Of a stretch of DNA of 42,721 nt, positions 1-42,721 are shown in pieces. Under the pieces are notes generated by a model. It was not told where the DNA came from. It made no database searches and worked only from the letters and a program-made list of their open reading frames with translations. A program made the position numbers and the translations under genes. Source of the DNA: Ignavibacteriota bacterium (GTDB taxonomy: Bacteria; Bacteroidota; Ignavibacteria; Kapaibacteriales; UBA961); the NCBI GenBank assembly GCA_016197185.1, contig JACPWH010000008.1, forward strand, positions 1 through 42,721, read 5' to 3'. Positions within the stretch are counted from its first letter, which is position 1; every line of letters begins with the position of its first letter.

Positions 1-73
1 GTTGATTCTTCAAAGATTCCAATGCTACTTTTGCTTTGAATTCTGATGTATATCGCCTGCGTTGTTTTGCCAT
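1..73 (-). CDS. IS3-family transposase OrfA (HTH), N-terminal 24 aa only
   Basis: Minus-strand ATG at 73 gives MAKQRRRYTSEFKAKVALESLKNQ, a typical IS3 OrfA N-terminus; runs off the window. Confidence 0.85.
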   Translation of the reverse strand, partial: MAKQRRRYTSEFKAKVALESLKNQ

Positions 74-140
74 TTTTAACTCCGTTTTTGGATGCAAATA
101 TACATCTTATTTTACTGTCCAGTTTTTGGGGGTAACTTCA
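1..140 (-). mobile_element. IS3-family insertion sequence, left end, truncated by window edge
   Basis: Minus strand from 140 reads TGAAGTTACCCCCAAAAACTGGACAG, an IS3-type terminal inverted repeat starting TG, followed by an orfA start. Confidence 0.85.
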
Positions 141-212
141 AACAAAATGAAAAGCATTCTGTATAAGAAATAAGTAGAATGAATATATACGTATAAGGAA
201 TATATAAAAAAA

Positions 213-237
213 CACCCTTCATGTGTAATGAAGGGTG
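213..237 (-). terminator. Rho-independent terminator (minus strand)
   Basis: Perfect 10-bp stem CACCCTTCAT/ATGAAGGGTG, loop GTGTA; followed on minus strand by a T run. Confidence 0.7.
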
Positions 238-319
238 CCAATCAAGTAACAACTTGACTATGGGCTTGATAATTATCAGTCTTTTATATAAAAAGTGTTT
301 GTCTTACTAACTGCTTATT

Positions 320-493
320 TCAAGGAAACAACCATTTAGTAATTAAATTGCCAAATACACTTGTTACTATACCAATAAGTATAGATATAACTAATTGACT
401 AATTGTCAAACATTTACACATTCGCTCAGTCGTATGTTCATTCTGCCTATTTGGCTGTACACCGTCGATTCTTGGCTCTATATTCTGTGCCAT
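320..493 (-). CDS. Small putative membrane protein (57 aa), hydrophobic C-terminal segment
   Basis: Hand-read ORF below track cutoff: MAQNIEPRIDGVQPNRQNEHTTERMCKCLTISQLVISILIGIVTSVFGNLITKWLFP*; terminator-like hairpin downstream at 213-237. Confidence 0.45.
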   Translation of the reverse strand: MAQNIEPRIDGVQPNRQNEHTTERMCKCLTISQLVISILIGIVTSVFGNLITKWLFP

Positions 494-654
494 TGTCGAT
501 TGTTTGTTTTTAGTTTAAGGTCAATAGCCGAAACTATGCCTAAAACAAAAATAACAAAGAATAATACTACAGCCAATCCCTGTAAACAAAAACTGTCCAG
601 ACTAATAAAAGTCTGGACAGTCGTGTAAATGTAAGTAACTTTGTAGTCGAACAC
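478..654 (-). CDS. Small putative membrane protein (up to 58 aa from GTG; a TTG start further in is also possible)
   Basis: Hand-read ORF (V/M)FDYKVTYIYTTVQTFISLDSFCLQGLAVVLFFVIFVLGIVSAIDLKLKTNNRQWHRI*; overlaps the next ORF by 16 nt. Confidence 0.3.
   Translation of the reverse strand: MFDYKVTYIYTTVQTFISLDSFCLQGLAVVLFFVIFVLGIVSAIDLKLKTNNRQWHRI
592..621 (-). terminator. Terminator- or attenuator-like hairpin (minus strand)
   Basis: Perfect 12-bp stem ACTGTCCAGACT/AGTCTGGACAGT, 6-nt loop; on minus strand followed by TTTTTGTTT. Confidence 0.55.
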
Positions 655-750
655 TACTCAAAAGTAGTTTGGGTTAGATATGTATATAGTTACCATAATT
701 TATTATTGTTTGCTACTTTAACTATATAGAGTAATATGGATTTTGAACTA

Positions 751-792
751 AAATCCGTAGCGCAGGGTTTGCAAACCTTGCGCTACGGATTT
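751..792. repeat. 42-bp near-perfect palindrome, possible bidirectional terminator or REP-like element
   Basis: AAATCCGTAGCGCAGGGTTT-GC-AAACCTTGCGCTACGGATTT, one non-complementary pair, T run after it. Confidence 0.75.
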
Positions 793-829
793 TTCAATTA
801 CATCTTACATTATTTAATTAAGCAACTTC

Positions 830-1261
830 CTACCCATCCGAAGCACGCTTCCCGCCAGCCATCTTAACGATTTCGTCATCATAATAATCGGCGATGATTG
901 CAACCGAATGAACGGATGTAGTAAGTTCATTTGAGTCGAGATTTGCACCTGTAATGGAATGCGAAAAGATAATAGTACCATCGAACAAGAGTCCGAAGGC
1001 ACCGAAATGAAGCTCCGCATTTTTACGAAGGAGATAATGGAGCAGTTCCTCGGTTAGAGTTGCTCCTGAAACTACAGTTGCCATACATTCAATACATGTA
1101 TCCGTTTCATTGAATGGTCTCACCACAAGCATTATTTGTGTAGAGCCGCGTGAAATTGTGAATGAGCCATTACCATACGAAATATAATCAGGAAATGAAT
1201 GTCTGAGGAAGTCTTCTGTTTTTTCGATAGTTTGATTGACAATCTCTGTGGGTGTTTCCAT
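830..1261 (-). CDS. YbjN-like / type III secretion chaperone-like fold domain protein
   Basis: 143 aa; EDFLRHSFPDYISYGNGSFTISRGSTQIMLVVRPF... LLHYLLRKNAELHFGAFGLLFDGTIIFSHSI resembles the YbjN family; next to a pspA homologue. Confidence 0.55.
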   Translation of the reverse strand: METPTEIVNQTIEKTEDFLRHSFPDYISYGNGSFTISRGSTQIMLVVRPFNETDTCIECMATVVSGATLTEELLHYLLRKNAELHFGAFGLLFDGTIIFSHSITGANLDSNELTTSVHSVAIIADYYDDEIVKMAGGKRASDG

Positions 1262-1317
1262 CTGAATCTGCCTTTGAATAAATTATGAAGGGAATTTTAA
1301 ATTGAATTATGGGTTAC

Positions 1318-2004
1318 TTATTCTTCTAAAGCCGGAGGGGGTAGCTTACCCATTTTAGCTTTGAGTTGAAGAAGATCATTATCCACTCCGGCGGATGAAG
1401 AAAGCATTTTGAATTCATCTTCTAATTTGGTGTTTGTTCCGCCCAATTGTTCGAATGCTTCTGCTTCACCTTCCAATTTTTCAATTTTTCCTTCAAATTT
1501 ATCGAACTTGCTGAACGCATCAGAACCGATTCCGCTGAATGATTGTGCAATTTGCTTTTGAGCTTTGGCTGCTTGTGAACGGGCAATGAGTGTGCTTTGT
1601 CTTGTGCGGGCTTCATCCAGTTTAGCTCTGAGTGCATCAAGCTGACCGCGCATTTTTTCTGATGTTGTTTTAGCAGAGGTATATATTGGTTCTAAATCAA
1701 TTACATTGCGGTCAACAACTGCCTTCTTTTGGAGGGCAGCTTTGGCAAGGTCTTCACGGCTAGCGTTGATAGCCTGCATAGCTTTTTGTTCCCAATCGGC
1801 TGATTCCGCTCTTGCTTTGATAAGTTTTCGTTCTAGAGTTTTTTCGTTAGCAATGGAAGAAGCAACTGCAAGCGTTGTCTTATTGATGGATTCCTCCATT
1901 TCGATAACCATTTGTTTAAGCATTTTTTCGGGATCTTCGGCTTTATCCAAGGTATCATTTACATTTGCCTTGAATATATCCGAGATTCTATCAAATATTC
2001 CCAT
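1318..2004 (-). CDS. pspA: PspA/IM30 family protein
   Basis: MGIFDRISDIFKANVNDTLDKAEDPEKMLKQMVIEMEESI, a canonical PspA/IM30 N-terminus; coiled-coil body. Confidence 0.92.
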   Translation of the reverse strand: MGIFDRISDIFKANVNDTLDKAEDPEKMLKQMVIEMEESINKTTLAVASSIANEKTLERKLIKARAESADWEQKAMQAINASREDLAKAALQKKAVVDRNVIDLEPIYTSAKTTSEKMRGQLDALRAKLDEARTRQSTLIARSQAAKAQKQIAQSFSGIGSDAFSKFDKFEGKIEKLEGEAEAFEQLGGTNTKLEDEFKMLSSSAGVDNDLLQLKAKMGKLPPPALEE

Positions 2005-2154
2005 AGTGTTTTTCCCTTAATAAGAATGTAATAAAGTCGTGATTAATAAAAGCAATTTAGCATATCATTCTGTATTCACAAAATAAAATCCTAAGAATGT
2101 TAGAAACGGATTGAGTAATTTTGTGGTCATTCCAAATTATTTTTTTGAAAGTCC

Positions 2155-2751
2155 ATGCAGCATACATCAGAATCTATAGAAACAGTCGTTGAATTATTCA
2201 GCTCATTGCCTTCTATCGGGCGTAAAACGGCTCAACGCTTAACATATTATCTCCTAAAGCAACCCACAGAAACAGTAGATAAGTTTTCATCGGCACTTCA
2301 GACCATGAAGAAGAATGTACGGTTTTGTTCAACTTGCTTTAATTTTACAGAGATAAATCCATGCCCTATCTGCTCATCCTCAAAACGAAGTAAGAAAATA
2401 ATTTGTGTGGTCGAGGAACCGAGTGATGTTCTTGCAATCGAAAAGACGAACGATTTTTCGGGAAAATACCATGTATTGCATGGGGCAATGAACCCGCTTG
2501 AAGGGATTGGTCCTAACGATTTGAAAATCCGTGAATTGGTTACGCGTATTACCGATGATGTGGAGGAAGTGATATTGGCTCTCGACCCTAATGTAGAAGG
2601 TGAAGTGACAACTCAGTATATCAGCAAGTTGCTTAAACCTCTTGGAGTTCGAGTAACTCGAATTGCGCGTGGTGTACCAATCGGGAGCGATTTGGAATTT
2701 GCCGATGAAGCCACATTATCTCGCGCTATCGAAGGGAGAATATCGTTGTAA
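2155..2751 (+). CDS. recR: Recombination mediator protein RecR
   Basis: [18 protein letters not shown]4 zinc finger [16 protein letters not shown], Toprim [14 protein letters not shown]...[16 protein letters not shown]. Confidence 0.96.
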
Positions 2752-2755
2752 AGCT

Positions 2756-3508
2756 ATGAACACAAAACATGAATGGTTTGATGAATGGTTCGAGAGTCCA
2801 TGGTATTTGGAATTATATAGCCACCGTACTGCTGCCGAAGCAGGAAAAGCAATTGCTTTATTTCAATTGGTAACAGGTGTGAAGGCAGGTGGCAGAGTCT
2901 TGGATTTATGCTGCGGGACAGGACGGCACGCACGATCTCTAGCTGAACTTGGATATGTTGTAATGGGAATTGACTACTCTCATTTCTTTATAAATAAAGC
3001 GAATGCTGAAAATACATTATCAAATTTGCAGTACCGGCATTGTGATATGCGGGATACATATCCCGATGCTCCTTATGATGCCATTGTTAATTTTTTCACG
3101 AGTTTTGGTTATTTTGAAGAAGATTGTGAAAATGGACTTGTACTTCAGAGAGTTCGTGCTGCATTGAAAAGTGAAGGATGGTTTATGCTTGATTTTTTGA
3201 ATGAAGAATATGTTCGCCAAACATTAGTCCCGAAAAGCATAAAAGAGCTTACGGGAGCAATTATAACCGAACGCAGAAAAATAGAAGGGAAATTTGTTGT
3301 GAAGGATATAACCATAGAAGTGGAAGGAAATGCCGTTGGTGCATTGAAATTTCAAGAGAGGGTTCGTCTTTATAATTTTATGGAGTTGAATTTTTTACAT
3401 AATGAAGCAAAACTAATGATACAGGAGTGTTTCGGCAGCTATCTTGGTGAAGAGTTCGATCCCACAACCTCTAAACGGTTGATTCTTTTTTCAAAACCAG
3501 TAAGGTGA
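2756..3508 (+). CDS. Class I SAM-dependent methyltransferase
   Basis: VLDLCCGTGRHARSLAELGYVVMGIDYS motif I; ATG at 2756, 4 nt after recR, preferred over the track start at 2663. Confidence 0.88.
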   Translation: MNTKHEWFDEWFESPWYLELYSHRTAAEAGKAIALFQLVTGVKAGGRVLDLCCGTGRHARSLAELGYVVMGIDYSHFFINKANAENTLSNLQYRHCDMRDTYPDAPYDAIVNFFTSFGYFEEDCENGLVLQRVRAALKSEGWFMLDFLNEEYVRQTLVPKSIKELTGAIITERRKIEGKFVVKDITIEVEGNAVGALKFQERVRLYNFMELNFLHNEAKLMIQECFGSYLGEEFDPTTSKRLILFSKPVR

Positions 3509-3679
3509 ATTAAAGTAATTATTTATATGTAATTTAAAGTGGTGTCGAACTGAGCCCGCAGAAGACCGCAATTAATTGACAAATGTTAATTGAGAATAGT
3601 TTTACCTTCTGACAAACGTATCGTGAACACTGGTAAAAACTCTGTGAAACCCTGTGGGAAACCTAAAACTATAAAGAAT

Positions 3680-4282
3680 ATGAAAACGAAACAGGTTGCT
3701 GTAACATTAATGACGATACTACTATCCTCTTGCTCACTCTTCTCCACTCGCGATCCGGAAGATCCAACTTCAGTGCGTTCAACATTCATTCCACCTACGT
3801 CACCTGCTACTGTCATTGCAAATTTCAAGAGTGCAATCGCTGAAAAAAACACTGAAAATTTTGTTTCTTGTTTTTCGGATACATCACGCGGGGGAAGTAG
3901 GGTATATGTTTTTGAGCCAAGTGCGGCGGTGAGTTCGCAATTTCCAAGCGTCTTTCAATTATGGAATATCAGTTCCGAACGGCAATCCTTTCTTGCGATG
4001 CTCGGGAAGTTGCCTACGGATGTCCAACCCATTCTGCAACTGAATAATCCGCAATTTACGAACCCTTCTCCAGATTCAGCAGTCTATGAGGCTGATTATG
4101 TGCTTATTGCAAAACATACCGTTCAGACGATCCCAACGGAGGTAGCCGGGTATATGCGTCTTACGATTGCAGTACAAACAAGCGGACTATGGAGTATTAT
4201 CAGGTGGACCGATTCCAGCCCTTCGCAGCCGGACAGTATCAATGCTACGTGGTCGTTATTGAAGGCTAAGTTTAGTAATTGA
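3680..4282 (+). CDS. Putative lipoprotein of unknown function
   Basis: Start at 3680 gives MKTKQVAVTLMTILLSSCS with lipobox LSSC; C-terminal WSIIRWTDSS motif shared with the ORF at 36953. Confidence 0.65.
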   Translation: MKTKQVAVTLMTILLSSCSLFSTRDPEDPTSVRSTFIPPTSPATVIANFKSAIAEKNTENFVSCFSDTSRGGSRVYVFEPSAAVSSQFPSVFQLWNISSERQSFLAMLGKLPTDVQPILQLNNPQFTNPSPDSAVYEADYVLIAKHTVQTIPTEVAGYMRLTIAVQTSGLWSIIRWTDSSPSQPDSINATWSLLKAKFSN

Positions 4283-4480
4283 GTACTGCATTCAAAATAC
4301 TTAGCATCAGAGCAATGTTTTTTGAATATATATAGGAAATTATAAGCAGACAACCGGAAAACAGTAAATTCGTATCAATATGTTGAACTTAAGAGATACT
4401 CTAACTCTCAAAAGATTATAGAGAAGTGTATGATATGACAGCTTGCGTAATAATCACGTCAAAATATTGAAAGCCTAAAA

Positions 4481-5230
4481 ATGAAATGGTTGAAATTCCT
4501 AAAATCGCCAAAAGGCAAAACTACTATTCACCAAATAGAAGTTGAATCAATTTCGATAGAGATAACAAGAAAGAAAATCAAGAACATCCACCTTCGTGTT
4601 TACCCGCCCTTGGCTACTGTTAAAATTTCTGCACCACTCAAAATGGACATTGATGCCATTCGCACATTCGCAGTCACAAAATTAGATTGGATAAAGCAAC
4701 ACCGATCGAGAATGCTTGGCAAGGAAAGAGAATCACAGCGAGAATTTATCTCAGGTGAAAGCCATTACTTCTTAGGCAAAAGCTATGTGTTGGAAATTCT
4801 CGAATCGAATGAAAAACCAAGTGTTTCGATTAATGAGGATAAATTAGTACTGAGAATAAAACCGGATATAAGCGCAGAAGAGAGGGAAAGTATTGTCCAT
4901 GCGTGGTATCGAGCGCAGTTGAAGATTTTAGTTCCGCAATATTTTGCCAAATGGGAAGGGGTGATGAACGTAAAAGTAAATGAATTTGGCATCAAGAAAA
5001 TGAAAACCAAATGGGGGACGTGCAATGTTGTGAAAAAACGGATTTGGGTCAATTTAGAATTAGCTAAAAAATCGTTGGATTGCTTGGAGTACCTTGTAGT
5101 TCACGAAATGGTACATCTGCTTGAGCGCAGTCATAACCATAGGTTTGTAGCCTTTATGGATAAGTTTTTACCTGATTGGCGAGTTAGGAAAGCTGAGTTG
5201 AATAGATATTCCGTCAGACAAGATGATTAG
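4481..5230 (+). CDS. M48/YgjP-like (DUF45) metallopeptidase
   Basis: KTKWGTCNVVKKRIWVNLELAKKSLDCLEYLVVHEMVHLLERSHNHRFVAFMDKFLPDWR with HExxH. Confidence 0.9.
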   Translation: MKWLKFLKSPKGKTTIHQIEVESISIEITRKKIKNIHLRVYPPLATVKISAPLKMDIDAIRTFAVTKLDWIKQHRSRMLGKERESQREFISGESHYFLGKSYVLEILESNEKPSVSINEDKLVLRIKPDISAEERESIVHAWYRAQLKILVPQYFAKWEGVMNVKVNEFGIKKMKTKWGTCNVVKKRIWVNLELAKKSLDCLEYLVVHEMVHLLERSHNHRFVAFMDKFLPDWRVRKAELNRYSVRQDD

Positions 5231-5300
5231 GGATAGTAAATTGAAAACAGATAATAATTTGCTTATTACTTGCAAATACCATCTTTTAGTATGGTCGTCA

Positions 5301-5336
5301 TTCAGAGGGAGTCCTCGACCGAAGAATCTCGGTTTA
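5301..5336 (+). repeat. Left arm of outer inverted repeat around the 5411-5572 element
   Basis: TTCAGAGGGAGTCCTCGACCGAAGAATCTCGGTTTA; 32/36 identical to the reverse complement of 5613-5648. Confidence 0.85.
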
Positions 5337-5410
5337 GACTGTTCCCGGAGAATTTTAAGTTACATCTTTAATATTTTGGAACTGTTCGAGGATTTACTTT
5401 TTTATCGTAG

Positions 5411-5572
5411 GTAGAAGGACACAATTAACTTAAAATTACAGTTTCAAAAAAAGGCAAGTATTTAGACGTTTCGACAAGCTCAACGTGACAAACAAGTAAA
5501 GTCACCCAAATCCCACCCAGAAGAGTTCAATTACTTACCAAATTATAGTAAAATAATTGCGTTCTTCTACTG
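5411..5572 (-). repeat. MITE-like interspersed repeat, copy A (162 bp)
   Basis: Ends GTAGAAGGACACAATTA...TAATTGCGTTCTTCTAC (15/17 inverted match); reverse complement aligns to 30926-31093 over much of its length. Confidence 0.8.
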
Positions 5573-5612
5573 ACAATTCACTAAACAGATGATTTAATTC
5601 TCAAGTATTCAT

Positions 5613-5648
5613 TAAACTGAGATTCTTCAGTCGAGGACTCCTTCTAAA
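5613..5648 (-). repeat. Right arm of outer inverted repeat
   Basis: Reverse complement TTTAGAAGGAGTCCTCGACTGAAGAATCTCAGTTTA matches 5301-5336 at 32/36 positions. Confidence 0.85.
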
Positions 5649-5724
5649 TAACAGACATAATTTAATGTCACTGAATTATTTTTTTGCAGTCTGCTTTCAC
5701 GATTGTCTTAAACTCCGTGTGTCA

Positions 5725-7833
5725 TCACTTCACTACCTCCATAATTCCAGACACTGTACCGCTTGAATGCTGAATGGTAATGTAATAGATGCCTTCCGCA
5801 ACATCCAATCCTGTTACATCAAGGGGGATACTATTTTCACCGTTTAGTATTTCTAATTCTTTTCTGAATATTTGTTTACCGAGAATTGAACTCATTGTCA
5901 AGGTTACTTTTTGTGAAAACGGAGAGTAATAAAAAACTGAACTTATTCCGTCATTAGGATTAGGGACAAGGCTAATCTTATTATCAGTCATGTGGTCTGA
6001 TTCAGTATTTTCTTCAACAGCAGTAGCTGTACTATCTATAGTGATGTAATCATTTTTTGTAGTTTTATATTGCTTACTGTCTTTGGTAACAGTAAGTGTT
6101 ACACTATATTTACCGGCTGACATATAAATGTGCTCTGGATTATTTACAGTAGCATAAGCACTGCCGTCGCCAAAATCCCATTCCCAAGCGGTAGGTGAGC
6201 CTATTGATAAATCTGTAAATTTAACCGGATATGGAGCTTTACCGCTTGTAGAAATTGCAGAAAAGTTGGCTTTAACTTCTGATTGTTCTTGAACTGTAAT
6301 GAATGCCCCTTTTGTTATGGTATCATTCGTTGCTCCATCGGATACAATTAAGGTAACTGTGTAGCTACCGGCATTTGTAAATGTATGGGATGGGTTTTGT
6401 ACAGTACTTGTTTGAGTATCACCGAAATCCCAATTCCAAGTCTTTTTGGCAATTACTTGTTGATTCAAATACCATTGATTACCGATGTTCGCACTTGATG
6501 ACAGTTCATTCCCTGTTTTTGTAATTACAGGTTTTGAAGGAATTGGGTTACGTATTATGGTTTTTGAACCTGTCATTGCAGATTTGCAATTTGTCTTTGA
6601 ATTAACAGCTTCAACAGTGTATGTTCCGGGCTGCTTTTGCAGACCAAATTCAATAGCCAAGCCTGTTCCGTTTTTAGGAGTACCGGTATTTGTTCCGTCA
6701 ACTTTTAATTGATAGACAATATTGGTATCTGAGGAATAAAGAAGAATAGACACACCGTTTTCCCCGTCACAATAACTTCCCCCTCCAATTACATCATAAG
6801 GAGTTGGTAGGGGGTTAATAACAATATTAGCATTGCCGGGCATCTCCATTGAGCAACCTGTTTGGAGGTTTTTGGCAATAACAGTGTAAAGCCCTGCAAC
6901 AGTTTGATTCCCAAATGAAATTGGGTCTCCGGTTCCACCTACAGGTGACCCAGTTTCAATTGAATACCTCAGTAATTGATATGCTACTCCCGGTTGAGAA
7001 TTACTAAGTCCCACCAGGTTACCGGATCCCCCGGTGCAGTAACTCCCACCGCCTGTAACATTATATTGCAGAGGTAAAGGATTAACAACAAGGTTAATGC
7101 TGTCAGACATTCTTTGTGTACAACCGGTTGCTGTAAAAGTAGCAAATACGGTATATGTACCGACAGTTTTTTGAGATCCAAATGATAATGGTAAAAAATT
7201 TCCGCTCAATTCGGAGCCAACATTAGCACCGTCTCTTTTAAGTTGGTATTTCACTCCAATTTCAGAATTACTAACACCAATGACCACTCCATTTCCCTCC
7301 GCACAATATGAACTGCTTCCGGTAATTGAATATTGAGTAGGTAATGGATTGATAGTCAGATTAGTACCATTGTCAGTTCCATTCGTTGCAGGGCTGCTGC
7401 TGATTACTCTGATTCTATACGTACCACTGTTAGTAATTGTGAGTGGAATCATGCCATTTATTGTTCCGTTGGAAGTTCCTGCAAGAGTGCCAACTGTAGT
7501 TGGGTTTGTAAACGTACCTGAAGGATCTGAAATTTGAGCAGTAAAAACATTGTCGCCGTTAAATGACCCTGAAATCGTAAAAGAAACAGTAACCGCAGCA
7601 CCTTTGCAATAAGTGAATGGTGTTATAGAAGAAGTACTAATAGTATTAGCCGCAATTTTAGCGACATTGTTTTTTGAATCCTGAGAGAACACAGATTCAT
7701 TTCTGCTCAGAGTTACAGGTGACCAAGTTCGGTTATCATCTGCTGAATGTATTTTGGAAAACGAAGATTGAGCATTGCATTCAACTTGATAACAAAAGAG
7801 AGTGACTAATAGTGGTAACAGTAATTTTTTCAT
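5725..7833 (-). CDS. Secreted Ig-like/PKD-domain protein with T9SS-type C-terminal sorting domain
   Basis: Signal peptide; three repeats of the type NPLPxxYxxxGGGSYCxGxxG; two WDFGD PKD segments; C-term SLVPNPNDGIS...GIYYITIQHSSGTVSGIMEVVK. Confidence 0.88.
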   Translation of the reverse strand: MKKLLLPLLVTLFCYQVECNAQSSFSKIHSADDNRTWSPVTLSRNESVFSQDSKNNVAKIAANTISTSSITPFTYCKGAAVTVSFTISGSFNGDNVFTAQISDPSGTFTNPTTVGTLAGTSNGTINGMIPLTITNSGTYRIRVISSSPATNGTDNGTNLTINPLPTQYSITGSSSYCAEGNGVVIGVSNSEIGVKYQLKRDGANVGSELSGNFLPLSFGSQKTVGTYTVFATFTATGCTQRMSDSINLVVNPLPLQYNVTGGGSYCTGGSGNLVGLSNSQPGVAYQLLRYSIETGSPVGGTGDPISFGNQTVAGLYTVIAKNLQTGCSMEMPGNANIVINPLPTPYDVIGGGSYCDGENGVSILLYSSDTNIVYQLKVDGTNTGTPKNGTGLAIEFGLQKQPGTYTVEAVNSKTNCKSAMTGSKTIIRNPIPSKPVITKTGNELSSSANIGNQWYLNQQVIAKKTWNWDFGDTQTSTVQNPSHTFTNAGSYTVTLIVSDGATNDTITKGAFITVQEQSEVKANFSAISTSGKAPYPVKFTDLSIGSPTAWEWDFGDGSAYATVNNPEHIYMSAGKYSVTLTVTKDSKQYKTTKNDYITIDSTATAVEENTESDHMTDNKISLVPNPNDGISSVFYYSPFSQKVTLTMSSILGKQIFRKELEILNGENSIPLDVTGLDVAEGIYYITIQHSSGTVSGIMEVVK

Positions 7834-8154
7834 AAAATCTTCTCCGGTTGATGAATGGTTCGAATTTCTCAGAATGAGATTTGAATGCTAAAATAACAAT
7901 AGAAAAAGTTTGCTTACAAATAAACAGACTTCATCATGTGTAAAGTGTAAAGTTTTGAGGAATTAATTTCAGGTAGCTAAAAAAACTGATATATGGTATA
8001 GATTTCATAACCAACCCATAAACATTACTTTAGACACATCATAAGCTCTTAATTCGGTAAATAAATTACTTGCTTGTAAACGTATTGCAAAATTACGATA
8101 TTTTTTTGTGCAGAGTGGTAATAAATTCCCTGCGGCTGTGTATATAAAATAAAT

Positions 8155-8188
8155 AAACCCTTCGTCTCTTTTAATTTACGAAGGGTTT
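8155..8188 (-). terminator. Hairpin terminator downstream of tRNA-Lys
   Basis: 11-bp stem AAACCCTTCGT/ACGAAGGGTTT; T-rich on the minus strand afterwards. Confidence 0.65.
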
Positions 8189-8195
8189 GTTTTTG

Positions 8196-8269
8196 TGCTT
8201 CCTGAGGGACTCGAACCCTCGGCCCATTGATTAAGAGTCAATTGCTCTAGCCAGCTGAGCTAAGGAAGC
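8196..8269 (-). tRNA. tRNA-Lys (CTT)
   Basis: GCTTCCTTAGCTCAGCTGGCTAGAGCAATTGACTCTTAATCAATGGGCCGAGGGTTCGAGTCCCTCAGGAAGCA folds as a cloverleaf; anticodon loop CTCTTAA. Confidence 0.95.
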
Positions 8270-8428
8270 GTTGCAAACTTACGCAATTCGGTTAAAATAG
8301 AAAAGGAGATTTCTCGTTTTATATTTCTCTTGCTGCTTTTCTATGCCCTCCGCAATAAAAATTCCTCGTAATTTTGCATTTGTGAAAACTGTTCTCGAAA
8401 CTTAATTTCAATATGGAGACTTTGTAAT

Positions 8429-11236
8429 ATGAACCCAAAAATGTTTGTTACCGACCAATTTGTAGATCGTCATATCGGTCCTGATGCTAATGATAAACAG
8501 AAGATGCTTCAAACGATAGGTGTTGACTCCCTCGACCAACTGATAGACCAAACGATTCCCCCTGCAATTCGCCTTCAAAACCCGCTTTCAAGTATTAAAG
8601 CTCAAACAGAAACTGAATTCCTTGCGTCGCTCCGACAAGTTGCTTCCAAAAATAAAGTATTCAAGTCATATATAGGAATGGGGTATTATGATTGTACAAC
8701 TCCTCCTGTTATTCTTCGAAATGTTCTCGAAAACCCCGGATGGTACACACAGTACACACCTTATCAAGCAGAAATTTCACAGGGGCGTTTAGAGGCTTTG
8801 CTCAATTTTCAAACAATGATTATTGATCTGACAGGAATGCAAATTGCAAATGCATCCTTACTCGACGAAGCTACTGCAGCAGCAGAAGCAATGCACCTTT
8901 TTCATGCGTCAAAATCAAAAGAAGCAAATGAAAAACATGCTTTCTTTGTATCTGAAAATTGCTTTCCTCAAACAATTGACCTGCTTAAAACTCGTTCCGC
9001 ACCGCTCGGTATAGAACTTATCATTGGACCTGACGGAAACGGCGAAATATTCAATTATGCTGATTTCTGCACTGCTGCACATGAAAATCATGCTTTTGTA
9101 GCTGTTGCAGTAGATTTACTCAGTTTATGTCTGCTCACACCTCCCGGTGAATTTGGTGCAGACGTAGTATTGGGTTCCGCCCAACGTTTCGGTGTTCCGA
9201 TGGGTTACGGCGGACCTCATGCAGCATTTTTTGCCACAAAGGAGGATTTTAAACGTCAAATGCCCGGACGTATCATCGGTATTTCAATTGACTCAAGTGG
9301 AAAACCTGCACTCCGTATGGCACTCCAAACGAGAGAACAGCATATCCGCCGTGACAAGGCAACCAGTAATATTTGCACCGCTCAGGTGTTGCTTGCAGTA
9401 ATGTCGAGTATGTACGCTGTATATCATGGACCTAAAGGACTTCAGGCAATTGCAGAACGCACTCATGCTTTAACTTCCATGCTTGCTGCCGCTTCATCTA
9501 CAATCGGTTGTGTAATTGAAAACACTTCGTTTTTCGATACACTCAAATTCTCTTTCCCTAATGCTGAAATGGTACGACCCCTTGCAGAAGCAAACGGAAT
9601 TAATTTTAGATATTATGCAGATGGAGGAGTAGGCATTTCACTTGACGAAACAACAACTCACGCAGATGTTCAGTCAATACTTTATGTACTAGCCCCTGCT
9701 TTAGCAGGGAAAGCACAGCCTAATCATGAGTCTGCACCAAAGGGATTGCCGAAAGAACTTGTTCGTACTTCTGAGTTCATGAAACATTCTGTTTTCAACA
9801 GATACTATTCCGAGCATGAAATGTTGAGATACATGAAGCATTTGGAGAATAAGGATTTGTCACTCGTTCATTCGATGATTCCACTCGGAAGCTGTACGAT
9901 GAAACTGAATGCAACTACAGAAATGATACCGGTCACATGGCGTGAATTTGGAGGAATTCACCCGTTTGCCCCTCTTAATCAAACTGATGGTTATCAGGAA
10001 ATTTTCAAAAAATTAGAAGCGGCACTTTGTGAAATTACAGGCTTTGATGCTATTAGCTTGCAGCCGAATTCAGGTGCACAAGGTGAATATGCGGGATTGC
10101 TTGCTATTCGTGAATATCATCATTCACGAGGCGATTCTCACCGTAATGTTGCGCTTATTCCATCGTCCGCGCACGGTACAAACCCTGCAAGTGCAGTAAT
10201 GGCGGGTATGAAAGTTGTAGTAACCAAATGCGATGATATGGGTAATATCGATGTAGAGGATTTATTCAATAAAGCTGAACTTCATAAGGAAAATCTCGCT
10301 TGCTTGATGGTTACGTATCCATCCACACATGGAGTATTTGAAGAATCAATTGTCAGGCTTTGTGAAATCGTTCACGGTCATGGAGGACAGGTGTATATGG
10401 ATGGTGCAAATATGAACGCACAGGTTGGGCTTACGTCTCCACGAAATATCGGAGCGGATGTCTGCCACTTGAATCTTCATAAAACATTCTGTATTCCACA
10501 TGGTGGCGGTGGACCGGGTATGGGACCTATAGGAGTGCGTGAGCATTTAGCTCCCTTCCTTCCATCACATTCTGTGGTTGATAACGGTCGTTCTATTGCA
10601 CACGCTGTTTCGGCTGCTCCTTGGGGGAGTTCTTCTATTCTCCTTATCTCATGGGCATATATCCAAATGATGGGTAGTGACGGGCTGACGGAAGCTACAA
10701 AAATTGCGATTCTGAATGCAAACTATATCAAGGCACGTCTCGAAAAACATTTCCCAATTCTCTACCAGGGTTCACACGGTCGTGTTGCACACGAGATGAT
10801 AGTGGATATGCGTAAATTCAAACTTTCAGCAGGAATTGAAGTAGGGGATATTGCAAAACGCTTGATGGATTATGGTTTCCATGCTCCTACCGTATCATTC
10901 CCGGTTGCAGGAACGTTGATGATCGAGCCGACCGAGAGCGAGCCGATGGAAGAGCTTGACCGTTTCTGTGATGCACTTATCAGTATCGGTGAAGAAATCA
11001 TGGAAATTGAAGCCGGAACTCAAAGCAGGGAAGATAATGTTCTCAAAAACGCTCCACATACGGTAGCGGTAGTAACAGCAGACGAATGGACACATACTTA
11101 TTCACGTACAAAAGCTGCATATCCGCGTGTTTGGGTAAGAGATCATAAGTTCTGGCCATCGGTTGGACGTGTAAATGATACTCACGGTGATAGGACACTT
11201 ATCTGCACTTGTCCGCCGATTGAAGATTATCAATAG
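8429..11236 (+). CDS. gcvP: Glycine dehydrogenase (decarboxylating), P-protein
   Basis: 935 aa; [17 protein letters not shown]..., [25 protein letters not shown]-lysine motif; single-chain form. Confidence 0.97.
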
Positions 11237-11258
11237 AATGAGGATGATGTAATTATGA

Positions 11259-11287
11259 AAGCCGCTCTTATTTATTAAGGGCGGCTT
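11259..11287 (+). terminator. Rho-independent terminator after gcvP
   Basis: AAGCCGCTCTTA-TTTAT-TAAGGGCGGCTT then TTTA. Confidence 0.75.
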
Positions 11288-11307
11288 TTATGTATATCAG
11301 AATTTTT

Positions 11308-11365
11308 ACCACAAATGGAACAAAGAACACAAGAGAACTTTTGCCCCTTTTGTGTCTTTTGTGGT
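11308..11365. repeat. ACCACAAA...TTTGTGGT imperfect inverted repeat (CACAAAG-type)
   Basis: ACCACAAATGGAACAAAGAACACAAG...CCCCTTTTGTGTCTTTTGTGGT; similar sequence at 41969-42022 and 31101-31188. Confidence 0.6.
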
Positions 11366-11386
11366 TCAATAATAGTTGAAATTTCT

Positions 11387-11890
11387 ATGAATACAATATC
11401 AATACACGAAATCAAATCAAAGCGAATAAAAGAATACAAAAAGTTCTTAACAATAGGGTTAATAGATGATGAAGAGAACTTTAGAATTACCCCGAATGAT
11501 GATAGTAATGCTCACTTTCCAACCAAAGATACCGCAGATAGCTTCACACTAGGTGCGTATATTAGTGGAAATCTTGCCGGAGTAGTTAGCTTCACTCGAG
11601 ATGGAATTGACAGGGAAAAACTTCGGCACAAAGGAATACTGTTCAGAATGTATGTATCCAAAAATCATCGGGGCAATGGAATTGGAAAATTACTTATTGA
11701 AGGATTGCTCTATCGGGTAAAAACCCTTGGTAATATTGAACAAATAAACCTTACTGTAGTTTCAAACAATAACAATGCAAAATCCTTATATGAGAAATTT
11801 GGATTCAGAACTTTTGGAGTTGAAACAAATGCTATTAAGTGGAATGGTAAATATTTTGATGAGGAGCAGATGGTGCTGATGTTAAAATAG
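11387..11890 (+). CDS. GNAT family N-acetyltransferase
   Basis: LFRMYVSKNHRGNGIGKLLIEGLLYRV... SLYEKFGFRTFG; start at 11387 preferred because upstream codons overlap the intergenic repeat. Confidence 0.9.
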   Translation: MNTISIHEIKSKRIKEYKKFLTIGLIDDEENFRITPNDDSNAHFPTKDTADSFTLGAYISGNLAGVVSFTRDGIDREKLRHKGILFRMYVSKNHRGNGIGKLLIEGLLYRVKTLGNIEQINLTVVSNNNNAKSLYEKFGFRTFGVETNAIKWNGKYFDEEQMVLMLK

Positions 11891-11926
11891 AAAAAACAAA
11901 AACAATCTATGGAAGAGTATGCTTGT

Positions 11927-12062
11927 TCGGATAATATTTATTGATTATTTGCTTAAGGCTACTTGGTTTACTTTCACTCAATCCTTATTCTCAGTCGGAT
12001 TATATTTATTGATTATTTGCCTTAGGCTGTTTGGTTTACTATCACTCAATCCTTATCCTCAG
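11927..12062. repeat. Tandem direct repeat, period 68 bp, two copies
   Basis: tcggataatatttattgattatttgc-ttaaggct... and tcggattatatttattgattatttgccttaggct...; boundaries at 11927, 11995, 12063. Confidence 0.85.
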
Positions 12063-13116
12063 TCGGAAGATCTACTCCTTCACGAATAATACCACGGGCA
12101 CGCAACGTATCTTCTGCTGTAATATAACGTTTGCGATTAATCAGACTGCCACGTGAATCTAATGGAATCTGCGACATCGGTATCAACGCTTCTTCCACTT
12201 CCATCGGTTTATCGGGTAGGGGAATGGTAATATCTTTATTAGTAGTAAGTTCACGCCAAGGACCTCCCCAACGTCTCGAAAAATCAAATACATCCAAAAT
12301 AATGACAGGTGTACCCGTAAAAGGAATGAATTGATGCTTTTCTTTATCAATCTTAGCACCTCTAACCCATTTGAACAGCCACTCAGCATCAGCCAAAAAC
12401 TGCCTGACACAAGAATGGGACACTGGACGTCCCGGCATTTCAAACTGATGAAACGCACTACCCGCCTGTAAATGAAAATTAACCGTAAAAGGAAGAACCC
12501 AACTGCTGTCGAGAGATGAATGGCGCAGACGGGATTTCCAATTGACCCCATATCGTCCGGGGAAACTCGGCTTACGTTCCTCACCTGAATTGCAAGCGGC
12601 AAACCGTACTAATCTTCCGCTGTCATAACAGGCATAGCATTGATATTTAGGAGAGACAAATACAATCTTCGGAATTGTATCTCCGGCTGGATAATACTGA
12701 GGGAAAATGGAATATGCTCGCAAATCCTTAAAAATCGAATCAGGAATAACCACTGTATCTTTTATATGATAGAACTGAATATCCTTACGATTAACTGTAG
12801 TAAAAGCGCGATACCCATCCATTGTCTCAGGGGCTTTCGCATACACTTTTCTAATGGAATCAAGAAGCTGCTTGTCCAAAACGAAACGGCTATAATGAAC
12901 TACAGGAAACCTCTCATTGCCTTCCTTAATCTTAGCGGCACGGGTAGAATCAATCTTAAATTTGCGGACAGAATCAATCTTATGGAGGGAGTCCCGAACG
13001 AATTGTGCTCGCTCTTCTGCTGAATTATCAGGGCGGTTGCAACCCGAAACTATGGTGAGTATAATAGCTGCACTAACTATTGCGCGGAATAAAAAGTGCT
13101 TGACAAATAACAGCAT
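12046..13116 (-). CDS. L,D-transpeptidase (YkuD/ErfK family) lipoprotein
   Basis: HQFEMPGRPVSHSCVRQFLADAEWLFKWV matches the YkuD catalytic SHxC(V/I)R motif; lipobox VSGCNRPD. Confidence 0.85.
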   Translation of the reverse strand: MLLFVKHFLFRAIVSAAIILTIVSGCNRPDNSAEERAQFVRDSLHKIDSVRKFKIDSTRAAKIKEGNERFPVVHYSRFVLDKQLLDSIRKVYAKAPETMDGYRAFTTVNRKDIQFYHIKDTVVIPDSIFKDLRAYSIFPQYYPAGDTIPKIVFVSPKYQCYACYDSGRLVRFAACNSGEERKPSFPGRYGVNWKSRLRHSSLDSSWVLPFTVNFHLQAGSAFHQFEMPGRPVSHSCVRQFLADAEWLFKWVRGAKIDKEKHQFIPFTGTPVIILDVFDFSRRWGGPWRELTTNKDITIPLPDKPMEVEEALIPMSQIPLDSRGSLINRKRYITAEDTLRARGIIREGVDLPTEDKD

Positions 13117-13231
13117 GAAAAATTATTGAAAGAAAGGATAATGTGACTAATTCTAAAAACTTACTGCAAAATAACTGTTTTAGAGGAGATAATAGGTATT
13201 CTCATCAGCAAAAATTATGCCGCGACAGACA

Positions 13232-13767
13232 TTATCTTCGTAAATAGCCATTTTCTGCCAAATATTTTCCCATTCCGTCATACGTTTCATCATCTGTTGG
13301 GGTATTTGCTGCCAGACCGTCCACATAACGGTTATACATACAAAATGTAGCTGCAATCAGAACTGTATCGTGAATTTCCATGTCGTTTGCACCAAATTTT
13401 CGAGCATGGGTAATATCTTCAACTGTAACGAAACGTCCACCCTGTTGAACATTTGAAGCAATAGTAAGTAATGCTTTCATTTTATCAGAAATAGGGGCAT
13501 TTTCAAAATTATCCAAAACACCTATAACAAGTTCTTGCGTATTCCCGGGTAAATGCCAAGCGGTGGCAGAATGACTTTTTGTGCAGAATTCACACTTGTT
13601 TTGTGAGGATACAAAAGCAGCAATCAATTCTCTTTCGCAGGAGTAAGAGGGGATTCTCCACGCAGTAAAATTTGAGCAAGCTCAAGCATCGGCTTTGCAG
13701 TTTCCCGTCGAAAAGAAAACAGGCTGCCGATTCCGGCTGAATTAGGTGGAGTAGGGATATGTGGCAT
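13232..13767 (-). pseudogene. AhpD/carboxymuconolactone decarboxylase-like peroxidase-related protein, frameshifted
   Basis: ORF 13232-13627 has SSQNKCEFCTKSHSATAW; upstream ATG at 13767 encodes MPHIPTPPNSAGIGSLFSFRRETAKPMLELAQILLRGESPLTPAKEN*, joining in another frame at CCTGCGAAAGAGAATTG near 13635. Confidence 0.75.
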
Positions 13768-13805
13768 CTTTGATTGTTTGATTTGTTTTTTATAAAAAAC
13801 AACAG

Positions 13806-16487
13806 TTAGTGTCTTACTAAAACACGAACCATTTTAGAATCGGAATTTGAAGAAAGAACACCGAAGAATACACCTGAATCCAAATTACTAACATCTACTT
13901 GCCAGTCTCACAAAGCATTTTTTTGTCCATTCCTGACATAATTGCCCAATATATCATAGATTATACATGAAGTGGCAACAAAATCATTACTTGAACTGAT
14001 GCTTACTATCTCATCTGCTGGAAGAGGGTAAATCCTCACTTCATCACTATGAATAGGGATTTCTTCTCCTACATCTTCTAAAATCGTATGATCACCCGGA
14101 ATATCAACATTGTTTAAAAGTACTCCGTTGCATCCGTCTGACTGACCATAATCTTCCAAAGTTCTGCTTTTGCCTCCATAGCCTCCTCTGAAATCAAAAT
14201 TTGCTCCATTTGGAACAGCAGGTAGTGAAAACCCTATTACGCCTCCTCCTCCTCCGCCGCCGGGTCCATCCCTATGGACAGTAACACCTCCACCACTGCC
14301 TCCATAAGATTCTATAGAAAGATTTCCAACAATCTTGTTTGACTTGATGATAACAGTACCACCGCCACCACCTCCACCGGCACCATCGTATGGAGCACTT
14401 TCTACAGACTTTCCTTTTGCAGAAATTTGACCTCCTCCAGCAACAATTACATTAGCGTCAATGATAATAATTCCACCTCCATTACCTCCGTTTGTACCTG
14501 TTGCTTCATTGGAATGACCTGCACCTCCGCCACCACCCATGAAGATTTTGTTTCCTGTATTGTCTATAGGGTATCCTCCGATACCCTGCGCATCTTCTTT
14601 ACTACCTTTTTCCATCAGATCCCATCCAAATCCACCATTTCCTCCACATCCTCCGTTTGCACCTCCACCTCCACCGGCATTATGGTTATTACCTCCACCC
14701 CCTGCATTTGCAACAGCCCCTCGAGCAGCTCGATGTTCATTGCCGAGATAATTGGAAATACCATTTCCTTTAAGTGCATACTTGGATGAATCCTCTTTGG
14801 CGAAGTAGGCATCTAAATGTTCCTGCGCAGTAGCAACAGCATTAACAGCCTTACCACCGGAAAAACCTGCACCATCAGCAATTATGGATTGGTGTAACTT
14901 CAGTGTATCTGAGACTGAGAATGCAATTACACCGAAGATTGTATCATTCCATGTAGGGCATAATAACTTATCGGATATTGTTAAGTTTTTGAATTCGGGA
15001 ACTCGAAGAATTTGGATTTTTCCATTCATATCGTATGGGCGAACTAATGGTTTACTGAGGGTTATAATGTTATCTTTAACGCTTTCAACACGAATAAACT
15101 CATAATTACCTGCACTTGAGTATGATGTAACTTTACCATATGATTTCTCTGGAGAAGAGTTTACTTCCACACCCTGCATCTGAATAATAAGAAGTTTGTT
15201 GTCAGGACAAAGACTTATAGAATATGGGGTTGTTAAAGTTTTTCTATCCAAAGATATACTGACGACAGATGTATACAGGTTAGGTAATTGAAGTGATTCA
15301 GCACTATTTTGGTTACATGGGGTATTGATAGGTTCGAGAATTTCAACAGAGGATAAAATTACTTCACCTTTGCCACTTCCACCTATTGCCACAATTGTTT
15401 TATCGGATTGATTTTTAATTGAGGGTAAAGATACTGTACAAAAAGTATTCCTGGGAATGTTAAGGTTCGGACCGGCAGATGTTTGAAAATTGTTAAGATT
15501 AAACCATTCACATTTGTTAGTAACAGTACAATCGTAATACATATCTTTATCGTCAATAATGCCACCCATTATTAACACCAAGCTATTATTAAACTCAGAA
15601 ACAGAATTTCTGAATCTGCTGTCCAATGTTTTGCCGACACGATTGAATTTTCCAAGGTCTTCAATGTAAATATCACGTGAAAAAGTTGTTTTGTTATCTT
15701 CTTTAACACTGCCTCCATACAATAAGAGCTTATTATTCGACAACTTGGTCATGTTTGGTTTTTGTACCTTCTCATTGAGTGTATCGATCTGTTTCCATTT
15801 TTCTGTTACCATGTTGTAAGAATAAATATATTTACTTCTTGTGCTGTTCGCACCTGCTTCTCTACCACCGAATACAACCAGTTTGCCATCGGATGTATAG
15901 CCGCTGACACCATCACTGATTGGGGAAACATAGTTACCAATCAAACGGCTTGTACCGGTATTAATATCAAAAATTTCTGCATCAGGCATTACAGTGTAAT
16001 ATGAATCATTATGCCTGCCGCCAACAACTAAGATTTCATGATCGTTAATAAATTCTGCATTGTGCTGAAATCTCGGTATGATTAAGTTACCAAGAACTTT
16101 CCAAGTTCTTGTCTTTTTATCAAAAAGCTCACAAGATTTTGTAACTCCGGTGGAAGGATCGTTTGAAAATCCGCTAACTACAACAATATTTGAATCTTTG
16201 GTTAATAACGAAATAAAAGTATGTCGCGGAATGTTCATACTTGATGCCATTGATATTGTTCCCTTACTTATATCAATAATTTCACAGGAAGACAATGGAG
16301 TTCCAACTGCTCCGGCAATACTCGTTCCTCCGATAACAAGAACTTCAGTGTTGCTAATCTGAACAGCGCAATGACGATGGCGAGGAAATTTCAAATCACC
16401 GAATTTTTCCCAAACCAATTGGGCTGAAAGTGAACTCGTAAAAATCAATAGGAATAATGAGCAAAGAAATAGTATTAATTTTTTCAT
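13806..16487 (-). CDS. Secreted Kelch-repeat plus glycine-rich protein with T9SS-type CTD, interrupted by in-frame TGA at 13908-13910
   Basis: Track ORF 13908-16487; Kelch-like repeats and GGGGGxG tract; reading continues in frame as *DWQVDVSNLDSGVFFGVLSSNSDSKMVRVLVRH* to 13806. Confidence 0.8.
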
Positions 16488-16865
16488 AATTAGTATATAA
16501 TAAAAATGGAAACAGCATTACGATAATTCGTTTAAGCATTTCTAAAGTTCGATTTGACGGCTCTTACAATAGTTTTCTGCAAAATTATAAAAATATTTGC
16601 AATGAACTGAATGTGACTAGTCTGTATATTTCCTGTATATAGATTTTTACAGCAAAGAATTGACAGAATTCTTATTCTTTGATTTGTGTTTTGAATGACT
16701 AAATTCCTCTTCAATTCTTATTTTCTTACATTCATCATCACACGGTAAAAAAAAGTATTGCATAAAGTAGCAGATTTTTTGTTAAAATGCAGTATCTGAG
16801 TGGTATTTTTGCTACAGATAAAAATTAAACTCAAAAAAAAGTTCTCACTTTCTAAGGAATCAACA

Positions 16866-18152
16866 ATGACATTTCGTTATAACTCCGGTTTTGGTAATGA
16901 ATTTGCTTCAGAGGCAATTGAAGGTTCACTCCCCAAAGGTCAAAACTCTCCTCAAAAAGCTCCTTTCGGCTTATATGCAGAACAAGTGAGCGGAACTGCA
17001 TTTACGGCACCCCGTCATACTAATCAAAGAAGTTGGTTATATCGTATCCGTCCTTCAGTAGTTCATAAACCATATAAGCAGATTACGAACGGACGCATAC
17101 GCTCTTCTCCATTTGATGAGGTGACAACTCCTCCAAATCAACTTCGCTGGAGTCCGATACCGATGCCTATGAACAAAGTAAATTTTGTAGAAGGAATTGT
17201 TACCATGGCCGGGAATGGTGATTCGACAGTTCACTCTGGTGTTGGCATTCATGTGTATGCAGCTAATGACTCTATGATTAATACTTTTTTCTATGATGCT
17301 GACGGCGAGATGCTGATTGTTCCCCAACAAGGGCGTTTGGTTATATTTACTGAAATGGGATATTTGGAAGTTGCTCCGGGTGAGATTTGTGTGATTCCAA
17401 GAGGGATAAAGTTCCGTGTAGAGCTTCCTGACGGTGCATCCCGCGGATATATTTGTGAAAATTATGGAACTATGTTCCGTTTGCCCGACTTGGGACCGAT
17501 TGGTGCCAACGGTCTTGCTAATCCCCGTGATTTTTTAACACCGGTAGCTGCATACGAAGATAAGGAAGGTGAGTTCAAAGTTATTGCAAAATTCTTAGGG
17601 AATTTATGGGAATCTCAGCTTGACCATTCGCCTCTGAATGTAGTGGCTTGGCACGGAAATTATGCGCCGTATAAATACGATCTGGCAAATTTCAATTGTA
17701 TCAATACGGTAACTTTCGATCATCCCGATCCTTCGATTTATACCGTTTTGACTGCTCCGAGCGAAATTCCAGGAACTGCCAATTGTGATTTTGTAATATT
17801 TCCTCCGCGTTGGATGGTTGCAGAGCATACCTTCCGTCCACCATGGTTTCATCGTAACTTTATGAATGAGTTTATGGGATTGATATTTGGTGCGTATGAT
17901 GCAAAAGCCGAAGGATTTGTTCCGGGTGGATGCAGTTTGCATAATTGTATGTCAGGCCACGGACCCGATGCAGCTACATACCAAAAGGCGAGTACTTCTG
18001 AACTTAAACCGCACTACTTGGATAATACTTTGGCGTTTATGTTTGAAACAAGGTTTGTATGCCGCCCAACAAAATATGCTCTTGAAAACGGTGAATTGCA
18101 AATGGATTATTTCGAATGCTGGCAAGGCTTAAAGCCTGAGTTTGGAAGGTAA
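16866..18152 (+). CDS. hmgA: Homogentisate 1,2-dioxygenase
   Basis: [75 protein letters not shown]. Confidence 0.97.
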
Positions 18153-18285
18153 AGAGGGGAGTGGAATCTGGAATTATTTTAGTCGTAATGCGTGAAACAG
18201 CATTCTTTTACAATTTTCTATTTGAAAGACAGTTATCGAAACAATTTCTTCAAATCGTCAAAAAAAAATACTGCAATTAGTAGTT

Positions 18286-19998
18286 GTGTATGCTCTCCTA
18301 TCAGGTATGTGGATATTCTTTTCAGAAAAACTTATAGTATTTCTCTTTGCCGATAGTTTTGAGAAATTACAAGGATATTCAATTGGCAAGGGAATGTTTT
18401 TCGTTGCCACTACTTCATGGCTCTTTTACTTGTTTTGTAGGAAATGGCAGCGATATTTAGAAAAAGTTGAAGTGAATCTGGTTGAACATAAGCAAGAAGC
18501 AGTAAATGAAGAATCAAAATACAAAAGTGTTTTTGATGTTGCTAATGATGCACTGTTTATCATTGACCGCGAAAATCTGAAATTTATTGAAGTTAATGAA
18601 ACCGCGTGCAAAATGTATGGTTATAAGAGGGATGAATTTTTTAACGATTTGATTGTTCTTGATTTATCTGCTCAGCTTACCGAATCAAAGTTGGCAATTG
18701 CTCAGGAAGCTGTTCGTGTTGAATACAGACTTCACAAAAAATCTGACGGAACGAAGTTTCCGGTTGATATAACTATGACTTATTTCATGTTGAACAATCA
18801 TCCTGTTATGGCAGTATCTATTCGAGATATGACAACTCATTTCGAACTTGTAAAAAATCTTAAAAACAATGAACAAGAGTACATTAATGCCCAGATAATG
18901 GGAAATATTGGAAGCTGGAATTGGGATATGCGTACAAATGTTGTTTCGTGGTCTCCGGGGCTGTACAGGATTTTTGGAATTTCTCCTGAGGTTCATCCTA
19001 GTTCGGAAAAAGAGTACTTTTCTCTAATTCATCCTGATGACAGGGAAATGGTAGAAGAAAAAATCAACGGACTTTATGAAAATTTTCAACCTGCCTTATG
19101 GGAATCACGAATTATTCGTCCGAGCGGTGAGATACGGTATTTAATGTCCCAATGTATTATTGTAACAGATGAAATGGGAGTTCCTATTGAGCTTGTAGGG
19201 ACTGATGCGGATATTACCGACAGCAAAATAGCAGAGAATGAAATTCTTAAGCTTAATCATGAGCTTGAAGATCGTGTTGAAGAGCGTACTCGTGAACTAA
19301 TGATGAGCATTGATGAAAAAGATGAAATACTCGGAATCGCAGCTCATGATTTGAGAAATCCCATAGGTGGTATTTTGTTGCAAAGCGGACTGATTAAAAT
19401 GTACTGTGAAAAGGGACGTATAGACGAAGCTCGAAACAGAATTGGAGAAATTGAAAAATCAGTTGAACGAATGAATGATATTATTACCAACCTTCTGAAT
19501 ACTCATGCTTTAGAATCGGGTAAATATACCATTGAACTAACATCCTTCGACTCACAGGATTTAATCAAAAATGCCATAGATATGTTCCAAGAACAGGCTT
19601 TATTGAGAAATATTCAGATTCATTGGAAGAAAAACAGTAATATGTCGATATATGCAGACAGTAAAGCTTTTTTGGATGTTATTGAAAATCTAATTTCAAA
19701 TGCGATAAAGTACTCACCTCTCGAAAAAAATATATGGATTAATACTGAAAATGAAAATAATAAGGTAAGGGTGAGTATTAAAGATGAAGGACCGGGAATT
19801 ACAGATGAGGATAAATCAAAACTATTTAAGAAATTTGCTCGACTTTCAGCAAAACCTACGGGTGGTGAAAGTTCAACAGGTTTAGGACTTTCAATCGTTA
19901 AGAAATTAGTAGAAGCAATGCATGGAAACGTTTGGGCAGAAAGTAATAAGGGAGAAGGTGCAACTTTTATAGTTGAACTGCCTGTATCTTTGAATTAG
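18286..19998 (+). CDS. PAS-domain sensor histidine kinase
   Basis: N-terminal TM segment; PAS domains (VANDALFIIDRENLKFIEVNETACKMYGY); AAHDLRNPIGG H-box; GLGLSIVKKLVEAMHGNVWAES. GTG start, uncertain. Confidence 0.92.
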   Translation: MYALLSGMWIFFSEKLIVFLFADSFEKLQGYSIGKGMFFVATTSWLFYLFCRKWQRYLEKVEVNLVEHKQEAVNEESKYKSVFDVANDALFIIDRENLKFIEVNETACKMYGYKRDEFFNDLIVLDLSAQLTESKLAIAQEAVRVEYRLHKKSDGTKFPVDITMTYFMLNNHPVMAVSIRDMTTHFELVKNLKNNEQEYINAQIMGNIGSWNWDMRTNVVSWSPGLYRIFGISPEVHPSSEKEYFSLIHPDDREMVEEKINGLYENFQPALWESRIIRPSGEIRYLMSQCIIVTDEMGVPIELVGTDADITDSKIAENEILKLNHELEDRVEERTRELMMSIDEKDEILGIAAHDLRNPIGGILLQSGLIKMYCEKGRIDEARNRIGEIEKSVERMNDIITNLLNTHALESGKYTIELTSFDSQDLIKNAIDMFQEQALLRNIQIHWKKNSNMSIYADSKAFLDVIENLISNAIKYSPLEKNIWINTENENNKVRVSIKDEGPGITDEDKSKLFKKFARLSAKPTGGESSTGLGLSIVKKLVEAMHGNVWAESNKGEGATFIVELPVSLN

Positions 19999-20021
19999 AA
20001 TAAATTAATGCCTTTTCGTAT

Positions 20022-20477
20022 ATGAAAGCAATTACTTTTTCAATAGTTCAGCACAATTCAGAACTCTACAAGCAAACTGTGGAATTACGATTTGAAATAT
20101 TGCGTCGTCCGCTTGGTTTGGAATTTACCGATGAACAGCTTGCTGCAGAGATAAACGATATTCACCTTGCAGGATACGATGAATACTGTATAATATGCTG
20201 CTGCTTACTCTTAACACCGATTGACAACAATATTGTCCAAATGCGGCAAGTATCCGTAGCCGCTCATGAACAAGGCAAAGGGACAGGAAGGCAATTAGTA
20301 GAATATTCGGAAGTAATCGCTCTTCAAAATGGGTTTAAGGAAATGATCCTTCATGCCAGAGATACTGCTGTTGAGTTTTATCTAAAACTTGGCTACGAAC
20401 TTGTAGGGAAGCCGTTTGTGGAAGTGGGGATTCCACATCGGCAAATGAGAAAAGACTTATTCGTAAACCTTATCTAA
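20022..20477 (+). CDS. GNAT family N-acetyltransferase
   Basis: RQVSVAAHEQGKGTGRQLVEYSEVIALQNGFKEMILHARDTAVEFYLKLGYELVG. Confidence 0.9.
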   Translation: MKAITFSIVQHNSELYKQTVELRFEILRRPLGLEFTDEQLAAEINDIHLAGYDEYCIICCCLLLTPIDNNIVQMRQVSVAAHEQGKGTGRQLVEYSEVIALQNGFKEMILHARDTAVEFYLKLGYELVGKPFVEVGIPHRQMRKDLFVNLI

Positions 20478-20484
20478 AATAATT

Positions 20485-21135
20485 ATGGATTTTCCTCCTA
20501 TTACTTCCTTGCTTGTTGTCGTGAACGGTATTTTCACATACATGGGCTTCACGAATCCACAAGTTTATGCCAAATATCTCTTTCATACAGGTAGCATCCG
20601 TCATAATAATGAGTATTATAGGTTGGTTACATCTGGTTTCCTCCATGCAGATTGGGCACATTTGCTGTTTAATATGTTCAGTTTGTTTTCTTTCTGTAGA
20701 GTAAGCGAGGGAATTATAGGTCCAATTCCGACGCTGATTATTTATATAGGAAGTTTGATAATAGGGAATTTGATTACATTGATGGTCAATTATAGAAATG
20801 ATGATTATCATGCAGTCGGTGCTTCAGGTGCAGTTTCGGGTATGATATTCTCCGGTGTATTACTTATGCCGGATAGCAGGATGGGACTTTTACTGTTTCC
20901 GGTTATGATGCCGGCTTGGGTATTTGCCCTTGTCTATATTGGTTTTTCGATGTATGGAATGAAATCCGGTCGTGATAATATCGGGCATGAAGCACATCTC
21001 GGAGGTGCATTGGGAGGAGTGTTGCTCACTGTTGCGATATTCCCTGAAATTATTGCTATGGAACCGCTATTGTTTGCTGCTTTAGTAATTCCATGTGTTG
21101 GAGTGCTTGCTTGGGGGGCTCTGAGAAGAAGATAG
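20485..21135 (+). CDS. Rhomboid family intramembrane serine protease
   Basis: HADWAHLLFNMFSL, GASGAVSGMIFSGVLL, GHEAHLGGALGG catalytic motifs. Confidence 0.93.
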   Translation: MDFPPITSLLVVVNGIFTYMGFTNPQVYAKYLFHTGSIRHNNEYYRLVTSGFLHADWAHLLFNMFSLFSFCRVSEGIIGPIPTLIIYIGSLIIGNLITLMVNYRNDDYHAVGASGAVSGMIFSGVLLMPDSRMGLLLFPVMMPAWVFALVYIGFSMYGMKSGRDNIGHEAHLGGALGGVLLTVAIFPEIIAMEPLLFAALVIPCVGVLAWGALRRR

Positions 21136-21153
21136 CCATTTATTCAATTAAGC

Positions 21154-22179
21154 TTATTCTCCAATTATCATCGGGTATATCTCCTGTTCAGGTTTTCGCG
21201 CATTTACGACGATAAAGTAGATACCTTTACCAATATTCACCATAGAAATAAAAGTTTGTTCATCATTGTGTTTTGTAGAATTCACCAATCTTCCCATAGA
21301 ATCAAACATACAAATATCTTCACCGAAAGGATTGTTACTTCCTATACTTATGGAAGAACTTGTTTTGAGGAAAGTATAGTTTGATTCACATTCTTTACTT
21401 TCAGTAAATGATGTAATTTTTTGAAAATCAATAATAGTGCCATTAGGCCTTGCACCAAAAATTCCGAGATTTTGACCGTTATTATTATTGGTGGAATTAT
21501 AAAAGCCTGAAAAAAACACTACTATCGATTGCTCGCCAAGCCCTGTTAGATTTACGGGAATCTCTCTTAGGATAATTTGATTGCTTGGAGTTAGCAAAAG
21601 AAAATTATAGTTAGTCGTAGGCATAACTATATCTAAAGGAGTAATAGACCCGAAAGTCATATTTGACAATAGGGGAGCGACATCTTTTGCTACAAGATTC
21701 ACCTCTGGCATATCTGTACATCCGTTAGCTATTCTTACCGGAATTTCACTTTTTCCCTCATACGTTTGCTTGATATTTTCAAGAACAAGTGCTGAAAGTG
21801 CTATAGATTTACCGGAAGGATTTGGTTCGTAATGTATTGTATCCTCAACTCCTTGCAGGAGAATAGAACTGCTTTTACCGCTTTCAACATGAATTGAAAA
21901 AGTACGTAAAGTTTCTGCTACAGAATTGCTCGGTGATCGAGCAATTTGAAGTTTTAATACTGAATCAGATTCTACTGTAAAGAATGGGGTGGCTTCCCGA
22001 AATGATAAACCGGAGAGTATCTTATTATCGTTCAGATAGAGGTCAATTTTGTTAAGTGAAGTGTCGGGGGAATTATGGATTATTTGGATTCTGGCTTTCT
22101 CTTCGGCATAGCTTCTAACTACAGTAAAAGAACACTGTGCAGATGAAAAGAAGAAAAAAATGAAAAAATAACGAAGCAT
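21154..22179 (-). CDS. Secreted DUF4397-like protein with T9SS-type CTD
   Basis: ARIQIIHNSPDTSLNKIDLYLNDNKILSGLSFREATPFFTV; C-term NPFGEDICMFDSMGRLV...GKGIYFIVVNARKPEQEIYPMIIGE. Confidence 0.8.
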   Translation of the reverse strand: MLRYFFIFFFFSSAQCSFTVVRSYAEEKARIQIIHNSPDTSLNKIDLYLNDNKILSGLSFREATPFFTVESDSVLKLQIARSPSNSVAETLRTFSIHVESGKSSSILLQGVEDTIHYEPNPSGKSIALSALVLENIKQTYEGKSEIPVRIANGCTDMPEVNLVAKDVAPLLSNMTFGSITPLDIVMPTTNYNFLLLTPSNQIILREIPVNLTGLGEQSIVVFFSGFYNSTNNNNGQNLGIFGARPNGTIIDFQKITSFTESKECESNYTFLKTSSSISIGSNNPFGEDICMFDSMGRLVNSTKHNDEQTFISMVNIGKGIYFIVVNARKPEQEIYPMIIGE

Positions 22180-22190
22180 TATAAATTTGA

Positions 22191-23321
22191 TTATTTGGGA
22201 GAAATCCGAAATAACTTTCTTACTGCAGCCATTCCATAATAATGCTTCAAATCAAGCATCGGCTTTTCAATCCAAAAATAACTTGGAATTGCAAAAACCA
22301 ATGTTGCAATAAAACAAACAATTGTATAAAGAGTAAATCCCCAATGGTTCACACCGAGTGCAGTCATAATATTTTGCAGGGGGAAAGCGTAAATATAAAA
22401 ACCATAGGAGAAATCACCACGTTTATCAAAATTTTGAAAAGGCAGACGAAGCGCAAGCCAAATCATTATATATGGCAGTGTTAGTGCTTCAAGTTCGCGT
22501 GTATAAGTTATATCCTTTTGGAAAAATCCATACCCGCTTCCGACAATATATATTGTTAAAAGCAACAAACATAGTTTACCGCTATAAGGAATCTTTTCTC
22601 TAAAAAGATAAAAAACAGAACCTGCAAAAAAGAATGGCGAATAACGGAGAAACGTTACAATAAACGTATGATTTGTAATCATCGCTACACTGTTTGGGGC
22701 ATGAATACACAGAAATTGGAGTGTCCAAATTACTATTGTTATTACAAGGACTATCCACCGCTGCCTTCGCAGAATACCGAATACGCCATAAGCACCTATT
22801 CCTAAATAGCAAATAAATTCATGAATAAGTGACCAAAGTGAACCGTTAAAAATATGGTAACCGGGTGCGGGTGTTCCTGAGATTGACCACTGACGCATAA
22901 GGAGAAAAAAGTTGACTGTTATATAACGGACAGGAGAATCCTCAGTTGCGAAAAAACCGACTAACACGCCACGTTCGATGAAAAACAAAAAGGGAGCAAA
23001 TAAAAACGCACAAATTATCAAGCACACCCAAAATGCAGGTAGTATCCTTAGAAAACGATGCCACATATACTTCCACAGATTATCTGTCGATAAATAGCTG
23101 CGAGTTATTAAAAAACCACTCAGTGCAAAAAAACCTGCAACAGATAGTGTACCGAGAGTTGTGCCATGACGGGTGTAAAGTATAAATGGGTCATCATCAG
23201 GAAATCCGCCAATAGGGAGACCGTGTGAAACCAATACCAAAGCTGCAAGAGTGAATCGTAAGAATCCGAAACTATTATGTTTAGGATTAAAACTGTCAAG
23301 AAGCGTCGGTGTAGATTTCAT
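22191..23321 (-). CDS. Acyltransferase 3 family (OafA/YrhL-like) membrane protein
   Basis: FGFLRFTLAALVLVSHGLPIGG, FFALSGFLITRSYL; ATG at 23321 preferred because the longer track ORF runs into malQ. Confidence 0.92.
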   Translation of the reverse strand: MKSTPTLLDSFNPKHNSFGFLRFTLAALVLVSHGLPIGGFPDDDPFILYTRHGTTLGTLSVAGFFALSGFLITRSYLSTDNLWKYMWHRFLRILPAFWVCLIICAFLFAPFLFFIERGVLVGFFATEDSPVRYITVNFFLLMRQWSISGTPAPGYHIFNGSLWSLIHEFICYLGIGAYGVFGILRRQRWIVLVITIVIWTLQFLCIHAPNSVAMITNHTFIVTFLRYSPFFFAGSVFYLFREKIPYSGKLCLLLLTIYIVGSGYGFFQKDITYTRELEALTLPYIMIWLALRLPFQNFDKRGDFSYGFYIYAFPLQNIMTALGVNHWGFTLYTIVCFIATLVFAIPSYFWIEKPMLDLKHYYGMAAVRKLFRISPK

Positions 23322-23437
23322 GAGATAAAAACTCAATTGAACGGAATAAATGTGAATTGTTTGTATTTTTGAAAAGAAAAGTAGTGATTTTATAGCATCG
23401 TACTTCACAAATATACTCACAAATATAACGCTTTTTG

Positions 23438-24940
23438 ATGATACTTTCCCGACGTTCAAGCGGCATATTACTGCATATAAGTTCACTTCCCTCCGTTTTC
23501 GGCATAGGTGATTTCGGTTCGGGTGCATACCACTTTGCAGATGTTCTTGCCAAATCAGGTCAGAAAGCATGGCAAATTCTGCCGCTTACACCCACTGACG
23601 AAGCAAGCGGGAACTCACCCTACAGCAGTTCATCATTAATGGCAGGGAACACACTTTTTATCAGTCCTGAAATTTTACAAAAAGATGAATTGCTCACCCG
23701 TCAGAATTTACGTGATAATCCTGAGTTTAGGGATAATAATGTTGATTTCAAAGAAGTGTATTCATTTAAAAAGTATTTGTTCGATATTGCTTTCGACAAT
23801 TTTCAAAGCAAAACGGAGAATGCAAAAGATTACGAACAATTCTGTTTTGATAACGCCTTATGGTTGGATGACTACGCTCTCTATGTTGCTCTAAAAAAGC
23901 ATTTTAAAGGGGTAGGGTGGTGGGAATGGAGTGAACCCCTGCTGAAAAGAGAAAAAACTGCGCTGTCGATAGCAACTGCTGCTCATACTCAAACCATAGA
24001 ACAGGAAAAATTCCTCCAATTTCAGTTTTTCAAACAATGGAACGCACTAAAGAAATATTGTAATTCTAAACATATAGCAATCATTGGCGATGCACCCATC
24101 TATTGCAGTCACGACAGTGCAGATGTGTGGTCGAACACACCTCTATTCAATCTTGATTCAAACGGAAAGCCTATTACTGTTGCTGGTGTCCCCCCCGATT
24201 ATTTTAGTACACAAGGTCAAAGATGGGGCAATCCTATCTACAAATGGGATGAAATGAAAAAAAATGGTTACGAATGGTGGATTAATAGAATGCAACATAA
24301 TTTTACATTGTATGATTTAGTAAGAATTGATCATTTCAGAGGACTTGTTGCATATTGGGAAATTCCTTCAAAAGAAAAAACGGCTATAAACGGACAATGG
24401 AAAACTGCTCCTGCTGAAGATTTTTTGACAGCACTAACATCATATTTTACGCATTTTCCTGTAATAGCTGAAGATTTAGGGATGATTACTGAGGATGTAA
24501 AGCAAATTATGAACAGGTTTTCTTTACCCGGAATGAAGGTTCTCCAATTTGCATTCGGCGATTCACCGGACAACCCATATTTACCTCACAATTATACTCA
24601 TAATTCTGTGGTATATTCAGGGACACATGATAATAATACTACCGTTGGATGGTATAAAAATGAAGTTGACGGTAATGTAAAGTCAGCAATTCAAAAATAT
24701 ATAGGGGCTAAATCAAATTCGAAAAGCTTACATAATGATTTTATACGTCTTGCTCATAGTTCTGTTGCCGGACTCTCGATAACTCCCCTACAAGATGTGT
24801 TGGGATTAGGTGCAGAGTCAAGGATGAACACTCCATCTACACGAAAAGGAAATTGGGAATGGAGAGTTGAAAAATCATATTTAAACAGTAGGAATTTTAA
24901 TGTATTAAAACATCTAACCGAGATATACGGTCGTTCTTAA
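23438..24940 (+). CDS. malQ: 4-alpha-glucanotransferase (amylomaltase)
   Basis: RRSSGILLHISSLPSVFGIGDFG, ALYVALKKHF, IGDAPIYCSHDSADVWSN, RIDHFRGLVAYWEIP, IAEDLG. Confidence 0.96.
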   Translation: MILSRRSSGILLHISSLPSVFGIGDFGSGAYHFADVLAKSGQKAWQILPLTPTDEASGNSPYSSSSLMAGNTLFISPEILQKDELLTRQNLRDNPEFRDNNVDFKEVYSFKKYLFDIAFDNFQSKTENAKDYEQFCFDNALWLDDYALYVALKKHFKGVGWWEWSEPLLKREKTALSIATAAHTQTIEQEKFLQFQFFKQWNALKKYCNSKHIAIIGDAPIYCSHDSADVWSNTPLFNLDSNGKPITVAGVPPDYFSTQGQRWGNPIYKWDEMKKNGYEWWINRMQHNFTLYDLVRIDHFRGLVAYWEIPSKEKTAINGQWKTAPAEDFLTALTSYFTHFPVIAEDLGMITEDVKQIMNRFSLPGMKVLQFAFGDSPDNPYLPHNYTHNSVVYSGTHDNNTTVGWYKNEVDGNVKSAIQKYIGAKSNSKSLHNDFIRLAHSSVAGLSITPLQDVLGLGAESRMNTPSTRKGNWEWRVEKSYLNSRNFNVLKHLTEIYGRS

Positions 24941-25016
24941 TGCTTGGCTGTTCGCTAAAATCCTACTAATTTGCTTTATGTAATCATATTCAGATTGAAA
25001 TATCATCATTAATATT

Positions 25017-25745
25017 ATGAAAAACCACTACCTTCTAATTTTACTTTCTGCCCTTACTGTTGTTTTGATTTCCTGTGAAAATAGAAAAGATAATGAATCG
25101 GCAACGTTTGATTCAACAAAAAAGGCTCCATCGCAAATGCTTTATTCTGATCAAAATACAGCAGATCGTAATGCTCCTCTCGATACAATCATACCTTCTG
25201 TCGAAAAAAAATATTTAATTTCATCAGGTATTTTAACAATGAAAGTTGATATTTCAGGTATTAAATCTACTATGAATACTATTGTGTATTTCGACCGCTA
25301 CGGAAATCGTGAATGCACCGAAACATCAAATACTCAAGATATGGGAAATGGAAACATTATTAAAACTCAGAATCTGTCGTTTAATGCTGATGGTTATATT
25401 TATAGAATCGATCTTGTTGCCAGAACGGGAACAAAAGCTAAGTATAACCCTAAAGCAATGACAGGCGGTTTTAGTTTTGCCGGGTTGACCGACAAAATCA
25501 GAAAACAATATAATATAAAAAAAATAGGTACATCCATTGTTTTAGGAAAACAATGCGACCAATATTCAATGAACGCAGGCGATATGAGAGGAGAATTTGA
25601 TGTGTGGAAAAACCTGACTCTCAATCTTACCACACAAACCGGCGGGCTCATTACAAGAGTAACGACTACCAAATTAGAAGAGAATGTATCAATCCCAAAG
25701 GATAAATTTACTGTCCCAAGCGATGTTAAAATAACCGAACGTTAA
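25017..25745 (+). CDS. Putative lipoprotein (DUF4412-like)
   Basis: MKNHYLLILLSALTVVLISCEN lipobox; beta-rich C-terminal part. Confidence 0.6.
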   Translation: MKNHYLLILLSALTVVLISCENRKDNESATFDSTKKAPSQMLYSDQNTADRNAPLDTIIPSVEKKYLISSGILTMKVDISGIKSTMNTIVYFDRYGNRECTETSNTQDMGNGNIIKTQNLSFNADGYIYRIDLVARTGTKAKYNPKAMTGGFSFAGLTDKIRKQYNIKKIGTSIVLGKQCDQYSMNAGDMRGEFDVWKNLTLNLTTQTGGLITRVTTTKLEENVSIPKDKFTVPSDVKITER

Positions 25746-25894
25746 AAATGGATTGAAAAAATACTTTAAAAAGTACTTTGTATCCATTAAAGAAACCTCA
25801 CCAAATCAATAGTTACTATAAAATGTCCGTAAAAAATCGTATTTTTCGCGTGGAATTTTGTTGTTTAAATAATTTATTTGTGTAAAAAGACCGA

Positions 25895-28582
25895 ATGGCT
25901 CAACTATCAAAATCATACGAACCGCAGGTAATTGAATCGAAGCATTATGCCTCATGGCAAGCTAATAAACTTTATAGATCCGAAATTAATCATGAAAAGA
26001 AGCCCTATTCTATATTAATGCCTCCCCCTAATGTAACGGGGATTCTCCATTTTGGTCACGTACTTAACCATACCCTCCAAGATATTTATATCCGACGTCA
26101 TAGAATGACAGGTAACGAAGTATGCTGGTTCCCGGGACTTGACCATGCTGGAATTGCCACCCAAACCAAAGTTGAGCAAGAACTTCGTAAAGAAAAACTT
26201 ACCCGTCACGACTTGGGACGTGAAAAATTTACTTCCAAAGTGTGGGAATGGAAGGATAAATACGGCGGGATAATTCTCCGGCAGCTTCGTACTCTCGGCA
26301 TTTCGGCTGATTGGTCACGTACTCTCTTCACAATGGATGAATCTGCATCGAATGCAGTGCGAGAAGTATTTATACGTTTATTTGACGAAGGGCTGATTTA
26401 TCGTGGAAAACGAATTATAAATTGGTCTCCACTTGCTCAATCCGCTTTATCAGATGAAGAAGTTCTTTTTCGAGAAGTAAAAGAGCATTTATTCACTTTG
26501 AGGTACTATATAGAAGGAACAAGTGAATGTTTAACAGTTTCGACAGTAAGACCAGAAACAATTTTTGGTGATGTTGCAGTTGCAGTTAATCCCAAAGATG
26601 AGAGATATTCTGCATTAGTAGGGAAAAATGTAGTTGTGCCGATTATAGGGCGACTTGTACCAATCATCACAGATGATTATGCAGATCCAACCTTCGGAAC
26701 AGGTGTTGTAAAAATTACACCTGCTCACGATCCTAATGACTTTGAGGTAGGTCTGCGTCATAATTTGGAACAGCCGAATGCTATTAATCCTGATGCAACT
26801 CTCAATGATCTTGCAGGAGAGTTTGCAGGTTTAGACCGATTTGTTGCAAGAAAGAAAGTCGTGGAGCGGCTCAAGGAACTAGAACTTATTGAAAAAATTG
26901 AAGATTACACTCACAATGTAGGATTTTCGGAACGCGGAGGGGAAGCAGTTGAGCCATATTTAAGTGACCAATGGTTCGTAAAAATGAAACCGCTTGCCGA
27001 GCCTGCTCTTGCTGCAGTTATGAATGGTGAAATTTCATTTTATCCGAATCATTGGGTAAAAACGTATGAACATTGGATGACTGGAATTAGAGACTGGTGT
27101 ATTTCACGCCAATTATGGTGGGGACACCGTATTCCCGTTTATTATTCACCGGATGGTAGTTTTACTGCTGCACATTCCGAAGCAGAAGCACGTCAGAAAT
27201 TAGGATTATCTTCTGATGTAACACTTCGACAGGATGAAGATGTGTTAGACACTTGGTTTTCTTCGTGGCTCTGGCCCATGACAACAATGAATTGGCTGGC
27301 TGACGGGAAGACTGAAGAAACAGAAGAAATGTCGTATTTTATGCCTACGAACCTGCTTGTAACAGCACCTGAGATTATTTTCTTTTGGGTGGCGCGGATG
27401 ATAATGGCATCTTTGAAATTTAAAGGTAAAATTCCTTTCAAAGATGTGTATTTTACAAGTATCGTCCGTGATATAAAGGGACGGAAAATGTCCAAGTCCT
27501 TGGGGAATTCACCTGACCCTGTTGATATAATAGCAAAATACGGTGCTGATGCCGTGAGGTTTACGATGATTTACCTCTCTCCGATGGGGATGGATATTCG
27601 TCTTGATGTCAATGAGCAAACTCAAGATGTACCTTCTATGGAAATAGGACGAAATTTTGCTAATAAAATATGGAATGCTGGACGTTTTATTTTGATGAAA
27701 CAAGCCGAAGCGGGCGAATCGAAGGTGGTACTTTCCGAAAAAGAATATTCAACAGCAGACAAATGGATAATGTCGCGCTTCCATTCTACTGTTCAATCTA
27801 TTGCGGATGCTTTAGATAATCATAAAGTGACCGAGTATTCAAAAATCCTCTATGATTTTATTTGGCGCGATTTCTGCGATTGGTATGTAGAGATTATGAA
27901 AGTACAGTTTGCAGCAGTAGAGGATTCTGCGTACCGTCAAGGATTATCAAATTTTGCTCTCAGCATTTTCGACGGGATTATGCGACTATTACATCCGGTA
28001 ATGCCATTTATCACTGAAGAATTATGGTTAGCGATTGCAAATCGTGATGAAAATGCAAGTATTTCGATTGCGAATGCACCTGAATGTAATCCTTCTTTCA
28101 TTCAACCTGAAATTGAACAGCAGTTTGGACTTTTGCAAGAAATCGTAGAGGAAGTACGTCGCCTTCGCAGCAATTCTGCAATTCCTCCACATGAAAAATT
28201 GCCGGTAACATTATCATCTGAAACTAATTTGTTGAAAGAATTTTTTGAGACACAATCTAAAATCATTTCAACACTCGCAAAATGCTCTTCGGTAAGAGTA
28301 GGTATAGGGCTTTCAAAGCCTGAGCAATCGTCATCGTCAGTTTATAGAGGTGTTGAAATTTACCTTGAACTTGCCGGAACAATTGATTTGGACAAGGAAC
28401 GGGCAAGATTACAAAAGGAACTTGAACGTCTCACAGGGCTTGAAAAATCGTTTGCTTCAAAACTTTCAAATGAAGGATTTCTTGCAAAAGCTCCTGCAAG
28501 TGTAGTTGTTGCTGAACAAGAAAAATTAGAGGGTATCAGGGAGTCGCTGATGAAAATATCTGCGAATCTAAAAGCATTATAA
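25895..28582 (+). CDS. valS: Valine--tRNA ligase
   Basis: PPPNVTGILHFGHVLNHTLQD (HIGH), GRKMSKSLGNSPDP (KMSKS), C-terminal coiled coil. Confidence 0.98.
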   Translation: MAQLSKSYEPQVIESKHYASWQANKLYRSEINHEKKPYSILMPPPNVTGILHFGHVLNHTLQDIYIRRHRMTGNEVCWFPGLDHAGIATQTKVEQELRKEKLTRHDLGREKFTSKVWEWKDKYGGIILRQLRTLGISADWSRTLFTMDESASNAVREVFIRLFDEGLIYRGKRIINWSPLAQSALSDEEVLFREVKEHLFTLRYYIEGTSECLTVSTVRPETIFGDVAVAVNPKDERYSALVGKNVVVPIIGRLVPIITDDYADPTFGTGVVKITPAHDPNDFEVGLRHNLEQPNAINPDATLNDLAGEFAGLDRFVARKKVVERLKELELIEKIEDYTHNVGFSERGGEAVEPYLSDQWFVKMKPLAEPALAAVMNGEISFYPNHWVKTYEHWMTGIRDWCISRQLWWGHRIPVYYSPDGSFTAAHSEAEARQKLGLSSDVTLRQDEDVLDTWFSSWLWPMTTMNWLADGKTEETEEMSYFMPTNLLVTAPEIIFFWVARMIMASLKFKGKIPFKDVYFTSIVRDIKGRKMSKSLGNSPDPVDIIAKYGADAVRFTMIYLSPMGMDIRLDVNEQTQDVPSMEIGRNFANKIWNAGRFILMKQAEAGESKVVLSEKEYSTADKWIMSRFHSTVQSIADALDNHKVTEYSKILYDFIWRDFCDWYVEIMKVQFAAVEDSAYRQGLSNFALSIFDGIMRLLHPVMPFITEELWLAIANRDENASISIANAPECNPSFIQPEIEQQFGLLQEIVEEVRRLRSNSAIPPHEKLPVTLSSETNLLKEFFETQSKIISTLAKCSSVRVGIGLSKPEQSSSSVYRGVEIYLELAGTIDLDKERARLQKELERLTGLEKSFASKLSNEGFLAKAPASVVVAEQEKLEGIRESLMKISANLKAL

Positions 28583-28641
28583 AATCATTACAATTCTATA
28601 CGCTTATAAATAGCTGAATTATATCCAAGAGAGAAACTCTA

Positions 28642-29820
28642 ATGTCCACTCTATCGGTTTGCTGTCTTGCACGAAATGAAGAGTCATTCTTGCCAAAAAT
28701 GTTGGCGAGCGTGAAAGACATAGCCGACGAAATTATAATTTTAGATACCGGCTCTACCGACAGAACAATTGAAATTGCTCTGGAGCACGGAGCGCGAGTA
28801 GAAACTGCCGAATGGGAAGAAGATTTTGGGGCAATGCGAAATAAGCTGTTGGGTCATGCAACTCAGGATTGGGTGTTGATGATTGATGCAGATGAACGAA
28901 TCACTCCCAAAAATGCAGAGCGTATCAAGACTGCTATCACAAGAAGGGCAATAGCATATCAATGTATGGTGATGAATGTTTTTCCATACAAAATGTTAAC
29001 GTCGTTTTTACCTTTTGCTTCCATCAGACTTTTCAGACGGGACGATCAATTTTACTATTCAGAACGTGTTCACGAAAGTATTCAGCATTCATTAACAAAA
29101 CAATCAGTGGATGTTATCAGTTCTGAAATTGAAATTTTTCATTATGGATTTTCGGAAGGAAGAGCTGCACGCCGTTTTCGTAACAAGAGGGTTTTTGAAT
29201 CAGAGCTTTTGAGAAATCCAAATGATCTTTGGATTCGCTCTCATCAAGGATTGTCTCTATTCATGGATCAAGAATTCGGTAAAGCTGAAAAATCATTCTG
29301 GATAGCAGTGTCAGCATTACGAGAAATTGAGAACGAAACGCGCTCAATTCTCATGGCTCTCATAGCCGAAATTTATCGGTTACAACACAAACCTGTACAA
29401 GCTAAACTTCAGGCACTAAGGGCAAAGAGGTTAATGACCGATAATTCGCTTGCAGATTATATCACAGCTTTGGTAGATTTGGATTCAAAGTCCTACGACA
29501 GTGCGGAACGTCATCTTGAATACCTTGATGCAAATACACTTGCATCAAGATATTTTACAGTAAACAAAGGTGAACTATATACGCAAATTATCAAATGTTT
29601 GCTTCATCTCGGGAGGCATGATACAGCCCTGCAATATGCAGAGATTATGATGGAAACGCCTACGTATGAAGGAATGATTATCGGAGGAGCACTATCGGAA
29701 CGTAAGAAAGACTATGCCCATGCATTAGAATATTATCGTAGGGCTTTGCCAATTGCACCCGTACCGTCAGAGGTACAAATTAAAATCGAGAATTGCCAAA
29801 AATTATTACAAAGTGTGTGA
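28642..29820 (+). CDS. Family 2 glycosyltransferase with TPR-like C-terminus
   Basis: MSTLSVCCLARNEESFLPKMLASVKDIADEIIILDTGSTDRTIEIA...DWVLMIDADERI. Confidence 0.9.
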   Translation: MSTLSVCCLARNEESFLPKMLASVKDIADEIIILDTGSTDRTIEIALEHGARVETAEWEEDFGAMRNKLLGHATQDWVLMIDADERITPKNAERIKTAITRRAIAYQCMVMNVFPYKMLTSFLPFASIRLFRRDDQFYYSERVHESIQHSLTKQSVDVISSEIEIFHYGFSEGRAARRFRNKRVFESELLRNPNDLWIRSHQGLSLFMDQEFGKAEKSFWIAVSALREIENETRSILMALIAEIYRLQHKPVQAKLQALRAKRLMTDNSLADYITALVDLDSKSYDSAERHLEYLDANTLASRYFTVNKGELYTQIIKCLLHLGRHDTALQYAEIMMETPTYEGMIIGGALSERKKDYAHALEYYRRALPIAPVPSEVQIKIENCQKLLQSV

Positions 29821-29863
29821 TAATAGTAGGTAACCACTCAAAAATTAAGATAGAGGAGTTATA

Positions 29864-30904
29864 ATGTCCACGTTATCGGTTTGTTGTCTTGCTCGAAATG
29901 AAGAGTTATTCTTGCCAAAAATGCTCGCAAGTGTTCGAGATATTGCTGATGAAATTATAATATTGGATACTGGCTCTACTGATGCAACAATAGAGCTTGC
30001 AAAAGCATTTGGAGCTCGGGTTGAAATTGCCGATTGGAATGATGATTTTGGAGCAATGCGTAATAAAGTGCTAAGCTATGCAACTAAAGACTGGGTATTA
30101 ATGCTTGATGCTGATGAACTGGTGTACGCTGAGAGGATTCATGAATCGGTAGATGTTTCACTCCGCAAACAGACTCTCATGCCTCTGCAATCTGAAATTG
30201 AAATTCATCATTATGGATTTACTGACGGGAAACCACTCAGGAGAATTCGCAACCGAAGGAGCTTCGAAGCAGAACTGAATAAAAACCCAACCGATTCCTT
30301 TGTGCGGACGCATCTTGCATTATCGTTGTTTCTTGAGAAAGATTATCATAAAGCTGAAAGTTATTTTGATATAATCCTTACGACGCAATCCCGTGATTTG
30401 ACTCCTGAAGCGAGGTCAATCATCATGGCTTTACTTGCGGAAATTTACCGTTTACAACAAAAACCTGTTCAGGCAAAAATGCAGGCACAGCGTGCTATGC
30501 GGCTCATGGGGGGGAATTCACTTGCCGAGTATATTATGGCGTTGGTGGATATTGACGAAAAATTATACGAAGTCGCTGAACGTCGTTTGCAAACAATTGA
30601 CTCCAATATGCTCACGCAGCGATTCTTCTCGGTTCACAAAGGCGAACTTTATACGGAAATTATCAAATGCTCTCTAAGGGGAGGAAAGTTTGATCAGGCA
30701 TTCCAATATGCTGAACTGATGCTTGAAACGCCTACACACGACGGAATGATGATTGGTGGGGCACTCTGCGAGAAAAAGCGTGACTATACGACTGCTCTTA
30801 AATTCTATCAACACGCACTGCCTATCTCGCCTGTACCGAGTGAGGTGCAAGCGAAGATTGAGAATGTGGAGCGGATATTGGCGGCGCAGGAAGCACAAGA
30901 GTAA
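29864..30904 (+). CDS. Family 2 glycosyltransferase paralogue, internally deleted
   Basis: Near-collinear with 28642-29820 but ~51 residues missing after DADE (LMLDADE-LVYAERIHES). Confidence 0.88.
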   Translation: MSTLSVCCLARNEELFLPKMLASVRDIADEIIILDTGSTDATIELAKAFGARVEIADWNDDFGAMRNKVLSYATKDWVLMLDADELVYAERIHESVDVSLRKQTLMPLQSEIEIHHYGFTDGKPLRRIRNRRSFEAELNKNPTDSFVRTHLALSLFLEKDYHKAESYFDIILTTQSRDLTPEARSIIMALLAEIYRLQQKPVQAKMQAQRAMRLMGGNSLAEYIMALVDIDEKLYEVAERRLQTIDSNMLTQRFFSVHKGELYTEIIKCSLRGGKFDQAFQYAELMLETPTHDGMMIGGALCEKKRDYTTALKFYQHALPISPVPSEVQAKIENVERILAAQEAQE

Positions 30905-30925
30905 TTTAGCACTATTTAATATTAA

Positions 30926-31093
30926 GTATAAGGACACAATTATTTTATACGTTCAGGATAAATAATTTGGTAAGTAATTGAACCCTTCGACGGGCTCAGG
31001 GTGACGTAACTTGTTTGCACATTGAGCTTGTCGAAATGTCTAAGTACTTGCCATCTTTGAAACTGTAATTTTAAGTTAATTCTGTCCTTCTAC
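30926..31093 (+). repeat. MITE-like interspersed repeat, copy B (168 bp)
   Basis: GTATAAGGACACAATTA...TAATTCTGTCCTTCTAC ends; long shared core with reverse complement of 5411-5572. Confidence 0.8.
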
Positions 31094-31100
31094 TTATCTG

Positions 31101-31188
31101 ATAGTGTTCTTTGTGAATCTTTACTTAGTGCTCTTTGTGTTATTCTCTTTTTAACACAAAATTCACAAAGGTTGCACAAAGCGCACAA
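31101..31188. repeat. CACAAAG-type imperfect inverted repeat region
   Basis: atagtgttctttgtg...gtgctctttgtgttattctctttttaacacaaaattcacaaaggttgcacaaagcgcacaaa. Confidence 0.5.
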
Positions 31189-31224
31189 ATTTATTTTTAT
31201 AATTTTGTTTGATCTTTAAAATAC

Positions 31225-31252
31225 AAAAGCCCTTGCAGAAGCGGGGGCTTTT
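31225..31252 (-). terminator. Terminator hairpin downstream of dxs
   Basis: AAAAGCCC...GGGCTTTT stem; intergenic, 3' of dxs. Confidence 0.65.
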
Positions 31253-31281
31253 ATAAAAACCTAAAAACTATTCAATTTCGC

Positions 31282-33213
31282 TCACACAACCACCGAAACA
31301 ACCTCTGGAAACCCAATAAACTGCTTAACAACCGCAGCAATTCCTACTCCATCCAATAACAGATCAGCAAACTGCTCTTCCTGAGTGCCATGCTCTACAA
31401 AGACATCGGGAATACCATGTAAAAGAATATCGGGATATAGTGGAAGAGTGGTAATGTACTCAAGAACTGCACTTCCAAACCCGCCTTGAATCTGACCGTC
31501 TTCAACTGTTATGATTTTGTCAAACCTGTGAGCAATATCCGATAGCAATTCGGTATCAAGTGGTTTCACAAAGCGTGCATTCACCACTTCAGCAGAAATA
31601 CCTTCAATAGATAGAAGTTCTGCTGCCTTCATTGCTTCTGATACCATCTTCCCGATTGCTATAATACAGACATCCAAACCGTTTCGGAGGACTTCTCCTT
31701 TTCCAAGAGGAAGCGACCGCATCGGCTTTATTTCAACTCCGACAGAATTTCCGCGTGGATAACGTAGGGAAACCGGAGCAGAAGTATAATCATGAATTGC
31801 AGAATATAACATATTTCGAAGCTCCTGCTCATCCTTTGGAGCCATCACAATCATTCCTTGAATCATCCTTAAATATCCGTAATCTAAAACCCCATGATGC
31901 GTAGGACCATCAGCACCAACAAGACCACCCCTGTCAATCGCAAACACAACATGGAGATGCTGAATGGCACAATCATGGACAATATGATCGAATGCCCTCT
32001 GGAGGAAACTTGAATAGATAGCACACACAGGAATCATACCTTCGGTAGCCATACCTGCTGCGAACGTAACTGCGTGACCTTCGGCAATTCCAACGTCAAT
32101 AACTCTTTCGGGGAATGTTCTGGCAAGAATATCTAACCCGGTTCCATCAGGCATTGCAGCAGTAATTCCAAGTACTTTTGGATTTGTTTGGCAAATCTCG
32201 GTCATCGCTTCACCAAACACTTTTTGATAGGTAGGCGGAGGAGCCAGAATCGGGGATTTAGCGAGAGATTTTCCTGTGATTTTGTCTATTTTACCGATTG
32301 CATGAAGGAACTGCTTATCTGTCTCGGCTGGTGCATAACCCTTGCCTTTTTGAGTAATCACATGAAGAAGAACAGGACCTTTCATGTCCTTTATTTTGTT
32401 CATCATGTCCACAAGGTTATGGATATTATGCCCGTTGATAGGACCATAATATTTAAATCCAAGTGCCTCGAAGAGCATACCGGGGGTGATGATGGCTTTC
32501 AATCCACCTTCAACCCTATGGGCAACTGTACGGATTCTGTCACCCAAATCATCCATTTTTCCGGCAATGTCCCAAAGGTGGGAGCGAAGTTTTTGTGCAG
32601 TGGGTGAAGCGAATATCTCACTGAAATAATTGGAAATTGCCCATACATTCGGAGCAATCGACATATTGTTATCATTAAGAACTACTATCAAATCACGTTT
32701 TTGCACACCGCAATTATTCATTGCTTCATATACCAAGCCACCAGTCATAGCACCGTCACCTATTACAGCAGCCACTTTATAATCCTTACCCTGGAAATCA
32801 CGGGCTGTTGCCACACCTAATGCTGCTGAAACGCTTGTACTTGCGTGTCCGGCACCAAAAACGTCATATTCACTTTCGGTACGTTTTAAGAACCCTGACA
32901 GTCCGTCTTTTTGACGGATTGATAACAGTTGCTCTCTGCGCCCTGTAAGTATTTTATGAGGATACCCTTGATGCCCGGTATCCAAAATAATTTTATCATC
33001 AGGAGTATTGAACACATAGTGGAGTGCTACGGTTAATTCCACTACACCAAGACCTGCACCGAAATGCCCTCCAACTTTGGTGATGGCATCCACCATAAAT
33101 TCACGTACTTCATCGGCTACTTGCCGTAGTGCCGTTTCCGGTAGTTTACGTAAATCTGCTGGGGAATTGATAGAATGAAGATATTGAAACTCAAATGGCT
33201 TGTCTGAGGGCAT
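31282..33213 (-). CDS. dxs: 1-deoxy-D-xylulose-5-phosphate synthase
   Basis: GHQGYPHKILTGR, VIGDGAMTGGLVYEAMNNCG, DRGGLVGADGPTHHGVLDYGYLR. Confidence 0.97.
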   Translation of the reverse strand: MPSDKPFEFQYLHSINSPADLRKLPETALRQVADEVREFMVDAITKVGGHFGAGLGVVELTVALHYVFNTPDDKIILDTGHQGYPHKILTGRREQLLSIRQKDGLSGFLKRTESEYDVFGAGHASTSVSAALGVATARDFQGKDYKVAAVIGDGAMTGGLVYEAMNNCGVQKRDLIVVLNDNNMSIAPNVWAISNYFSEIFASPTAQKLRSHLWDIAGKMDDLGDRIRTVAHRVEGGLKAIITPGMLFEALGFKYYGPINGHNIHNLVDMMNKIKDMKGPVLLHVITQKGKGYAPAETDKQFLHAIGKIDKITGKSLAKSPILAPPPTYQKVFGEAMTEICQTNPKVLGITAAMPDGTGLDILARTFPERVIDVGIAEGHAVTFAAGMATEGMIPVCAIYSSFLQRAFDHIVHDCAIQHLHVVFAIDRGGLVGADGPTHHGVLDYGYLRMIQGMIVMAPKDEQELRNMLYSAIHDYTSAPVSLRYPRGNSVGVEIKPMRSLPLGKGEVLRNGLDVCIIAIGKMVSEAMKAAELLSIEGISAEVVNARFVKPLDTELLSDIAHRFDKIITVEDGQIQGGFGSAVLEYITTLPLYPDILLHGIPDVFVEHGTQEEQFADLLLDGVGIAAVVKQFIGFPEVVSVVV

Positions 33214-33464
33214 TGTATTGTTTAAAGTTTAGAGTCTTAGATTCAAAAACACTGAATTTGACGATTGTAGTCGTTAATATTTTACCGGGATAGGGTTCTT
33301 AGTACAAAATCACTTTTGTTAACTAATGTTTTTTTGATATATTTCATTTACACAAAAGTCACAACACAAAAAGGTTGCTAAGTTCCCTTACCATATAATA
33401 AAATCTTAGGTATTATTAATTTAGTATTGTATTAACTTTTTTAGAAAAAATGTTAAGAAGATGT

Positions 33465-33578
33465 AATTGGCAAGTATTTGTACATTTCGACTCCGCTCAA
33501 TGTGGCGTAATCCTATTATTATCTTTGTAACAAACTTGTCATGCAGAGCGAAGTTGAAGCATCTGATACTTGCCAATT
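33465..33578. repeat. 114-bp intergenic element with 13-bp perfect terminal inverted repeats (copy C, different type)
   Basis: AATTGGCAAGTAT...ATACTTGCCAATT; internal tttcgactccgctcaatgtggcg resembles part of copies A/B. Confidence 0.75.
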
Positions 33579-33696
33579 TTTATATTCTACGGTAGGAATA
33601 CGATTGTTCAATAAAGTTATTCATACATCTATATTTAAAGAACAATACCAAATCTTTTGTTAACTTCTCTTGTTGTCTAAAAGTACTTATAATATA

Positions 33697-35664
33697 TCAC
33701 TTACGCGGTGTTTCCACATAAATCTGTACTGTCCTTGATAACTGACGACCTACTGGTGTATTATTATCAAAAATCGGAACGTTTTCTCCATTACCGTAAG
33801 TTTCATATTTCGCATCCTTGATTTTTCCTTCAAGGGCTTTTCGAACAGCTTCGGCACGTTCTTTCGAAAGTTTTTGATTATAGGCATCATCACCTATACG
33901 GTCGGTATATCCGTAAATTTTTACAACAGAATTATATTGAATTGCAGGGAGAATAGCAGTTTCTACAATCTTCTGATTATCAGGTGTAAGTTCTGATTTG
34001 TTGAAATCAAATAATACAAGTGAGAATTTGGAAATAGTACGGTCTGCCAATTGTTCGATGCGTTTGCGCGTACTCGAAATATATTCAACAGGAATTGATC
34101 CGTGTGTCTCGCTCTTCCCTAAAAGTGAGTCACTTGCAGAGAACGAATAATCTATTGGCACCTGTGAGTTGGATAATTCATTTGGGCGGATCAACCAACG
34201 CTGCGGAGGCGGTTGACCAATACCCACAAATTCACGAAGAGTACGACCTGCTTGCGAAACCGAAAGAGTCCACGAAGTAACAGGAGAATTCGATGTTGCA
34301 GCCGGACGGAATTCCACCAAATCAGGTTGGGCGATACGCTGCTCATCACTTTTCATCATAATCGGCTCGAAGAGTTCACGCGTTGTGCTTTTAAATTCAA
34401 TACGACGATTTTCTGCATCTCCGTCCGGTAGTGAAGTCGCCGATGGCTTTTCAGGTAAATCCCTTGCTTGAACAGTAATTCTATCAGGTTCGATATTAAA
34501 CGATCTGGTCATATATCCTTTAGCGAATTCTGCACGTTCTGAACTTATTTTCTTCCCCTTTGCTTCGTTTTTGCCATCGTTTGTACCGACTATTGTTAAA
34601 GTTGATGCGGGATTTTGTTTCATACGGTAGCCGAGAATATCGAGTGTACGATGATTGACTTCCACAGCATCTTGAGGAAGTCCTGCAAGAGTGAAGTTAC
34701 CACGTTCGTTTGATCCGGCATATTCTTGCATACTGCTATCAGGTTGAGCGGAATTAGCCGGATAGAATACATACGGTATAAAAGGATAGAGTTCTGCATA
34801 TTGTGCGTCCTCCACTTTAATTGTCGTTAATGGAGTGTATGTACCTTCGGAAGTATAATAGCCGGATTCCAAACCAGTTTTTAGAGTTGAGACAACCGGT
34901 GCAGGTTCTGCTTTTTTACCTCCGAATGTAATATTAACACCAAAACGAAGTTGTGGAACACTCCATGTAGATAGAGCATCATTACCCGAAACATTTGTAA
35001 ACGGAATGCGAAGGGAAATTTCAGGAGAAATGAAGGTAGTGGGAGTGATTTTATATTGATAACCTGCTCCGATTAATAATGCCAAGCGAACTGACTTATC
35101 GGCAATATTCGCATCTGTTGCATAAGAACGCGAAACAGCACCAAATGTATTGGTAGGGACTGTTTCGTTTTGTGAATAAGTGGCTGCCAAAGGTATTCCA
35201 AGTTCCAAACCTCCGGCAAAATATACAGGAACATTCTCAAAAAGATTATGAACCTGCAACACAGGCGATAACTCTAAATAATGAATCGAGGCATCAAATG
35301 TATGTTCGGTAATTACTGAATCTGTTTTTGTAAGATTCCAATTTTTTCCTGATGTTGTGAAGCTCCCGCCCATATTGTTATAACCAAGGCGTGCAGAGAT
35401 GGTCAGACGTTCGTCCAAAGGGAAGTTAATCATTGCTCCCAATGCAAGCGAAGCACTTGTGCCGTTTGAATTAAATAAAGCAGTAGAGTCGTTTATTATA
35501 AGTTGGTTAGACGTTGGATTATTTCCAACCTTGAAATTCGGTGAATGGAAATTTATATTAAGTCCTCCGTAGAAACCATACATAACAGGCGGCTTGGTTT
35601 GGGAATAGCCGCAAAATGATGGAAAAACAAGCAGGGAAACACAAAGAAGTGCTAAAATTTTCAT
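33697..35664 (-). CDS. Outer membrane beta-barrel plus OmpA-family C-terminal domain protein
   Basis: Signal peptide from MKILALLCVSLLVFPSFC; barrel-like N-term; C-term LVLFDFNKSELTPDNQKIVE...VKIYGYTDRIGDDAYNQKLSKERAEAVRKAL. Confidence 0.9.
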   Translation of the reverse strand: MKILALLCVSLLVFPSFCGYSQTKPPVMYGFYGGLNINFHSPNFKVGNNPTSNQLIINDSTALFNSNGTSASLALGAMINFPLDERLTISARLGYNNMGGSFTTSGKNWNLTKTDSVITEHTFDASIHYLELSPVLQVHNLFENVPVYFAGGLELGIPLAATYSQNETVPTNTFGAVSRSYATDANIADKSVRLALLIGAGYQYKITPTTFISPEISLRIPFTNVSGNDALSTWSVPQLRFGVNITFGGKKAEPAPVVSTLKTGLESGYYTSEGTYTPLTTIKVEDAQYAELYPFIPYVFYPANSAQPDSSMQEYAGSNERGNFTLAGLPQDAVEVNHRTLDILGYRMKQNPASTLTIVGTNDGKNEAKGKKISSERAEFAKGYMTRSFNIEPDRITVQARDLPEKPSATSLPDGDAENRRIEFKSTTRELFEPIMMKSDEQRIAQPDLVEFRPAATSNSPVTSWTLSVSQAGRTLREFVGIGQPPPQRWLIRPNELSNSQVPIDYSFSASDSLLGKSETHGSIPVEYISSTRKRIEQLADRTISKFSLVLFDFNKSELTPDNQKIVETAILPAIQYNSVVKIYGYTDRIGDDAYNQKLSKERAEAVRKALEGKIKDAKYETYGNGENVPIFDNNTPVGRQLSRTVQIYVETPRK

Positions 35665-35856
35665 AAAGAGCATCAGAAATTGAAACAAAACCGTATCATC
35701 TTTCACAAATTCAAATGCAATTTACTAAAATCGTTCTATTTATACACTATCAAACTAAGATAGGGAGTGTGGGGGAGATGAACAAATCCTTGAATATATG
35801 TGAAATAATGAATTTATTTATTAGTTGAAAATAATGATATAGTAGTTTCATACATC

Positions 35857-35991
35857 TCATCTCAGTTTATCCATTATATATTTCACATATTCACCATGTT
35901 TGACAGGATGCCGAATTATTTTCTCAAATTTTCCCGATAGTTTAGCCTGCGACCAGATGATAATTTCTTGTTCGGGGAATTCAACATGCAA
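35857..35991 (-). CDS. Short ORF or gene remnant (44 aa, TTG start)
   Basis: Hand-read (L/M)HVEFPEQEIIIWSQAKLSGKFEKIIRHPVKHGEYVKYIMDKLR*; protein-like composition but no recognised family. Confidence 0.25.
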   Translation of the reverse strand: MHVEFPEQEIIIWSQAKLSGKFEKIIRHPVKHGEYVKYIMDKLR

Positions 35992-36033
35992 TATTTAATA
36001 GAACTTACCCTAAAAAAACCTCACAGAGGTAAT

Positions 36034-36774
36034 CTATTTAGACATATTCTTACTCTTGAAATCCTCTACTAATTTTAAGGTATGCTCTAATGACTTTTTA
36101 TTCTTCCACCCTTGGTGTCCGGGAATGATGTAGTTAGGTTTCTCACATTTCGTTTGAATGGTTTTGATTGTAGAAGCCCATGCTCGGACTTTAGCATCTG
36201 CTAAATTGCCAAGCACAGGTGAATCAGTGCTCTTTATCAGACAACCGCCATATAATATTTTTTCATGAGCAAACCAGATAACGATATTATCAGAAGTGTG
36301 ACCTCCTCCGGCAAACACAGTTTGAAATGAATATTGACCGATTGTAAAGGTAGTATCGTTCTCAAAATGAAATTCAGCCAGTTTTTCATTTTTCTCACGG
36401 GAAATTGAGTCTGTTTGTAACGATGTATAAGTCTTAATTCCTTGATGGCGGTAAAATTCCAGACCGGCGGTTCGGTCATTATGCGAATGTGTAGCAACAC
36501 ACATAATGACTTTAACATTGTGTTTGCTTTCAATACTGTCCTGTAGCGGCTGGAACTGTGTTGTATCCCACGGAGAATCTATCATGATTGCTCCGTCGTT
36601 TGTAATTACATACATTCCATTGGCAGGGAAGGGATTCCCGTCTAACATCCTGTAGGTTGTAAATACATAGAAGTCTCCTGTCAGATGGGAAATCTTCAAT
36701 TTTGCTTCGGGTACTTTGCCATAGAGGGTACTTGTAAGAAGTATTCCGAATAGAAGAGTTAGAATAGGTTTCAT
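36034..36774 (-). CDS. Secreted subclass-B1-like metallo-beta-lactamase
   Basis: Signal peptide; THSHNDRTAG (HxHxD), GGGHTSDNIVIW, YGGCLIKS, IIPGHQGWKNKKSLEHTLKL: all six B1 zinc-site residues. Confidence 0.82.
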   Translation of the reverse strand: MKPILTLLFGILLTSTLYGKVPEAKLKISHLTGDFYVFTTYRMLDGNPFPANGMYVITNDGAIMIDSPWDTTQFQPLQDSIESKHNVKVIMCVATHSHNDRTAGLEFYRHQGIKTYTSLQTDSISREKNEKLAEFHFENDTTFTIGQYSFQTVFAGGGHTSDNIVIWFAHEKILYGGCLIKSTDSPVLGNLADAKVRAWASTIKTIQTKCEKPNYIIPGHQGWKNKKSLEHTLKLVEDFKSKNMSK

Positions 36775-36952
36775 TATGCTCAGAATGTATTAATGTTTAT
36801 TGACAGAGTTCTCATACAAAAATACATTATCTACTTGTATTTTCTTTTATTCTTTGGTATCCATTGATATAATATTTATGTTTGAATACATAACAGTGAA
36901 TTGGTTGTTTCCTTAGAAAACAATATTTTTTTCTCTACAGTGTATTTTACAA

Positions 36953-37459
36953 ATGAAAATTCTCACCTCAATATTTGTAATTTCCATATTCATCATATCA
37001 GGATGTACCAATCCGTTTGCACCTAAACTTTCAGATACACCAATCAGTTTTTCCGGAACAGGAGATCAACATACAGTAGATGGGGTTTTCCAGACAATTA
37101 AATACTCTTATCAATATAAAGATACAGTTAGCTATGGTAAGCTCCTGTCACCTGATTTTATCTTTACGTACCGTGATTACGACAAAGGGACCGATAATTC
37201 GTGGGGGCGTGAACAGGAAATGCTGACGACTGCCGGATTATTCCAAGCAGCACAAAATTTGGATATTGTATGGAATGAAGTTATTAGCCCTCATGGAGAT
37301 TCATTAGTAAAAGATATATCGCGAGGTTTCAATCTTACGATTGTTTTTAGTCCTACGGATATTCTTCATATTGACGGTCGAGTGGAATTACGGCTTCAAA
37401 GAGAAACATTGGATGGGGTTTGGATGATAGTTCGATGGCGGGATTCCTCGAACTATTAA
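36953..37459 (+). CDS. Putative small lipoprotein, NTF2-like character
   Basis: MKILTSIFVISIFIISGCTNPF lipobox; C-term GVWMIVRWRDSSNY similar to 3680-4282 protein. Confidence 0.65.
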   Translation: MKILTSIFVISIFIISGCTNPFAPKLSDTPISFSGTGDQHTVDGVFQTIKYSYQYKDTVSYGKLLSPDFIFTYRDYDKGTDNSWGREQEMLTTAGLFQAAQNLDIVWNEVISPHGDSLVKDISRGFNLTIVFSPTDILHIDGRVELRLQRETLDGVWMIVRWRDSSNY

Positions 37460-37531
37460 ATTTGATTTTTGTAATCAAATACTATTTTCAAATCAATCAA
37501 CATCCTATACTCACAAAATGTATCAATAAAA

Positions 37532-37567
37532 AAACGCAACTTAGTATAAATTTATTAAGTTGCGTTT
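37532..37567 (-). terminator. Terminator hairpin downstream of tRNA-Arg
   Basis: 12-bp stem AAACGCAACTTA/TAAGTTGCGTTT, T-rich minus-strand tail. Confidence 0.7.
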
Positions 37568-37575
37568 GATTTCTG

Positions 37576-37649
37576 CGGTCTCGAGAGGACTCGAACCTCC
37601 GACACCCAGTTTAGGAAACTGGTGTTCTGTCCAGCTGAACTACGAGACC
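37576..37649 (-). tRNA. tRNA-Arg (CCT)
   Basis: GGTCTCGTAGTTCAGCTGGACAGAACACCAGTTTCCTAAACTGGGTGTCGGAGGTTCGAGTCCTCTCGAGACCG; loop TTCCTAA. Confidence 0.95.
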
Positions 37650-37663
37650 AATGCAAGAGAAGA

Positions 37664-38119
37664 TTAGTTTACAGTTTCATTTCCGGAGAGTAAAATCTGT
37701 CCGATTGCAATATTATGACCTCCGTTAGTGAATAGCATTGCAATCATTCTCTTCAGTGTTTGGGGCGTTAACTGCCCTATACCTGCTATCATAGTTCGGT
37801 TAATTATATCTTCGATCTGTGCATTAGTAATTAGCCCGAGAGATTGATATTCCACCATTTCCCCCCAAACTTCACTTGGTATTATTTCATGCTCTGCAGG
37901 ATGCAATACACGATTAGATGTAGATGACGAAAATTCATCTGTAGGAGATAAGGCTGGGAAGAGAGCAAATTTATCTACTATCCAACTGAATGCTGTAGAA
38001 ATTTCAGCAGGTGTATATCCACGCCTGCTTAATTCTTCGGTATCTATAGAATTAAGTGAGTTATTGCGTTTTAATTCAGCAAGCATGAATGCTATTATTT
38101 CTATAATTCGTTCTTGCAT
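37664..38119 (-). CDS. Smg/DUF494-like protein
   Basis: MQERIIEIIAFMLAELKRN...LSRRGYTPAEISTAFSWIVDKF...LTPQTLKRMIAMLF resembles the DUF494 (Smg) layout. Confidence 0.6.
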   Translation of the reverse strand: MQERIIEIIAFMLAELKRNNSLNSIDTEELSRRGYTPAEISTAFSWIVDKFALFPALSPTDEFSSSTSNRVLHPAEHEIIPSEVWGEMVEYQSLGLITNAQIEDIINRTMIAGIGQLTPQTLKRMIAMLFTNGGHNIAIGQILLSGNETVN

Positions 38120-38301
38120 GGGCTTTTAGAAATTGGAAAATGTATTTTAATAGAAATTTTTTCTAATAGTTTTACATTAGTAATTGATTGCTTACCGAAT
38201 TTTTGATTCAGAATAATAAAAAAGAGTTTCTAATTAACGTAGTTACAATTTGAAGAGAAGAGTTTTATATTCGACTGAAAAATTTACCTGAACTATTGAA
38301 T

Positions 38302-38730
38302 TTACTTATTCAGTTGCAAATTTTCTTCTGTCATATAATGAGTTTCCAATGTATTCATTTTGCTTTTCTTTTCATCTGTATCGTCATCATATCCCACAAG
38401 GTGTAAAGCACCGTGAACCGCAAGTCTAATTAAAACTTCATTCAAGGTTTCCTCATATTCTTCTGCTTGTCGAGCTGCTGTTTCGGCACTAATATAAATC
38501 TCACCTTCTAAAGGACGTTCTTCAAGCGGAAATGTTATTACATCAGTAGGGTAATCATGTCCAAGATATTCCCTGTTCAACTGATGCACGGCTTCATCGG
38601 TATCATAAATAATCCGTACTTCAACTTCATTGCATTTCTCGCCGATGAATCCGGCTTTGACGGCATTCTCTATTTTTTTTCGAGGTATTCTTGAAAGATT
38701 AGATTTATTGAAGATTTTTATATCAATCAT
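38302..38730 (-). CDS. ybeY: Endoribonuclease YbeY
   Basis: LNREYLGHDYPTDVITFPLEE...GEIYIS...RLAVHGALHLVGYDDDTDEKKSKM. Confidence 0.94.
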   Translation of the reverse strand: MIDIKIFNKSNLSRIPRKKIENAVKAGFIGEKCNEVEVRIIYDTDEAVHQLNREYLGHDYPTDVITFPLEERPLEGEIYISAETAARQAEEYEETLNEVLIRLAVHGALHLVGYDDDTDEKKSKMNTLETHYMTEENLQLNK

Positions 38731-39161
38731 TAGGGCAAAATTGATTCAGTGAGAGATAATTGCATTGCCGACATCAAAATTGCAGGATCAAGTTCGGAAA
38801 AATCAGCTGTCAGTATTTCCCGTCGAATAGGGGAAAACATGGAACAAGTACATCCACTTCCAACTACCATGCACGATAATATATTTTTTGTTGCACTTAC
38901 AAAAATTACCTCATCTGGCTCGAATACAACAAAACCGGTACAATCATGGAGTTCAAAATATCCGTGTTTTGTTTGAACTACTATGAGTGCACCCACATGG
39001 TCTTTGCCAAGTTTAACTGAATTGTTGATAACAATCACTTGAGCTTGGCGCGTAACAGGATTAGCCATTGTCCATGTCCAGTGTTCTTCTAATTCAACGG
39101 GCTTTGAGCCTAATATCTTAGAAATGTTTTTAATATCAGATGCTTGGAATGAAAAACTCAT
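38730..39161 (-). CDS. Hypothetical protein, overlaps ybeY start
   Basis: 143 aa; TAATG overlap with ybeY; CTCSMFSP motif; no family recognised. Confidence 0.7.
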   Translation of the reverse strand: MSFSFQASDIKNISKILGSKPVELEEHWTWTMANPVTRQAQVIVINNSVKLGKDHVGALIVVQTKHGYFELHDCTGFVVFEPDEVIFVSATKNILSCMVVGSGCTCSMFSPIRREILTADFSELDPAILMSAMQLSLTESILP

Positions 39162-39567
39162 ATCTCTATTTTTCGATTGTAACAGTTAATAGATGCGTAG
39201 TCAGTATATAATTTTACTTTGATTTAGGCAAAAATACAATAAACTTTGATTTTTAAGAGCCATAAAATTGCATAGAGTTCATTCACTGACTAATCTTGTT
39301 GAAAATCGATGTAATAGAAACCGCTTTTGAAATCAGATTTCGCATCAGCAAAAACAGTTTTGCTATCTTAGTTTAAATTATCGGCATCTCAGAGTCAAAC
39401 CAAAGTTCTGGCTTTAATATTAAGGTAATGTCTAATCAATTTTCACGATATGATCATTTTTGAAAATACGATCAATTCTGATTAAGTTGTTCATTCTCAT
39501 TGGTCATCGTATCATGAAAACATCACATGGAGTATATTCCTCATGAACAAACACATCACCCATATAA

Positions 39568-40014
39568 CTAAATATTACTCTGTTTCCAAACATACGTACT
39601 ATCTTCAAAAATCTCTTTGCCCCAAATAGGGACTCTTACTTTTATCTGTTCAACTATGCTGCTGCAAGCCTCAATTGCTATTGCACGATGTCTTGAAGAA
39701 GTAAACACGAACAAACAAATTTTACCGGCTTCCACTATGCCCAAACTATGATAAATATGAAGACAAGTAAGTGCATATTCCTTGAAGGCTTCTTCTCGGA
39801 TGTCATTAAATACTTCGGAAGCCATTTCCTCATAACATGAATACTCGATTGCTTCAACTTCTTTCCCGTCGATGATATCCTTTCGCACTTGTCCTAAGAA
39901 AATACTATGTGCTCCAATATCAGTTTTTGAGCTGTGGCTTTGAATACTCTCTGCTATTTTTTGGGGTGTGATTTCACCATGAACGAATACGTTTTTTAGC
40001 TTTTTCTCTTTCAT
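39568..40014 (-). CDS. moaE: Molybdopterin synthase catalytic subunit MoaE
   Basis: GAHSIFLGQVRKD...VEAIEYSCYEEMA...IYHSLGIVEAGKICLFVFTSSRHRAIAIEACSSIVEQIKVRVPIWGKEIFED. Confidence 0.93.
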   Translation of the reverse strand: MKEKKLKNVFVHGEITPQKIAESIQSHSSKTDIGAHSIFLGQVRKDIIDGKEVEAIEYSCYEEMASEVFNDIREEAFKEYALTCLHIYHSLGIVEAGKICLFVFTSSRHRAIAIEACSSIVEQIKVRVPIWGKEIFEDSTYVWKQSNI

Positions 40015-41162
40015 ACTGAGCTTAGGTTTTGTTGAATTAATGCAAGGATGCCACCTTTTAGCGAATATAGATTCGAATATCCGTATTCATTTTGTAATTT
40101 GTGTACAGCAGTCAAACTTCTGTTTCCGCTTTGGCAAATGATAATAGTTTTAGTTGATCGATTGATAGATTCCAAAGATGAATATAATTGTATAAGTGGT
40201 ATATTCTTTAATTTGTAATGCAGTGGCAGAAAAGATATAAGTGATGGGGTTTCTTCTTCATTGCGAATATCAATCAATTCGATTTTTTGCGTATTGAGTA
40301 GGGCGAACAGTTCTTCCACTGTAATTTCCTGAATGTTCCCATGTTGCTCCCCACAAAAAAAATTATAATCCATTCTCAAAAACTCTTCTTTAGTACGAGG
40401 CATATCACCCCAATTAGCTTCGTTTCTCTCAATACTGATTTTATCAAAAGTCATATTCAGTGCATTGCAAAGAAGTAAAGAATCAAAGAGAGGCTCTCCT
40501 ATTCCAAGTATAATTTTAATTGCTTCTGCTGCTTGCAGAGTTCCGATAATACCGGGTAAAACACCCAACACACCAATTTCAGAGCAATTTTGTACAGAAC
40601 CCTGAAGAGGTGGGGTTGGAAAGATACAACGATAGGTTGCACTTTTTGAGGTAAAATTATCCTTGCTATAGTTAAATACTGCTACCTGTCCTCGAAATTT
40701 TAGAAGAGACCCATGCACAAACGGTTTATTCCAAAGAACGCACGCATCATTGATAAGATAACGTGCTGTAAAATTATCCGTTCCGTCGATAATAATGTCG
40801 TACTTTGGGATAATATTATGGGCATTAGCTGTTGTTAACGGGTAATCGTACACTTCAAAATTTATATTGGAGTTTTGCTTTTTCAATTTACAAGCTGAAA
40901 TAGTTGCTTTTAACTTACCAATATCTGAAGTAGTATAGATGATTTGCCGTTGCAGATTTGATTCTTGTACTGCATCTCCGTCAATTATTCCGATTGTACC
41001 AACTCCTGCTGCAGTTAGGTAAAGTAAGGCAGGGCATCCAAGACCTCCTGCACCTACAACTAAAACCTTAGAATTTTTGAGGAACAATTGCCCACTTTCT
41101 CCTACTTCATTAAGTAGTAGGTGGCGGCTATATCTACTATATTCTTCAGGTGAGAGAGCCAT
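40011..41162 (-). CDS. moeB: ThiF/MoeB family adenylyltransferase with C-terminal rhodanese domain
   Basis: RYSRHLLLNEVGESGQLFLKNSKVLVVGAGGLGCPALLYLTAAGVG; rhodanese CQSGNR; ATGA overlap with moaE. Confidence 0.92.
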   Translation of the reverse strand: MALSPEEYSRYSRHLLLNEVGESGQLFLKNSKVLVVGAGGLGCPALLYLTAAGVGTIGIIDGDAVQESNLQRQIIYTTSDIGKLKATISACKLKKQNSNINFEVYDYPLTTANAHNIIPKYDIIIDGTDNFTARYLINDACVLWNKPFVHGSLLKFRGQVAVFNYSKDNFTSKSATYRCIFPTPPLQGSVQNCSEIGVLGVLPGIIGTLQAAEAIKIILGIGEPLFDSLLLCNALNMTFDKISIERNEANWGDMPRTKEEFLRMDYNFFCGEQHGNIQEITVEELFALLNTQKIELIDIRNEEETPSLISFLPLHYKLKNIPLIQLYSSLESINRSTKTIIICQSGNRSLTAVHKLQNEYGYSNLYSLKGGILALIQQNLSSV

Positions 41163-41168
41163 TATAAC

Positions 41169-41915
41169 CTACACACTTAAAAATAACTTAATACTTGCAA
41201 CAAGCAGCACCAAACCAAGCATAACCCGGAGAGTTGCATTGTTGAATCTTCTGCTACCCAGATATGCACCTGCAGTTCCCCCTGCTACAGCCACTGCAAT
41301 CCATGTATATATCATAGGATTCAGTGTAATTCCCTTGCTAAGGATTCCAGCCATACCGGAAATGGAATTTAGAAAGATAAATAATGACGAGATAAGGGAT
41401 GCTTGTTTAATATCTGTCCAACCAAGCAGCAGTATAAGGGGACTGAGCAATATTCCACCGCCAATGCCAATCATACCTGAAAGAAAACCAATTATAATAC
41501 CGATAAAAACAGCAAGAACTTCATTAGGTTTATGTAAAATAGTTCGTTCCTTTGCCGAGAAACCAACAAGGCGTACAATAGGAACAAGTAAGATAACAGC
41601 TAAAATCCTCTTATAGATAGTTGCGTCAAGAGTAATCAAGGCACCAAAATATGCTGCAGGTATTGAACCCGCTATCAACAAGATGAATAATTTTTTATTA
41701 AGTGAATTTGTAAGGGAGTATTGACCGAAGGCAATAATTGAAACGGCTATATTCATCAGCAATGCTGATGGTTTCATTGTTTCAGGGGCTATATGATACA
41801 AGCCCATTAATGCTAAATACCCGCTTGCTCCACCATGCCCTACACTCGCATAGAGAAAAGCCGCTATAAAGAGGGTAAGTATAAATAGAAGTGAAAGCGA
41901 GTCTAAAGGAAACAT
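41169..41915 (-). CDS. TSUP (TauE/SafE) family sulfite/organosulfonate exporter
   Basis: ASVGHGGASGYLALMGL...GFLSGMIGIGGGILLSPLILLLGW; multi-TM. Confidence 0.92.
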   Translation of the reverse strand: MFPLDSLSLLFILTLFIAAFLYASVGHGGASGYLALMGLYHIAPETMKPSALLMNIAVSIIAFGQYSLTNSLNKKLFILLIAGSIPAAYFGALITLDATIYKRILAVILLVPIVRLVGFSAKERTILHKPNEVLAVFIGIIIGFLSGMIGIGGGILLSPLILLLGWTDIKQASLISSLFIFLNSISGMAGILSKGITLNPMIYTWIAVAVAGGTAGAYLGSRRFNNATLRVMLGLVLLVASIKLFLSV

Positions 41916-41968
41916 AGTATATATCTATTCTCAAAGTCCATTTACTTTAACAAAAATAGCGAAGAATT

Positions 41969-42022
41969 TTACCAAAAAGTAACAAAAGAGCACAAAAGTA
42001 CTATTGTGTTCTTTTGTGGTAA
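41969..42022. repeat. TTACCAAAAA...TTTGTGGTAA imperfect inverted repeat (CACAAAG-type)
   Basis: ttaccaaaaagtaacaaaagagcacaaaagtactattgtgttcttttgtggtaa. Confidence 0.6.
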
Positions 42023-42090
42023 AAAAGAAGCATTTTTGAATAAAATACAAAAAGCCCTTAGAATATCTCCAAGAGCTTACATAAATATTG

Positions 42091-42164
42091 TCGGTGTGGC
42101 GGGATTTGAACCCACGACCCCTACTACCCCAAAGTAGTGCGCTACCGGGCTGCGCTACACACCG
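42091..42164 (-). tRNA. tRNA-Pro (TGG)
   Basis: CGGTGTGTAGCGCAGCCCGGTAGCGCACTACTTTGGGGTAGTAGGGGTCGTGGGTTCAAATCCCGCCACACCGA; loop TTTGGGG. Confidence 0.96.
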
Positions 42165-42267
42165 TAATTTTGCAATTGAACGGCAAAAATACGGCATACT
42201 CTGCGAACTACCAAAGTTTTACTTGTTCATACTTCAGTTTGGTATTATTGTATGGAGTAGCCATATA

Positions 42268-42624
42268 TTAATGATCGTCCGGGTTAACAAGCTGAAACCA
42301 ATTCCCATCAAGGTCTGTAAAAGTCAAGCATTTTTCCGAACCGTCTGTCCCTCTAAATTGCAACCCTTTTGATTCTAATTCTTTAACGGCGTTTTCCAGA
42401 TTGTCTGTATATAAAACAAAACCGATGTTGGTACTTTGATAATCTTTGGATGGAAATTGACTCTGAGAAGGTCTCAACAAGATTTTCAGTTTTCCTTTGT
42501 GCATCCATACGAATACTCCCGCTTGAGTCTCAATTTCTTTAAAGCCCAAAATATCTGAATAAAATTCTTTAGATGCTAACGTATCTTTTACAAATAGCTC
42601 TATGTGTCCTACTTCTGCATTCAT
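42268..42624 (-). CDS. VOC family (glyoxalase/bleomycin-resistance-like) protein
   Basis: MNAEVGHIELFVKDTLASKEFYSDILGFKE...LTFTDLDGNWFQLVNPDD. Confidence 0.92.
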   Translation of the reverse strand: MNAEVGHIELFVKDTLASKEFYSDILGFKEIETQAGVFVWMHKGKLKILLRPSQSQFPSKDYQSTNIGFVLYTDNLENAVKELESKGLQFRGTDGSEKCLTFTDLDGNWFQLVNPDDH

Positions 42625-42721
42625 AAATTAAACTCTTGATAAGTTCATATTGAGTTTTTGTAAGATTGTAAGATTTATTTAACAAATAATAATCATACAG
42701 AGTTAAATTACGAAAAAGTTT

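Follow-up and report, generated by a model that had tools for sequence, protein, structure and literature searches.

We identified, in a 42,721-nucleotide stretch of DNA (the window) from an Ignavibacteriota bacterium, a gene whose product is best explained as a secreted, di-zinc metallo-beta-lactamase (MBL) of subclass B1 and of the BlaB/IND/CAM type; the gene is probably a single-gene unit and would owe its patchy occurrence to horizontal spread or differential loss. We put the probability of this reading at about 0.9. The host genome comprises 3.36 Mb in 314 contigs and is 93% complete. Its valyl-tRNA synthetase shows 52% identity to the enzyme of the Ignavibacteria bacterium isolate BA6 and 42-47% to those of Bacteroidia MAGs. 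The host shares its GTDB class with an Ignavibacteria MAG, G226, which has the same DNA as the BA6 record, and therefore probably stands outside the class Bacteroidia. The non-clinical lineage that had been supposed in the first-pass annotation is supported.

The open reading frame proposed in that annotation is confirmed with its ends at exactly 36034-36774, and it lies on the minus strand, which had not been stated; it has 246 codons and a stop, and the plus strand across the same positions contains many stop codons. All of the motifs quoted earlier (HSHND, GGGH, GGCLIKS and PGHQGW) were found and align to the standard zinc-ligand positions (Table 1). In a 71-row alignment all six zinc ligands coincide with the positions in BlaB, IND-7, GIM-1, IMP-1, VIM-1 and NDM-1, the equivalents of Lys224 and Arg121 also being present, and the six ligands together with the lysine are invariant among 23 aligned sequences. 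The signal peptide that had been suggested corresponds to a hydrophobic, signal-like N-terminal segment, in which hydropathy peaks at 2.64 over residues 4-14 and falls after residue 13. No lipobox cysteine was seen in this N-terminus. Judged from its hydrophobicity, the segment appears to be the secretion signal that is expected of subclass B1.

Table 1. Features of the MBL gene, its predicted product and its immediate surroundings (positions in the window).
Feature	Position	Strand	Basis
Subclass B1 metallo-beta-lactamase (MBL), 246 aa + stop	36034..36774	-	ORF, NCBIfam, Pfam PF00753, PDB sequence match, AlphaFold2, Foldseek
Predicted protein layout: signal peptide at residues ~1-19, mature domain at residues ~25-243			
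Signal-peptide-like N-terminus MKPILTLLFGILLTSTLYG	36718..36774	-	hydropathy; predicted N-terminal helix of lower confidence (AlphaFold2)
HSHND, residues 96-100: His96, His98, Asp100 = H116, H118, D120; followed by Arg101 (R121)	36475..36489	-	alignment
His159 (in GGGH) = zinc ligand H196	36298..36300	-	alignment
Cys178 = zinc ligand C221; Lys181 = carboxylate-binding K224 (in GGCLIKS)	36232..36243	-	alignment
His220 (in IPGHQGW) = zinc ligand H263	36115..36117	-	alignment
Terminator-like hairpin ACCTCTGTGAGGT and trailing TTTTTT, a few bases past the MBL stop	36018..36030	-	consensus scan
MBL-only stretch, about 1.2 kb, unmatched at the DNA level in two genus-mates	35766..36952	.	DNA comparison with G001 and G002

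At the level of sequence, the likeness of the predicted protein to B1 enzymes is far above chance, as the NCBIfam and phmmer E-values indicate. It passes the NCBIfam model of the B1 equivalog (NF033088; 243.6 bits, cut-off 200, E 1.7e-72) and that of the BlaB/IND/MUS group (NF012146; 284.9 bits, cut-off 270, E 4.2e-85). The cut-offs of the named families were missed (bits/cut-off: BlaB 233.5/500, CAM 296.8/535, bla-B1-FLAV 318.1/450, PEDO-3 256.4/400, MUS/TUS 233.7/400, IND 187.7/430). Among these the bla-B1-FLAV model (NF000450) scores highest, over residues 4-241, and remains under its own cut-off; the second best is the model of the CAM family (NF033895; CAM-1 of P. aeruginosa and CAM-2 of a Pyrinomonadaceae MAG), which is matched over its full length but likewise below threshold. 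The best solved relative is BlaB, with an E-value of 9.7e-65 for its crystal chain 1m2x in phmmer and an identity of 42% over 217 residues, followed by IND-7 (37%), GIM-1 (32.5%) and NDM-1 (25%).

The AlphaFold2 model, a check that had been proposed in the first-pass annotation, reached a pLDDT of 93.5 and a pTM of 0.86 and predicts the alpha-beta/beta-alpha MBL fold known from B1 crystal structures. Foldseek placed BlaB (1m2x) at the top with a TM score of 0.97 (by target length) and an rmsd of 1.1 A, followed by a Pontibacter MBL, GIM-1, IND-7 and BcII. The predicted protein thus has fold, zinc ligands, K224 and length in common with BlaB of Elizabethkingia/Chryseobacterium meningosepticum, but differs from it in an identity of only 42%, in a score far under the cut-off of the BlaB model (NF033107) and in a host that is probably not a member of the Bacteroidia. 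With IND-7 (PDB 3l6n) it shares the B1-4 group and the catalytic set at 37% identity.

Phylogenetic trees were built from 59 rows and from 35 rows. In both, the MBL falls inside the radiation of BlaB and IND-7 and apart from GIM, IMP, VIM and NDM. The 26-row set uniting the MBL with BlaB and IND-7 has a support of 97/92; the branching order within this group, including the forks near the MBL row, is poorly supported. Its tree neighbours are enzymes from MAGs of an uncultured Bacteroidetes (L002), a Bacteroidia member (L006), a member of the same phylum (L081) and Ferruginibacter (L003). The nearest sequences found are L002 (60% identity), L003 (57%) and one from Saprospiraceae (L004, 56%), environmental MAG genes that resemble the MBL in motifs and size but are found in other hosts and in unrelated gene neighbourhoods. 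The earlier assignment to subclass B1 is therefore upheld by NF033088, the aligned zinc ligands, the tree and the BlaB-like fold, and that to the BlaB/IND type by NF012146, by BlaB as best solved relative and by the grouping with BlaB and IND-7.

Such enzymes were described by Berglund et al. as group B1-4, with hosts among Bacteroidetes and Firmicutes (PMC5637372), and CAM-1, a carbapenemase of clinical P. aeruginosa, was placed in the same group (PMC9241868). A B1 family counts as new if it is less than 70% identical to every known B1 enzyme (PMC5637372). Since no relative found exceeds 60% identity, the value of the best one, and none among the plasmid matches reaches 60%, any novelty of the MBL would be that of such a 70%-identity family and not that of a deep, uncharacterised branch. 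The suggestion of an uncharacterised B1 branch is not supported at branch level, the MBL being nested in the known BlaB/IND/CAM/FLAV radiation.

In B1 enzymes Zn1 is bound by H116, H118 and H196 and Zn2 by D120, C221 and H263; the hydroxide that bridges the two ions attacks the carbonyl of the beta-lactam, Lys224 binds the carboxylate of the substrate, and hydrolysis extends broadly over beta-lactams with the exception of monobactams. By this mechanism the Ignavibacteriota enzyme would be exported to the periplasm and hold two zinc ions, its zinc-bridging hydroxide would attack the beta-lactam carbonyl while Lys224 grips the carboxylate, and penicillins, cephalosporins and carbapenems would be opened in the periplasm, leaving monobactams untouched. 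By analogy, activity on beta-lactams is likely: CAM-1 and CAM-2 make E. coli BL21 resistant to carbapenems, with an imipenem MIC raised to 32 mg/L and that of aztreonam unchanged (PMC9241868), and imipenem was hydrolysed by 18 of 21 predicted B1 genes (PMC5637372). It is not certain, because the other 3 of the 21, all belonging to B1-3 and none to B1-4, were inactive in E. coli (PMC5637372). It might be argued that the protein has the B1 fold but acts naturally on a substrate other than beta-lactams, beta-lactamase activity being secondary or absent, as the host is an uncultured environmental bacterium, the MBL gene has no partner resistance genes as neighbours and certain predicted Bacteroidetes B1 proteins were without imipenem activity (PMC5637372). 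We consider this very unlikely, since every catalytic residue is retained, K224 and R121 included, the predicted fold is all but identical to that of BlaB, the curated B1 equivalog cut-off is exceeded and the relatives CAM-1 and CAM-2 of the same group are carbapenemases (PMC9241868).

The MBL gene is flanked on one side by an OmpA-family gene, dxs, two glycosyltransferase-like genes and valS, and on the other by a lipoprotein-like gene, tRNA-Arg, DUF494, YbeY-like and molybdopterin/ThiF-like genes, several of these genes being named by reading only. Similarity to the genus-mates at the DNA level breaks off near 35765 on the OmpA side, for G001 as for G002, and is found again from about 36996 onwards, within the lipoprotein-like gene. 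The OmpA-family and lipoprotein-like genes are conserved, the latter being found on another contig in G001; the MBL region has been rearranged. Loss of synteny on both sides of the gene, in an assembly of 314 contigs, could also point to a chimeric contig that carries the MBL of another organism binned with the host genome. This is extremely unlikely: by identity to G001 and G002 both flanks (OmpA-family gene and dxs; lipoprotein-like gene, tRNA-Arg and DUF494) belong to the same genus, GC and GC3 of the MBL gene match those of its neighbours, and a chimera would require a foreign 1.2 kb inserted between two flanks of the host's own.

The consensus scan for terminator-like hairpins returned 2 sites against 0.6 expected, which is weak evidence alone. 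Given the hairpin after its stop, the MBL gene is probably transcribed alone, and would thus form a single-gene unit with its own terminator-like hairpin. No convincing sigma-70 promoter was found upstream of the gene on the minus strand by consensus scan. Several further observations concern the surrounding genes. The lipoprotein-like protein of 168 aa (36953-37459) has no Pfam match and represents an uncharacterised conserved family, with 55-82% identity in six other genomes of the host's own family and of another family of the order. A near-perfect inverted repeat, AAACGCAACTTAGTA / TATTAAGTTGCGTTT (37532-37567), is located just past the 3' end of tRNA-Arg and is possibly its terminator. 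The two tandem glycosyltransferase-like proteins (28642-30904) are paralogs with nearly identical N-termini, the second of which seems to be shorter in its interior than the counterpart in G002.

The MBL gene is absent from the genus-mate G001, whose genome is 100% complete. None was seen in G002, where one contig stops 733 bp past the OmpA gene and another ends within DUF494; because contigs end there, this absence possibly reflects an assembly gap, and the firm absence is that in G001. BlaB-type copies occur in 2 of 14 genomes of the family and in few of 123 genomes of the order, two further order genomes (G009 and G019) carrying BlaB-type B1 genes. At class level, 12 of 294 sampled genomes contain BlaB-type genes (E < 1e-69), and in the phylum 34 of 396 sampled genomes yielded B1 relatives with E-values no higher than 1e-40. 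B1 genes have been reported in 22.4% of Bacteroidetes genomes (PMC5637372).

The first-pass annotation had noted that no mobile element flanks the gene, which agrees with the surrounding ORFs: no transposase, integrase, integron or ISCR element was found among those at 25.9-42.7 kb, which read as housekeeping or unknown genes, so that a recent transfer is unsupported by any mobile element. Carriage on plasmids was considered and rejected, the 2711 matching plasmid records all being less than 60% identical (best GIM-1, 32.5%), as was a viral origin, since the IMG/VR scan returned no relative. The tRNA-Arg at 37575, near whose 3' end synteny with the genus-mates breaks, was also dismissed as an integration site in view of the lack of an integrase and of convincing flanking direct repeats. 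A rearrangement rather than an island is indicated, because what separates the tRNA from the MBL gene is the lipoprotein-like gene, which is conserved in the genus and located elsewhere in G001. The GC content of the MBL gene is 0.39 and that of the window 0.38, and its GC and GC3 fit the neighbouring genes; any transfer was therefore not a recent one from a donor of differing composition.

The suggestion that this is an intrinsic resistance gene, that is, a vertically inherited chromosomal beta-lactamase lost in several relatives, would accord with this GC content, with the lack of an observed mobile element nearby and with the BlaB-type genes of G009 and G019. We nevertheless regard it as doubtful, although a good deal less remote than a chimeric contig. 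The gene is missing from the complete genus-mate, from most genomes of the family and from most of the 123 of the order; its 1.2-kb stretch is not shared with relatives whose flanking genes are conserved; local synteny is not conserved; and the copies from its family and order branch apart from it and have unrelated neighbourhoods. An AU test disfavours uniting it in one clade with the same-family copy (p 0.044) or with the same-family and same-order copies together (p 0.026), these p-values being marginal and the groups having been picked after the first tree was seen. From these trees, the MBL is probably not sister to the other BlaB-type copy of the family. An accessory gene, either spread horizontally or lost differentially, is a better description of it than an intrinsic, fixed vertical trait, and its patchy occurrence would have arisen by horizontal spread among environmental Bacteroidota or, alternatively, by differential loss.

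Other genes related to beta-lactamases were observed in the host and its relatives. In a genome of the same order (G044), L064:10579-12426 encodes a protein of 616 aa that begins with a signal-like segment and joins a B1 MBL domain (NF033088, 200.6 against 200 bits) to an entire GH18 chitinase-family domain (PF00704, E 1.3e-53). Its MBL domain keeps all zinc ligands and carries arginine in place of K224. No such fusion was found in the other genomes of the order and no paper on one in the literature; the protein may be a genuine bifunctional enzyme, or else a peculiarity of this one genome. In G009, of the same family, a tight cluster (L062:373-2844) combines a glyoxalase/bleomycin-resistance-type VOC gene, a GNAT acetyltransferase gene, a B1 MBL gene and a methyltransferase gene. 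The blaCAM gene likewise adjoins a GNAT gene (PMC9241868); unlike blaCAM-1, the MBL gene of the window has no adjoining GNAT gene, and no ISCR element was seen. The order and class also contain a second group of B1-like MBLs (L012-L014, L018, L021, L023, L076-L080), which have cysteine at position 121 (HxHxDC) and form a supported clade of their own in the 59-row tree. Elsewhere in the host genome, class A beta-lactamases are represented only by a borderline match to PF13354 (22.5 bits) in a 537-aa ORF.

B1 enzymes that hydrolyse carbapenems are a concern in the clinic, and where they come from in the environment is known only in part. Judged by its sequence, the MBL is an ordinary further member of a known, widespread group, and nothing found here is as much as 70% identical to it. 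The general picture is unchanged by it, B1 genes being common in Bacteroidetes and another one of less than 70% identity being expected; the probable position of the host outside the class Bacteroidia is mildly interesting. Our work adds one intact B1 member, predicted to be functional, from an uncultured lineage in which its occurrence is patchy. A more far-reaching interpretation, which we put forward tentatively and at somewhat below even odds, is that it founds a new B1 family (<70% identity) outside the Bacteroidia, that B1-4 carbapenemases cross the classes of Bacteroidota in the environment and that a blaCAM-type reservoir exists there. If this is true, uncultured lineages would belong to the reservoir from which blaCAM-like genes reach clinical bacteria.
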